From Gemmatimonadales bacterium (GTDB lineage: Bacteria > Gemmatimonadota > Gemmatimonadetes > Gemmatimonadales > GWC2-71-9): a DNA stretch of 53,611 nt. Position numbers and translations under genes: made by a program. Of this stretch, positions 1-53,611 are shown in pieces. The notes under the pieces are model-generated. The model searched no databases. It saw only the letters and a list, made by a program, of their open reading frames with translations, and was not told the DNA's origin. The stretch lies in the NCBI GenBank assembly GCA_011772755.1, contig WVYX01000149.1, forward strand, positions 3,904 to 57,514, in the 5' to 3' direction. Each line of letters starts with the position of its first letter. Within the stretch, counting starts at the first letter, position 1.

Positions 1-112
1 CGGAGGCAGCCTGCTGCGTCGTGTTGTACGCGCGCCGGAATTGTTCGATGATCACCGCCGCCTCCGCCGGACTGCCGAACCACTCGCGATCGACGGTGAA
101 TGTGCACGTCCG
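1..112 (-). CDS. Possible partial reading frame at left edge
   Basis: On the minus strand a frame is open from a stop at 113-115 to the window edge. It reads DREWFGSPAEAA and then IIEQFRRAYNTTQQAAS, which looks like real protein (amphipathic, no low-complexity bias). There is no convincing start codon in this frame. An ATG near 160 opens a different frame whose translation looks like noise, so either a frameshift separates the start from this stretch or the gene is a remnant. It follows the lipoprotein gene on the same strand. It vaguely recalls the C-terminal end of an integrase-core transposase, but too little is visible to assign a family. Confidence 0.2.
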
Positions 113-183
113 TCAATGGCGCTTCGCGGTGTAGCCGAGTGATGTGGTTGGGGTCGGTCATGAAAGTTCCATCGAAGCGTGGG

Positions 184-2244
184 CTAGCCTCCGCCTCCAC
201 CCTTCAGGAGGCCGCCGAACGCGCTCCCTACCGTCTCGAGCGCCTGCAGGACCTCGACGCCAAAGTAGTGGTACCAGTTGTCCGAGTCGGCGTTGAGATT
301 GTAGCCGACACCATATGTCAGCAGATCGTTGAACAGCGTCACGTGCATTCCGACGCCGATCTGGAAGTTGTCGTCGTCGAAGTCGAGCGCGGCGGTGTTG
401 ACCCCGATCCCAGGGTCGAAGAACGACCAGAGGTTCGTGCTCCGTATGCGGTGGTGCAGCGTCCAGGACGCAGATGGGGCGGGCTCGAAACTCGCATCCG
501 ACTGGTCCGAGTCTCCTGTGCCGAACCGATTGACGAAGATGAGGTGGGCTGAGAAATCGCTGGTGAGCCCGAGCCGCTCCACCCGGAACATCCGGCGTGC
601 CTCCTGCAGCGTCTCCTCTTGCCCTGTGTCGTCGAGGGCAACGAGCTCGGCCCTGACCTCGAGGGCGTCACCGCGGTCGGCCGGAGTCGCATTGAGGAAG
701 ACGGTGCCCGGGACGACGGCGTCCAGATCCAGCGTGCGCACCCGCGGGTCCACGTTGGACGCGTCGAGCTCGTCGGCCACCGCAATGGCCTGGTTGCGGC
801 TGAAGAGCTCCTGCAGGGCCTGTACCAGCGTGGCATAGCGGCTCATTTGATCTGCAAGCGACCGAAGGGCCCCCTTGGTTTCAGACAGCTCACGCTCGAC
901 GGCGCTTCTCACGGCAGCCGCCTCCTCAGTCACCATGTCCGCAAGCACCACTGCGAGGGTGTCGAGGCGTTGCAGGTTCACGGGTATCTGACTGCTGTAG
1001 TCGACTATGAGTGTGAGCGCACCGCTCACAGTGTGAGGCACGGCGACGGAGAACTGGAGCAGCGCTGCGGGCGATGGGTCCGCTGCCGCTGACCTCAGAC
1101 CGTCAATGCCGGCCTTGATGCTGGCGAGGCCTTGATTGAGTCCGCCAATGAAGGCCTCGAGTTGCTGGAGGTCGCTGTACCGAGCTGTCAGCGAGTCGAG
1201 TGCGCTCTTCGCCGTCTGGGTAGCGTCGAGAAGCGTAGTGGTCAGCCGAGTCGGGACCGAGTCCAGCACCAGGTCTGTGAGGCCTTCAAGAGTCCCCTCT
1301 ACCGAAGACTGCAGCTCCGGCAGGCCCAGGCGTAGCGCCGAGCGTCTGTTTCTTAGATCTCGCACTAGCTGCGCGGCGTCGCGGGCGACGGCGGAGCCCT
1401 GCTCGAGGCGACGCTGTTCGCGCTCCGTCATGCGGAATGCGATGCGCGGGCGTTTGGGGGCGTCGAAACTGTGGATGTCGTCATAGTTCTGGATGCTGAC
1501 CGCGACGGGTTCCTTCCCCGGTCGGCGCAACCAGGCCCGCATGCGGAACCGTGCCGTCCCTGCCACGTTGGCTATCTCCGCATCCACCCGCGCCCTCCTC
1601 GACGCAAACTTGATCTGTCGGGCCAGGAACTCTGCGAACACTGGGACATTGAGGATGACATCCTGCCCGCTCGCGTTCTGGAAGATGGGAACCGTCATCC
1701 GGTCTACCGCCGCGACGACCGCATCCTCGTCGTCTCCGTGCAGCATTCTGGCTTCAGCTTCAGCGGCGATCCGCACGGGAGTGATGAGAGCGAGTCCGAG
1801 CTCCGCTTGTTTCCCGATTCGCTCCTGGAGTTCCTCGACTTGGCTCGGAGCAAGCTGGTCGGCCGGTCCCGCCGCTTCGACCGCCCGGATGGCCGCCGTG
1901 GCATTCTCGACATACTCGGTGGCCGCCTTGACCAGTCCCGCGGTCGAGTTGATGCGCATCTGCTCGAAGTCCGCCAGCGCGGGAAGGATATCTCGTTCGG
2001 TCGTGGCTAGCGCCTGGAGGAATTCCCGGCTCGGATTGATGACCAGCCGGCTCTTGTAGTCCACGATCGCCAGGTGCTGCGATGGGGCAATCGACGTCTT
2101 CCCGCTGCCCTCGAATTCCTCGGTGTACGAGAGCGCTAGATCCAGCGCTACGGTGTCCGGCGTCGGTGAGAGGGAAGGCTGTGGCGCACCGGCGCACGCG
2201 CCCACAATGAGTGCGGCGAGCGGCACTGAATGGACGCTTCTCAT
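184..2244 (-). CDS. Large lipoprotein of unknown function
   Basis: The 686-residue product starts with a lipoprotein signal peptide (lipobox VGAC, lipidated Cys17), so it should be anchored in the envelope. Residues about 50-480 are long, Glu/Arg/Ala-rich and probably helical or coiled-coil. The last ~90 residues change character: alternating Gly/aromatic stretches (GVGMHVTLFNDLLTYGVGYN) resemble beta-strands of an outer-membrane or surface domain, and the protein ends in a run of glycines. I recognise no family. Its ATG overlaps the stop of the upstream 122-residue gene by 4 bp (ATGA), so the two are probably translationally coupled. Confidence 0.75.
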   Translation of the reverse strand: MRSVHSVPLAALIVGACAGAPQPSLSPTPDTVALDLALSYTEEFEGSGKTSIAPSQHLAIVDYKSRLVINPSREFLQALATTERDILPALADFEQMRINSTAGLVKAATEYVENATAAIRAVEAAGPADQLAPSQVEELQERIGKQAELGLALITPVRIAAEAEARMLHGDDEDAVVAAVDRMTVPIFQNASGQDVILNVPVFAEFLARQIKFASRRARVDAEIANVAGTARFRMRAWLRRPGKEPVAVSIQNYDDIHSFDAPKRPRIAFRMTEREQRRLEQGSAVARDAAQLVRDLRNRRSALRLGLPELQSSVEGTLEGLTDLVLDSVPTRLTTTLLDATQTAKSALDSLTARYSDLQQLEAFIGGLNQGLASIKAGIDGLRSAAADPSPAALLQFSVAVPHTVSGALTLIVDYSSQIPVNLQRLDTLAVVLADMVTEEAAAVRSAVERELSETKGALRSLADQMSRYATLVQALQELFSRNQAIAVADELDASNVDPRVRTLDLDAVVPGTVFLNATPADRGDALEVRAELVALDDTGQEETLQEARRMFRVERLGLTSDFSAHLIFVNRFGTGDSDQSDASFEPAPSASWTLHHRIRSTNLWSFFDPGIGVNTAALDFDDDNFQIGVGMHVTLFNDLLTYGVGYNLNADSDNWYHYFGVEVLQALETVGSAFGGLLKGGGGG

Positions 2245-2609
2245 CGGTGGCTCTCTGCGCCAAGGAATGCCTCCTCAACGAAGATTCTCGCCTTCGCTCG
2301 TGCCTTGCTCAGTGCCGCCGCGACCTGGTCGTCCAGCCCGATCGCCACGGCTACTTTCCCGCTGCGCCAGAATCGCCGCTTGAGCTCAGTGGAAAGCACG
2401 GACGAGTCCGGAATCCACACGACCCGGCGGATCAGCGCCTTGACCGATGCTCTCGCAACACAGACTTCAAGTGCCTTCTCGATGTGCGGACCCTCTCCGT
2501 AGACGATCATGACGACTGTCACAGGGTCGTCGATCGCTGCCTGGAGCTTTTGACGCGCCTGCTCGGCCGCTTCGGCACCGGTGTTTCTGGGGAGGACGAT
2601 CAGTGCCAT
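2241..2609 (-). CDS. Small cytosolic conserved-looking protein, unknown function
   Basis: The 122-residue product begins MALIVLPRNTGAEAAEQARQ. An open frame extends farther upstream, but the start at 2609 is chosen because a strong Shine-Dalgarno GGAGGTG lies 4 nt before this ATG and the upstream translation is noise-like. It has no signal peptide or membrane segment. The pattern (VTVVMIVYGEG, then amphipathic helices, RRVVWIPDSS, KVAVAIGLDD) suggests a small alpha/beta fold. It is the first gene of a two-gene unit with the lipoprotein, sharing a 4-bp stop/start overlap, so it may act with that protein across the membrane. No family is recognised. Confidence 0.7.
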   Translation of the reverse strand: MALIVLPRNTGAEAAEQARQKLQAAIDDPVTVVMIVYGEGPHIEKALEVCVARASVKALIRRVVWIPDSSVLSTELKRRFWRSGKVAVAIGLDDQVAAALSKARAKARIFVEEAFLGAESHR

Positions 2610-3213
2610 CAGACACCTCCGGTTGGCGTGTACCTCCAAATCGGGATCGCGGGAGCGCGACCTTGAAGGATGATCTCTATCGTAGCTCGGCCAGTCGCAC
2701 TGGCTCGCCCGGCGCCTTGCTCGCTGCGCCTGGTTCCGGGGAGGTGCGCCATCCGTGATTCGCCCTGCTCTTGACGGGCGCTGGGTCGACTTCAGGACGT
2801 CGCCCTCCATCTTGCCGTCGCTCTCCAGATCCGGCCAGTACCTTTTTGGGGCATCGTATGTCGCTCCTGGGACATTGACCGCGGCGCCGTCGGAGCGGGT
2901 ATTCTCTGGGGCTGATGCGTCAAACGCAAGTAGGGCATGGAGTCTGGTGGTGCGACCCGTGATTTGACTGGCGTGAAAAGGCTGCAATATCGGCGGTAGC
3001 CGTCCCAGGGCCTGCGCCCCTCGGTCACTGCGGCAGCGCCCCCTCGTGGTGAGCCTGTACTGAGGACAGTCGCCCCTTGTGCTCCTCAGCGCGGCCGTGC
3101 GATGTTGTCTGCGCCTCCCGTCGCTGACGGACGCCGCTGACGTGATGGAGCTTCGCGCCGGCCGCGTCCACACACTCGCTCACTGTTGTGACCGCGCCGC
3201 AGGAGCTCGGGGC
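2610..3213. other. Intergenic region between divergent genes, no gene seen
   Basis: About 600 bases lie between the minus-strand small protein gene and the plus-strand OPT transporter. Frames crossing it have noise-like translations and no ribosome binding sites. It must hold both divergent promoters, but no motif stands out. The only clear signal is AGGAG at 3201-3205, the ribosome binding site of the transporter. Confidence 0.5.
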
Positions 3214-5163
<1,950 letters not shown>

Positions 5164-5166
5164 TCT

Positions 5167-6327
5167 ATGAAGAATTTCAAGCGCCTCGAAACACGGCTGA
5201 TCCACTCCGGAGAACCCGACCCGCGTATCGGTGGTGCCGTGAGCATGCCGGTCTTTCAGTCCGCCATGTTCGAGTATGCCGGAGAAACCAGCTACCATGA
5301 TCTCAAGTACATTCGCCTGAACAACACGCCCAATCATCTGGCACTCCATCAGAAACTTGCCGCGCTGGAGAATGGCGAGGCAGCCCTCGTCACCGCGAGC
5401 GGCATGGCTGCGATCTCCACGTCCCTGCTGACCGTGCTGTCGGCTGGCGACCATCTGCTGGTACAGGATTGTCTCTACGGGGGCACCCACGACTTCATCA
5501 CGCGAGATTTTGCGGCTTTTGGCCTCTCGTTCGACTTCATTGACGGAGACGATCCGGACTCGTGGGAAAGAAAGCTGCGGCGTGAAACTAGAGCGATTTA
5601 CGTCGAGACGATGACGAATCCCCTACTCCAGGTCGCCGATCTGAAGGCAGTGGTCGAATTCGCCAGGGCTAACAACCTGATCTCGATGATCGACAACACG
5701 TTCGCGAGTCCGGTGAACTTTCGGCCGCCGGAGTGGGGATTCGATCTGTCGCTGCACAGCTGCACCAAGTACCTCAACGGTCACTCCGACATCGTGGCGG
5801 GGGCCGTCATTGGCCGCGCCGACCTGGTCGAGAGAATCAAGCATCGGCTGGATCACCTGGGTGGCGCCCTCGATCCCCACGCGTGTTTCCTGCTCCATCG
5901 GGGCATGAAAACGCTGGCCGTGCGGGTCAACTACCAGAATCGGAGTGCGTCAGCGATTGCCCAATTCTTGGAGCAGCATGGGGCGGTGGCGCGGGTGAAC
6001 TACCCCGGTCTGAAGAGCCATTCACGGTATCAACGCGTCTGTGAGCTGTTCGACGGTACCGGCGGCATGCTGAGCTTCGAGTTGACCGGTGGCCGCGAAG
6101 CCGCTCGGCAATTCATTGAGCGTACCACCCTACCTATCATCGCACCGAGTCTTGGCGGTGTCGAAACACTTCTCACGCAGCCGGCCTTGACGTCTCACGC
6201 CGGCCTGTCCACCGAAGATCGCGAGTCGCTGGGGATCACGGACAGCTTGATACGGGCCTCGATCGGCATCGAGGCCACAGATGAGATCATCGAGGACTTC
6301 GCGCAGGCGCTAGAGGCGGTTGGCTGA
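5167..6327 (+). CDS. Trans-sulfuration PLP enzyme (cystathionine gamma-synthase/lyase family)
   Basis: The 386-residue cytosolic enzyme belongs to the Cys/Met metabolism PLP family. PLP-binding Lys201 sits in SCTKYLNGHSD, the cofactor-stacking Tyr region in CLYGGTHDF, and the GMAAIS loop near residue 80 contacts phosphate. ETMTNP and IDNTFASP are diagnostic. Length is normal. The family includes cystathionine gamma-synthase, gamma-lyase, beta-lyase and methionine gamma-lyase; the sequence alone does not separate these. It lies 4 nt after the oligopeptide transporter stop, with AGGGA as a ribosome binding site inside that gene's end, so it is probably translated from the same mRNA. A catabolic (gamma-lyase) role on Met/Cys from imported peptides is an inference from that context. 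Confidence 0.92.
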   Translation: MKNFKRLETRLIHSGEPDPRIGGAVSMPVFQSAMFEYAGETSYHDLKYIRLNNTPNHLALHQKLAALENGEAALVTASGMAAISTSLLTVLSAGDHLLVQDCLYGGTHDFITRDFAAFGLSFDFIDGDDPDSWERKLRRETRAIYVETMTNPLLQVADLKAVVEFARANNLISMIDNTFASPVNFRPPEWGFDLSLHSCTKYLNGHSDIVAGAVIGRADLVERIKHRLDHLGGALDPHACFLLHRGMKTLAVRVNYQNRSASAIAQFLEQHGAVARVNYPGLKSHSRYQRVCELFDGTGGMLSFELTGGREAARQFIERTTLPIIAPSLGGVETLLTQPALTSHAGLSTEDRESLGITDSLIRASIGIEATDEIIEDFAQALEAVG

Positions 6328-6333
6328 ATGACC

Positions 6334-6348
6334 GCGCCCCGTGGGCGC
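6334..6348. terminator. Short GC hairpin between convergent genes
   Basis: GCGCCC (6334-6339) and GGGCGC (6343-6348) form a perfect 6-bp stem with a 3-nt loop, just after the trans-sulfuration gene and before the end of the convergent VOC gene. There is no T-tract, so termination activity is uncertain. Confidence 0.35.
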
Positions 6349-6421
6349 AGCGATGCCGCTCTCTGCGCTACACGGGGTTGGTGGGTCCAGGTCGTCTAAG
6401 GGGGGAGGTGCTCCAGCCTCG

Positions 6422-6883
6422 CTACGCCTGCTGCCCCGCGGTGATGGTGATCTTGAACCCGTCCGGATCCACCACCGCGAAGTCGCGGGTCCCCCAGGGT
6501 CGGTCGGTGGGTTCTTGCGCCAGGACACCGCCTCGCGCCTTGATGTCTGCGGCCATCAGGTCGAGGTTCTGCGCCGTCGAGCAGTAGAGCCGCACGCCCT
6601 CACCTTTCTTGCGGCGGCGCCCCCTGGCGAAGTCGTCCTGGATGAGATGAAACTCGACCTTGCCCGCCTTCAACGTAGCTCCACCGAGCCGGCCTTTGCT
6701 GGTCCACTCGTCGGTGACGATGAAACCCATCACGTCTCGGTACCAGGATACGCTCGTCTCGATGTCGCTCACAGTGAGCGCCGGCATCACCGTACGGAGC
6801 CGCAACGTCTCTGGCCTTCTCCTCAGCGGACGGCCGGGGGTGTTCTTTCTCGAACGGGAAGCCGTTGGACCCTTCTTTGCCAT
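6422..6883 (-). CDS. VOC-superfamily (glyoxalase/bleomycin-resistance fold) protein
   Basis: The 153-residue protein has a VOC domain of about 118 residues: MPALTVSDIETSVSWYRDV opens the first beta-alpha-beta-beta-beta module, and WGTRDFAVVDPDGFKITI is the classic closing strand of the second. VOC proteins are metal-dependent lyases, isomerases, dioxygenases or drug binders, and the substrate cannot be told here. Before the domain lies an unusual ~33-residue Lys/Arg-rich tail. Two ATGs are adjacent (6886 and 6883); the second is preferred because AGGAG lies 7 nt before it. It is a single gene, convergent with the trans-sulfuration gene and divergent from the histidine kinase. Confidence 0.88.
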   Translation of the reverse strand: MAKKGPTASRSRKNTPGRPLRRRPETLRLRTVMPALTVSDIETSVSWYRDVMGFIVTDEWTSKGRLGGATLKAGKVEFHLIQDDFARGRRRKKGEGVRLYCSTAQNLDLMAADIKARGGVLAQEPTDRPWGTRDFAVVDPDGFKITITAGQQA

Positions 6884-7018
6884 CATCCCTCTCCTGGTGG
6901 AGGCGCCACCGAGGGCGCTGCATCGACCCCTCAAGATTAGCACGTCGCGCCCGCGGGTGCCACGTCCTGAGTGCCTCCCCCAGTTGCGTGTCGTTCTGTC
7001 CATCGGTTGTTTTGTACG

Positions 7019-8794
7019 ATGGATCTGACGATTCCGGGCGGCGCGGCATCGGAACTCGCCGCCGCGTTTCTCCAGGCCGCCATCACCGTTGGACTCGCCG
7101 TCGTCTGCGGGCTCCTCTACCAGTCGTATCGCAAGCCGTACTTCGGCTGGTTGGCGCTGGCCTGGCTGCTCTACGCCCTGCGGCTCGGTGCCATCATCTC
7201 GTTTCTCGGAACCGGCGGCCGACACTGGCTCTACTGGCACCAGGTGACCACCGGGTGGACCGCCCTGGCTCTCCTCTGGGCGGCCCTGGTGTTCTCCCAG
7301 CAGTTGCCGTGGCGCAAGGTGTACTTGGCGGTCGTCCTATTCCCGCCGCTGTGGTCGTACTTCGCTATCTATCGGCTGGAGAACTTCCTGCTCGCCGCTG
7401 GCCCCGCCGTGCTCTTCCTGAGCGTGGCCACGGTGTGGACCGGGTGGGCGTTCTTCCGGTACCACCGGCAGGTGGGATCGCTCGGTGCCGCCGTGCTCGC
7501 GGGCGCGCTGTTCCTCTGGGGGCTGCACCACCTGGATTACCCGTTTCTCCGGGCCCGCGGCGTGTGGAACCCGTGGGGCTACTACCTCGACATTCTGTTC
7601 GAGCTCTCACTGGGTACCGGGATCCTGCTGCTCGTGCTGGAGGACGTCCGCCGGGGTCTCGGCACCCTCTCGGCGTTGTCGGGCGATCTACAGCGCGGTG
7701 AGCGGGAGGGCGATGTCTTGGACAGGCTGCTGGAGCGCACGCTCACGCTCCCAGGGGTGCGGGGGAGCGCCATGTACCTGGTGCAGCAGGGGGAGGCGCG
7801 CTTCGTTGGCGGCACCGGTGTGTGTGCCCAGTGGACCGGCGCGGAGCCGGTTGGACCTGCGGAGCAGGCCATTTCCCGGGCTCTGGTGACAGCACGCCCG
7901 GAGATCGTTCGTGCCCGGGCGGGGGTGCGCTCAGGTGGTGAGGTGCCCTACACCTATGCGGCCGCCTTGCCGGTACTCCAAGGGACCGCGGTGACGGGAG
8001 CCATGCTGATCCTGGGCAATGCCAGGGATCCCTTTGCGGCCCTCGACTCGCGCTTTCTGGTAGCGTTGGGCCAGCAAGTAGGGGCGGCGTTAGAGAGCGT
8101 GGATCTGTACCGCCGGTTGGAGGTGCGCACCCGGGATCTCGAGCGTCTCGCCAGCCGCATGGTGCAGCAGCACGAAGAGGAGCGCCGCCGTCTGTCCCGG
8201 GAACTACACGATGAGACCGCCCAGGTCTTCTCGGCCGTCAAGCTGCAGCTCGGCGTTCTGCGGGAGGCCGCTGACCGGGACCTTGCCCAGCGGCTGGACC
8301 GTGCGCTGGCCCTGATGGACACGGGCATTCAGGGTATCCGCAACGTTACCAATGACTTACGGCCGTCACTGCTGGATGACCTGGGGCTGGTGCCAGCTCT
8401 TCGCGCACTGGTTCATCGTTTCGGGGAGCAAGGCGGTGTGGAGACCGCAGTCCGGGCGCCGCATGAGTTGCCTGCACTCGCCGACGAGGCCGAGGTCGCG
8501 CTGTTTCGGGCGCTGCAGGAAGGGCTCGCCAATGTCGCGCGGCACGCCGAGGCTGGCTCCGTCACAGTGACGCTGAGTGTGGAGCGAGGAGAAGTGGTGC
8601 TCAGGGTGCAGGATGACGGCCGTGGTCTGCCGCAGGGTGGTCCGGACGTTCTCGCGCGCGAGGGACGCATGGGTCTCGTGGGGATGCGCGAGCGGATCAC
8701 GGCCCTGGGTGGGACGATATCGGTGGATGGCGACTCGGGGCGCGGACTGGAGCTGGTGGTGCGACTGCCAGCACGGGAGCCGGGGGAGGCGTGA
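7019..8794 (+). CDS. Membrane sensor histidine kinase, NarX/DegS-type (HisKA_3)
   Basis: The 591-residue protein has an N-terminal block of about seven hydrophobic segments (residues ~10-220), a GAF-like domain (~235-370), a short coiled coil, a HisKA_3 dimerisation domain with phospho-acceptor His397 in SRELHDET, and a HATPase_c domain with N-box ALQEGLANVARHA and G-boxes DDGRGLP and GRMGLVGMRERI. It autophosphorylates and passes phosphate to the regulator encoded next. The start at 7019 is preferred over an upstream in-frame ATG because the membrane domain begins directly after MDLTIP. Its stop overlaps the regulator's GTG by 4 bp. The sensed signal is unknown; the multi-TM sensor could detect membrane state or a lipophilic ligand. 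Confidence 0.92.
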   Translation: MDLTIPGGAASELAAAFLQAAITVGLAVVCGLLYQSYRKPYFGWLALAWLLYALRLGAIISFLGTGGRHWLYWHQVTTGWTALALLWAALVFSQQLPWRKVYLAVVLFPPLWSYFAIYRLENFLLAAGPAVLFLSVATVWTGWAFFRYHRQVGSLGAAVLAGALFLWGLHHLDYPFLRARGVWNPWGYYLDILFELSLGTGILLLVLEDVRRGLGTLSALSGDLQRGEREGDVLDRLLERTLTLPGVRGSAMYLVQQGEARFVGGTGVCAQWTGAEPVGPAEQAISRALVTARPEIVRARAGVRSGGEVPYTYAAALPVLQGTAVTGAMLILGNARDPFAALDSRFLVALGQQVGAALESVDLYRRLEVRTRDLERLASRMVQQHEEERRRLSRELHDETAQVFSAVKLQLGVLREAADRDLAQRLDRALALMDTGIQGIRNVTNDLRPSLLDDLGLVPALRALVHRFGEQGGVETAVRAPHELPALADEAEVALFRALQEGLANVARHAEAGSVTVTLSVERGEVVLRVQDDGRGLPQGGPDVLAREGRMGLVGMRERITALGGTISVDGDSGRGLELVVRLPAREPGEA

Positions 8795-9450
8795 GCGCCG
8801 ATCGGGTTCGTGTGCTGGTGGCGGACGATCATGCCATTGTCCGGGAGGGGATCCGTAGCGTGCTATCCGGCACGTCGGACCTGGAGGTTGTGGCGGAGGC
8901 TGCCGACGGCGCCGAGGCGCTGGCGCTTGCCGAGCAGTCCGATCCCGATGTGGTCGTGCTGGACGTGAGCATGCCTGGCAAATCGGGGCTCGAGGTGACT
9001 GCGATGCTCCGGCGAACGGTGTCGACGGCGCGCGTGCTGATCCTGAGTATGCACGATCACCCCGAGTACGTGTTGCAGGCGGTCCGGTCCGGGGCGCACG
9101 GCTACGTGCTGAAGGACACGGCGCCGGCGGACCTCCGGGAGGCGGTCCGAGCCGTTCACCGGGGCGAGGCTTACTTCTGTCCAACCGTCGCCAAGCAGCT
9201 CAGCGTAGCGTTGCGGGGTGAGCTGGAGCGAGAGCAGCGGCGTGGCACGCTCGAAGCGCTCACAGGACGGGAGCGGGATGTGCTGGTGAGGATCGCCCAG
9301 GGCCGCACCAACAAGGAAATCGCGGCCGAATTGGGCATCAGCCCCCGCACGGTGGAGACCCACCGGGAGAGCCTGATGCGGAAGCTGCGGATCCGCACGG
9401 TGGCAGGACTCACCCGCTTCGCCCTGGAAGGGGGTGTCCTGGCGGAATAG
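8791..9450 (+). CDS. NarL/FixJ-family response regulator
   Basis: The 219-residue two-domain regulator has a receiver with acidic pocket (VADDHAI), phospho-acceptor Asp58 in VVVLDVSMPG and the conserved Lys in GYVLKDTAP. A C-terminal LuxR-type helix-turn-helix follows (LTGRERDVL, TNKEIAAELGISPRTVETH). The start is GTG at 8791, overlapping the kinase stop as GTGA, with GGGGGAGG just upstream; the translational coupling makes it the cognate partner of that kinase. Its nearest candidate target is the TonB receptor gene 186 bp downstream. Confidence 0.95.
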   Translation: MSADRVRVLVADDHAIVREGIRSVLSGTSDLEVVAEAADGAEALALAEQSDPDVVVLDVSMPGKSGLEVTAMLRRTVSTARVLILSMHDHPEYVLQAVRSGAHGYVLKDTAPADLREAVRAVHRGEAYFCPTVAKQLSVALRGELEREQRRGTLEALTGRERDVLVRIAQGRTNKEIAAELGISPRTVETHRESLMRKLRIRTVAGLTRFALEGGVLAE

Positions 9451-9460
9451 CTGGCCTGTG

Positions 9461-9487
9461 GAGCCTCCGTAATGTTCCGGAGGGCTC
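9461..9487 (+). terminator. Hairpin after the two-component operon
   Basis: GAGCCTCCG (9461-9469) pairs with CGGAGGGCTC (9478-9487) with one bulged base and an 8-nt loop, 10 bp after the regulator stop. No T-run follows, so this may be a weak or factor-assisted terminator, or a 3' stabilising structure. Confidence 0.4.
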
Positions 9488-9614
9488 TCCCCGTAGTTCT
9501 CCGAATACCCCCGACAGAACTAATCCCCTATAAATACACTCGCTATTTCAGCCACCTCATCGGGCGGCGCTGGTCCTACCCTCCCACCGACGCAGCCTGA
9601 GACACCGACAACGC

Positions 9615-9634
9615 CAACACCGGAAGGGGTGTTG
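9615..9634 (+). promoter_or_regulatory. Hairpin presenting the ribosome binding site of the TonB receptor
   Basis: CAACACC (9615-9621) and GGTGTTG (9628-9634) form a perfect 7-bp stem. Its 6-nt loop is GGAAGG, the Shine-Dalgarno sequence, and the ATG follows two bases after the stem. Such a structure could set the translation rate of the receptor or be a target for an RNA or protein regulator. The structure is read from the sequence; regulation is inferred. Confidence 0.45.
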
Positions 9635-9636
9635 CG

Positions 9637-11850
9637 ATGAATACGCGAATCTCGTTCTCCCGGCTCTCACGAGTGGGGCGAGGGGCATCGTTCGCCCTGG
9701 TCATGCTGGCAGGGGCCGCGCTGCCTCTGAGCGCCCTGCAGGCGGCTCAGCAGAGAGAGGGCTCTCAGGATACGACGGTGCAGCGCAGGCAGTCGCCGGC
9801 CCGGCTCACGCCGGTAGTGGTCACGGCCACCCGGACTGCCAAGAACGTGTTCTATGTCCCGAAGCCGGTCAGCGTGCTCGACCGGGGGGACATCAGCCGG
9901 AAGATGCCGAACACCGCCGTAGATCTGTTCCGTGAGCTCCCCGGGCTCGACGTCACCGGCGTGGGGGTCAACCAGGTCCGCCCCAACATTCGAGGTCAGC
10001 GCGGTCAGCGCATCCTCCTCTTGGAGGACGGAATGCGGCTGAATAACTCCCGGCGGCAGCAGGACTTCGGGGAGCTCCCCGCGCTGGTGGATGTGCATTC
10101 GGTAGATCGGGTCGAGGTGGTGCGCGGCCCGGCATCCGTGCTCTACGGGACCGATGCCATCGGGGGTGTGGTGAATCTCATCACGCGGCGGCCACGCTAT
10201 GAGGGCGCCCACGGATCACTGGGGTACCGCTATAGCACCTTCGACGGCCAACACAAGGGCTTGGCCAGCCTGTCCGGACGGTTTGGGGACCTTGCGTTCA
10301 TGGCGAGCGGGACGTTCCGGGACGCTGACGACTATAGCGCGCCGGCGGGGTCGTACGGCGATATCACGCTGTCCGACCGGACCCGGGTGTTCAACAGCGG
10401 CACCCAGGACTATAGCGTCGATGCCTACGCCAGCTACGCCTTCGCTGAACGGCATGAGGTGTTCGGGAAGTACGAGCGTTACCGGGCCGACACGGCGGGC
10501 TTCGGGTTTGTGGATCCCGATGACTTTGCTCCAGGCTCCCCGTTCATCGAGATCCTCTACCCGTTCCAGGACTTCGACAAATACACGGTGGGATATCGCG
10601 GCGACCGCCTGGGAACGGTGTTCGCCGACAAGGTGAGCCTCGTTGGGTATTACCAGGACAACGATCGGCGCCTGGACAACAACATCGTCATCCCCTTCGG
10701 CCCGCCGGGCGCTGAGCTACAGGTCGCTACGGAGAACTTCACCGATATCAGCACCTTTGGCGCGCGGCTCGAGGCCACCAAGCTGGCAGGATCCCGGGTG
10801 CTCCTGACCTACGGCGCGGACTTCTTCCGCGATGACTCGGAGAACACGGACGCCGCGCTGACTACCGTATTGGGGTTTGGCCCGCCGATGACCAGCGCGG
10901 ATAGCACCCCGCGAGTGCCGAACGCGAGCTACCGGAGCGTTGGCGTGTTCGCGCAAGGGGACATCCAGATCTCGGACCGTGCGTCGGTCATTGTGGGCGG
11001 GCGGTTCCAGGATGTGCGCGCAGCCACCCAGCGGACGCCAGGTCTCAGTGACCCGTTGGTGGACGACTCCGACCAGACCCTGGTGGGGGCAATCAACGCG
11101 CTCTTCAGCGTCACTGACAACCTCACGTTGGTGGGTGCTGTTGGCCGGGCCTTCCGGTCGCCCAATCTGGTGGAGCGGTTCTTCAACGGGCCGGCCCCAG
11201 AGGGCGGCGGGTTCCAGGTGCCGAACCCCGCCCTCGGGCCGGAGACCAGCCTCAACTTCGACGTCGGCATTCGGTACCGTGACCGCCTGCTGTACCTGGA
11301 GGGCTTCGTGTTCCGCAACGAAATCAGGAACGGCATCCGGATAGCCGCGACCGGCGATAGCCTGATGGGGCTCCCCACGTTCTGGAATGTGAACGTGGAC
11401 AAGCTGCGCTTCGTCGGCGTCGAGCTGAACGGCGACGTCAGCTTGCCGGTTGGCATCTCGGTAGCGGCCAACTACACGCATCTCGACACGAAGGACGTCA
11501 ACGATCCCGAGAACCCGGTGGGTGACACCTTCGACGACAAGCTGAATGCGCAGCTCCGCTACTCGCATCCCAGCAACCGGTTCTGGGCCGCGTACGAATT
11601 CCGGTGGAACGGCGAGCGGAAGGACGTGTTCGCCACGACGACGCCCGCGGTGGGTCCGGTTCTGCCTTCGTTCGCCACCCACGCAGTGCGGGCCGGGGTC
11701 ACGGTATTCCGACGCGGGACCCACACCCAGCGCTTGGGGGTCGCAGTTACAAACCTCACGAACGAGCTGTACGCGGAGTTCGCGAACGCGGCGTTCTTCC
11801 GGCCCCAGCCAAGGCGCGGAGTGGTCGTCACTTGGGATGTGACGTTCTAG
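9637..11850 (+). CDS. TonB-dependent outer-membrane receptor
   Basis: The 737-residue product has a signal peptide (hydrophobic core ~18-36, cleavage near ALQAAQQ), a TonB-box-like start of the mature part (LTPVVVTATRTAKN), a plug domain (~65-180, with LPGLDVTGVG, RGQRGQRILLLEDG, VEVVRGPASVLYGTDAIGGVVNLITRR) and a 22-strand barrel domain ending with aromatic Phe (VTWDVTF). The plug motifs resemble BtuB/heme-receptor types, so a cobalamin, heme or siderophore substrate is plausible but not proven. It lies downstream of the two-component pair and is followed 33 bp later by a membrane protein gene. I saw no cobalamin riboswitch in the 186-bp leader; an AT-rich TATAAAT at about 9530 could be the -10 of its promoter. 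Confidence 0.93.
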   Translation: MNTRISFSRLSRVGRGASFALVMLAGAALPLSALQAAQQREGSQDTTVQRRQSPARLTPVVVTATRTAKNVFYVPKPVSVLDRGDISRKMPNTAVDLFRELPGLDVTGVGVNQVRPNIRGQRGQRILLLEDGMRLNNSRRQQDFGELPALVDVHSVDRVEVVRGPASVLYGTDAIGGVVNLITRRPRYEGAHGSLGYRYSTFDGQHKGLASLSGRFGDLAFMASGTFRDADDYSAPAGSYGDITLSDRTRVFNSGTQDYSVDAYASYAFAERHEVFGKYERYRADTAGFGFVDPDDFAPGSPFIEILYPFQDFDKYTVGYRGDRLGTVFADKVSLVGYYQDNDRRLDNNIVIPFGPPGAELQVATENFTDISTFGARLEATKLAGSRVLLTYGADFFRDDSENTDAALTTVLGFGPPMTSADSTPRVPNASYRSVGVFAQGDIQISDRASVIVGGRFQDVRAATQRTPGLSDPLVDDSDQTLVGAINALFSVTDNLTLVGAVGRAFRSPNLVERFFNGPAPEGGGFQVPNPALGPETSLNFDVGIRYRDRLLYLEGFVFRNEIRNGIRIAATGDSLMGLPTFWNVNVDKLRFVGVELNGDVSLPVGISVAANYTHLDTKDVNDPENPVGDTFDDKLNAQLRYSHPSNRFWAAYEFRWNGERKDVFATTTPAVGPVLPSFATHAVRAGVTVFRRGTHTQRLGVAVTNLTNELYAEFANAAFFRPQPRRGVVVTWDVTF

Positions 11851-11883
11851 CGGGCGCGTTGAGGACAGAGGGAGCAGCGTAGC

Positions 11884-12627
11884 GTGCGAGAGCCAGTCCA
11901 ATTCATCCCGATCGCGACCACCATGTTGGCGCTGGCGTTCGCGGTAGTGGTGTTCAACCGCTACCGGGAGCGGCGCACGGGCCCGCACCTGCAGTGGTGG
12001 GCCGCTGGTATCCTCCTCTACGGGGTCGGGACGGGCATGGAGGCCGCAGTTACCGTTTTCGGATGGCAGGATGCAGTGTTCCGGGCCTGGTACATCTCGG
12101 GGGCACTGCTGGGCGGGGCGCCCCTTGCCCAAGGCACCGTTTACCTGCTGCTGGCCCGCCGCACCGCCAACCGACTGGCCCTGGTGCTCGTTAGCATCGT
12201 TGCGGTCGCGGCCGTCTGCGTGCTGCTCGTGCCGGTCAACGAGGCGCTGGTCGAGCCCTACCGCCTGACAGGCCGGGTCATGGAGTGGCGCTGGGTAAGG
12301 TTCTTCAGTCCGTTCATCAACACGTACGCCTTCATCTTTCTGGTCGGTGGCGCCGTGCTCTCCGCGATTCGCTACCGCGAGCACGCGGACACGTACCACC
12401 GGTTCGTGGGCAACGTATTGATCGCTGCTGGCGCACTGCTTCCCGGCATTGGAGGTACCGCGACTCGTTTCGGCTACACGGAGGTGCTCTACGTCACCGA
12501 GTTCGTGGGACTCGTCCTCATCTGGATGGGCTACCGGTGGAACGTGCGGGCGCCCCTGACTCGGATGGCTATAGGTGAGCCAGTGATAACGGCGGGCTCG
12601 GAGGTGAGTCCGGAAGTGACCGGCTAG
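11884..12627 (+). CDS. Seven-TM membrane protein, unknown function
   Basis: The 247-residue product has about seven hydrophobic segments with short polar loops (TM1 ~8-25, last ~205-222) and a short soluble C-terminus. The start is GTG at 11884, preceded by AGGGAG at a somewhat long spacing. The segment layout resembles the membrane sensor block of the upstream histidine kinase (WWAAGILLYGVG compares with WLALAWLLYALR), so the two may share a common multi-TM sensor fold; this is an impression, not an alignment. It is probably co-transcribed with the TonB receptor and is followed by a strong hairpin. Function unknown. Confidence 0.75.
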   Translation: MREPVQFIPIATTMLALAFAVVVFNRYRERRTGPHLQWWAAGILLYGVGTGMEAAVTVFGWQDAVFRAWYISGALLGGAPLAQGTVYLLLARRTANRLALVLVSIVAVAAVCVLLVPVNEALVEPYRLTGRVMEWRWVRFFSPFINTYAFIFLVGGAVLSAIRYREHADTYHRFVGNVLIAAGALLPGIGGTATRFGYTEVLYVTEFVGLVLIWMGYRWNVRAPLTRMAIGEPVITAGSEVSPEVTG

Positions 12628-12648
12628 TTCCCGAAACCTGCTGCAATC

Positions 12649-12680
12649 AACGAGGGCCGCGCGGTGTGGCGGCCCTCGTT
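12649..12680. terminator. Strong hairpin terminator between convergent genes
   Basis: A perfect 12-bp inverted repeat (AACGAGGGCCGC at 12649-12660, GCGGCCCTCGTT at 12669-12680) with an 8-nt loop lies 21 bp after the membrane protein stop. The stem is flanked by A on the left and T on the right, so it could work in both directions for the convergent gene ending at 12742. Confidence 0.75.
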
Positions 12681-12741
12681 CGTATTACCCGGGATTGCGG
12701 CGCTGTGCGTTTCCGACCTGGGATCAAGTCTGACGGCGGCC

Positions 12742-13161
12742 TCAGCGCAAGTAGATCAGGTTGCTCCCCAGAAGACGGTTGGTCGCGCTCAGCACCGCCC
12801 GGGCCGCTGCCCGAGCCGGATCGCCGTCGATCACCGATGAGCCAACGATTCGTTGGCTGTGCTCACTGAACCGGCTCGCGAGGGACACCACTACGATCAC
12901 GGCGTCGAATGCCTTGATCGTCGTGATCCCCAACAGCTCCAGCTTGATGCGGTTGTCCACTGCGGCCTCCAGCGCCCGCGCCGTGGCCTCGGCGGCGCAC
13001 CGGAGCATCCCGATCTCAGAAGTGACCCCCTCGGCCGTGCCGACGAACTGCTCCCCCCGGTGCCATGCCAGCACGACTCGGCTGGAGCAGCGGCTGTCGG
13101 GGAGCTGCTTGAGCTCGACATCCTCGAACCGGATCCGGCTGTTTTGCTCGCGCTCGGCCAA
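12742..13161 (-). CDS. Conserved-looking hypothetical protein, ~140 aa
   Basis: The 139-residue product has no signal or membrane segment. Two similar halves can be made out: a strand-rich first part (RVVLAWHRGEQFVGTAEG) and EIGMLRCAAEATARALEAAV followed by KLELLGITTIKAFDAVIVVV and DPARAAARAVLSATNRLL. This recalls small alpha/beta domains of unknown role seen in several phyla, in which a strand pair is followed by a helix of the form AEATxxALxxA. The only reasonable start is TTG at 13161. The gene is convergent with the seven-TM gene. No function is proposed. Confidence 0.6.
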   Translation of the reverse strand: MAEREQNSRIRFEDVELKQLPDSRCSSRVVLAWHRGEQFVGTAEGVTSEIGMLRCAAEATARALEAAVDNRIKLELLGITTIKAFDAVIVVVSLASRFSEHSQRIVGSSVIDGDPARAAARAVLSATNRLLGSNLIYLR

Positions 13162-13430
13162 GGTGCAACCCGCCGGTAGGTTGGGGCGTTACCAAGACAA
13201 GATACCACTCGTCACCCGTAGGGGGAAACGGCCTGTCGTGTCGCAGGTTCGCTTACTGACGATGCGCATGGTGAGTCCCGCAGGACGCGTTGGTGCCCAT
13301 TCGCGGGGAAGGCCATGGCCTCTATCACGCTTTTTCAGTACCGTGCTGGGAGGAGGCCTTGGACATGTTCCACCCACCAAGGGGACGGTGGCACGGCGGG
13401 CGCCCCACCACTCGTCTCACTCGCGACTGA

Positions 13431-14099
13431 ATGCCCTACGGTTTGCACTGGGAATGGCGGGGCTTTGGGCGGTTGGATCGCTCGGCGCGCGACGCGATCC
13501 AGGCCCTGCCAATGCAGGACCCGCACGTTCGGCAGGTCACAGACAGCTATCTCTGGATTCCTGGCTGTGCTATCAACGTGAAGCTTCGCTCGTGGCAGGG
13601 CGGTGAGAGCCTCAAACTCAAGCGATTGTGCCGTGACGATCGTGAACATCAGGTCCAGTTGTGGGTGGAAAGGCAAGAAGAAGACTATGCGCTCCCGGTT
13701 TCACCGGGCGTCATCACAGCATTGGCTAGCGAGCTGGGAATCGAGCTGGCGGCGCCCGAGATGAAGGTTGACCGTGCTGCCCTCGTGAGGCTACTAGGGG
13801 AGGCCAGTGACCAGGTCGAGATCGTGAAGGTGCAGAAAGCACGATGGGTTTATCGCTGGGGCGCCGCGGGATCGGACGTGCTCGTGGAGCTGGCGGAGAT
13901 CGCTTCACCGGAACGCACCACCTCGGTAGGGCTCGAGGATCAGATGGGTCTGAGTGAGCGCTCGCCCCAATCGCACATCGACGCTGCCCGGGACGCGGTG
14001 GCCCGAGTGCGTAGCGAACTCCGGCTGACCTCGTCCTTAGCGACGTTCAGCTACTTGGATGCCCTGGCGGTCTGGGCGCGGGGTGGGAGCCTCACGTAG
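13431..14099 (+). CDS. Hypothetical protein, possibly CYTH-like
   Basis: The 222-residue soluble protein is unlike anything I firmly recognise. The opening pattern EWRGFGRL, then TDSYLWIPGCAINVKLR and ESLKLKRLC, has the Glu, Tyr, Arg and Lys spacing of CYTH-type triphosphate tunnel enzymes (substrate and metal lined by acidic and basic strand residues), and later strands (QVEIVKVQKARWVYRW, DVLVELAEI) also fit. That assignment is an inference. The ATG at 13431 has no clear ribosome binding site. The region 13162-13430 upstream holds no gene and must contain promoters for this gene and the divergent TTG-start gene. Confidence 0.6.
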   Translation: MPYGLHWEWRGFGRLDRSARDAIQALPMQDPHVRQVTDSYLWIPGCAINVKLRSWQGGESLKLKRLCRDDREHQVQLWVERQEEDYALPVSPGVITALASELGIELAAPEMKVDRAALVRLLGEASDQVEIVKVQKARWVYRWGAAGSDVLVELAEIASPERTTSVGLEDQMGLSERSPQSHIDAARDAVARVRSELRLTSSLATFSYLDALAVWARGGSLT

Positions 14100-14158
14100 C
14101 GGGGCGTCAGGTACCGCTTGAGTCCAGGCGAATCCGTCGCGAGCGGTGCCGGGGACTG

Positions 14159-14740
14159 CTACCTGGATTCCTGCCGACGCACCCAGTACATGAGCGCCAG
14201 GAAGTCATACAGGGCGTGTACCAAGATGGCTACGAGGAGATTGTCGAACACCATCACCAACCCGCCGAGGTACACGCCGATGAGGCCGGCCAGCAGGGCG
14301 TAGGTCGGCGTGATGAAATGCACCAGGCCGAACAGGGTGCTGGCCAGTGCCAAGCCCGCTATCGGGCCAAGGGCGTCGGCGGTGGCGGTCTGGATCACTC
14401 CCCGGAACAGTGCTTCCTCGCCCACTCCCGCCATGAGGGAGATCAGGGCGAAGTCCGCCGCTGAGCAGCCCGCGAACAGTGGTGCCAGGGTCTCTTCGAT
14501 CTCCCGTGTCAGCCGGCGGAACGGCCCCCAGGTCGATTCGGAGCACCACCACATCGTGAGGAGCAGCGGGATGGTGGCCACCACGGCTGCGGCGATATGC
14601 TCCGGTCTGAGGTGGAGGTACCTCAGCGGGGGTGTGTGCAACAGCCAGCCCAGGCCCAGCGCCAGGGCAAACAGGACACCCTCGAGCCCCAGGCCCAGCC
14701 AGATGATCTTGCGGTGTCCTGCCCGTAGGTTGTACATCAC
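14159..14740 (-). CDS. CPBP-family intramembrane metalloprotease
   Basis: The 193-residue membrane protein has CPBP (CAAX prenyl protease/bacteriocin-processing) motifs: EEALFRG with catalytic Glu108-Glu109, FGLVH with His141 and HALYD with His175, each in a hydrophobic segment. Five to six TM segments are visible. The family includes prenyl-CAAX endoproteases and proteins for bacteriocin immunity or membrane-protein turnover; the substrate here is unknown. Start codons GTG (14740) and ATG (14737) are adjacent and cannot be separated. It is divergent from the exported protein gene at 14827. Confidence 0.85.
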   Translation of the reverse strand: MMYNLRAGHRKIIWLGLGLEGVLFALALGLGWLLHTPPLRYLHLRPEHIAAAVVATIPLLLTMWWCSESTWGPFRRLTREIEETLAPLFAGCSAADFALISLMAGVGEEALFRGVIQTATADALGPIAGLALASTLFGLVHFITPTYALLAGLIGVYLGGLVMVFDNLLVAILVHALYDFLALMYWVRRQESR

Positions 14741-14826
14741 AGCCTTGGCTTAGGGATGGGCGGAGGGGCCGCTGGGTGGTCGGGGGTCGGGTCCCGGTGT
14801 TCATCTTCCTTGACGGAAGGTGTCAG

Positions 14827-15735
14827 ATGCATGACTCGGCGGGTGCCCGCAGACGGATGCGGACCTTGACAGGGGTCTTGAGCATCGGCGTACTGCTGTG
14901 TTCCGGCGTCAGCGTGGGTCGGGGCCAGGGCGTCAAGGTGGATCTCCAGGCGCTGGTTGAGGAGACCCAGCAGATGTCGCGCAGGAGCGACGCCATGACG
15001 TTCGTATGGTGGATGCCGGAGGAGTTCTGGCGCGCCAGTCTCGCTGAAGATTCCACCATACCGGAAACCGCCGTCGAAGAGTTCGTCGAGGTGTTGCGCC
15101 CGTATATCATCGTTGTCGCGGTGGACGGTAGAATCGGGCCGTTTGGTGGCATCACCTATGAGCCTGAGGCGACGGTTCGCGCCAACATCCGCCTGGTCGA
15201 CCGTCATGGCGGCCAGTATCCTCCCATGGGTGAGCGCGGCATCGATCCAGACACGCGGAACTTCCTGTCCATGATGAAGCCCTTCTTGGCCAACCTCCTG
15301 GGACCGATGGGGCAAAACATGAACTTCTTTGTGTTCCCATCCAAGACCAAGAAGGGCCAGACCATCGCCGACGCGACGGAGGAAGGGTCCGTGGCGGTCA
15401 GAATGCGGGACGAGGAATTCAGGTGGCGACTGCCGCTTGGGTCCCTCGTGCCTCCGAAGATCTGCCCCGTGGATGGGGAGCGCCTGAACGGTGCGTGGAG
15501 ATTCTGCCCGTGGCATGGGGTGGAGCTGGTTAGCGGCGCTCGACGCGATGAGGACGTCCCGGAGCCGGGGCCGGCTGCAGGCTGGGGCGATCTGCTTCTG
15601 GCAGCCGTGGCGGGTGGGCTCGAGGTGCCAGCTCGAGAGGTCTTTCTCGGCGGTCGATGCCATCCCGGACGAGTGCGGGGCGCGCAGGTCCGCGTCCACG
15701 TGCGACAGACGTTGGCGTCTGGCCTGAGGCGGTAA
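14827..15735 (+). CDS. Exported protein with a C-terminal zinc-ribbon-like motif
   Basis: The 302-residue protein has a signal peptide (MRTLTGVLSIGVLLCSG, cleavage near GRGQG). The start at 14827 is chosen because GGAAGG lies 6 nt upstream. The body (WWMPEEFWRASL, YIIVVAVDGRIGPFGGITY, NFFVFPSK) is unknown but well formed. Near residue 222 a pair of Cys motifs (CPVDGERLNGAWRFCPWHG) resembles a zinc ribbon, which is unusual for an exported protein. The last ~65 residues after this motif are Arg/Gly-rich and look less like normal coding, so an old stop may have been lost or a frameshift added a tail. The kinase-fold-like exported gene follows 22 bp later. Confidence 0.7.
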   Translation: MHDSAGARRRMRTLTGVLSIGVLLCSGVSVGRGQGVKVDLQALVEETQQMSRRSDAMTFVWWMPEEFWRASLAEDSTIPETAVEEFVEVLRPYIIVVAVDGRIGPFGGITYEPEATVRANIRLVDRHGGQYPPMGERGIDPDTRNFLSMMKPFLANLLGPMGQNMNFFVFPSKTKKGQTIADATEEGSVAVRMRDEEFRWRLPLGSLVPPKICPVDGERLNGAWRFCPWHGVELVSGARRDEDVPEPGPAAGWGDLLLAAVAGGLEVPAREVFLGGRCHPGRVRGAQVRVHVRQTLASGLRR

Positions 15736-15757
15736 CCTGTTGGCGAAGGAGGGCGAC

Positions 15758-16834
15758 ATGACTCGCATCGTTGGCGGTCTCCTGGTTGCGGTGGTGCTCC
15801 CAGTAGTGTCCGCTCCCGCACAGGAGGACGAGCCCGACTCGGTGTCGGCTCCAGCTCCGCTGTTCGAGTCCCACGATATCGTGGAGTTTACGCTCAAGGC
15901 TCCGCTCAAGACGATCTTCAAGGACCGGAGCCAGGAGAGCGAGGAGCTCCCAGGCACCCTCATCGTTCAAGACGACGCCGGCTCACAGGTCACGCTGGAC
16001 GTCAAAGTTCGTACCCGGGGCAAGTACCGACTGGAGCGGCGAACCTGCGGGTTTCCGCCGCTGCGGGTGAATTTTCAGACCAGCCAGGTCGAGAATACCG
16101 TCTTTTCCGGCCAGGACAAACTGAAGCTGGTGACCCATTGCCAGGACAAACGCAGTGAGTACGAGCAATACGTGTTGCAGGAGTACCTCATCTACCGGGT
16201 TTACAGCCTCCTCACGGATGTGAGCTTTCGCGTGCGGCTTGCACGGGTGACCTACGAGGATACCGATGAGGACCGCGATACCATCACCCGGTACGCGTTC
16301 TTCATCGAGGATGACGAGGCCATGGCGAAACGGGTGGGGTGGCAGGTGCTCAGCGTGCCGCTGGTGACGCCGGAGTATGTGGACCCGAAGCACCTGGCTG
16401 TCTTCGAGGTGTTCCAGTACCTGATTGGAAACACCGATTGGTCGGCGTTCCTCCCCGAGCCCGAGAAGCCCGATTGTTGCCACAATGCAAAACCCATTGG
16501 CGACCCGGCTGGCCCGGTGCTGCCGGTGCCGTATGACTTCGACATGGCTGGCATCATCTCGACGCGCTACGCAAAGCCGGATCCCATGGTAGGTGTGCGA
16601 TCGGTACGGGATCGCCGTTTTTGGGGCATCTGCCGGCCGAGGGAAGAAGTCGACGCTGCCCTTGCGGTCTTCAACGAGCAGCGCGACGCCATCTACGACC
16701 TCTACCGCAGTCAAGTGGGACTCGAGGAGAAGCCCCTCGAAAAGACTATCGAGTACCTCGATGAGTTCTACGAGGTCATCAACGATCCGAGGAAGGTGAG
16801 AGACGAGTTCCTCCGGATGTGTCGCGAAGTGTAG
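15758..16834 (+). CDS. Exported protein with CotH-like kinase-fold motifs
   Basis: The 358-residue protein has a signal peptide (IVGGLLVAVVLPVVSAPAQ). The start at 15758 is supported by GAAGGAGGG upstream. Motifs suggest an atypical kinase fold like CotH/FAM20-type secreted kinases: VRTRGKYRLERRTC and LKLVTHC in the N-lobe region, YLIYRVYSLLTDVSFRVRLA as a long helix, then NTDWSAF, CHNAKPI and VPYDFDMAG, the spacing expected for catalytic Asn/His and metal-binding Asp residues. This is my reading of spaced motifs, not a database match. It probably acts in the periplasm or at the surface. It may form a pair with the exported gene just upstream. Confidence 0.7.
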   Translation: MTRIVGGLLVAVVLPVVSAPAQEDEPDSVSAPAPLFESHDIVEFTLKAPLKTIFKDRSQESEELPGTLIVQDDAGSQVTLDVKVRTRGKYRLERRTCGFPPLRVNFQTSQVENTVFSGQDKLKLVTHCQDKRSEYEQYVLQEYLIYRVYSLLTDVSFRVRLARVTYEDTDEDRDTITRYAFFIEDDEAMAKRVGWQVLSVPLVTPEYVDPKHLAVFEVFQYLIGNTDWSAFLPEPEKPDCCHNAKPIGDPAGPVLPVPYDFDMAGIISTRYAKPDPMVGVRSVRDRRFWGICRPREEVDAALAVFNEQRDAIYDLYRSQVGLEEKPLEKTIEYLDEFYEVINDPRKVRDEFLRMCREV

Positions 16835-16847
16835 ACCACACATCCGG
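16813..16847. terminator. Inverted repeat across the stop codon of the exported gene
   Basis: CCGGATGTG (16813-16821) and CACATCCGG (16839-16847) are a perfect 9-bp inverted repeat with a 17-nt loop that contains the stop codon. It lies between convergent genes and may act as a terminator or mRNA end stabiliser. No T-run is present. Confidence 0.35.
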
Positions 16848-16866
16848 TGGCGGTTGGTGTGGCGGC

Positions 16867-17640
16867 CTAGGGCCGCCCGGCTGCGGCCTCGAGGCCCTTG
16901 CGGTTGCGGACGGTGATCGTCCGGCGGGTGACTTCGATTAGCTCTTCACCTGACGGGGCGCTGGACTCCGGGGGCTTCCGCCGGTTCGCGATGGCTAGCG
17001 TCTTCCGCGATACCTCGATGAGGCCCTGGGCGGTCAGATCCCGCATCGCTCGCGACACAGTCTCGCGGCTTGACCCGATCATCTGGGCGATGAAGTGGTG
17101 GGTTACCTGCTGGGTGACGTGCACGCCGTCGCTCTCGTCTGCCAGCTCGAGGAGTAGGTGGGCCACCCGCCCCGGTACCTCCAGCAGGGCCAAGCTGCCG
17201 ATCTTGTCATCGGCTTTCCGCAAACGCTTGCACAGGGCCCGCAACAGTCCAAACGTGACCTGGGGGAAGTCTTCCAGGCAACGGTAGAAGTCCTCCCTGC
17301 GGAGCACGAGTAGCTGAGCATCCTCCATCGCGATGACGGTTGCCGAGAGGGGCTGGTTGTCGATCAGGGACATCTCTCCGAAGAAATCGCCCTCGCTCCG
17401 GGTGGAGAGAATGACCTCCCGCCCATCTTCGGCGGTCAGGACGAGCTTGACCTGGCCGGACACGATCACGTACAGCGCGTTTCCGGGGTCGCTCTGCAGC
17501 GCGATGATGCTGTCTCGTGGGAAGGAGCGGAGCTGCGCAGCCTGACTGAGACGTGCGACATCCCCATCCCGTAGCTGCGAGAAGAGGGGGACATCCCGGA
17601 GCGCACCGGCCACCGTCATGGGTTCTCTCGCCTGGGTCAT
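16867..17640 (-). CDS. Crp/Fnr-family transcriptional regulator with duplicated C-terminal wing
   Basis: The 257-residue protein has a cyclic-nucleotide-binding-like beta-roll (~15-125, with GDFFGEMSLIDNQPLSATV), a long dimer helix and a winged helix-turn-helix (~175-222, IAQMIGSSRETVSRAMRDL). It lacks the N-terminal cysteines of FNR, so it is not an Fe-S oxygen sensor. Whether it binds a nucleotide is unclear: the GEMSLIDNQPLSATV loop has the Glu but not the canonical RAAT sequence. The C-terminus is extended: residues 207-222 (LIEVSRKTLAIANRRK) are repeated as 234-249 (LIEVTRRTITVRNRKG). It stands alone, with the small membrane protein gene divergent. Confidence 0.92.
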   Translation of the reverse strand: MTQAREPMTVAGALRDVPLFSQLRDGDVARLSQAAQLRSFPRDSIIALQSDPGNALYVIVSGQVKLVLTAEDGREVILSTRSEGDFFGEMSLIDNQPLSATVIAMEDAQLLVLRREDFYRCLEDFPQVTFGLLRALCKRLRKADDKIGSLALLEVPGRVAHLLLELADESDGVHVTQQVTHHFIAQMIGSSRETVSRAMRDLTAQGLIEVSRKTLAIANRRKPPESSAPSGEELIEVTRRTITVRNRKGLEAAAGRP

Positions 17641-17800
17641 CGGACTGGTCTAGCTTAGCGTTGGGCGTGACGCGCGTCAATCCGTCATATTCTCTTCATC
17701 CGGAGGCCAGCAAGCTGCGGCCCGGTTCCTGCCCTGGCGCAGGCGGGCGAGCGGGGCAAGTTCTGGGTGCGGTGCAGGAAAACGGGATCGCGGGGGGAGC

Positions 17801-18241
17801 ATGAGTGAGATCAAGATTCGCCTGACCGGATGGAAGGCCATCCTCGTGCTGGTCGTAGCGGTAGCGTTTGTCGGGTATCGCTACGTTGCCATGCGGACCA
17901 CCCTGGCCACCGAGGCCGCCGCTGAACTCCGGTTATGGCTGGCGGCGGGGTACATCTCCCAGGGGCTGCCGGCGCTGCAGGAGGCCGTGGAACGGGGCGA
18001 TCAGGAAGCAGCCGCCGCCCAGGCGCAGAACATCGTCGCCCAGGAGCGCATAGAGTTCACCTCCATCGGCGCCCGCGGCGGTCGTGACGATGTGGTTGTG
18101 CGGGTTGAGATCCTGGTGGACGGCAAGCCACCGCCGGATGGCAGGCAAGTGCGGTACTTCCGGATGCGGCACTCGCTGGTGACGGGTTGGATGATGCGCT
18201 ACGAGACGTCTGCGCTCGCCTACATCTTCAAACTCTTCTAG
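17801..18241 (+). CDS. Small membrane-anchored hypothetical protein
   Basis: The 146-residue product has one N-terminal TM helix (WKAILVLVVAVAFVGYRYV) and an extracytoplasmic or cytoplasmic domain of ~110 residues, first helical and Ala/Glu-rich, then a strand-rich part (VVVRVEILVDGK, VRYFRMRHSLVTGW). A GGGGGGAG ribosome binding site lies just before the ATG. No family recognised. It converges with the DUF4342 gene, whose stop is 15 bp away. Confidence 0.7.
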   Translation: MSEIKIRLTGWKAILVLVVAVAFVGYRYVAMRTTLATEAAAELRLWLAAGYISQGLPALQEAVERGDQEAAAAQAQNIVAQERIEFTSIGARGGRDDVVVRVEILVDGKPPPDGRQVRYFRMRHSLVTGWMMRYETSALAYIFKLF

Positions 18242-18256
18242 CGAGGCGTCTCGCGG

Positions 18257-18526
18257 CTACTCCGCTCCTTCGACCTTCTCTACGACGATGGTGAGGTTTG
18301 CGGCGAGCGCCGCAATGGCGCCGATCGCCGCCCACACCGGAGCGAAGGCCGCGCCGAGCACACCCCAGGTGAGGGGGATCTCGATCAACGTCTGGCCCTG
18401 ATCGTTCTTGATGATGATGCGCCGAATGTTCCCCTGATGCAGGATCTCTTTGATCTTGGCCAGGAGGCTCTCACCGGCCACCTTGTACTCCTCAGTCTGA
18501 ACCTTCTCTTCGCTCTCTTCGCTCAT
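18257..18526 (-). CDS. DUF4342 domain protein
   Basis: The 89-residue protein matches the pattern of DUF4342: a helical start (AGESLLAKIKEILHQGN), two strands (RRIIIKNDQGQTLIEIPL) and a hydrophobic Gly/Ala-rich hairpin (GVLGAAFAPVWAAIGAIAAL) that is likely membrane-embedded, ending IVVEK. Function is unknown; in other genomes the domain occurs alone or with ubiquitin-like or stress proteins. It lies 48 bp after the molybdoenzyme-desulfurase fusion on the same strand and may share its transcript. Confidence 0.8.
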   Translation of the reverse strand: MSEESEEKVQTEEYKVAGESLLAKIKEILHQGNIRRIIIKNDQGQTLIEIPLTWGVLGAAFAPVWAAIGAIAALAANLTIVVEKVEGAE

Positions 18527-18574
18527 CCTCGTCCTCGCTCACTAGGTTGGTCCCGCGGGGATAACCCCTGATCC

Positions 18575-21500
18575 CTACTTGCACGGCAGAAACCGTACCG
18601 TTGTCTCCATCTCTTCCAGCACCTGGGCCAGCGCTACCACCGTGTCGTCGATATCCTGCTCGGTGGTCTCCGGTGAGAGCGAGAACCGCACGGCGCAGTG
18701 TACATCCTCTTCGTCCTTCCCCATGGCGATGAGCACATGGGTGGGCTCCGGTGATCCGGACTTGCATGCGGATCCTGAGGAGAGCGAGATACCATGCTGG
18801 TCCAGCGCGACCACTAGCGACTCGCCTCGCAGCCCCGGTAGCGTCAGGTTGAGCGTATTCGGCAGCCGACGGTCCGGATGGCCGTTGCGGACGGCATCGG
18901 GAAGCAACTCCTTGATGCCGGACTCCAGCCTGTCCCGCAGCCGCTGCGTGTGCGCTGCGTCGCGCAGTGCACGAGCGGCCAACTCGGCCGCCTGGCCCAT
19001 TCCCACGATTGCCGGGACGTTCTCCGTGCCGGCGCGTAGTCCGCCTTCCTGCTTGCCTCCGTGGATCAGCGGCGCGAGCTCCACCCCCCGCTTGGCGTAG
19101 AGGACGCCCACGCCCTTGGGGCCGTGGAACTTGTGCCCTGAGAGACTCAACAGGTCGACATCGAGCTCCTCAACGTCAACCGGGATCTTGCCTGCCGCTT
19201 GCACGGCGTCGGTGTGGAAGGGAACGCCCCGTTCATGCGCGATGGCGCACAGCTCCCTAATGGGCTGGATTGTTCCCACCTCGTTGTTGGCCATCATGAT
19301 GGACACCAGGATGGTGTCGTCGCTGATGGCCGCTCTGAGGGTGTCGGGGTGAACCAGGCCGTCGGCGTCCACCTCGCAGTAGGTAACCCGATGGCCGATG
19401 TCTTCCAGAAAGCGACAGGCCGCGAGCACCGCCGGATGCTCAATTGAGGTCGTCACGATGTGACGGCGGCCGTTCCGATGGGTGAAGGCAATGCCCTTGA
19501 GTGCCAGGTTGTCCGCTTCCGACCCGCCACCGGTGAAGATGATCCACCGGGGTCGGGCGTTGATCAGCTTGGCTACTTGACGACGCGCTCGTTCGACACC
19601 TTCCCGGGCGTCCCGACCGACCCCGTGAATGCTGGACGGGTTGCCAAGGGCGGCCTCCAGGTAAGGCAGCATCGCTTCCCGGACGCTGTCCGCGACCCTG
19701 GTGGTGGCGTTGTTGTCCAGGTAAATACGCCGTTTGGAGTCCTTCTGGGCCGGCGGGCGCAGCAGGACGGGTCCGCATGCCTCTGCAGTGCGGGCAGCGA
19801 CGCTGCGAGTCGCGGCGGTCCCTGCCTGGACTCTTACGACGTCGCACAGCAGCGCCTTGTAGACCGGGAAGCCGGAGATCTCGTCGTAGTTGTCGAGGTC
19901 GGTCAGCTCGTTGACGTTCCACTCCCGCCAGGCCTTGGGGCCGACCGGCGTGCCGCCGCCCATGTTGCACTCCACGGCCCCACGCACGATGTCGTTGGTC
20001 ACGCGGGCCCGGAACCGCACAGCTCCACGCGGCGTGCGGACCTCCACCAGATCCCCCGCCTCGATGTCCCGCTCGCGGGCGTCCTCCAAGTTGAGCTCCA
20101 CCGTGGGCTCGGGATTGTCCCTTGCCAGGCCCCGAATGCCGTGGTGCTGTGAGCGGAAATCGGTGTGGGGCCGGGCGCCCGAGTTGAACACCAGAGGGAA
20201 CTGCTCCTTCAGATCCGGCCGGGCCAGCGGGCCCTCCGTAGGCTCGGTGTACTTGGGGAGCGGCTCGTAGCCGTACTCCTCGAGCACGGTCGACCGGATC
20301 TCGAACTTGCCGGTGGGCGTGTCGAAGCCCGGCTGGCCGTCGTGCCTGAGCCCACCTTTCTCCCACTTCTTGTACTCCATCATTGGCGATGGAAGCTTTA
20401 CCCAGCCTCCGGCTGCCTTGATCTCCTCGAGACTGTACCCCGAGCCTTCCAGCGCGAAGCGGATCAGCTCCTCTTCAGACTGGGGGTACAACTCTCCGTA
20501 CCCCAGCCGCCGCGCCAGCTCCGCCATGATGAGGTAGTCGTTGCGTGCCTCCCCCACCGGCTCGATCAGCTTCTCTCGCAGACGGAAGATGGGGCCGTAC
20601 ACCATGTAGGAATCGATCTCGAACATGGTGGTGGCCGGCAGCACGATGTCGGCGTAGGCGGCGTCCGCGGTGAGCTGCCGGTCGATGCAGACGAGGAAAT
20701 CCAGTTGGGACAGGGTGTCGCGCCAAATCGGAGTCTGCGGCCACGACGTGAGCAGGGACGCTCCATGGATGATCAGCCCCCTGATCCGGTAGGGCTCCCC
20801 CTCCAGCACGGAAGTCACCAGACCACTGGCGTGCGACTCACCACGGTAGTTGCTGTAGATGGGGAACTTGTCCCTGGCGACGGCGCGATCGAGGTCGGGG
20901 TTCTCCTGGTTGCAGGCCCGGTTGACGGGGAAGTGGGAGTTCAGCATTGCCAGGCCGATCCCGCCGGGGACATCCAGTTGGCCGGCCAGCGCAAATGCGG
21001 TGAGAACGGCCCGAATCGCCTGGATGCCGGAGTTGGAGTACTCCAGACCGGTGTACATCACCGGGCAGGCGCCCGTGGCGTTGCAGAGGCGACGCGCCAG
21101 ATCTCGAATGGTGTCCGCAGGCACGCCGGTGGTAGTCTCCGCGACCTCGGGGCGGAAGTGCTGTACGTAGCCCCGCAGCTCGTCGAAGCCGTGGCACCAG
21201 TGCTCGGCGAAGTCCTCGTCGTACAGATCCTCGTCGATCATCACCTCGATCATGCTGAGGGCGAGGGCACCGTCGGTGCCGGGTCGGATCGGCACCCACT
21301 GTGCGTTGGTCCGAACGACGGTATCGGTGCGGCGCGGGTCGATCACCACAATGTCGGCGCCCCGCACCGCCGCTGCTTCGAGCCGAGCCATGTCGAGGGG
21401 TGGGGAGTCGGTGGCGGGGTTGGCGCCCCAGACCACGAGCATCTCGGCGTTCTCGATGTCGGTGAACATGTTGACCAGCATGCGACCCATGGTCACGTGG

Positions 21501-21985
21501 GGCGCGATCATGGCGAAGGAGACGTAACAGAGAGCACCTACCCCCATCGTATTCGGGGAGCCGAAGGGAAACAGGATGTTGGACGCCGAGGATACTGCCA
21601 CACCCTTCGGCTGGTACATGTCGCACAGTGAGAGCTCGAACGCGCCGCGTCCGGTGTATACGGCTACCGCCTCCGCCCCGGACTCCCGCTTGATCCGGTT
21701 CAGGTTCTCGACGATCAGGTCATACGCCTCATCCCAGGTGATGCGCTCGAACTCATGCGTGCCCTTGGGGCCCACCCGCTTCATGGGATGCTTCAAGCGG
21801 TGCTCGGAGTAGATGATCTCCGGGGAGTGGCTACCTCGACGACAGATCATGCCCAGCGGGTGGCCGCTGTCTGGCCTGATGTCCACCAGCTTGCCGTCCT
21901 GCATGCCTGCTTCCACCCAGCAGCCCGCCGGGCAGATGCCGCAAATGCCTTTTTGCCAATTCAGTGACGGTGTGTGGTCTGCCAT
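18575..21985 (-). CDS. Molybdopterin oxidoreductase fused to cysteine desulfurase
   Basis: A single uninterrupted 1136-residue frame. Residues 1-718 are a bis-MGD molybdoenzyme of the formate dehydrogenase/PsrA-PhsA type: [4Fe-4S] ligands Cys15, Cys18, Cys22 and Cys48, likely Mo ligand Cys153 (GALCYVSF), dinucleotide-binding segments (VVWGANPATD, VVIDPRRT), and a C-terminal MopB beta-barrel (NSGARPHTDF, AGDLVEVRTPRGAV). There is no Tat signal, so it is probably cytosolic. After a ~34-residue linker, residues 753-1136 are a full-length NifS/IscS-type desulfurase: YLDNNATT, His850 in EHPAV, PLP-binding Lys952 (SGHKFHGPKG) and catalytic Cys1074 (SSGSACKSG). In known biology IscS supplies sulfur, through FdhD, to the Mo site of formate dehydrogenases; the fusion would place donor and acceptor on one chain. 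No ferredoxin or membrane-anchor subunit is adjacent. Confidence 0.95.
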   Translation of the reverse strand: MADHTPSLNWQKGICGICPAGCWVEAGMQDGKLVDIRPDSGHPLGMICRRGSHSPEIIYSEHRLKHPMKRVGPKGTHEFERITWDEAYDLIVENLNRIKRESGAEAVAVYTGRGAFELSLCDMYQPKGVAVSSASNILFPFGSPNTMGVGALCYVSFAMIAPHVTMGRMLVNMFTDIENAEMLVVWGANPATDSPPLDMARLEAAAVRGADIVVIDPRRTDTVVRTNAQWVPIRPGTDGALALSMIEVMIDEDLYDEDFAEHWCHGFDELRGYVQHFRPEVAETTTGVPADTIRDLARRLCNATGACPVMYTGLEYSNSGIQAIRAVLTAFALAGQLDVPGGIGLAMLNSHFPVNRACNQENPDLDRAVARDKFPIYSNYRGESHASGLVTSVLEGEPYRIRGLIIHGASLLTSWPQTPIWRDTLSQLDFLVCIDRQLTADAAYADIVLPATTMFEIDSYMVYGPIFRLREKLIEPVGEARNDYLIMAELARRLGYGELYPQSEEELIRFALEGSGYSLEEIKAAGGWVKLPSPMMEYKKWEKGGLRHDGQPGFDTPTGKFEIRSTVLEEYGYEPLPKYTEPTEGPLARPDLKEQFPLVFNSGARPHTDFRSQHHGIRGLARDNPEPTVELNLEDARERDIEAGDLVEVRTPRGAVRFRARVTNDIVRGAVECNMGGGTPVGPKAWREWNVNELTDLDNYDEISGFPVYKALLCDVVRVQAGTAATRSVAARTAEACGPVLLRPPAQKDSKRRIYLDNNATTRVADSVREAMLPYLEAALGNPSSIHGVGRDAREGVERARRQVAKLINARPRWIIFTGGGSEADNLALKGIAFTHRNGRRHIVTTSIEHPAVLAACRFLEDIGHRVTYCEVDADGLVHPDTLRAAISDDTILVSIMMANNEVGTIQPIRELCAIAHERGVPFHTDAVQAAGKIPVDVEELDVDLLSLSGHKFHGPKGVGVLYAKRGVELAPLIHGGKQEGGLRAGTENVPAIVGMGQAAELAARALRDAAHTQRLRDRLESGIKELLPDAVRNGHPDRRLPNTLNLTLPGLRGESLVVALDQHGISLSSGSACKSGSPEPTHVLIAMGKDEEDVHCAVRFSLSPETTEQDIDDTVVALAQVLEEMETTVRFLPCK

Positions 21986-22004
21986 GGGAGTCGTGTCGGT
22001 GGCG

Positions 22005-22123
22005 AACTAGCAATGTGCAAATAGCAATTAGCAACTAGCAGTTTGTGCGGGAGCGATGTGGCTGCCTCCCTGACCCAGACTGCTAATTGCTAATAGCCAG
22101 TTGCTAGCTGCTAGTTGCTCCCC
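22005..22123. repeat. Heptad palindrome A (7-nt units, inverted arms)
   Basis: The left arm is five consecutive 7-mers (AACTAGC, AATGTGC, AAATAGC, AATTAGC, AACTAGC at 22005-22039). The right arm carries inverse units (GCTAATT, GCTAATA, GCCAGTT, GCTAGCT, GCTAGTT at 22082-22116), with a ~40-nt GC-rich centre. The arms can pair over about 40 nt with mismatches. It fills the gap between the fusion gene start and the cyclophilin stop, and shares units with repeats at 25351 and 49037. Confidence 0.8.
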
Positions 22124-22140
22124 TTCCAGCGCCGCGATTG

Positions 22141-22797
22141 CTATGGTTCGGCCGGTTGCTCTTCTTCTGCCACGTAGGCTCGAACGATGATCACCGGTTC
22201 GACCGGTACCCTCTCGTTGGATCCGCGGACTTCGGTCGGCACCCTCGCGATCCTGTCCACGACGTCCATGCCCTCGATCACCCGACCGAATACGGTGTAG
22301 CCAAACCCGTCCGGGTATCTGCCGAAATCGAGGTTTCTGTTGGTCACCAGGTTGATGAAGAATTGCCTGGCGCCACTATGGGGATCGTTGGTCCGCGCCA
22401 GCGCGACACTGCCCCGGACGTTACTCAATCCGTTGTCCCCCTCGTGCGGCACTGGGGCAGCCGACGACGAGCGTATGTTCATGTCCGGGGTGTACTGACC
22501 CGCCTGGATCATGAATCCAGGTATCACGCGATGGAAGATAATACTGTCGTAGAAGTGTGCTTCGACATGTCTGACGATGTTCCGAACCGTCCTGGGCGCC
22601 TTCGTTGCGTCGAATTCCATGACGATCCGGCCCATGTTGGTCTCCAGCACAACGGTAGGCGTTGAGTCCGGCGGTGCCGGTGGCGCCTGAGGTTCTTGCT
22701 CCGCCGCGCTGGCCTCCTCGGCGCCCTCGCGCGGCTGGCATCCGAGGAACGCCAGGGCGAGCATGATCAACAGGGCGGGCTGGTGGTGAACTCTCAT
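22141..22797 (-). CDS. Lipoprotein cyclophilin-type peptidyl-prolyl isomerase
   Basis: The 218-residue protein has a lipoprotein signal (LALAFLGC, Cys20), a ~28-residue Ala/Pro/Glu-rich linker and a cyclophilin domain (~47-210). The hallmark block is FHRVIPGFMIQAGQ, with the catalytic Arg in this block and the ARTNDPHSGARQFFINL and GYTVFGRVIEGMDVVD motifs. It catalyses cis-trans isomerisation of prolyl bonds and, as a lipoprotein, would assist folding of envelope proteins. The start is the ATG at 22797. The next gene (23051) is divergent, and the 253 bp between them hold no gene. Confidence 0.93.
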   Translation of the reverse strand: MRVHHQPALLIMLALAFLGCQPREGAEEASAAEQEPQAPPAPPDSTPTVVLETNMGRIVMEFDATKAPRTVRNIVRHVEAHFYDSIIFHRVIPGFMIQAGQYTPDMNIRSSSAAPVPHEGDNGLSNVRGSVALARTNDPHSGARQFFINLVTNRNLDFGRYPDGFGYTVFGRVIEGMDVVDRIARVPTEVRGSNERVPVEPVIIVRAYVAEEEQPAEP

Positions 22798-23050
22798 GTC
22801 TGCGTCCCCTCTTCCTCGCCAGTATCAGTGTGAGAACCACTCTAGATCGGTCAGGCCACGCGGGTCTGAAGCGGGACCGCTCCAGTAATTCTGATAGCGG
22901 TGACATGGTTGTGCCAGTGCCTGGTGGTCACTGGTGGCCGCTGGACCGGTCCGCCGACCTCCCCAGTGCGAGACATCTGGTCGCGCTGGAGCGCTGATCA
23001 ACTAGTTTACAGGGTTCGATTCAGCACCGCCGTTAGTCCTTGGAGAGGTC

Positions 23051-25348
23051 TTGACTGCCAGCGATCGGGATGCCAGGGGAGCGCTAGTCGCCGCGGTGGT
23101 TACCGCGACGGTCATGATTGCCTTCCAGACGGCTGGCAAGGCGACCCGGGAAGCCCTGTTCCTGTCCGCCTTCATCAGGGAGGGCGTCGGCGCCATACCC
23201 TACGCCGTAGAGGTGCTGCCCCGGATGATGATGGCGGCGGCGCTCATCTCGGTTGTGTTCGCCTTCCTTGCGGCTCGTTGGATGACGGCCGTCGGCCCTG
23301 GGCGACTGGTGCCGGTTGCCTTCACTGCCAGTGCGGCGCTGTTGCTCTTGGAGTGGGCACTGGTGGGGCCGTTCCCGCGGTTGGTTGCTGTGGTGCTGTA
23401 CCTCCACTACGGCGCCCTCGGCGCCATGGTGATCTCTGGGTTCTGGTCGCTGGTGAACGAGCGCTGGGACCCCCGGACGGCCAAGCGGTACGTCGGGCGC
23501 ATCGCCGCAGGCGGCACGGTGGGTGGCCTTCTGGGTGGCATTCTGGCGGAGCGTGTCGGGGCCCTGATGTCGGCGCCCTCGATGCTCCCCATCCTGGCGG
23601 GACTTCATCTCTTCTGTGCCTGGCTCGTGATGGGTATCCGGGCCGGTCGCCCCGTGTCGGCGCCGAAGCCAAGGCGGAAGCCTCTTGCTGACGGGAAGGA
23701 GGAGGGTTCGGAGCGCTCAGGGCTCAGAGTCATAGCGTCCATGCCGTACCTCCGTGGCCTCGTGGCCCTGGTCCTCCTGGTCACGGTGGGCGAGCTCCTC
23801 ATCAACTACGTCTTCCAGTACAGAGCAGCAGTGAGGTTCGAGCAGGAGCAGGAGCCGATGTTGCGGTTCTTCGCTGTGTTCTACGCCGCGATCGGCCTGC
23901 TAACGGTAGTGGTTCAGGCCGCTGGCAGCCGGTTCACGTTGCAGCGTCTCGGCCTCACGCGTACGGTGGCGCTCCTGCCCGGGGGGATGGCGGCAGGGAG
24001 TGTCGCCGCGCTGGCGGTGCCTGGACTCGCCAGCGTGGGCATCGCCCGCGGCGTGGAATCGGTGCTGCGCAACGGGCTGTACCGTCCGGGCTATGAGCTC
24101 CTGTTCACGCCGATCGGCCGGGGCCAGAAGCGAGCCACCAAAGCCCTGGTAGACGTGGGCGTGGTGCGCCTGGGTGACTTCGCTGGCGGCGCCGTCGCGC
24201 AGGGCATTCTGCTACTGGCCGCTGCGGCAGTGACTGCCGTGCTGCTCGGCTTAGCCATTGCTCTATCGGCGGTGGCGGTGGTCGTGGCGCTTGGCCTGCA
24301 TGCGGGGTACGTGCGCACTCTGGAGCGGAGCCTGCTGTCACGGGCCATCCAGCTAGACCTGCATGATGTGCAGGACGCTACCACCCGCACCGCCATGCTC
24401 CAGAGCCTGCCTTCGTTGGGGCTGACTCGGATTCCGGACCGGCCCAGTGGGGAGGAGTTACCACCCGACTCGGCGCCGGTGGCGGTGGTGGGGGAACCGT
24501 CCACTACAGCCACCCGCGCGCCACCGCTGGACCCAGAGGTTGCCCGCATCGTGGAGCTCCGTTCCCGGGATGCGGCCCGGGTGCGGGCGGCGCTCCAGTC
24601 TACACCCCTCACCCCGGCCCTGGTTGGCCACGTCGTACCCCTACTCGCCTGGGACGAGGTCGTTCGGGAGGCGATTGTGGCCCTTCGGGACGTGGCGCTC
24701 GAGGCCGTGGGCCAGCTGGTGGACCGGATGCTCGACCGGGATGAGGAATTCGCAGTGCGCCGGCGAATCCCCCTGGTACTGGCCATGTGCCCCACGGAGC
24801 GGGCGGTAGAGGGACTGTTCCGGGGCCTCAAGGACCAGCGGTTCGAGGTGCGCTACCGGTGTGGGCGGGCCTTGAGCCGGCTCCTGGAGTTCAACCCCAA
24901 GTTAGCGGTGGATAGGGAGAAGGCGTTCGCCGCCGCGCTTCGGGAGGTGGCGGTAGACCGGGGAGTGTGGGAGAGTCATCGCCTGCTCGACCGGATGGAA
25001 GATGAGGACTGGTCTCCGGTGCTTGACGAGGTCCTGCGAGATCGGGCCGACCGCAGCCTGGAGCACGTGTTCACCGTGCTCTCTCTGGTGCTCCCTCGGC
25101 AGCCGCTCAAGGTCGCCTTCCGCGGGCTACACACCGACGACACCATGCTCCGCGGGACGGCCCTCGAATATCTCGAGACCGCGCTGCCGGAGAACATCCG
25201 GCAGGCCCTGTGGCCCTTCCTGGAAGACCGCCGCACTCGCACCCAGCAGCCTCGCTCGGCGAACGAGGTGCTGGCGGACTTGCTGGAATCCAACCAGTCG
25301 ATTGCCATCAACCTGGAACAACTGCGGAAGAGGAAGAAAGAAGAGTAG
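23051..25348 (+). CDS. NTT/MFS-like carrier with C-terminal HEAT-repeat domain
   Basis: The 765-residue protein has about eleven or twelve TM segments in residues 1-430, in the style of ATP/ADP translocase (NTT, TLC) carriers. RIAAGGTVGGLLGGI and RNGLYRPGYELLFTPIGRGQKRATKALVD, especially the latter, are typical of NTT-like and related MFS proteins. Residues ~510-750 are a soluble alpha-solenoid: repeated helix pairs (LVGHVVPLLAWDEVVREAIVAL, RIPLVLAMCPTERAVEGLF, FEVRYRCGRALSRLL) that fit HEAT repeats. NTT-HEAT fusions are known in free-living bacteria, with unclear substrates. The start is TTG at 23051, with GGAGAGG a few bases upstream. It converges on a second NTT-like gene through heptad palindrome B. 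Confidence 0.82.
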   Translation: MTASDRDARGALVAAVVTATVMIAFQTAGKATREALFLSAFIREGVGAIPYAVEVLPRMMMAAALISVVFAFLAARWMTAVGPGRLVPVAFTASAALLLLEWALVGPFPRLVAVVLYLHYGALGAMVISGFWSLVNERWDPRTAKRYVGRIAAGGTVGGLLGGILAERVGALMSAPSMLPILAGLHLFCAWLVMGIRAGRPVSAPKPRRKPLADGKEEGSERSGLRVIASMPYLRGLVALVLLVTVGELLINYVFQYRAAVRFEQEQEPMLRFFAVFYAAIGLLTVVVQAAGSRFTLQRLGLTRTVALLPGGMAAGSVAALAVPGLASVGIARGVESVLRNGLYRPGYELLFTPIGRGQKRATKALVDVGVVRLGDFAGGAVAQGILLLAAAAVTAVLLGLAIALSAVAVVVALGLHAGYVRTLERSLLSRAIQLDLHDVQDATTRTAMLQSLPSLGLTRIPDRPSGEELPPDSAPVAVVGEPSTTATRAPPLDPEVARIVELRSRDAARVRAALQSTPLTPALVGHVVPLLAWDEVVREAIVALRDVALEAVGQLVDRMLDRDEEFAVRRRIPLVLAMCPTERAVEGLFRGLKDQRFEVRYRCGRALSRLLEFNPKLAVDREKAFAAALREVAVDRGVWESHRLLDRMEDEDWSPVLDEVLRDRADRSLEHVFTVLSLVLPRQPLKVAFRGLHTDDTMLRGTALEYLETALPENIRQALWPFLEDRRTRTQQPRSANEVLADLLESNQSIAINLEQLRKRKKEE

Positions 25349-25350
25349 CC

Positions 25351-25446
25351 TTCGGCTCGCAATTCGCAATTCGTGATCGATCACCCGCACGAATTGCTAA
25401 CTGCAAATTGCGAACTGCTCAGCCAAGGCTGAAGGCTGAGGGCCTT
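25351..25446. repeat. Heptad palindrome B
   Basis: It begins 3 nt after one stop codon and its right end reaches into the convergent gene's stop codon. Left units GCAATTC, GCAATTC (25359-25372); right units GAATTGC, TAACTGC, AAATTGC, GAACTGC (25391-25418), then TCAGCCA, AGGCTGA, AGGCTGA, GGGCCTT (25419-25446), all in one 7-nt register. AGCCTTCGG at the left mirrors AGGCTGAAGGCT at the right. It could serve as a bidirectional terminator. Confidence 0.8.
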
Positions 25447-26908
25447 AGTCCGCAGTCACCGCCGCAAGCCGATTGTACCGGCGGCCGATGAATATCGCGA
25501 TGCTGAGCCACACCGCAATGAGGACAAGGTTCGCCATCGCGAAGTGCCTAGTCTGGAACGCGAAGATGTTGAGACCGACGAAGACCAACACGGCTTGCAT
25601 GACGTCGCCAGCGCGCTGGGCAAACGAGTCGGTAACCTGCTTCGCCTTGTACTTCTCCTCGCGGGTGGTGGGTAGGAAGAGCACATTCCGCGCCGTGTTT
25701 TGTAGCGAATAGTCCGTTGAGTTCTCCGCCGTCTTGGCCCAGCGCACCGCGAGGAGGGCTGGGTAGAGCGCAACGGCAGCGTATCCCACGAGCGCGATCA
25801 GCGGAAGGACCAGAATGGCGATGGCGACTCCGAGGTACTTGATGATTCGGGACACAATGAACAGCTGAGCCAATAGCCCCACCACATTCACGACGGACTG
25901 GAAGTTGGAGTAGAACGTCCCAATCAACTCCTCTTCCGAGAGGCCGCCGGCCTCTCCTGCTGCTACGGCGTCAGCCGCTACCTCGCTTATGGTGCGTCCA
26001 AGGATGTACTCGCCCGTCGTGTTTACCCAGTTCAGAAGCAACATCAGCAGGGCGATCAGGAGCAGATACCGGCTCCGGAAGACCAGCTGAAAGGCACTAC
26101 CCGTCGACTCGGGTGTCTCTTTCATCTCTTCTTCCTCGACGCCGGGCTTCACCGCTCGAAAGACACCGCTCTCGCGCTTGTACTCTTCCTTTGGGATCCG
26201 GAACTCGCCGGTCTCGGCCCGGATTTGTTCTGTCGCCGCCGGCATCGTGCCGGTCGTGTTCACATCCGGCAGGCCGGCTTCTGTCCGGCGCCGCTCGCGG
26301 GCGTCCACGATGTTCGAGATGACCACGGCTATCACCAGTAGTCCGCCGGACACGAGGAAGAGCTGGTAGACGCCCAGCGGGACGATCAGGCGCCCCGGTA
26401 GCCACGCTCCGAAGACGGCGCCCGAGGACGCACCGAACACGACGATCGGGAAGAGTCGCTTACCCTCTTCGTTTGTGTATACGTCGTTGGCGAACGACCA
26501 GAACTGGGCGATTACCATGACACTGAAGATCCCAAGCCAGATGTAGAACACCACGGCGATGGGGACATCAAGCTGCGCGAGCACGTAGAACGCGCCGATA
26601 CACACGATGAAGAATGCAGTAACCGCGTTGATGAGCTTGCGCCGCGGAAATCGCCCAGCCAACAGACCGTACAGGGGTACTGCCCCCAGTAGCACAATGG
26701 CCTGGCCCGCCGCGGAGTAGCTTTTCACCTCGGCCCCGCCACCCGCTAGAATCAGTGGCTCCCGCAATACTTTCATCACGGAGTACGCCGTCAAGATGAG
26801 GAAGATGTTGAGCATGAGCAGGAGCGCCGTCCCACTCTCCCCAGTGCGGACATCCGTAAACAGCCGAAGAAACCGGTCGATCGGACTCGCGCGCTGTTGG
26901 CCGTCCAT
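25445..26908 (-). CDS. NTT-family (ATP/ADP translocase-like) carrier
   Basis: The 487-residue membrane protein has about twelve TM segments. NTT-like features are the N-terminal LRLFTDVRTGESGTALLL, YSVMKVLREPLILAGGG, SFANDVYTNEEGKRLFPIVVFGASSGAVFGA and RNVLFLPTTREEKYKAKQVTD, which matches the conserved second-half block of nucleotide translocases and their relatives. A polar insert of about 75 residues lies between the TM bundles (~205-275). The natural substrate of free-living homologues is unknown, so nucleotide exchange is only a family-based guess. It is 18 bp downstream of nhaA and probably in the same operon, which suggests a link to ion or energy homeostasis. Confidence 0.85.
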   Translation of the reverse strand: MDGQQRASPIDRFLRLFTDVRTGESGTALLLMLNIFLILTAYSVMKVLREPLILAGGGAEVKSYSAAGQAIVLLGAVPLYGLLAGRFPRRKLINAVTAFFIVCIGAFYVLAQLDVPIAVVFYIWLGIFSVMVIAQFWSFANDVYTNEEGKRLFPIVVFGASSGAVFGAWLPGRLIVPLGVYQLFLVSGGLLVIAVVISNIVDARERRRTEAGLPDVNTTGTMPAATEQIRAETGEFRIPKEEYKRESGVFRAVKPGVEEEEMKETPESTGSAFQLVFRSRYLLLIALLMLLLNWVNTTGEYILGRTISEVAADAVAAGEAGGLSEEELIGTFYSNFQSVVNVVGLLAQLFIVSRIIKYLGVAIAILVLPLIALVGYAAVALYPALLAVRWAKTAENSTDYSLQNTARNVLFLPTTREEKYKAKQVTDSFAQRAGDVMQAVLVFVGLNIFAFQTRHFAMANLVLIAVWLSIAIFIGRRYNRLAAVTAD

Positions 26909-26926
26909 GTCGTTGCGCCTTCCCAG

Positions 26927-28399
26927 TTAGGATTGACCCGTGCCGGGCTCCGCTGCCTCCGGCGCTGGGTACGTGCCGGACCAGACTGCGGTGGACGACT
27001 CCGCCGAGCTGTCCGTGATACTGGCGACCTCGGCGGGCTGCTGCCGCGGTAAGAGCATCCGGCCGGCTAGGAGCGCGAAGCAACCGGCCACGGTGGTGGC
27101 CACCAGGATCCCGAGCTTCGCGACCGTCAGGATCCCCTGATCCTCAAACGCCAGCTCGGCGATGAAGATCGCCATGGTAAATCCGATTCCCGCTGCCGAA
27201 CCTACCACCAACATGCCGCGCCAGTCCACACCCACCGGCAGTGCGGCCAGCCGCAGACGTACCGTGATCCATGAGGCGAGAAGCACACCCGCTGGCTTAC
27301 CCACCAGTAAGCCGATCGTGACTCCGCCCAGCACGGCGACGGCACCTGGATCGCCCAGGCGGATCCCGCTCAGGTTCACTCCGGCGTTCGCTAGGGCGAA
27401 GAGCGGCATGACCCCGTACGCCACCCACGGGTGCAGCAGCGTCTCGCCCCGTAGAGCCGGCGAAACAGCCTCTCTTTGGGCAACGCCGATGCGGTTGAGC
27501 GGTTCCAACAGCTCTTCATCCGGTTCGTTGTCCGCCGCGCGTTGCTGAAAGTCCCGCAGCGCTCGGTGGGTGACCTTGAGAAAGCCCTCACGCCCGAACC
27601 AGGCGCGAGTCGGCACGGCGAGACCCAGGATGACGCCGGCGATCGTCGGGTGAATGCCGGCGTGCAATAGACCACCCCACAGTAGCACCAACGGCAGAAC
27701 GAAGATCACTCCGGGTCGCACGCCGATCCGGCCGAAGGCGAACAGCAGCACCACCCCCAGCGCCGCAGCCGCCAGACCTGCGAGGGCGAAACCCGCGGAG
27801 TAGAACAGGGCGATCACCAAGATTGCTCCGACATCGTCGATGATCGCAAAGGCAAGCAACAGCACGCGCAGGGCAGCCGGAACCCGCTTGCCGAGGAGCA
27901 CGAGCACGCCGACGGCGAAAGCGATGTCGGTCGCCATGGGCACGCCCCATCCACGGGCGCCGGCTCCGGTGGCGTTCAACGCGACGTAGATGGCTGCCGG
28001 CACCACCATGCCACCCACAGCCGCTGCAATGGGAAGCGTCGCACGCTTGACGTTGGAGAGGGCACCCTGGACCATCTCTCGCTTGATCTCGAGCCCGGCC
28101 AGCAGGAAAAAGACGGTCATGAGAAGGTCGTTGATCCAGAAATGCAACGACCTTTCCATTGTCCACTCGCCAACACCCGCCCGGATGGGTGTGTGCCACA
28201 GCTTCTCGTAGCTGCCTGCCCAAGGAGAGTTGGCCCAGGCGATGGCCACCGCCGCGGCCAAGAGCAGCACGATCCCGCTGGCGGCCTCGATTTCCAAGAA
28301 CCGCTCAACCGGTCGCCGCATGGCGAGCGCAACCCGCCGCGCCGGAAGCCAGGCCTCAGGCGGGATCATGGGATGAGCCTTGGATTCTTCGACGTGCAT
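26927..28399 (-). CDS. nhaA: Na+/H+ antiporter NhaA
   Basis: The 490-residue inner-membrane antiporter exchanges internal Na+ for external H+. Asp158 in MATDIAFAVGVL and Asp188-Asp189 in FAIIDDVGAI correspond to E. coli Asp133 and Asp163-Asp164, the ion-binding site. About twelve TM segments are present. Compared with E. coli NhaA it is ~100 residues longer, from an N-terminal ~30-residue extension, a charged insert around residues 290-310 (QQRAADNEPDEELLEPLN) and a C-terminal tail. GGGGTGAC precedes the ATG. Downstream, the NTT-like carrier starts 18 bp after its stop. Confidence 0.95.
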   Translation of the reverse strand: MHVEESKAHPMIPPEAWLPARRVALAMRRPVERFLEIEAASGIVLLLAAAVAIAWANSPWAGSYEKLWHTPIRAGVGEWTMERSLHFWINDLLMTVFFLLAGLEIKREMVQGALSNVKRATLPIAAAVGGMVVPAAIYVALNATGAGARGWGVPMATDIAFAVGVLVLLGKRVPAALRVLLLAFAIIDDVGAILVIALFYSAGFALAGLAAAALGVVLLFAFGRIGVRPGVIFVLPLVLLWGGLLHAGIHPTIAGVILGLAVPTRAWFGREGFLKVTHRALRDFQQRAADNEPDEELLEPLNRIGVAQREAVSPALRGETLLHPWVAYGVMPLFALANAGVNLSGIRLGDPGAVAVLGGVTIGLLVGKPAGVLLASWITVRLRLAALPVGVDWRGMLVVGSAAGIGFTMAIFIAELAFEDQGILTVAKLGILVATTVAGCFALLAGRMLLPRQQPAEVASITDSSAESSTAVWSGTYPAPEAAEPGTGQS

Positions 28400-28436
28400 C
28401 GTGTCACCCCGATACGACGTGCAGACTGTGACCGGT

Positions 28437-28650
28437 CACTAGTTTCGTGAGTCAGAGATTCGTTGCATAGCACACGCGCCGAGCAGTCCCTCCGCGCGGC
28501 GGGGTTCTCGCCGGGGCCACGGATTGATGCGCGGATTGCCGATCAGTGTTGATCCGCGTAACCATCCGTGGCCCCGCCGGACCGCCACCTACGCTGTCGG
28601 ACTGCTCGGCACCTGGTCCTATTCACAGACTTCCGACTCGCGACACGAGT
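28437..28650. repeat. Palindromic MITE-like element, copy 1
   Basis: A 214-bp imperfect palindrome. The outer arms are CACTAGTTTCGTGAGTCAGA (from 28437) and CTTCCGACTCGCGACACGAG (28630-28649). GCCGAGCAGTCC (28478-28489) has an inverse GGACTGCTCGGC at 28599-28610. The centre is an inverted repeat around GGGGCCACGGAT (28513-28524) and ATCCGTGGCCCC (28564-28575). Blocks GCCGAGCAGTCCCTCCGCGC and CACAGACTTCCGACTCGC recur nearly unchanged in the copy at 36831-37031. It lies between nhaA and the first kinase gene. The stretch 28400-28813 otherwise has no gene. Confidence 0.75.
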
Positions 28651-28813
28651 TGCACCGCGTTACTTCCCCCGCCATCTGACGCCCGCTCCCCTCGCTGCGG
28701 TTCAGTCACAATACGTGTCGCGCAACACGCTGCAAGGGTGCGGGTGTTCCCAACCACCAGGTGCCGTGTGTACTGTTTCAGCAGCCGGAACATCGTGGTC
28801 GAGGCAGATGGTG

Positions 28814-30415
28814 ATGAGCACGGACGAGATCATCGACAGGGCGATACCGCACACCCGCGCTGGTACTAGGAGCACGCTCCCAGACGACCTGCTCCAGGCC
28901 GCCTCGCGCCGTCTGGGTACCGTTGCCTTGGTGTGGGCTGGTTTGTGGGCCTTTGGCCTGTTCATGAACAACTTGGTGGGCCCCATCATCTCCCCTGATG
29001 TGCCCCTGGACGACGCCTGGCCCTGGCCGGCGAATCCCGTTGCGATCGCGGTAATTCTGCTCTCTGTGGCGTTGTTCGGCTACACTCGCAAGCGCGCCTG
29101 CGATTGCCAGTTCTCCCTCGATCTGGGATTGTGGTACGAGGTGGCCTTGGCGTTCGCCATCGGGCTCGTGAACCAGTGGACCCCCAACACTGTGGGGCTG
29201 TCTTGGATCTGCGTGCTGGTCCTGGTGCACCCCATGATCGTGCCCAACACCAGACCGAAGATCTTGCTGGCCGGGCTGGTTGCAGCATCGATGGATCCTG
29301 TCGGTCTTGCCATCACCGGTGCGCGGGGCATTCCGATTCCCTCGCTGCCGCAGATCTTGTGGACCTACTTGCCCAACTACATCTGTGCGGTTCTCGCCGT
29401 GCTGCCCTCGCACATCATTACCAGACTCGGGCGCCAAGTAAGCCACGCTCGGGAACTCGGCAGCTACCAGATGGGCGAGCTGCTGGGGCGGGGGGGCATG
29501 GGCGAAGTCTACAGCGCTCGGCACCGCATGCTCCGTCGTCCGGCGGCGATCAAGCTCATCCGTCCGGACGCCCTGGGGGCCGGGAACGGTGAGCGCTCGG
29601 GGACGATCGTGGAGCGGTTCAAGCGGGAGGCGGAGGCCGCTGCGAATCTCCACTCCCCCCACACCATCGCCCTGTATGACTTCGGTCTCACCGGCGACGG
29701 GAACTTCTACTACGTGATGGAGCTGCTTCAGGGGGTGGACCTGGAATCCCTAGTGGTGCGATTCGGCCCGCTCCCCCCGGCACGGGTAGTGTACCTGCTG
29801 CAGCAGGTGTGCCACTCTCTCGCCGAAGCCCACGCCATCGGGCTCATTCATCGGGACATCAAGCCCGGTAATCTCTACAGCTGTCGGGTTGGTCTCGAGG
29901 TCGACTTCGTGAAGGTGTTGGACTTCGGGTTGGTCAAAGCCGGACCAGAGAGCGCGGCACCCTCGGCCAAGCTCACCGCCCCGGATCTCACCATCGGCAC
30001 CCCCGCCTACATGGCACCGGAGGTGGCGCAGGGCGAAGCGCTGGACGGTCGCGCGGATCTCTACGCACTGGGATGTGTGGCTTATTGGCTCTTGACCGGC
30101 AAGCTGGTGTTCACGGCCGACACGCCCATGAAGATGATGATCGCGCATACGGAGACGACTCCGGTTGCGCCGTCCCAACGCGGCGAGCTGGCCATCAGCC
30201 GATCCCTGGATGAGGTCGTTCTCGCCTGTCTGGCGAAGGATCGGAACAAGCGGCCGGCCGACGCGGATGAACTATCCCGTCGGCTAGCGGCCTGTGATGT
30301 TGGGGAGCCGTGGACGCAGGAATGCGCAGCCGCGTGGTGGGGCGCCAACCTGCCTGAGATTCGTCCTTCGACAGGGAGGCGCGCGCCCGTCTCTCCCGCC
30401 CTGGCCGTGGGGTAG
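28814..30415 (+). CDS. Membrane Ser/Thr protein kinase (copy 1)
   Basis: The 533-residue protein has an N-terminal multi-TM domain (~35-205, about six segments) and a C-terminal Hanks-type kinase domain from ~217. All key residues are present: glycine loop LGRGGMGEVY, Lys247 in AAIKLIRP, Asp348 in HRDIKPGN, Asp370 in DFGLVK, and GTPAYMAPE. An open frame extends upstream to 28568, but it crosses the palindromic element; the start at 28814 is preferred (GAGG upstream, and MSTDEII matches MSAEKII of its paralogue at 35117-36742). Having the membrane block before the kinase, rather than a single TM after it, is unusual. It converges with the exported kinase-fold gene. Confidence 0.92.
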   Translation: MSTDEIIDRAIPHTRAGTRSTLPDDLLQAASRRLGTVALVWAGLWAFGLFMNNLVGPIISPDVPLDDAWPWPANPVAIAVILLSVALFGYTRKRACDCQFSLDLGLWYEVALAFAIGLVNQWTPNTVGLSWICVLVLVHPMIVPNTRPKILLAGLVAASMDPVGLAITGARGIPIPSLPQILWTYLPNYICAVLAVLPSHIITRLGRQVSHARELGSYQMGELLGRGGMGEVYSARHRMLRRPAAIKLIRPDALGAGNGERSGTIVERFKREAEAAANLHSPHTIALYDFGLTGDGNFYYVMELLQGVDLESLVVRFGPLPPARVVYLLQQVCHSLAEAHAIGLIHRDIKPGNLYSCRVGLEVDFVKVLDFGLVKAGPESAAPSAKLTAPDLTIGTPAYMAPEVAQGEALDGRADLYALGCVAYWLLTGKLVFTADTPMKMMIAHTETTPVAPSQRGELAISRSLDEVVLACLAKDRNKRPADADELSRRLAACDVGEPWTQECAAAWWGANLPEIRPSTGRRAPVSPALAVG

Positions 30416-30452
30416 GGGCGGGCGAACCGGACATCTGCTTCTCACACGCAGA

Positions 30453-32168
30453 TCAGCGCTCCAGCTCGACGACCCGCCCGCTCCCTCGGGCGACGTAGAC
30501 CGTGAGTGACGAGCTCCAGCGGCCGCCCCGACTCACCTGTAGTTCCGCCGCCAAGAACGGATAGTCCTGAGGCGCGTGCGTGCCCAGCTGATCGCCGCCG
30601 GCCCGTTCGAGGTCGACAGCGGGCTCGGTGGTGGTCACCCAGTCGGACTGGGTGCCCCGACTGCGCTGGGGCGTCGTTGCCGCCACGCGCACGCGGTACT
30701 GGGGAACCGAGCCCGGATAGATCCCGCGTTCGGCTCCCAGGTCACGGAACCGCAGCATCCCGCCTTCGTAGGTGAAGAAATCCAGGGGCGCCACGCGGTC
30801 GAACCAGTACCGGGCCAGCGTGTCCCGACGCTCCCCGAGGGCGCGTACTATCCACCGGGCGGCAGCAGGGTTGCGATAACGACCTTCCGCCACGACTGCC
30901 TCGAGGTGCTCATCGCTAAAGGCCGAGATGATCTTGGCGGCCCAATAGCCGTCGCGGTCCGTGAGGTTGGCGAACGCGGTGTTGGGCTCCGTTGGCTTGA
31001 ACGCCATGGGATGGAAGATCTCGCCCTGGAAGTAGCCAATCTCATCCAGCCCCGGCGGACGCTCGACGCGCCGCCAGTGGTCCTCATAGAGCCCCAGCGC
31101 CATGGCCCGGCCGAAGACGACGAGGAAGTCCCACGAGTATTCCCAACAGGCGGTCGGGAATGGTCCCAGCGCGCCGGCGCCGAGTGTGCTGGCGAAGTCA
31201 AGGAGGTAATGGCGCAGAAAGCGCCGGCCATCCTCCTCGACATAGAAGTCGACCGTATTCTCCTGTTTGGTGTCGAAGTGGCACAACCAGGCAGCGAACA
31301 TCCTGAGGCCCCGGAGCTCCCGTCGGTTCTCGTGTCTCACCTGGTCGTTGGGGTCGTCCTTGCGGCGGCCTTTCCAGTCGAACGGCCCCATATCGACCCC
31401 GTCGAGCCACTTGCTCGCCAGGGCGCGCCAGGTGCCGTCGGGCAAAGGCTCCACCTGCTGCAAGATGCTGTCGAGGTCGCGGCGGGTCATGAGGCGTTCG
31501 GTGCCGTCCGGTAGGGTGAACTCCACGTCGTCGCCGAGCACCAGCTGCTCGCGGCGGAAGGTGACGATGCCGTCCTCAGGGACGTTGTAGCCTGCCGTGT
31601 GCAAGATGCGGCCTGAGATCACACCGGCTGCCGTGGTCGTGCCCAGGTACCCTGGCGGGTCGAACTTGATGGCGTACACGTCCCCCTTTATGTCCTCGAT
31701 GGTGAACCCGGGCGACACTCCTTCAGTCTTCGCTCCCACTACCGTCCACTTACCACTGCGGTCGGGACCCGGGCCGGTCATAGGCCCGCGGGCAGCCTCC
31801 TCCGGGGTCGTGGGGAACAGACCGATCCGGTTCGTGAACCACGACGAATTCGGTACCTCATCCAAGGTGTTCAGGTTGGCCGCGGGCGGCACATGGTCCC
31901 CACCGAAGATCGTTCCGACTCGGCGCACGAACCGTCCCGGGTGAAATAGTCGTCCCAGCGGCCGGAAGAACGAGGCGTCCATGGTGACGTGAACGCGGTT
32001 CAGGTCCCGGGGCTTCGGTGCCGGGATGTCCCGCCGATCGTCCTCGTGCCACGCCACTGGCGCGTCCCTGAGGGGCGGCTTCGCACCGGTCGCCGCGATT
32101 CCAGCGACGATGCAGAGCACCACGGCGCTCCAGCGGCGACTACCGGATGGGGACCGGATCCCGGCCAT
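30453..32168 (-). CDS. Exported protein with atypical kinase-fold motifs
   Basis: The 571-residue protein has a signal peptide (RRWSAVVLCIVAGIAATGA). The start at 32168 is preferred to upstream starts because GAGGAGG lies 9 nt before it; it overlaps the end of the preceding barrel gene by 29 bp. Motifs resemble HipA/FAM20-type kinase folds: VYAIKFDPPGYLGTTTAAG (ATP-lysine region), ILHTAGYNVPED, CHFDTKQENT (Asp-x-Lys-x-x-Asn, catalytic loop) and HYLLDFASTLGAG (metal-binding Asp). The C-terminus (~470-571) contains strand-rich segments. Kinase activity is an inference; if real, it would act outside the cytoplasm. It is the last gene of a minus-strand run with a barrel protein, HtrA and a membrane kinase. 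Confidence 0.75.
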   Translation of the reverse strand: MAGIRSPSGSRRWSAVVLCIVAGIAATGAKPPLRDAPVAWHEDDRRDIPAPKPRDLNRVHVTMDASFFRPLGRLFHPGRFVRRVGTIFGGDHVPPAANLNTLDEVPNSSWFTNRIGLFPTTPEEAARGPMTGPGPDRSGKWTVVGAKTEGVSPGFTIEDIKGDVYAIKFDPPGYLGTTTAAGVISGRILHTAGYNVPEDGIVTFRREQLVLGDDVEFTLPDGTERLMTRRDLDSILQQVEPLPDGTWRALASKWLDGVDMGPFDWKGRRKDDPNDQVRHENRRELRGLRMFAAWLCHFDTKQENTVDFYVEEDGRRFLRHYLLDFASTLGAGALGPFPTACWEYSWDFLVVFGRAMALGLYEDHWRRVERPPGLDEIGYFQGEIFHPMAFKPTEPNTAFANLTDRDGYWAAKIISAFSDEHLEAVVAEGRYRNPAAARWIVRALGERRDTLARYWFDRVAPLDFFTYEGGMLRFRDLGAERGIYPGSVPQYRVRVAATTPQRSRGTQSDWVTTTEPAVDLERAGGDQLGTHAPQDYPFLAAELQVSRGGRWSSSLTVYVARGSGRVVELER

Positions 32169-33573
32169 GGAACAGTCCTCCTCTTGCGAACTGGAAGATC
32201 TGGTCGGTCCGCAGACGCCACACGGCGTCTTCGCCGCTTCGTGCGTACTCCAGACGCAGGACCAGGCCGCGGGCGGTGAGTAGACGCAGCCCGATACCGT
32301 ACGAGAACGCGAGGTTGTCGACGGAGATCTGATCGAAGTCATTGAAGACCTGACCGATGTCCGTCAGTAGGTAGAGGTCGAGTCCGGGTCCTTCGGGACG
32401 CTGGTATACCCATACGGGCCAGCGATACTCGGCTGAGAACACAACCATCCCCTGGTCTCGCCAGCGGAAATCCCGGAACCCCCGCATGAGGTCGGGATCA
32501 TCGTTCGTCATCAATCGCTGGAAGGGGATTGAGGTGGTCCCGACCGGATCGAGCCAGGTTAGGTGCGCCCGGAGCGCTAGGACGTTGTTGCGATACCACA
32601 GACGGACGAACTGCTGCAGCTCTGCCCGATACGTCCAGAACCCGGCGTCATCGTCGCCCAGCCCTCGGTAATACGCCGCCCGGAGGCGGCGGATGCCGCC
32701 CTTCCGCGGCCGTCCCGTCTCGGTAGCGGTCTCGTGGGAAAGAGAAAGGCCGAAGCTGACACCGTGTGAATACCTGCCGAAGCCATCGGGCAGGAGGGCG
32801 CCGGCGAACCGGAGGGTGATGGGCGGGTCGTCGTCGTCCCGTGGCAGACCGGTTCCAATGGCCGAGAACAGGACGTCACCGGTGAGGAACAGACTACTGC
32901 CAAGATTGTGCCGGTAGCTGGCACCGCCCCAGGCGAGCTTCTGGCGGTAGAAGGACGAGTCCTCGGCCTGGGTGAACGGGCCCAGGCCGAAGTAGCGGGC
33001 GTTGTTCCGCTCTCGGAAACCAGCGCCCACGACGAGTTCTCCCCTGTCCCCGGCGGCGAACTGCATGCCCAAGCCCAGGCGGCGATGGCCTCGGATGCTG
33101 GCGGCCCCCCGCAGCCGGAACCGGTTGCGGGGGCCGAAGAAGGCGTCGTGCTCCAGGGCCACGCCACCGCCGAGACCTGGCAGGCCACCGGCACTGAGCT
33201 CCAGCACGGCACCGAATGGTCCTCGTCGGGGTCCCAGCAGCTTGGCCACGCTGTAGATCACCCGCTTCTCATCCAGGAATTCGACGGACTCGCCGATACC
33301 ATCCGACAGCAGACGCAGGGGGAAGGTGATCACCCGGTACGGCCAGACGAGCATGCCCTCCCAGACGGGCATGGGACGGCCACGGAAGGTCACGCTCACC
33401 GAGTCGCTGGCTGGAGGAATCACTCCCCAGTAAGCGATACCGATGCCTGACCCCGTCGGCGCAGCGGTGGAGTCAGGCGGAGGAGCTGATTCCTGGGCCT
33501 GTGCGTTGTGGGCCCGTGCGAGGACGAGCAGCGCCGCCGCTACGGGCAGCCACGCGATTGATGATCGGCGCAT
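32140..33573 (-). CDS. Omp85-superfamily outer-membrane barrel without POTRA domains
   Basis: The 477-residue protein has a signal peptide (cleavage near AQAQESA). Alternating hydrophobic strands from ~120 to the end form a barrel of the Omp85/surface-antigen D15 type. The conserved lid motif is seen as LMRGFRDFRWRDQGMVVFSAEYRW, with the RGF of loop 6. The N-terminal ~110 residues do not look like POTRA repeats, so it is not BamA itself; it could be a patatin-less or TamA-like relative for transport or insertion of one client. The client may be the exported kinase-fold protein, whose start overlaps its end. Confidence 0.82.
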   Translation of the reverse strand: MRRSSIAWLPVAAALLVLARAHNAQAQESAPPPDSTAAPTGSGIGIAYWGVIPPASDSVSVTFRGRPMPVWEGMLVWPYRVITFPLRLLSDGIGESVEFLDEKRVIYSVAKLLGPRRGPFGAVLELSAGGLPGLGGGVALEHDAFFGPRNRFRLRGAASIRGHRRLGLGMQFAAGDRGELVVGAGFRERNNARYFGLGPFTQAEDSSFYRQKLAWGGASYRHNLGSSLFLTGDVLFSAIGTGLPRDDDDPPITLRFAGALLPDGFGRYSHGVSFGLSLSHETATETGRPRKGGIRRLRAAYYRGLGDDDAGFWTYRAELQQFVRLWYRNNVLALRAHLTWLDPVGTTSIPFQRLMTNDDPDLMRGFRDFRWRDQGMVVFSAEYRWPVWVYQRPEGPGLDLYLLTDIGQVFNDFDQISVDNLAFSYGIGLRLLTARGLVLRLEYARSGEDAVWRLRTDQIFQFARGGLFHGRDPVPIR

Positions 33574-33636
33574 TGGCTGCTGAAGCTCACCGGAACGCGT
33601 TCGTGGTACCCGGCCCGGGGAGTCGGGCCGCGGTGC

Positions 33637-35070
33637 CTATTCTAGCTCGAAGGCGATGAACATCAACCGGCCGCGCCGGTCTACGTGGAGGACTACCGGA
33701 TCGCCGGAGTTGAGTCCTCGCAGCCCCGCACTGAGCTGCCCCAGCGTAGTCACCGGAGTGCCGTTCACGGAGTAGATGACGTCGCCCGGCTCCAGTCCGG
33801 TGTACACGCGGGGCGCCTCAGCAGACCGCGCGGCGACGACCACGCCGCCTTGTCGCCGGAGCCAGGGCAGCATCCCGGCGATGTCACGATCAACCTCGAC
33901 CGCCAGCACGCCCAACTGCGGAACGAGGTTGCGATCCTCGTTGACCAGATCGGCGAACCGATCGGGATCGGTCGCCCGCTCCACCACCTTCACCGGCACG
34001 GTCAGGTTCTGGAGCCCCCGACGGATTTCCAGCGTCACCGTGCCGCCAATGGGCCGCCGGTACACATTCACATCGAACTGCCGTCCGTTTTCCATCGGCT
34101 TGCCATCGAGGGAGACGATGACGTCGCCCACCTGTAGTCCCGCGCGGGCTGCCGGTGATCGGGGATACACATCACTTACGACGACGCCCCAATCCTGCGC
34201 GAGACGCAGCCCCGTGGCGAGTGTGGGCGTGATCGTCTGGGCGTTCACCCCAACCACCCCGCGACGCACCCGTCCGTTGGTGCGGATCTGCTCGTATACG
34301 TGGCGTGCAATGTTGCTCGGCGCCGCGAACCCGATTCCCTCGCTCCCTCCCGACTGCGAGAGGATGAGCGTGTTGATGCCCACGACGCGGCCCTGGGTGT
34401 CGACCAGCGGCCCGCCGCTGTTGCCGGGGTTGATGGGCGCGTCGGTCTGGATGTAGATCATCGGGTCCTCGGGCTCGAGCTGGCGCCCGACGGCGCTCAC
34501 CACACCCATAGTGACTGAGGCCTCCAGGCCCAGGGGGCTGCCGAACGCAAGGACGAGGTGGCCCGGTCGCAGATTGTCGGAGTCACCCAGCTCGAGATAT
34601 GGCAGGTTCGGCTGGTCGATCTTGACGACTGCCAGGTCCGTTTCGAGGTCGGTGCCCAGGACCCTGCCCTCGACCCGCTGCCCCACGGGTCGCAGGATCG
34701 AGCGTCCGGGAACGCCCTCGGCGGCGGGTCGGGCCAGCACCACCTTGAGCCGCCGTGCCCCCTCCACCACGTGCGCGTTGGTCAGGATGTACCCGTCCGC
34801 CGAGACGATGACGCCGGAACCACTGCGTCGCCGCTGGCCGAGCAAGGGAGCCGCCCCCCGGGGGTCCCCGCTCAGGGGTGCGAGGGTGGTGGAGAAGATC
34901 TGAACCACCGCGGGCGCCACGCGCTCCGACAGCGCTTCGAACGACTCGCTGAGTTGATGCAGCGCCGTCGGCGGGGTCGGGTTGGGTGTCTGAGCCTGGC
35001 TCCCCGGCGCGCAAAGCACCGACGCCGCGGCGACCGCGGTAGCGGTGGCGCGGGCTATTCTGAGGTGCAT
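33637..35070 (-). CDS. htrA: HtrA/DegP-family periplasmic serine protease
   Basis: The 477-residue protein has a signal peptide (cleavage near GSQAQTP), a trypsin-like domain with triad His100 (TNAHVV), Asp145 (TDLAVVKI) and Ser218 (NPGNSGGPL), and two PDZ domains (~270-365 and ~380-477; SPAARAGLQVGDVIVSLDG and GLEPGDVIYSVNG). It degrades or refolds damaged envelope proteins. It lies between the second membrane kinase (46 bp upstream) and the Omp85-like barrel (63 bp downstream), all on one strand, so it probably belongs to an envelope quality-control operon. Confidence 0.94.
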   Translation of the reverse strand: MHLRIARATATAVAAASVLCAPGSQAQTPNPTPPTALHQLSESFEALSERVAPAVVQIFSTTLAPLSGDPRGAAPLLGQRRRSGSGVIVSADGYILTNAHVVEGARRLKVVLARPAAEGVPGRSILRPVGQRVEGRVLGTDLETDLAVVKIDQPNLPYLELGDSDNLRPGHLVLAFGSPLGLEASVTMGVVSAVGRQLEPEDPMIYIQTDAPINPGNSGGPLVDTQGRVVGINTLILSQSGGSEGIGFAAPSNIARHVYEQIRTNGRVRRGVVGVNAQTITPTLATGLRLAQDWGVVVSDVYPRSPAARAGLQVGDVIVSLDGKPMENGRQFDVNVYRRPIGGTVTLEIRRGLQNLTVPVKVVERATDPDRFADLVNEDRNLVPQLGVLAVEVDRDIAGMLPWLRRQGGVVVAARSAEAPRVYTGLEPGDVIYSVNGTPVTTLGQLSAGLRGLNSGDPVVLHVDRRGRLMFIAFELE

Positions 35071-35116
35071 GCCTATTCCCCTTTCGTGCCGACCTGGTTG
35101 TCGGTGCGCGGCGTGC

Positions 35117-36742
35117 TCAGGCGCTGGTCAATGCAGGTGCTAGCTCACCTTTGTCGCATTGTGGACACGGCCGTGCCTCCGGCAGGTGCGTGTCCCACCA
35201 GCGGCGAGCGCGCTCCTCAGTCCACGGTTCCGGCACACGGACGGCGTCGAGCAGCCGCACCACCTCCTCGGCAGAGGAAGGTCGGTTGTCGGGCCGCTTG
35301 GCAAGGCAGGCGAGAACCAGCTCGTCGAGTTCCCGTGGGACGTCCAGCTCTGTCCGCAGAGACGGTGCTTCGGGCGTATCGGAAATATGTCGGTGCATCA
35401 TCTTGACGGGATTCTCGGCGTCGAACACCAGTTGCCCCGTGAGGAGCCAGTAGAACACGCACCCCAGTGCATACAGGTCCACCCGCCCGTCGATGTCGGG
35501 TTCCCCCATTGCGAGTTCAGGAGCCATGTACGCCGGCGTGCCGGTGGTCATGTGCGGAGCCGTGAGCATGGTCTGCTCCCGACTCTGATCGGCCTTCACC
35601 AAGCCGAAATCGAGGACTTTCACGAAATCCAGCGTGAGGCCCATGCGGGTCGTGTGAATGTTTGACGGCTTGATGTCCCGATGGATCAGCCCCCGGGAGT
35701 GGGCTTCCGCCAGCGACAGGCAAGCTTGTCGTACCAGGTGGATGGTTCGCTCCGGCGGCACGGGACCGAACCGCTTCACGAGTTTCTCGAAATCGGCGCC
35801 GTCGAGCAGCTCCATCACGTAATAGAACGCACCGTCCTCAGCCACTCCGAAGTCGTAGAGCTCGATGGTGTGGGGCGACCGGAGCATGGCCGCCGCCTGT
35901 GCTTCCCGCTTGAACCGCTCCACGACCACGTGGGCCGCCTCGGTGGTGCTCGCACCGAGGATCTCGGGTCGAATGAGCTTGATGGCCGCGGGTCGCGCCA
36001 GCAGGCGGTGCTCGGCGTGATACACCTCGCCCATACCGCCCTTGCCCAACGAGTCACCCAGCTTGTAGCTGCCGAGGTCCCGCGCCCGCCTCACCTGGCG
36101 GCCAAGCCCCCGGATGATGTGGACGGGCACGACCGCGAGGGCGGCGCATAGGTAGTTCGGTACGAACAACCACGTTGCCTGTAGCGGAGCCAACGAGACG
36201 TCGGCACCGCGAAGCACCGCAACGCCCAGGGCCAGGGGGCCCATCGAGGCAGCAAGGAGCGAGGCCGTGAAGATCTTCCCGGGCGTGTTGGGGGCGATCG
36301 TGGGATAGACGAGGATCACCACGGCGATCCACGACACCCCGGTGAATTCGGATGGTGGCACCCACATGTGCAACAGCCCGATCAGGAATGCGGTCACCAC
36401 CTCGAAGCCGAGCCCGACATCGAGCAGCAGGTTCGGCCTGGTATGGAGCCAGCCCGCCACAAACACCATCCCGATGGACAGGACCAGTCCGGTGGCCGCA
36501 ATCAGGTTGCCGGGCATGGGCCACGGATCCATTCCCGGTGTCAGCACGGCGGCATCCACGAACCGGCCCACCACGTTCACCATCAGGAGCCCAAACGCCC
36601 AGAGCGACGCGAACACGAGGCTCGCGATGCCGACGCGTTTACAGGACTGCTCGAGCACCTCGGCCGGCAGCGAGATCAGGCGTGTGGCGGAGGTGGAGCC
36701 GGCTGGCGAGGCCGCCGCGGCAATGATCTTCTCAGCGCTCAT
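35117..36742 (-). CDS. Membrane Ser/Thr protein kinase (copy 2)
   Basis: The 541-residue protein is a clear paralogue of the kinase at 28814-30415 and has the same plan: multi-TM block (~40-210) followed by a Hanks-type kinase domain (~225-500). Present are LGKGGMGEVY, Lys255 in AAIKLIRPE, Asp356 in HRDIKPSN, Asp378 in DFGLVK and GTPAYMAPE. Shared N-terminal blocks (LWAFGLLMVNVVG with LWAFGLFMNNLVG; PNYLCAALAVVP with PNYICAVLAVLP) show the whole protein, not only the kinase domain, was duplicated. It ends with a CPQC pair. It heads the run kinase, HtrA, barrel, kinase-fold protein; the MITE-like copy 2 lies ~90 bp upstream of its ATG. Confidence 0.93.
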   Translation of the reverse strand: MSAEKIIAAAASPAGSTSATRLISLPAEVLEQSCKRVGIASLVFASLWAFGLLMVNVVGRFVDAAVLTPGMDPWPMPGNLIAATGLVLSIGMVFVAGWLHTRPNLLLDVGLGFEVVTAFLIGLLHMWVPPSEFTGVSWIAVVILVYPTIAPNTPGKIFTASLLAASMGPLALGVAVLRGADVSLAPLQATWLFVPNYLCAALAVVPVHIIRGLGRQVRRARDLGSYKLGDSLGKGGMGEVYHAEHRLLARPAAIKLIRPEILGASTTEAAHVVVERFKREAQAAAMLRSPHTIELYDFGVAEDGAFYYVMELLDGADFEKLVKRFGPVPPERTIHLVRQACLSLAEAHSRGLIHRDIKPSNIHTTRMGLTLDFVKVLDFGLVKADQSREQTMLTAPHMTTGTPAYMAPELAMGEPDIDGRVDLYALGCVFYWLLTGQLVFDAENPVKMMHRHISDTPEAPSLRTELDVPRELDELVLACLAKRPDNRPSSAEEVVRLLDAVRVPEPWTEERARRWWDTHLPEARPCPQCDKGELAPALTSA

Positions 36743-36830
36743 GTCGTATGACTTCTCTGATTTCCCGGGTGCTGCTATGCAAAGCTTAACACTAGTAACC
36801 AGGATTACAGTTGGAAAGTTCTGCCGAGTA

Positions 36831-37031
36831 CCGCTAGTGGAGCGAGTCAGAAGTTTGTGACTGCCGCGGATGGATCGACAAGCGGACGCGGATGTGTCTC
36901 TTTGAATCGGTCACCTCCCTCGTCCACAGACCGATCCGCGTTCACACGATCATCCGCGGCCGTGCCGCGCGGAGGGGCTGCTCGGTGTGTGTGTGATCTG
37001 CGACGAGCGTCTGACTCGCTACACTAGCGGG
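36831..37031. repeat. Palindromic MITE-like element, copy 2
   Basis: A ~200-bp element ending in matching inverted repeats: CCGCTAGTGGAGCGAGTCAG (from 36831) against CTGACTCGCTACACTAGCGG (37011-37030), one mismatch in 20. The inside carries a second inverted pair based on CCGCGGATG/CATCCGCGG with ACGCGGAT/ATCCGCGT. GCCGCGCGGAGGGGCTGCTC (36964-36983) and AGCGAGTCAGAAGTTTGTG match copy 1 at 28437-28650 in reverse complement. It occupies most of 36743-37076, which has no gene. Confidence 0.78.
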
Positions 37032-37076
37032 TGATCCAGGGTGGGACAGGAGCCGTCTCGGGCCAGCCTAGATCGC

Positions 37077-37919
37077 TTAGCGGTTCTCCGTTATTGCCCT
37101 GTAACTCTTCAAGTGACGCAGAGCGTCCGCCTGCCTGCCGGCCTGCTCATGGAGGCGAGACAGGTTGAAGTGGGCGTCCGCGCATTCGGGGTCAGCGGCG
37201 ATTGCCCGCTCATACGCTGCAATCGCTTCGGTAGGGCGACCTAGGTCCTCGAGCGCGATGCCAAGATTGAAGGCGGCGGTGGAGTGTTCGGGCCGGGCGG
37301 CAAGCGCAAGCCGATAGTGGGTTTCCGCATCGCCCGGCTGCCCCGCCTCGTGGAGCAGCCGGCCGAGGTTCACGTGCGCATCGGCATGCTGAGGTTCCAG
37401 TTCGATGGCGTGGCGGTAGGCATCACAGGCGTCGGCCGGCGCACAGACTTCGAGGTCGAGCCCCAGTTCGTGCCACGCGTCGGCATCGAGGTCTTGGGCG
37501 CTTGCTATGGCCGCTCGCGCTGCACCGTGAGCAAGGGGGGCGACCTCGGCACAGAGTTCCGACACTGCGAAATCGAGATGGAACTGTCCTGATTCCGGAT
37601 TCCAGGCCGTCGTGCCGTCGCTCACCACGATGCGGTCGCCCTCAGCAGCAATGTGCACCTCCGTCAGGGGTCGACCGCGTGGGAGTTGCTCCTTGAGCTT
37701 CATGAGAGCACGGCGGATTCGAGTGGCGGGGATCCGGGCGGCCACGAGACCCTTGGCTGCCCGCATCAGTACCAGATCCTGGAACGAGAACTGGTATTCG
37801 CCCCGCGTGCCCCGCGTGGGTGTGAGAAAGCCCGAGCGGGCGTACGCTCGGACTTGGGCGACGGATAGATCGAGCAGCTTGGCGACGTCGCGGGAGCTGT
37901 AGCCCTTCATCGTCCCCAT
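37077..37919 (-). CDS. MerR-like HTH protein with TPR domain
   Basis: The 280-residue protein (counted from 37919; a second ATG at 37910 is equally possible) begins with a MerR-type winged HTH: YSSRDVAKLLDLSVAQVRAYARSGFL, then YQFSFQDLVLMRAAKGLVAARI. A middle part (~85-165) has a strand pair (VHIAAEGDRIVVSDG). Residues ~175-275 are three tetratricopeptide repeats (AYRHAIELEPQHADAHVNLG, HYRLALAARPEHSTAAFNLG, AYERAIAADPECADAHFNLS). It follows ku by 52 bp on the same strand, so it probably regulates, or works with, the NHEJ genes. Upstream in-frame starts overlap the end of ku and are not favoured. Confidence 0.85.
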   Translation of the reverse strand: MGTMKGYSSRDVAKLLDLSVAQVRAYARSGFLTPTRGTRGEYQFSFQDLVLMRAAKGLVAARIPATRIRRALMKLKEQLPRGRPLTEVHIAAEGDRIVVSDGTTAWNPESGQFHLDFAVSELCAEVAPLAHGAARAAIASAQDLDADAWHELGLDLEVCAPADACDAYRHAIELEPQHADAHVNLGRLLHEAGQPGDAETHYRLALAARPEHSTAAFNLGIALEDLGRPTEAIAAYERAIAADPECADAHFNLSRLHEQAGRQADALRHLKSYRAITENR

Positions 37920-37971
37920 CCGTGTCGCTTCATGCGCCGTCGGGTAAGCACCAGCGAGATGGTACCCGGGC

Positions 37972-38835
37972 CTACCCCCTTGCCCGCTTCCGCTTGGCCG
38001 CTGCCTTCTTGGTGGGTTCGCGCCCCGCTCGCTTGGCCGGCTTCCGCTCCACGTCCTGCGTGCCACCCTTGGCCAGGCTCGCCTTGAGCGCCTCCATCAG
38101 GTCGATGATCTGGGCCTTCGGCTCCTCCGCCGGCGCCTGAGTGATGTCCTCGCCCTCTACCTTGCGCTGGATCAGCTCCAGCATTCGGTTGCGGACGTCG
38201 TCCTGATACCTCTCCGGCTGGAACTGGTCGGATGCGGCCTGCTGCACCAGTTGGATGGCGAGCTTAAGCTCTTCCTTCTTGATGTCGCCATCACCCATCG
38301 GCACCTCGGAGAAGGGACGGATCTCGTGGGCATAGTGGAGCTGCTCCATGACGAGCCCATCATCCATCGGCCGCACTAGCACCAGGTACTGCTTGCCCCG
38401 TGCCGCGTATCGGGCGAGGGCCGAGAGCCCCGTCTCCTGCATCGCCTTGCTCAGTAGGCGGTAGGCACGCTCACCGCCTTTGTCGGGTCCCAGGTAGTAG
38501 ATCTTGTCGAGGTACAGGCGCTCGACCTGTTGGGCCGGCACAAACTCGGCGATCTCGATGGATTCCGTTGCTTTCTCTTCGAGCGCCTTCAATTCCTCCG
38601 GCGTGAACAGGACATACTGGCCTTTGGCGAACTCATAGCCCTTGACCATATCCTCTCGATCGAGGATCTCGCCATCGTTCTTGCAGACATACTGCTGCTT
38701 GAGTCGAGAGCCACAGTCCTTGTGGATCCAGTTGAACGTGATCTTCGCAGTGGACTCGGCGGCGGAGTACAGCTTCACCGGGACCGAGACCAGCCCGAAG
38801 GACACCGTCGCTGAACCGATTGGCCGTGCAGTCAT
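37972..38835 (-). CDS. ku: Non-homologous end-joining protein Ku
   Basis: The 287-residue bacterial Ku homodimer subunit begins RPIGSATVSFGLVSVPVKLY, a signature start, and contains IHKDCGSRLKQQYVC, GYEFAKGQYVLFTPEEL and LRLLSKAM-like YRLLSKAMQETG. It forms a ring on broken DNA ends and recruits LigD. The C-terminal ~45 residues are Lys/Arg/Ala-rich, a common DNA-binding or LigD-contact extension. ligD is transcribed in the opposite direction from a start 262 bp away, so the region 38836-39097 holds both promoters; the MerR-TPR gene follows ku. Confidence 0.97.
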   Translation of the reverse strand: MTARPIGSATVSFGLVSVPVKLYSAAESTAKITFNWIHKDCGSRLKQQYVCKNDGEILDREDMVKGYEFAKGQYVLFTPEELKALEEKATESIEIAEFVPAQQVERLYLDKIYYLGPDKGGERAYRLLSKAMQETGLSALARYAARGKQYLVLVRPMDDGLVMEQLHYAHEIRPFSEVPMGDGDIKKEELKLAIQLVQQAASDQFQPERYQDDVRNRMLELIQRKVEGEDITQAPAEEPKAQIIDLMEALKASLAKGGTQDVERKPAKRAGREPTKKAAAKRKRARG

Positions 38836-39097
38836 ACGGGTGCTACTCAGCAGTCATGGGGCCGCTACTATAGACACTTCCGGTTCCCGTCGCAACGGCG
38901 GCATTTGGGCCAAGCTGTCTAACTGATTGTCGCATAGGGTGTTGGCTTTCAAACACAAAACGCGTGAGGCGCTGCGAAAGTTGCAGTGCACGTCTCAACT
39001 GGGGTGCCGCCGGGGCCTGGCTCCGTCCTGGGTCAGGGGGTGCGTCGGATCGCGATTGCACGGCGATTCGCGGGGACACTATGATTCACGTTCGCCT

Positions 39098-41611
39098 ATG
39101 GCCAAAGCCAAGAAGCCTGATCGTCTGAGCGCTTACCGTGCCAAGCGGGCGGTTGAGCGGAGCCCGGAGCCTGCCGGGACCATTGCCGAGCGGCCTGGGC
39201 GTCTCTTCGTGGTGCACAAACACGCCGCCCGACAGCTCCACTTCGATCTCCGCCTCGAGATGGGTGGTGTGTTGGAATCGTGGGCCGTGCCGAAGGGGCC
39301 CTCCAGGAATCCCAAGGACAAGCGACTAGCGGTCAAGGTGGAGGATCACCCCATCGAGTATGGCGACTTCGAGGGTGTCATTCCGGAAGGGAACTATGGC
39401 GCCGGCGCTGTGATCCTGTGGGACCGGGGTGTCTGGGTGCCCGCCGGGGATGTCGAGGAGGGACTGGAGAAGGGCAAGCTCCTGTTCGAGTTGCGGGGCT
39501 ACAAGCTGCGCGGCGCTTGGACGCTCGTGAAGATCAAGAAGAGCGAGAAGGACTGGCTGCTCATCAAGGAGCGCGACGGGCTCGTATCAACCAACGGTGA
39601 TGAGTTCCCCCAAGACTCCATCCTCTCCGGTCTCACAGTAGAGCAACTGAAGGAGGGAAAGGACCCAGGCAAGGACTTGCGCGCGGAGCTCAAGAAGGCG
39701 AAGGCCAGGCGGAGGCGGGTAGACTTGGCAAGCGTAGATCTCATGCTGGCGGAGAGCCGCGAGCGCCCGTTCTCCCGGCCGGGGTGGGTGTTCGAGATCA
39801 AGTATGACGGCTACCGCATTCTCGCTGGCTTGGGCGATGCTGAGGCACAGCTGCTCACTCGCAACGGCAACGATGCGACTGCGACGTTTCCCGAGATCGC
39901 TAGGGCGGTCTCTGCCCTCCCGTTCGGCAACTTGGTGCTGGACGGCGAAGTCGTCGTGCACGACGAATCGGGGCTTCCGAGCTTCCAGCGTCTGCAGAAG
40001 CGGGGGAGGCTCACTCGGGCCGTCGAGGTCCGGAGGGCCGCGGCTGAGCACCCGGCAACCCTCTACGTGTTCGACCTGTTGGGATTCGAGGGGCACGATC
40101 TGCGGGCCATGCCGTTGTCAAAGCGTAAGACGCTCCTCAGGCGCGTGCTGCCAACGGTGGGACCACTGCGTTACTCCGACCACATTGAGGAGCGGGGTGA
40201 GGAGTTCTTCGAGCACGTTGGCAAGCTCGGACTCGAAGGGATGATTGGGAAGAAGGCCGACGCCCCGTACCGAGGAGGGCGCTCGCCGCAGTGGCTCAAG
40301 GTGCGGGCGGATAAGACGGCCGACCTGGTGGTGGTCGGGTTCACGACCCCGAAGGGCTCGCGAGGCGGCTTCGGCGCGTTGCACCTCGGCGGATACGAGC
40401 AGGGAGAACTGGTGTACGCCGGCAGGGTCGGCAGCGGGTTCACGAGCAAACAGCTCGATGAGATCCGATCCGCCCTCGACGGTATCAGGCTTGACGGGGC
40501 CCCGTGCACAAGAGCTCCGGCGGGGAAGAGTCATCTCTGGGTGCAGCCGGAGCTCGTGTGCGAGGTCCGGTACCGAGAGTGGACCGAGGACGGACTGCTG
40601 CGGCATCCGGTGTTTCTACGGTTTCGAGATGACAAGCCGGCGCAAGAGTGTGTACTTCCGGGAGGAGGGAGGAGGGAGGAGGTGCTTCCCGATCTCTCGT
40701 TGGGTCCTCCTCCGTCCTCCCTCCTCCCCGACCTTCAGCTCACCAACCTCGACAAAGTCTTCTGGCCCGAGGAACGCTACACCAAAGGCGACCTGATCGA
40801 GTACTACCGGGGCATCGCGCCCTGGATGCTGCCGTACCTGCAGGATCGGCCGCTCGTCATGACCCGCTATCCCGACGGGATCGACGGCAAGTCGTTCTTC
40901 CAGAAGGACGCGCCCGGCTTCGCGCCGGACTGGGTGCGCCGAGAGCGCATGTGGACGGAGGATTCCGAGCGTGAGCTCAGCTACTTCATTGCCGATGACG
41001 AGGCGTCGCTGCTGTACATCATCAATCTGGGCTCGATTCCCCTGCACGTCTGGGCGAGCCGTATCTCATCTCTGGAGCGTCCTGACTGGTGTATTCTCGA
41101 CCTCGACCCGAAAGACGCCCCATTCGCGCACGTGGTGACGATCGCACGGGCTCTGCACCAGCTATGTGAGGGCCTCGAGCTTCCCAATTTCGTGAAAACG
41201 AGCGGCGCGTCGGGACTGCACGTGTTGGTGCCGCTGGCGCGCCAGTGCACGTATGAGCAGTCTCGGGTGCTCGGTGAACTGTTGGCTCGCGTGGTCGTGG
41301 CGGAGCTTCCTGAGATAGCAACCATCGCCAGGGTACCGGCGCAGCGTGAAGGTCGAGTGTATGTGGACTATCTCCAGAATGGGCACGGCAAGCTTCTGGT
41401 AGCGCCGTTCTGCGTACGCCCCATTCCCGGTGCGCCGGTGTCCATGCCGCTCCGTTGGCGTGAGGTCAACTCCAAGCTCCTCCCAGGGCGATACACCATC
41501 TGCAACGCGGGTGCCCGAATGAAGCGGCTGGGTGAGGATCCCTTACGACCGGTTCTGGAGCACAAGCCCGATCTGGAGAGCGTGCTCGGGCGGTTGCAGG
41601 AGAGGTTGTGA
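39098..41611 (+). CDS. ligD: Multifunctional DNA ligase D (PE-LIG-POL)
   Basis: The 837-residue enzyme seals and edits broken ends with Ku. Domain order is phosphoesterase (~30-165, His42/His48 in HKHAARQLHFDLRLE and His84), ATP-dependent ligase (~205-510, adenylated Lys235 in EIKYDGYR, LDGEVVV, LEGMIGKK), then primase/polymerase (~545-837, DLDP with Asp668 and Asp670, ASGLHVLVPL). This is the Pseudomonas-like order, not the mycobacterial one. The start at 39098 is chosen because MAKAKKPDRLSAYRAKR is the usual beginning; no clear ribosome binding site is seen. Residues ~521-545, the ligase/polymerase linker, are encoded by an in-frame heptad palindrome. Confidence 0.95.
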   Translation: MAKAKKPDRLSAYRAKRAVERSPEPAGTIAERPGRLFVVHKHAARQLHFDLRLEMGGVLESWAVPKGPSRNPKDKRLAVKVEDHPIEYGDFEGVIPEGNYGAGAVILWDRGVWVPAGDVEEGLEKGKLLFELRGYKLRGAWTLVKIKKSEKDWLLIKERDGLVSTNGDEFPQDSILSGLTVEQLKEGKDPGKDLRAELKKAKARRRRVDLASVDLMLAESRERPFSRPGWVFEIKYDGYRILAGLGDAEAQLLTRNGNDATATFPEIARAVSALPFGNLVLDGEVVVHDESGLPSFQRLQKRGRLTRAVEVRRAAAEHPATLYVFDLLGFEGHDLRAMPLSKRKTLLRRVLPTVGPLRYSDHIEERGEEFFEHVGKLGLEGMIGKKADAPYRGGRSPQWLKVRADKTADLVVVGFTTPKGSRGGFGALHLGGYEQGELVYAGRVGSGFTSKQLDEIRSALDGIRLDGAPCTRAPAGKSHLWVQPELVCEVRYREWTEDGLLRHPVFLRFRDDKPAQECVLPGGGRREEVLPDLSLGPPPSSLLPDLQLTNLDKVFWPEERYTKGDLIEYYRGIAPWMLPYLQDRPLVMTRYPDGIDGKSFFQKDAPGFAPDWVRRERMWTEDSERELSYFIADDEASLLYIINLGSIPLHVWASRISSLERPDWCILDLDPKDAPFAHVVTIARALHQLCEGLELPNFVKTSGASGLHVLVPLARQCTYEQSRVLGELLARVVVAELPEIATIARVPAQREGRVYVDYLQNGHGKLLVAPFCVRPIPGAPVSMPLRWREVNSKLLPGRYTICNAGARMKRLGEDPLRPVLEHKPDLESVLGRLQERL
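40655..40735. repeat. Heptad palindrome D, in frame inside ligD
   Basis: (GGAGGAG)x3 plus G at 40661-40682 faces CCTCCTC, CGTCCTC, CCTCCTC, C at 40706-40727; the arms match at 21 of 22 positions. The 23-nt centre reads through without a stop. It encodes PGGGRREEVLPDLSLGPPPS followed by SLLPD, exactly between ligase and polymerase domains. Confidence 0.85.
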
Positions 41612-41668
41612 AGAGAAGCGGCAGGGGCGGTAGATGCGGGAGGAGCGGCAGGAGCGTTCGACGCTGAG

Positions 41669-42343
41669 ATGATGGCTGAGTTGGAATTCGACACGGGCGT
41701 CGCCGGGCGCGTGTCGGCACTGCTGATGCGGCCGCCGGATGCGCAGATGCTCTACGTGGTGGCGCACGGCGCCGGGGCGGGTATGCGGCATCCGTTCATG
41801 GAATCCGTTGCGAAGGCTCTTGCGGCGAAGGCGATAGCGAGCTTTCGGTATCGCTTCCCCTACATGGAACGACGAAAGCGTAGCCCGGACCCACCCCACA
41901 TCGCCGAGGCGACGGTGCGGGCGGCGGTTCACGCTGCCGCCAGCGAGGCGGCGGACCTCCCGATCCTGGCGGGTGGAAAGTCCTTTGGCGGCCGGATGAC
42001 ATCCTCGGCTGCAGCGGCGGAGCCACTGCCGGGTGTACGCGGCCTCGTGTTCCTGGGCTTCCCGCTTCATCCTCCGGGAAAGCCCGGTGACAAGCGGGCG
42101 GCGCATTTGAGCAAGGTGTCCGTCCCCATGCTGTTCCTGCAGGGTACGCGGGATTCCTTTGCTGCTCTCGAGCTGTTGCGGCCGGTATGTCAGCGACTCG
42201 GGTCCCGGGCGACGCTGCACCTCGTGGAGGGGGGCGACCATTCGTTCAAGGTGCCGAAGCGTTCGGGTCGCAGCGAGGCGGAGGTGATGGAGGACCTGGT
42301 GCAGGCCATTGTGGGGTGGGGCGTCGCGTCTATACAGCAGTAG
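41669..42343 (+). CDS. Alpha/beta hydrolase of the TEX30/dienelactone-hydrolase-like group
   Basis: The 224-residue soluble protein has an alpha/beta-hydrolase core. [15 protein letters not shown] is the oxyanion-hole region, [11 protein letters not shown] holds nucleophile Ser104, [10 protein letters not shown] the acid Asp, and [13 protein letters not shown] the catalytic His. This set (AHGAGAGM, GGxSxGGR, GDHSFK) is typical of the small TEX30-like hydrolase family, whose substrate is unknown. Two ATGs are adjacent at 41669 and 41672. It follows ligD by 57 bp and may be co-transcribed; the gap has a degenerate purine-rich repeat (AGCGGCAGG twice). Confidence 0.88.
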
Positions 42344-42454
42344 CACGGTACTAGGGAACGACGTTACGACGGAATGTTGCGAGGTCTAAGCGGCGCACCC
42401 CGAATCGCTCCGCCGCCTCCCACGTACCGCCGCTCCGTCGTACCGGCACCCGAG

Positions 42455-43150
42455 CTACTCGATCAGCTCGGCAAACCGCTTTGCCAGCTTCGGCCCTGCG
42501 CCTTCGTCTTCGTGCTTGAAGAACACGAACGCTTCGTCCCACGGCTGGTCTGCAATCCGCTTTGCCCACTTGCCGAGTTCCCGCTTGCCGTACCGTTCCC
42601 GGCGGAGTCGCAGGTACCCCACGGTCGCCGTCGAGACGAACGGCGTCTCCCCGTCCTCCGTGTCAGCGACGCACAGGGCGACGTTGCGTGACCGCAGCGC
42701 CTCATAGACGTCGTCCTCGAACCAGGAGGCATGACGGAACTCGAAGGCCGCGCTCCAGCGGCTGGGAAGAAGCTCCAGGAAGTCCTGCAGGCGCGGAAGA
42801 TCCTTCTTCATGTTCGGAGGAAGTTGGAACAGCATCGGTCCCAACCGGTTCCCCAGCACGGATGCGTTCTTGAGCAAGTAGGCGAGCGGATCTTGGGTGT
42901 CCTTTAGGCGGTGCTGGTGCGTGATCCGGCGCGATGCTTTGAGGACGAAACTGAACCGGTCAGGCACCTGCTCGCCCCACTGGAGGAGTACCTTCTCCGA
43001 GGGCATCCGATAGAAGGTGTTGTTGATCTCTACCGTGGGAAAACGCTCGGCATAGAAGCGAAGCATCTGGTCATTGGGTAGGTCGGAAGGGTAGAAGCTT
43101 CCCTTCCACTCTTTGTACGCATAGCCGCTCGTGCCGACCAGCACCCTCAT
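42455..43150 (-). CDS. DUF72 (YecE-like) protein
   Basis: The 231-residue protein has the DUF72 pattern of a TIM-barrel-like fold: VGTSGYAYKEWKGSFYP at the start, FPTVEINNTFYRMPS, FSFVLKASRRITH, LGPMLFQLPPNM, AFEFRHASWF and a closing AFVFFKHEDEG (usually FNN in the family). Function is unknown. It is convergent with the hydrolase gene and divergent from the CPBP gene at 43326. Confidence 0.92.
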   Translation of the reverse strand: MRVLVGTSGYAYKEWKGSFYPSDLPNDQMLRFYAERFPTVEINNTFYRMPSEKVLLQWGEQVPDRFSFVLKASRRITHQHRLKDTQDPLAYLLKNASVLGNRLGPMLFQLPPNMKKDLPRLQDFLELLPSRWSAAFEFRHASWFEDDVYEALRSRNVALCVADTEDGETPFVSTATVGYLRLRRERYGKRELGKWAKRIADQPWDEAFVFFKHEDEGAGPKLAKRFAELIE

Positions 43151-43325
43151 GTGGACGCCCCTGCTCGACGGGAGGCGTCATTCTACTTCCGGCCCGAGCG
43201 GTGAGCAAGGGCGCGGGCCGGCATGTCGGTGCTGGCGCTCCCGCTCGTGATGCTACAGTCTATGTGCAACTTCTGGATCTTCACCCTGCCGGAAGACTCG
43301 TACAACGGACACTCGGAGCTCAGTC

Positions 43326-44987
43326 ATGTCGGACGGTAAGAAGTCGCTCAACTTGACGCTCATTGCAGCCGGCGTGGCCGGCCTGGTGGCGTTCCTGCTG
43401 TTGTATCGCAGCGCCACGCCGCAAGCCGCCGTCACACTGGAGGTCACTCGGGATGACGCGCTCGCCACCGCGCAAACGTTCCTGGAAGAGCAGGGCGCGT
43501 CTCTCGAGCGGATGAAGCAGGCGATCCAGTTCTCGGGCAACAGCATCGGTCTCGTGTTCCTGCAGCGTACTGTCGGCCTCGATGAGGCCAGTCGTTGGGC
43601 GCGGGAGGAGGTGCCCATCTGGTCATGGGTCATGCGGTGGTTCGAGCCGACGGAGAAGGAGGAGTGGCAGATACGGGTGAACGTGGATGGGACGGTAGCG
43701 GGCCTTGCCCATCTGATTGAAGAGGCGGCCGCCGGGGCGGATCTGGCGCAGGAGGAGGCTCTCCCCATCGCTGAAGCGTTCCTGCAGGAGCGCGGCTGGA
43801 ACTTGGACGAGTTCGAGCGTGTGGAGGCGTCCAGTGAGAAGCAAGACAATCGTACCGACCATCACTTCACGTGGGAGAAGAGTGGCTCGACGGTGACCTG
43901 GCAGCCCGACGATCCGGAATCCGGGTCGGGGTCCGTGCGGGTATCCGTGGATGTGCAAGGCGATCAGATCGGCAGTTACCGACATTTTCTCCGCGTGCCT
44001 GAGGACTTCGAGCGTGATCTCGGCCAGACCTTGAGTGTTGGCGGGTTCCTCGCGATCGGAAGCCTCGGCCTCACATTCGTGCTCATTCTCATTGCCCTGG
44101 GACTCACGATCGCCCGGTACCGGCGGGACGACATCCGCTGGAGGCCCGCTTTGCAGCTCGCGGGTCTCGTGACACTGCTGTTCATCGGCCAAGGAATCGC
44201 ATCCTGGCCGCGGGTCAAGTTCACGTACCAGACAGAGCTGGCGTGGGGCGCCTATGTCGGAACGCTTCTAGTAGGGCTCCTGTTTGTCTCGGTGTTGTAC
44301 GGCATCTGGGTGTTGTTTGCTGCGACGGCCGGGGAATCTCTGGGCCGCGAGGTCTACCCCAAGAGTCTCACCGGCTTCGTGGATGCGGCGCGCGGTCGGC
44401 TCCTCGCCCCCGTGATGGCCCGGGCAAGCCTCAACGGCTATGCACTCGGGTTCTTCATTCTGGGCTATCTCACGGTGTTCTACGTGATCGCCCGCCGGTA
44501 CTTCGGCGCCTGGCTGCCGGCCGAAGGTCCGTACTCGGAGATCTTCAATTACTATCTGCCGTTTCTGGCTCCGCTGACCGTCAGCCTGGTGGCCGCAACG
44601 ACGGAGGAACTGACCTATCGACTCTTCGGCATCTCGCTCGTCAAGCGATACCTGAACTCGACGTTTGTTGCGCTCTTGGTGCCCGCCATGATTTGGGCAT
44701 TTGCCCACTCCAACTACGCCGTCTTTCCCGTATACTTGCGGGGGATCGAGCTAACCGTCGCTGGGCTTATCTTTGGATACGGATTCCTGCGATTTGGGCT
44801 ACTCGCCTGTGTCGTTGCCCACTTCGTGATCGACGCCGTCCTGCTCGGCATGCCCCTGCTTTCATCGGGGAACACAGTGTATCTCATCTCCGGCATCATC
44901 GTGATGGGCTTCGCCCTGTTGCCGGCAGTCCTCAGCGTCGCCGCCCGGGGGCGCGGTCAGGCCACGCAGGAGCTAGGAGGAGCGTGA
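43326..44987 (+). CDS. CPBP intramembrane protease with periplasmic PepSY-like domain
   Basis: The 553-residue protein has one N-terminal TM (~9-27), a ~195-residue extracytoplasmic region, then about eight TM segments with CPBP motifs: Glu427-Glu428 in TTEELTYRLFG, His461 in FAHSNY and His499 in HFVIDA. The extracytoplasmic region has two similar units (RDDALATAQTFLEEQGASLE and QEEALPIAEAFLQERGWNLD, each followed by strands), resembling PepSY-type inhibitory or sensing domains. The family cleaves within membranes. Large sensor-plus-protease forms are uncommon. The GNAT-like gene follows within 24 bp, so the two are probably co-transcribed. Confidence 0.85.
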   Translation: MSDGKKSLNLTLIAAGVAGLVAFLLLYRSATPQAAVTLEVTRDDALATAQTFLEEQGASLERMKQAIQFSGNSIGLVFLQRTVGLDEASRWAREEVPIWSWVMRWFEPTEKEEWQIRVNVDGTVAGLAHLIEEAAAGADLAQEEALPIAEAFLQERGWNLDEFERVEASSEKQDNRTDHHFTWEKSGSTVTWQPDDPESGSGSVRVSVDVQGDQIGSYRHFLRVPEDFERDLGQTLSVGGFLAIGSLGLTFVLILIALGLTIARYRRDDIRWRPALQLAGLVTLLFIGQGIASWPRVKFTYQTELAWGAYVGTLLVGLLFVSVLYGIWVLFAATAGESLGREVYPKSLTGFVDAARGRLLAPVMARASLNGYALGFFILGYLTVFYVIARRYFGAWLPAEGPYSEIFNYYLPFLAPLTVSLVAATTEELTYRLFGISLVKRYLNSTFVALLVPAMIWAFAHSNYAVFPVYLRGIELTVAGLIFGYGFLRFGLLACVVAHFVIDAVLLGMPLLSSGNTVYLISGIIVMGFALLPAVLSVAARGRGQATQELGGA

Positions 44988-45011
44988 GCACGAGCAGGGG
45001 CCCTCAACGCA

Positions 45012-46718
45012 GTGAGTGATCGGGGCGGACCAACGGTGGCCGACAGCGCCTCGTCGCTCCTCAGACGGCTCGAGCGCTTGAAAGGCTCGTTTGGGAGGGC
45101 TGCGGCCAATGACAAACTGGGTCTGCTGCGACAACTCAGTCAGCGACGGCTCGGCAGTGCCAAGCAAGTGCTGGGGCTTCACGAGTGGCTCTGCTTTGCT
45201 CGGGCGTACCCCGACGATCCACAGGTGCTCTCTCTGGTCGAGCGCATGCTCGCCACGTTTGCGGATCGGAGTGATCTGCGGCGATTTCGCGCGGCGCTTG
45301 CTGATACTGGCATCGCCGGCACCGCCATCAACTACTCGTTCTACTGGTTTACGGCGCTGTGGCTCGCCCGCCGGTGGCCGGACCAGCTGACCGTCGACTG
45401 GCCGCGTTTCGAGAAGCGGTCCAGGCTCCAAGACATCCTCCACCTGTTACTGCCATACAGCGAGACGCTCGCGGCGGACGAGTTGGACGTCACGTCGCGG
45501 GAGTGGGTCGAGCTGCTCAAGGGACCAGACGAGTCGGACGCCGTGTTCCTAATACGGCGCTTTGCGGCGCTCAGTGCGGACTCCTTCGGACGGGAAACTT
45601 GGTTCGAGGACCTCGATGTGCCGATCAGGCTCGCGGCGGGACCCGATACCCCGTCTCGCACCCAGGCGAAGTTCTCCGGAGCCTCTGTCGTGTTTCAGGC
45701 CACGCCGTTGCTCCGAGCCCGCCCTGCGTTGCGGCGGGAGGCCCGCCGCCCCCCGCTGGCGGTCTGCTCCGTGTCACCTCGCACCGGGCAGAGGCTCATC
45801 GACATGGCCCGGGAAGCCATGGTGACCCGTAGTCGCGACCTCGACATTTTTGTGCACGCCGACAAGCGAGATGTGCGACTGGTGGACTGCGGAGGAGGCT
45901 TGCAGTTCGCTTGCTTGGGGGCCGTCCCGGAGCGGCGGCTCATGCTCGATGCCGTCTACGGCCTTCTCACGCTCAAGAACGGCGTCCCCATCGGCTACGT
46001 CCTCGTCAGCGCGCTGTTCAACTCCGCCGAAGTCGCATACAACGTGTTCGAGACCTTTCGGGGTGGGGAATCGGCGTACGTCTACGGCCGCATCCTGGGG
46101 TTGGTCCGCCACCTGTTTGGTGTTGATGCTTTTACGGTGCCGCCGTACCAGCTGGGCGCCGACAACCTCGAGGGGCTAAGGTCGGGCGCGTGGTGGTTTT
46201 ACTACAAACTGGGGTTCCGCCCTCACGATGCGGCGGTGCGCCGAGTGCTGCGCCAGGAGCTGGCGCGCATGAAGCGCAATCCTCGCCACCGCTCGAGCAT
46301 CGCGACGCTGAAGAAGCTGGTGGAGGCCAATGTCTACTGGTATCTGGACAGGCCCCGGAAAGATGTGCGTGGCATGATCTCTCTGGGGAACATCGGGCTG
46401 CGGGTGTCGCGCTACCTGGCCGGCCGGTTCGGCTCCGATCGGGAGCGGGGGATCGAGACGTGCTCCCATGACGCGGCGTCACTACTGGGCGTGCGGTCCC
46501 AGCGCGGATGGTCGGCGGGCGAGCGGCTCGCTTGGCGGCGGTGGAGTCCCCTCGTCATGGCGTTGCCGGGCGTCGAGCGTTGGAGCAGCGCCGAGAAGCG
46601 GGCGCTGGCGCGGGTGGTGCGGGCGAAGGGCGGGCGCCGGGAATCGGATTTCGTGTTGCTGTTCGACAGACATCGGCGGCTGCGCCGGGCGGTGCTCGCC
46701 CTCGCGAGGAGTGACTGA
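45012..46718 (+). CDS. Hypothetical protein with a GNAT-like region
   Basis: The 568-residue soluble protein is mostly helical in its first ~220 residues (SSLLRRLERLKGSFGRA, LGLHEWLCFARAYPDDP). Residues ~300-405 look like an N-acetyltransferase fold: LTLKNGVPIGYVLVSALFNS (strands 2-4), a helix with VYGRILGLVRHLFG, and SGAWWFYYKLGFRP, the classic GNAT end motif. The C-terminal ~140 residues are Arg-rich and helical. The acetyl donor and acceptor are unknown. The start is GTG at 45012, with a weak AGGGGC upstream. It follows the CPBP protease by 24 bp. Confidence 0.7.
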   Translation: MSDRGGPTVADSASSLLRRLERLKGSFGRAAANDKLGLLRQLSQRRLGSAKQVLGLHEWLCFARAYPDDPQVLSLVERMLATFADRSDLRRFRAALADTGIAGTAINYSFYWFTALWLARRWPDQLTVDWPRFEKRSRLQDILHLLLPYSETLAADELDVTSREWVELLKGPDESDAVFLIRRFAALSADSFGRETWFEDLDVPIRLAAGPDTPSRTQAKFSGASVVFQATPLLRARPALRREARRPPLAVCSVSPRTGQRLIDMAREAMVTRSRDLDIFVHADKRDVRLVDCGGGLQFACLGAVPERRLMLDAVYGLLTLKNGVPIGYVLVSALFNSAEVAYNVFETFRGGESAYVYGRILGLVRHLFGVDAFTVPPYQLGADNLEGLRSGAWWFYYKLGFRPHDAAVRRVLRQELARMKRNPRHRSSIATLKKLVEANVYWYLDRPRKDVRGMISLGNIGLRVSRYLAGRFGSDRERGIETCSHDAASLLGVRSQRGWSAGERLAWRRWSPLVMALPGVERWSSAEKRALARVVRAKGGRRESDFVLLFDRHRRLRRAVLALARSD

Positions 46719-46812
46719 GGCGTAGCAACCGGTGGCTGGCGGGGTGCGAGGGGCCACCGCGGGCCCCCGACTGTGGCGCGGGAACCAGTGTAACGCGAAC
46801 GGCGCTATGGCC

Positions 46813-48318
46813 CTACTCGGTGATCTGGACCCTGAAGCCCTTCGCCTTCAGCGCGGTTTCCAGACCCACCTTGTCTACCGATTTCATGTACGCTTCCTGG
46901 GGATCGATCACCTTCTTCTCCACTAGTTCCGTCAGTGAGTCGTTCAGGGTGATCATCCCCAGCCGCTTGTTGGTCTGGATGATCGAGGGAAGTTGGTGGG
47001 TCTTGCCTTCTCGGATGAGGTTCGAGACGGCTCCGATGGAGAGCAGGATCTCGTGAGCGGCGACGCGGCCGCCACCGATCTTCTTGCACAGAGTCTGGGC
47101 AATGACACCCTTGAGAGATTCCGACAACATCACCCGGATCTGCGCCTGACGATCGGCAGGGAACTGATCGATGATCCGGTCAACGGTGCTCACCGCCGTG
47201 GTGGTGTGGAGCGTGCCGAAGACCAGGTGTCCGGTCTCCGCAGTCTCGATGGCGATCGCGATCGTCTCCAGGTCACGCATCTCGCCGATCAGGACGATGT
47301 CCGGATCCTCGCGCAGAGCCGCGCGCAGCGCACGCTTGAACGACTGGGTGTGACTTCCCACTTGCCGCTGCGTCACAATGCACTTCTTGTTGGGGTGCAC
47401 GAACTCGATCGGATCTTCAATGGTGATGATGTGGTCCGAGCGAGTGCGGTTGATGAGATCGACGAGCGCGGCGAGGGTAGTGGACTTTCCACTTCCGGTG
47501 GGGCCGGTCACCAGCAGGAGCCCCTTCGTGAGGTAGCACAGCTTCTGCACCTCAGGGCTCAGCCCCAGCTGATCGGGCGGTTGGATGTCTGCTGGGATCA
47601 CCCGGAAGACGGCAGCGGGTCCCATACGGTCACGGAGGGCATTCGCCCGGAACCGCGCCACGTCGAAGATCTCGTAGGCGAAGTCGGTGTCGTTGGTCTC
47701 GCCGTATTCATGCTTGTTGCGCTCGGGCATGATGGCGAGGAGCATCTGCTCGATCTCCTCGTGGGTCAGGGGATCGGCGCCCTCAAACGGCTTCAGCTCG
47801 CCGTGAGTGCGGTAGGTCGGCGGTAGGCCGACTCGCATGTGCAGGTCAGATGAATCGGACTCCACCAGGTGCCGGAGCAGCTCCTGAATCCGCTCCTCCC
47901 CCTGGTCGGCCCCGGGGGACGGGGGGGTGGCCACGGCGGCCGGTTCGGTTTTCGAGGCGGTCTCCATCAGCAGCTCTTCCGCCGGCATGGAGATCGCCGC
48001 GGTCGAGCGTCGGGGCTTCGCGGGCGAGAGGACGGCGGTGACGGACACGCCGGTGCGATCGGTCTCGACGTCCACGCGACGATCGCCGGTAGCGTAGCCG
48101 AAGGCCAAGCGGCCGTCGCCGCTGTCGAGCTGCGGCTGCATGCCCTGGGGCATGATCTCCTTGATGAGGCCCATGAGCTTCGGAGTGGGAACCGGGTCTT
48201 TGGAGACCGGACGCTGAGCGCCCTCCAGATCGAGCACGATCTGTTGGTCTGACTTGAGGATGAGGGCCGCTGCGTCCTTCTCGAACATGAGGCTGATGAA
48301 GCGATCGAGGACAGGCAT
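46813..48318 (-). CDS. pilT: Type IV pilus retraction ATPase PilT with extra N-terminal domain
   Basis: The 501-residue secretion ATPase contains Walker A GPTGSGKST (272-280), Asp box ITIEDPIEFVH, Walker B IVLIGEMRD and His box GTLHTTTA (His371). It would depolymerise type IV pili for twitching motility. Standard PilT is ~345-370 residues; here ~120 residues precede the usual start (ESDSSDLHMRVGLPP). That extension (MFEKDAAALILKSDQQ, LMGLIKEIMPQGM) looks like a second, diverged copy of PilT's own N-terminal domain, followed by a Pro/Ala linker. The start at 48318 is chosen because translation farther upstream is Cys/Ser-rich noise. No other pilus gene is in the window. Confidence 0.93.
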   Translation of the reverse strand: MPVLDRFISLMFEKDAAALILKSDQQIVLDLEGAQRPVSKDPVPTPKLMGLIKEIMPQGMQPQLDSGDGRLAFGYATGDRRVDVETDRTGVSVTAVLSPAKPRRSTAAISMPAEELLMETASKTEPAAVATPPSPGADQGEERIQELLRHLVESDSSDLHMRVGLPPTYRTHGELKPFEGADPLTHEEIEQMLLAIMPERNKHEYGETNDTDFAYEIFDVARFRANALRDRMGPAAVFRVIPADIQPPDQLGLSPEVQKLCYLTKGLLLVTGPTGSGKSTTLAALVDLINRTRSDHIITIEDPIEFVHPNKKCIVTQRQVGSHTQSFKRALRAALREDPDIVLIGEMRDLETIAIAIETAETGHLVFGTLHTTTAVSTVDRIIDQFPADRQAQIRVMLSESLKGVIAQTLCKKIGGGRVAAHEILLSIGAVSNLIREGKTHQLPSIIQTNKRLGMITLNDSLTELVEKKVIDPQEAYMKSVDKVGLETALKAKGFRVQITE

Positions 48319-48541
48319 AGCTGGCAAATGTATCGGCCGAACGGGGTGAGGGAAGGGCGCGGGTGACGCCGGACTTCCGCCACCCGCGGGCGATCGCCTG
48401 TATCGCCCTTTCTCGAGCACGCAGCTAAGCTTGGAGTGTGTGCCGCAGAGGACCAGTCGGGGGTCCGTCGGTCCAGCGTCCGAGGCTGGAACTGCGGGCG
48501 CTGATAGGGTTATCCCACATCTGCAGGACGTGGGGAGCAAG

Positions 48542-49012
48542 ATGACGAAGCGGGTGGCCAGGTTGGCGATGTGCGTTGCGCTGGTAGCGCATGCGGGGCT
48601 ATCGGCCGTGTCGGCGCAACAGCCAGCAGCGCAGCAGCAGGATGCCAACGAGTTGTTCAACACTCTCATGAGTCCGTTTTGTCCTGGGCGGCTGTTGGCC
48701 AACTGTCCCTCGGTTGAGGCGGAACTCATGCGCGGTGACATCCGGCGACAGCTGGCCGCCGGAGCCACGACCGAAGCGGTAGTGGATTCGCTGTATGCCA
48801 TCTACGGCGACCGGATCCTGGGCGCGCCACGGGTGCGAGGCTTCGGACTGCTGGCATGGGCTGTGCCGGTGCTGGCGCTAGTGGCTGGGGCGTCGCTGCT
48901 CGCCGTCTGGCTCCGCTCAGTGAGCCGACGCTCGGCGGCTGCGGTTACGCCCTCGGCGGAGCTCGATGCCGAATCCCGCGCACGCCTAGAATCGGAGCTG
49001 TCGCAGCTGTGA
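48542..49012 (+). CDS. CcmH/CycL-like membrane protein
   Basis: The 156-residue protein has a signal peptide (VALVAHAGLSAVSAQQ), a CcmH-like periplasmic helical domain and one C-terminal TM (AWAVPVLALVAGASLLAVWL), followed by a short cytoplasmic tail. In CcmH a CxxC in LRCxxCQ reduces heme-binding cysteines of apocytochrome c. Here the corresponding place reads LMSPFCPGRLLANCPS, so the two Cys are seven residues apart. ELMRGDIRRQLAAGATTEAVVDSLYAIYGDRIL matches the family helix well. The start is supported by GGGGAG 4-5 nt upstream. No other ccm gene is near. Confidence 0.8.
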   Translation: MTKRVARLAMCVALVAHAGLSAVSAQQPAAQQQDANELFNTLMSPFCPGRLLANCPSVEAELMRGDIRRQLAAGATTEAVVDSLYAIYGDRILGAPRVRGFGLLAWAVPVLALVAGASLLAVWLRSVSRRSAAAVTPSAELDAESRARLESELSQL

Positions 49013-49036
49013 CCCCAAGCCGTCGGCCTTCATGAA

Positions 49037-49135
49037 GCAATTTGCAGTTCGCAACTAGCAGTTCGTCAGAGTGCTCCGACGGATACGGATTGCGAACTGC
49101 GAATTACCAATGGCAGTGGTAATCAGCTGAGGGCT
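49037..49135. repeat. Heptad palindrome C
   Basis: Left units GCAATTT, GCAGTTC, GCAACTA, GCAGTTC (49037-49064); right units GGATTGC, GAACTGC, GAATTAC, CAATGGC (49087-49114) and then AGTGGTA, ATCAGCT, GAGGGCT in the same 7-nt register. The arms pair as AATTTGCAGTTCGCAACT against AATTCGCAGTTCGCAATC. It lies between the CcmH-like gene and the beta-propeller gene, 24 nt after the stop, and shares units with copies A and B. Confidence 0.78.
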
Positions 49136-49163
49136 CATGTCCGAGATATGGAGGAAGTCCCAT

Positions 49164-50159
49164 ATGTCGTTCAAGATTCGGCACCCTCTGAGGCGGGCCA
49201 CTGTAGCGAGTGTCACGCTGCTTACGCTGACGTTCGTGCCGCGAGCCGCAACGGCACAACGGCTGGTCGTGGTCAATAAGAGCGCCGGCACCCTGTCTAT
49301 CGTCGACCCGGAGACTCGAGTTGAGCTCGCCAGGGTGGCTACCGGATTCCAACCACACGAGGTCGCGGTCTCTCCCGATGGGAAGTTCGCGTACGTGAGT
49401 GACTACGGATCGGTAGGGCAACCAGGCAGCACGGTCACGATCGTTGATATCGGCAAGGCACGAGCCGTGGGCACGATTCCCCTCGGCTCACACTCGCGGC
49501 CCCACGGTATCACGGTGGCATCGGACGGCACCGTATGGGTCACGACGGAAGGCTCCCAGCACGTTCTTCAGTTGGACCCCGTCGAGCGCAAGATCCTCCA
49601 GGCCATCGAGACCGGTCAGCGCACGACTCATATGGTGGTGGTTGCGGAACGGGCCGGCAGAGTGTTCACCGCGAATATCGGCAGTGGGAATGTCACCGCC
49701 GTGGATGCGAACACGGGTGACGTCCTCGGGCAGCTTGCCACCGGCGCCGGTGCCGAAGGGATCGACATCTCGCCGGACGGGTCCAGGGTGTATGTCACCA
49801 ACCGTTCGGCGGGCACACTGTCGGAGATCGACGTCGCCACCAACAGCGTGACCCGGAGCCTCGAAGTCGGCGAGTTCCCCATCCGCGTAAAGGTGCGTCC
49901 CGACGGGAACGAGGCCCTAGTGTCCAATGCCCAGGGGAGCGAGGTGGTTGCCGTGGACCTCCGCGTGTGGAGCGTAGTGCGCCGTCTGGCGCTGGGGGCA
50001 TTTCCGGTGGGGATTCTCATCACCCCGGACAACCGCACGGCGTATGTAGCGAACACGGGTGACGACAAGATCTCTGTCATCGATCTCACCTCCTGGCGGT
50101 TGGACGGAGAGATCATCGCCGGTGATGAGCCGGACGGAATGGCCTGGGTGAAGCGGTGA
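49164..50159 (+). CDS. Exported YVTN-type beta-propeller protein
   Basis: The 331-residue protein has a signal peptide (ASVTLLTLTFVPRAATAQ). Seven ~42-residue blades follow, each with the YVTN-like strand pattern: GTLSIVDPETRV, HEVAVSPDGKFAYVSD, GNVTAVDANTGDVLGQLATG, GIDISPDGSRVYVTNRSAG, VGILITPDNRTAYVANTGDDKISVIDL. Such propellers are surface or periplasmic binding scaffolds; no enzymatic residues are evident. The start at 49164 is preferred because GGAGGAAG lies 8 nt upstream; an in-frame ATG at 49137 lacks one. Confidence 0.9.
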   Translation: MSFKIRHPLRRATVASVTLLTLTFVPRAATAQRLVVVNKSAGTLSIVDPETRVELARVATGFQPHEVAVSPDGKFAYVSDYGSVGQPGSTVTIVDIGKARAVGTIPLGSHSRPHGITVASDGTVWVTTEGSQHVLQLDPVERKILQAIETGQRTTHMVVVAERAGRVFTANIGSGNVTAVDANTGDVLGQLATGAGAEGIDISPDGSRVYVTNRSAGTLSEIDVATNSVTRSLEVGEFPIRVKVRPDGNEALVSNAQGSEVVAVDLRVWSVVRRLALGAFPVGILITPDNRTAYVANTGDDKISVIDLTSWRLDGEIIAGDEPDGMAWVKR

Positions 50160-50316
50160 GGTCGGCCAGCCTGTGAGCCTTCCTGGGTCGCGACGCTTCG
50201 GCTCGCTATCGGGAGGTCGCGATCCTATCTTGCGCGACATGGTCGAGTTCCGCCGCTCCACGAGGCTGGGTCACTCCCAGTAGCCCCATCAGGCTCGCTG
50301 CGCCCACATTCCTTCG

Positions 50317-52434
50317 ATGGCATTGCTGAACTTCACCCGCCTGCAGAAGCAGCTCAGCCTGTTCGACGTCTACGTCATTAGCACGGGCGCGATGATCAGC
50401 TCGGGCTTCTTCCTTCTCCCGGGAATAGCGGTGACGCATGCCGGTCCCGGTGTGGTCCTGGCTTACCTGTTGTCGGGAGTGTTGATCCTACCGGCCATGC
50501 TGAGCCAGGCCGAACTGGCCACAGCCATGCCTCGGGCCGGTGGTGCCTACTACTTCCTGGACCGCACACTGGGGCCCCTCGTGGGCGCCATCGGCGGTGT
50601 GGGTACGTGGATCGCATTGGTGCTCAAGAGCGCCTTTGCCCTCATCGGTATGGGGGCCTACCTCGCACTCGTCGTGGATGTGCCGATCGTCCCCACCGCC
50701 GTGGCCTTCACCGTCGTCTTCGCCGCCTTGAACATCGCTGGGGCAAAGGAATCAAGTGGGCTGCTTCGCGTGCTGGTGGTCACGTTGTTGTCGATTCTCG
50801 CGTTCTTCATCATCCACGGTCTGACTGAGGTTGGCGCGGGAGCAGTGGATGTCCCGATTCGGCGTCGCTTCACTCCGCTTCTGCCTTACGGTATTGACGG
50901 CCTGCTGGGCACGGTGGGCCTCGTGTTCGTCTCCTACGTAGGTCTCACGCAGGTGGCGAGTCTCGCCGAGGAGGTGAAGAACCCGGATCGTAACATCCCG
51001 TTGGGGATGGGCCTGGCGCTTGCTACGGTGACGGCGGTGTATGTCCTCGGCGTCTATATAATGGTCGCGGTGCTGGGCACCGACACGCTGGGCGGGAGTC
51101 TCACACCGGTGGCCGACGCGGCAAACGCGTTCTGGAGCTGGTTGCCAAGGCGCGCGGGGGTGCTGCTCATCGTGGTAGCAGCCATTGTTGCCTTCGCGTC
51201 CATGTCTAACGCGGGGATTCTGGCTGCCTCCCGCTACCCGCTAGCCATGGCCCGGGATCGCCTGTTTCCCGACCGGCTCGCGACCACGGGTCGCTGGGGG
51301 ACGCCGGTCGCGGCCATCGCCCTCACATGCACCCTGCTGGTGGTGTTTCTTGTGGTGTTGGACGTGGAGAGCGTGGCGAAGCTGGCGAGTAGTCTGCAAC
51401 TGCTCCTGTTTGCCTTCATCAACGTGGCGGTCATCGTGATGCGGGAGAGTCGGATCGAGGCCTACGATCCCGGCTTCCGATCACCGCTGTATCCCTGGGT
51501 GCAGCTCGTCGGGTTGTTCGTTCCCATCGTGCTGGTGGCGGAGATGGGCTGGCTGCCCGTTCTCTTCACGGTCGGCATCACGGCGCTGTGCTTCGGGTGG
51601 TACACCTACTATGCCCAGCCACGGATTGCCCGGGACGGTGCGATCTACCACGTGTTTGAGCGGTTGGGCCGGCGGCGGTTCGCGGGACTCGATCGGGAGC
51701 TGCGCGACCTCATGAAGGAGAAGGGACTCCGGGCTGAAGACCCCTTCGACGAGGTGGTGGCCCGCGCCTCAGTGATCGACATTGCTGAGTCCGCAAGCCT
51801 GGAGACGATCATCGGTGACGCCTCGGCGCTGCTGCACCGGCGCCTGCCGGTCACCACCCAGGAGCTGTTCGATCGCTTTGGCCGTGGAGTAGGGATGGGT
51901 GGCACCCCCGTGGCATTCGGCGCAGCACTCATCCACACACGGCTTCCGGAGATCGAGATCTCGGAATTGGTGCTGGTGCGCTGTCGGGGCGGGGTGCGCA
52001 TCGATGTGGACGACGAGGACCTGGTCCGACAGGCGGCCGACGTCCCGATCCGGGCTGTCTTCTGCCTCGTGAGCGGCGAGAGCGATCCGGGACGCCACCT
52101 CCGGATTCTGGCGCAACTCGCGGGCCGCGTCGAAGATGAGGACTTCATGTCGGAGTGGCTGAGGAGCCGCGACGAACAGGAGCTGAAGGAGACGCTGCTG
52201 CGGGACGACCGATTCCTGTCCCTCAAGCTCAAGTCGGGTACCAAGGCCGAAGCGCTGATCGGCCACTCGCTCAATGAACTCAACCTTCCACCCGGAAGCC
52301 TCGTCGCCCTGATCCGCCGCTACGGCGAGACGATCGTGCCGCGGGGCCGCACGGTGCTGCGCGAGGGTGATCGGCTGACGGTCATCGGCGAACCTGAGGG
52401 TCTCCGGAAGCTGGCCGAGCAGTACGGGCGCTAG
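50317..52434 (+). CDS. APC-family permease fused to EIIA-like and RCK_C domains
   Basis: The 705-residue protein has an amino-acid/polyamine permease domain of about twelve TM segments (1-440; ISTGAMISSGFFLLPG is TM1, SQAELATAMPRAGGAYYFL the family signature). Residues ~475-610 resemble a PTS EIIA (fructose/Ntr type) domain, with a likely His site in GAALIHTRLPEIEI. Residues ~630-705 match a TrkA-C/RCK_C domain (LNLPPGSLVALIRRYGETIVPRG, LREGDRLTVIG). EIIA-like and RCK_C parts are regulatory, so transport may be gated by phosphorylation and by a ligand such as a nucleotide. The transported solute is unknown. The ATG at 50317 has no clear ribosome binding site. Confidence 0.9.
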   Translation: MALLNFTRLQKQLSLFDVYVISTGAMISSGFFLLPGIAVTHAGPGVVLAYLLSGVLILPAMLSQAELATAMPRAGGAYYFLDRTLGPLVGAIGGVGTWIALVLKSAFALIGMGAYLALVVDVPIVPTAVAFTVVFAALNIAGAKESSGLLRVLVVTLLSILAFFIIHGLTEVGAGAVDVPIRRRFTPLLPYGIDGLLGTVGLVFVSYVGLTQVASLAEEVKNPDRNIPLGMGLALATVTAVYVLGVYIMVAVLGTDTLGGSLTPVADAANAFWSWLPRRAGVLLIVVAAIVAFASMSNAGILAASRYPLAMARDRLFPDRLATTGRWGTPVAAIALTCTLLVVFLVVLDVESVAKLASSLQLLLFAFINVAVIVMRESRIEAYDPGFRSPLYPWVQLVGLFVPIVLVAEMGWLPVLFTVGITALCFGWYTYYAQPRIARDGAIYHVFERLGRRRFAGLDRELRDLMKEKGLRAEDPFDEVVARASVIDIAESASLETIIGDASALLHRRLPVTTQELFDRFGRGVGMGGTPVAFGAALIHTRLPEIEISELVLVRCRGGVRIDVDDEDLVRQAADVPIRAVFCLVSGESDPGRHLRILAQLAGRVEDEDFMSEWLRSRDEQELKETLLRDDRFLSLKLKSGTKAEALIGHSLNELNLPPGSLVALIRRYGETIVPRGRTVLREGDRLTVIGEPEGLRKLAEQYGR

Positions 52435-52479
52435 GGTCGCGAACATCATGCGGCCCGGAGCCGCCCCCCACGGCGTCGC

Positions 52480-52562
52480 GTGTCAGTGAGCGGTGCTGGG
52501 TGCTGGGGACTCGGATCCCGACCTCGTGCGTCCCCCAGAACCAAGCACCCAGGACCTGACAC
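52480..52562. repeat. Heptad palindrome E
   Basis: GTGTCAG (52480-52486) and CTGACAC (52556-52562) close the element. Left units TGAGCGG, TGCTGGG, TGCTGGG, GACTCGG (52487-52514); right units CCCAGAA, CCAAGCA, CCCAGGA, CCTGACA (52534-52561). The arms pair around GTGCTGGG/CCCAG. Sequence differs from A-D but the 7-nt register and inverted design are the same. It sits in the 260-bp gap after the permease. Confidence 0.72.
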
Positions 52563-52694
52563 CGGCAGTGCATGTGCACCAACGCGCCCTGCGGGACCCA
52601 CCTACACGTGTGACTCTTGCCCGTGCCAGGTGCTGAAGGCACCTTAGCACAAGAGGTGGACTCCAGTTTACGGGACTGAGCTTGCGGAGGAGAC

Positions 52695-53611
52695 GTGAGG
52701 GCGCACTCGATTCGCTTGTCTCGCAGCGCGACGGCGGTCGTGGTCCTGGCAACGTGCGTCTGGACCTCCCTCGGGGGACAGGAGACGCCGAAGCCCGGAC
52801 AGGTAGGCGACCTCGCGACGTTGCCCCTCCAGGGTCGTCTGTTGACCCTGGGCATGGAGTGGCGCGGGTCGCTCACGACGTCGGACGTTCGATGGGTGGA
52901 TGGGTCCTTCGTCCAGGCGTGGGGACTCGAGCTCAGCCGAGGGGCGACGGTCACCGTAGACCTGCTGTCCGACGAGTTCGATGCCTATCTCCTAATTGTT
53001 GGACCGGGACTTGAGGGGGCGCTCTCCGACGACGATGGGGCGGGGGCATGCGACGCCCGTCTAACGTTGAGCGCGCCGGAGGATGGAACGTTTCGGGTCG
53101 TGGCCAACTCGCTGACGGCTGGCGCGACTGGCCGGTTCAGGCTGCGGGTATCCGAGCAGCCGGGCCCCAGGACGGCGGGAGAGTGCGAGGGCTTCGCCGT
53201 GGAGCCTGATGTGGATTTGGTGGCGTGGTTGAATGCTCTGCCAATCGAGGGGCGGGTCATACGGGTCGGCCAGGAGGCTCCGGGTGAGCTGACCACCGCC
53301 GACTCCATGGGTTGGGATGACACGTACCACCAGGCATGGGGCCTGGACCTGCATCGGGGGGAGACGGCAACGCTGGATCTGCTGTCTGACGAGTTCGATG
53401 CTTACCTGATGGTTGTGGGGCCCGGGCTGGAGGAACCCTTGATGGACGACGATGGAGCTGGCGGCTGTGATGCCAGGATCACGTTCGCCGCCCCCGAGGA
53501 CGGGACGTATCGGGCGGTCGTCAATACCCTGGTAGGAGCCACCGGCAGGTTCCGCCTGCGAGTGACGGATGAACCGGGGCCGATCACCGGAGGGGAGTGT
53601 GAGGGGTTCGG
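52695..53611 (+). CDS. Exported protein with tandem PPC-like domains (partial)
   Basis: The frame runs off the window; 305 residues are visible. It begins with GTG at 52695 after GGAGGAG and has a signal peptide (SATAVVVLATCVWTSLGGQE). Two homologous ~139-residue units follow: WGLELSRGATVTVDLLSDEF, SDDDGAGACDARLTLSAPED and GRFRLRVSEQPGP match WGLDLHRGETATLDLLSDEF, MDDDGAGGCDARITFAAPED and GRFRLRVTDEPGP. The pattern (strand, LLSDEFDAYL, DDDG, APEDGTYRAVV) is that of bacterial pre-peptidase C-terminal (PPC) beta-sandwich domains, used in secreted proteins for folding, binding or sorting. What lies beyond the edge, perhaps a protease, cannot be told. Confidence 0.85.
   Translation, partial: MRAHSIRLSRSATAVVVLATCVWTSLGGQETPKPGQVGDLATLPLQGRLLTLGMEWRGSLTTSDVRWVDGSFVQAWGLELSRGATVTVDLLSDEFDAYLLIVGPGLEGALSDDDGAGACDARLTLSAPEDGTFRVVANSLTAGATGRFRLRVSEQPGPRTAGECEGFAVEPDVDLVAWLNALPIEGRVIRVGQEAPGELTTADSMGWDDTYHQAWGLDLHRGETATLDLLSDEFDAYLMVVGPGLEEPLMDDDGAGGCDARITFAAPEDGTYRAVVNTLVGATGRFRLRVTDEPGPITGGECEGF

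Follow-up and report, generated by a model that had tools for sequence, protein, structure and literature searches.

A Gemmatimonadales protein uniting a bis-MGD module and a cysteine desulfurase as a very probable metallopterin-dependent ergothioneine synthase

What does a bacterium make with a protein that joins a molybdoenzyme to a cysteine desulfurase in one chain? The question is raised by a stretch of 53,611 nucleotides of a Gemmatimonadales genome (contig WVYX01000149.1; the whole stretch is called the window below), in which positions 18575-21985 of the minus strand hold a single ATG-started open reading frame of 1136 amino acids without an internal stop. A two-part protein of this type is already known: it is the metallopterin-dependent ergothioneine synthase (MES) described in 2022. 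Judged by sequence comparison, the open reading frame almost certainly encodes a MES, in which the fused desulfurase would feed the Mo/W site.

One chain with two catalytic modules

The features of the open reading frame are the following, with the basis of each assignment in brackets.

18575-21985, minus strand: very probable MES ortholog, 1136 residues (open reading frame, domains, and residue-by-residue agreement with the Caldithrix abyssi enzyme, CaMES, as described in PMC9516567)
19832-21985, minus strand: N-terminal bis-MGD (Mo/W) module, residues 1-718 (Pfam, PDB sequence search, Foldseek)
21842-21943, minus strand: [4Fe-4S] cysteines C15, C18, C22 and C48 (alignment; invariant in A1)
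21527-21529, minus strand: Cys153, predicted metal ligand (alignment; invariant in A1; PMC9516567)
19730-19831, minus strand: variable linker, residues ~719-752 (24% identity over 716-752; pLDDT below 50 at 737-750)
18575-19729, minus strand: NifS/IscS-type cysteine desulfurase module, residues 753-1136 (Aminotran_5 277.7 bits; NifS model 503 bits)
19130-19132, minus strand: Lys952, PLP Schiff-base lysine (alignment; PMC9516567)
18764-18766, minus strand: Cys1074, desulfurase persulfide cysteine (alignment; PMC9516567)
18581-18583, minus strand: Cys1135, C-terminal tail relay cysteine, essential in CaMES (alignment; PMC9516567)

Along the chain, Pfam recognizes Molybdop_Fe4S4 (residues 10-60), Molybdopterin (63-492), Molydop_binding (604-711) and Aminotran_5 (754-1113), all above their cut-offs. 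None of the naming equivalogs of NCBIfam is reached: NifS scores 503 bits against a cut-off of 530.75, the IscS cut-off is likewise missed, and Fdh-alpha (TIGR01591) and PhsA remain at 281.8 and 272 bits against 666.25 and 694. The protein therefore comes from a family that the Pfam and NCBIfam libraries do not name.

Both a PDB sequence search and Foldseek (best match, E 1.7e-47) identify acetylene hydratase, 2e7z, as the nearest solved fold of the N-terminal module, and the same enzyme is the best structural neighbour of CaMES (PMC9516567). This tungsten enzyme shares the fold, the [4Fe-4S] cluster and a Cys-ligated bis-MGD centre with the window protein at 26% identity, but it hydrates acetylene and lacks a desulfurase domain. 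The C-terminal module has the PLP lysine and persulfide cysteine of NifS, IscS and Nfs1 and is about 40-46% identical to solved structures of this group; it differs from them in being fused to its acceptor, in carrying an extra relay cysteine (C1135) and in falling under the NifS and IscS equivalog cut-offs. An AlphaFold2 model of the 1136-residue protein (mean pLDDT 81.5) again matched 2E7Z best, followed by Nfs1/IscS, with low confidence in the linker and over the final nine residues. A mobile C-terminal tail would suit a persulfide relay, while low pLDDT is in itself no evidence of motion.

The alignment of homologs bears out the residues that the earlier note had named (C15, C18, C22, C48, C153, K952 and C1074), and its statement that both halves keep their catalytic residues also holds. 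The four Fe-S cysteines are kept in every aligned homolog that reaches their columns, with the exception of one odd row, and C153, K952 and C1074 are conserved to the same extent, single odd rows apart. Overlooked at the time was C1135, the second residue from the C-terminus in the tail FLPCK, which is present in all 69 homologs reaching that column. The only poorly conserved stretch is the linker: homologs are 24% identical to the window protein over residues 716-752, compared with 62-77% elsewhere and 67-77% in the domains on either side.

A scan of GTDB species genomes with the fused protein returned 80 loci, three of which (L088-L090) are stand-alone desulfurases, leaving 77 MES loci; some of these are cut by contig ends or have broken frames. 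The fused chain thus occurs in more than 70 independent genomes at 57-83% identity, mostly over its full length, and the locus titles span about 18 named phyla. Within the class of the window's organism, the complete fusion was found in 12 of 295 sampled genomes, including the window's own. Two of the scanned loci tie in with this sample by identical coordinates: L026, from a named Gemmatimonadetes bin, equals G042 in the family of the window's genome, and L060, from Candidatus Kutchimonas denitrificans (Gemmatimonadota), equals G106 in its class, in line with a Gemmatimonadota origin of the window. Because the same fusion is seen in more than 70 loci of separate assemblies, and the class sample has it in 11 genomes besides the window's, the junction is no artefact, and an assembly error or frameshift at this point is ruled out. 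The halves are not routinely separate in close relatives, where they are fused, and the reading of one chain combining a bis-MGD module with a NifS/IscS-type desulfurase is correct.

In a quick tree of MES the phyla are intermingled, with 27 label changes where 15 would be the minimum; this fits horizontal transfer, though misbinned contigs could give the same picture. One locus on a very long branch, L081, matches in frame only to query residues 516-1136; it is probably frame-broken in its record and was not counted as a variant. In another genome, a second, truncated N-terminal half of MES (G049:C1:2487193-2489163; residues 11-329 in a 443-codon frame) adjoins egtD, with a complete MES elsewhere in the same genome; the truncated half is possibly a decayed duplicate.

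Probable ergothioneine synthesis and the alternative readings

Clustering of the genes neighbouring the MES loci yielded a single recurrent partner, and this partner, egtD, led to the work of Beliaeva & Seebeck (2022; PMC9516567) on CaMES. The partner is a protein of about 330 amino acids found in 26 loci, which falls in the family of EgtD, the histidine-specific methyltransferases (Methyltransf_33). It lies in the fetched neighbourhood of 26 of the 77 loci, within 500 bp in 22, where 0.23 would be expected by chance. Where no egtD is nearby, 42 of 50 genomes have it elsewhere. In the remaining 8 of these 50 EgtD was not detected, which counts against the MES reading; these genomes are probably incomplete bins. 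Within the class sample of 295 genomes, EgtD was present in 12/12 genomes with MES and 137/283 others (Fisher p 4e-4, with non-independent lineages). The window's genome encodes MoaA for cofactor synthesis and one EgtD (331 bits against an equivalog cut-off of 290.9) on a contig other than that of mes.

The published enzyme provides a close match. According to its description in PMC9516567, CaMES has the same domain order and the same length of 1136 residues as the window protein, with C153, K952, C1074, C1097 and C1135 at identical numbers; the Fe-S cysteines are at 14/17/21/48 in CaMES and at 15/18/22/48 here. Both genomes encode EgtD. Two points set the window copy apart: its genome, from Gemmatimonadota, codes for an aa3 cytochrome c oxidase as well, and mes and egtD lie on separate contigs. 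In E. coli, CaMES was shown to form ergothioneine, and its C-terminal module has cysteine desulfurase activity (PMC9516567). Mutation of C153 (as C153S), K952, C1074 or C1135 abolishes ergothioneine production, with little effect of C1097, and sulfur transfer is obligatorily intramolecular (PMC9516567). By orthology, we infer that the window protein does what CaMES does.

The C-terminal PLP desulfurase would accordingly convert L-cysteine to alanine, with Cys1074 taking up the sulfur as a persulfide. From there the sulfane sulfur would move, probably by way of Cys1135 in the C-terminal tail, to the Mo/W bis-MGD centre of the same polypeptide, which is ligated by Cys153. This centre would insert the sulfur at the imidazole C2 of N-alpha-trimethylhistidine, supplied by the EgtD encoded on the other contig, to give ergothioneine without O2. 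Even for CaMES, the chemistry at the metal is only proposed (PMC9516567).

Among the alternatives, a MES-like C-S bond-forming enzyme might have drifted in this lineage to another imidazole substrate, such as histidine or another methylated histidine. The separation of mes from egtD in the window's genome is a point for such drift and counts against MES itself; with 57-83% full-length identity in a family that has many egtD-linked members, and with EgtD in this genome as in each of the 12 MES-bearing genomes of the class, we consider drift highly unlikely.

The chemistry of the IscS-FdhD-formate dehydrogenase route is established, and it offers a precedent for a self-sulfurating, formate dehydrogenase-like oxidoreductase whose fused desulfurase installs a terminal sulfido ligand once, in place of FdhD. 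Fdh-alpha is also the top-scoring NCBIfam molybdoenzyme model, yet its 281.8 bits are far under the cut-off and mes is associated with egtD. Furthermore, FdhD, SufS and a second NifS-like desulfurase are all encoded in the window's genome, so there is no sign that FdhD or IscS has been supplanted; sulfuration without FdhD had been a suggestion of the earlier note. The characterised ortholog makes ergothioneine: its sulfur is a substrate atom, placed onto trimethylhistidine at every turnover, and the cofactor, it is argued, has to be resulfurised in every cycle (PMC9516567). Such an oxidoreductase is thus very hard to credit here, and of the self-sulfuration once proposed one part survives, namely that the desulfurase feeds the Mo site of its own chain; the sulfur, on the evidence from CaMES, is destined for ergothioneine and not for cofactor maturation (PMC9516567).

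A reductase of the PsrA/PhsA kind, also raised earlier, would take persulfide or polysulfide sulfur from cysteine and release H2S; it can be set aside as having practically no probability. PsrA and PhsA do count among the nearer molybdoenzymes (2vpw 213 bits; PRK15488 272 bits), but the score misses the PhsA cut-off (694 bits), and the Fe-S motif lies so close to the start of the chain that a Tat signal peptide would not fit. In the clustered neighbourhoods, mes has no recurrent partner gene for electron transfer or membrane anchoring, and the known product of the ortholog is ergothioneine.

The reading as MES also sets the protein beside the other enzymes that sulfurise trimethylhistidine from EgtD-family enzymes. 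EanB, which is rhodanese-like and uses polysulfide, and EgtB, an O2-dependent iron sulfoxide synthase, are both unrelated to it.

Genes and sequence around mes

Several neighbours of mes recur on a smaller scale. In four Dehalococcoidia loci, a DinB-fold protein adjoins mes and egtD (L017:12603-13130, L039:272-799, L055:4062-4708, L080:5924-6451); the one in L080 scores as mycothiol transferase MST (NF047843), and the neighbour is perhaps an ergothioneine-dependent S-transferase. Five loci from different groups have a DUF5996 family protein next to mes (L022:68-976, L024:6302-7210, L032:6441-7478, L042:1817-2749, L084:6363-7316). The Dehalococcoidales locus L017, with mes and egtD, additionally holds a separate cysteine desulfurase family protein (TIGR01977; 13359-14507) and a 705-aa molybdoenzyme (16663-18780), which share only some 31-33% identity with the MES halves.

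In the window itself, positions 22005-22116, between a cyclophilin gene and mes, contain a 41-nt imperfect inverted repeat of TAGCAAT/TAGCAAC units and fold at -61.6 kcal/mol (z -4.1). The motif has no other occurrence within the window, and a promoter and terminator scan around mes found none.

EgtB, oxygen and the range of the family

No EgtB above cut-off was detected in the window's genome, where the only FGE-sulfatase match, a protein of 603 aa, resembles a protein kinase in its N-terminal part; as the genome is only about 85% complete, this absence is no proof. In the class sample, EgtB above cut-off is found in 0/12 genomes with MES and 106/283 others (Fisher p 5e-3, again with non-independent lineages). 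A mutual exclusion of MES and EgtB holds in this sample and is refuted elsewhere: 8 of 50 MES genomes of other groups carry EgtB above cut-off (L020, L032, L033, L034, L035, L057, L064, L081), several with egtB beside egtD, and MES is therefore not always the sole sulfurising enzyme. Among them is the cultured Thiorhodococcus mannitoliphagus DSM 18266 (L064 = G324), which encodes MES, EgtD and EgtB. This co-occurrence suggests that some bacteria have both O2-dependent and O2-independent ergothioneine synthesis.

According to the abstract of PMC9516567, MES is found 'exclusively' in anaerobes. In the window's genome there are genes for a CtaD-type aa3 oxidase and for a second heme-copper oxidase-family protein (G000:C22:12268-13608, G000:C68:51974-53326; L092, L093); its CtaD (cytochrome c oxidase subunit I) reaches 735 bits against an equivalog cut-off of 670.75, which makes an obligately anaerobic organism less likely. 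A search of 51 MES genomes, 49 of them distinct, matched the heme-copper oxidase family in 43, and roughly half of the distinct genomes scored more than 400 bits; only the strongest matches are likely oxidases, because the family also includes nitric oxide reductases. Oxidase gene content is no proof of aerobic life, and the presence of MES in bacteria with O2-respiration genes is only a mildly new point. We lean slightly towards the view that MES works in O2-respiring bacteria, some of which keep both the EgtB and the MES routes and switch between them.

MES and EgtD were also found in animal symbionts (L033, L073), namely Candidatus Thiodiazotropha from the clam Epidulcina and Candidatus Thiosymbion, the Catanema ectosymbiont. 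These could provide their hosts with ergothioneine.

No molybdenum/tungsten enzyme family had been reported to form a C-S bond before MES, and this biochemically remarkable family was found and studied in 2022. What the present case contributes is range: about 18 named phyla, many genomes with terminal oxidases, animal symbionts and a cultured strain that also bears EgtB. If MES does work in O2-respiring bacteria, the published view of it as an enzyme of anaerobes only would be too narrow.
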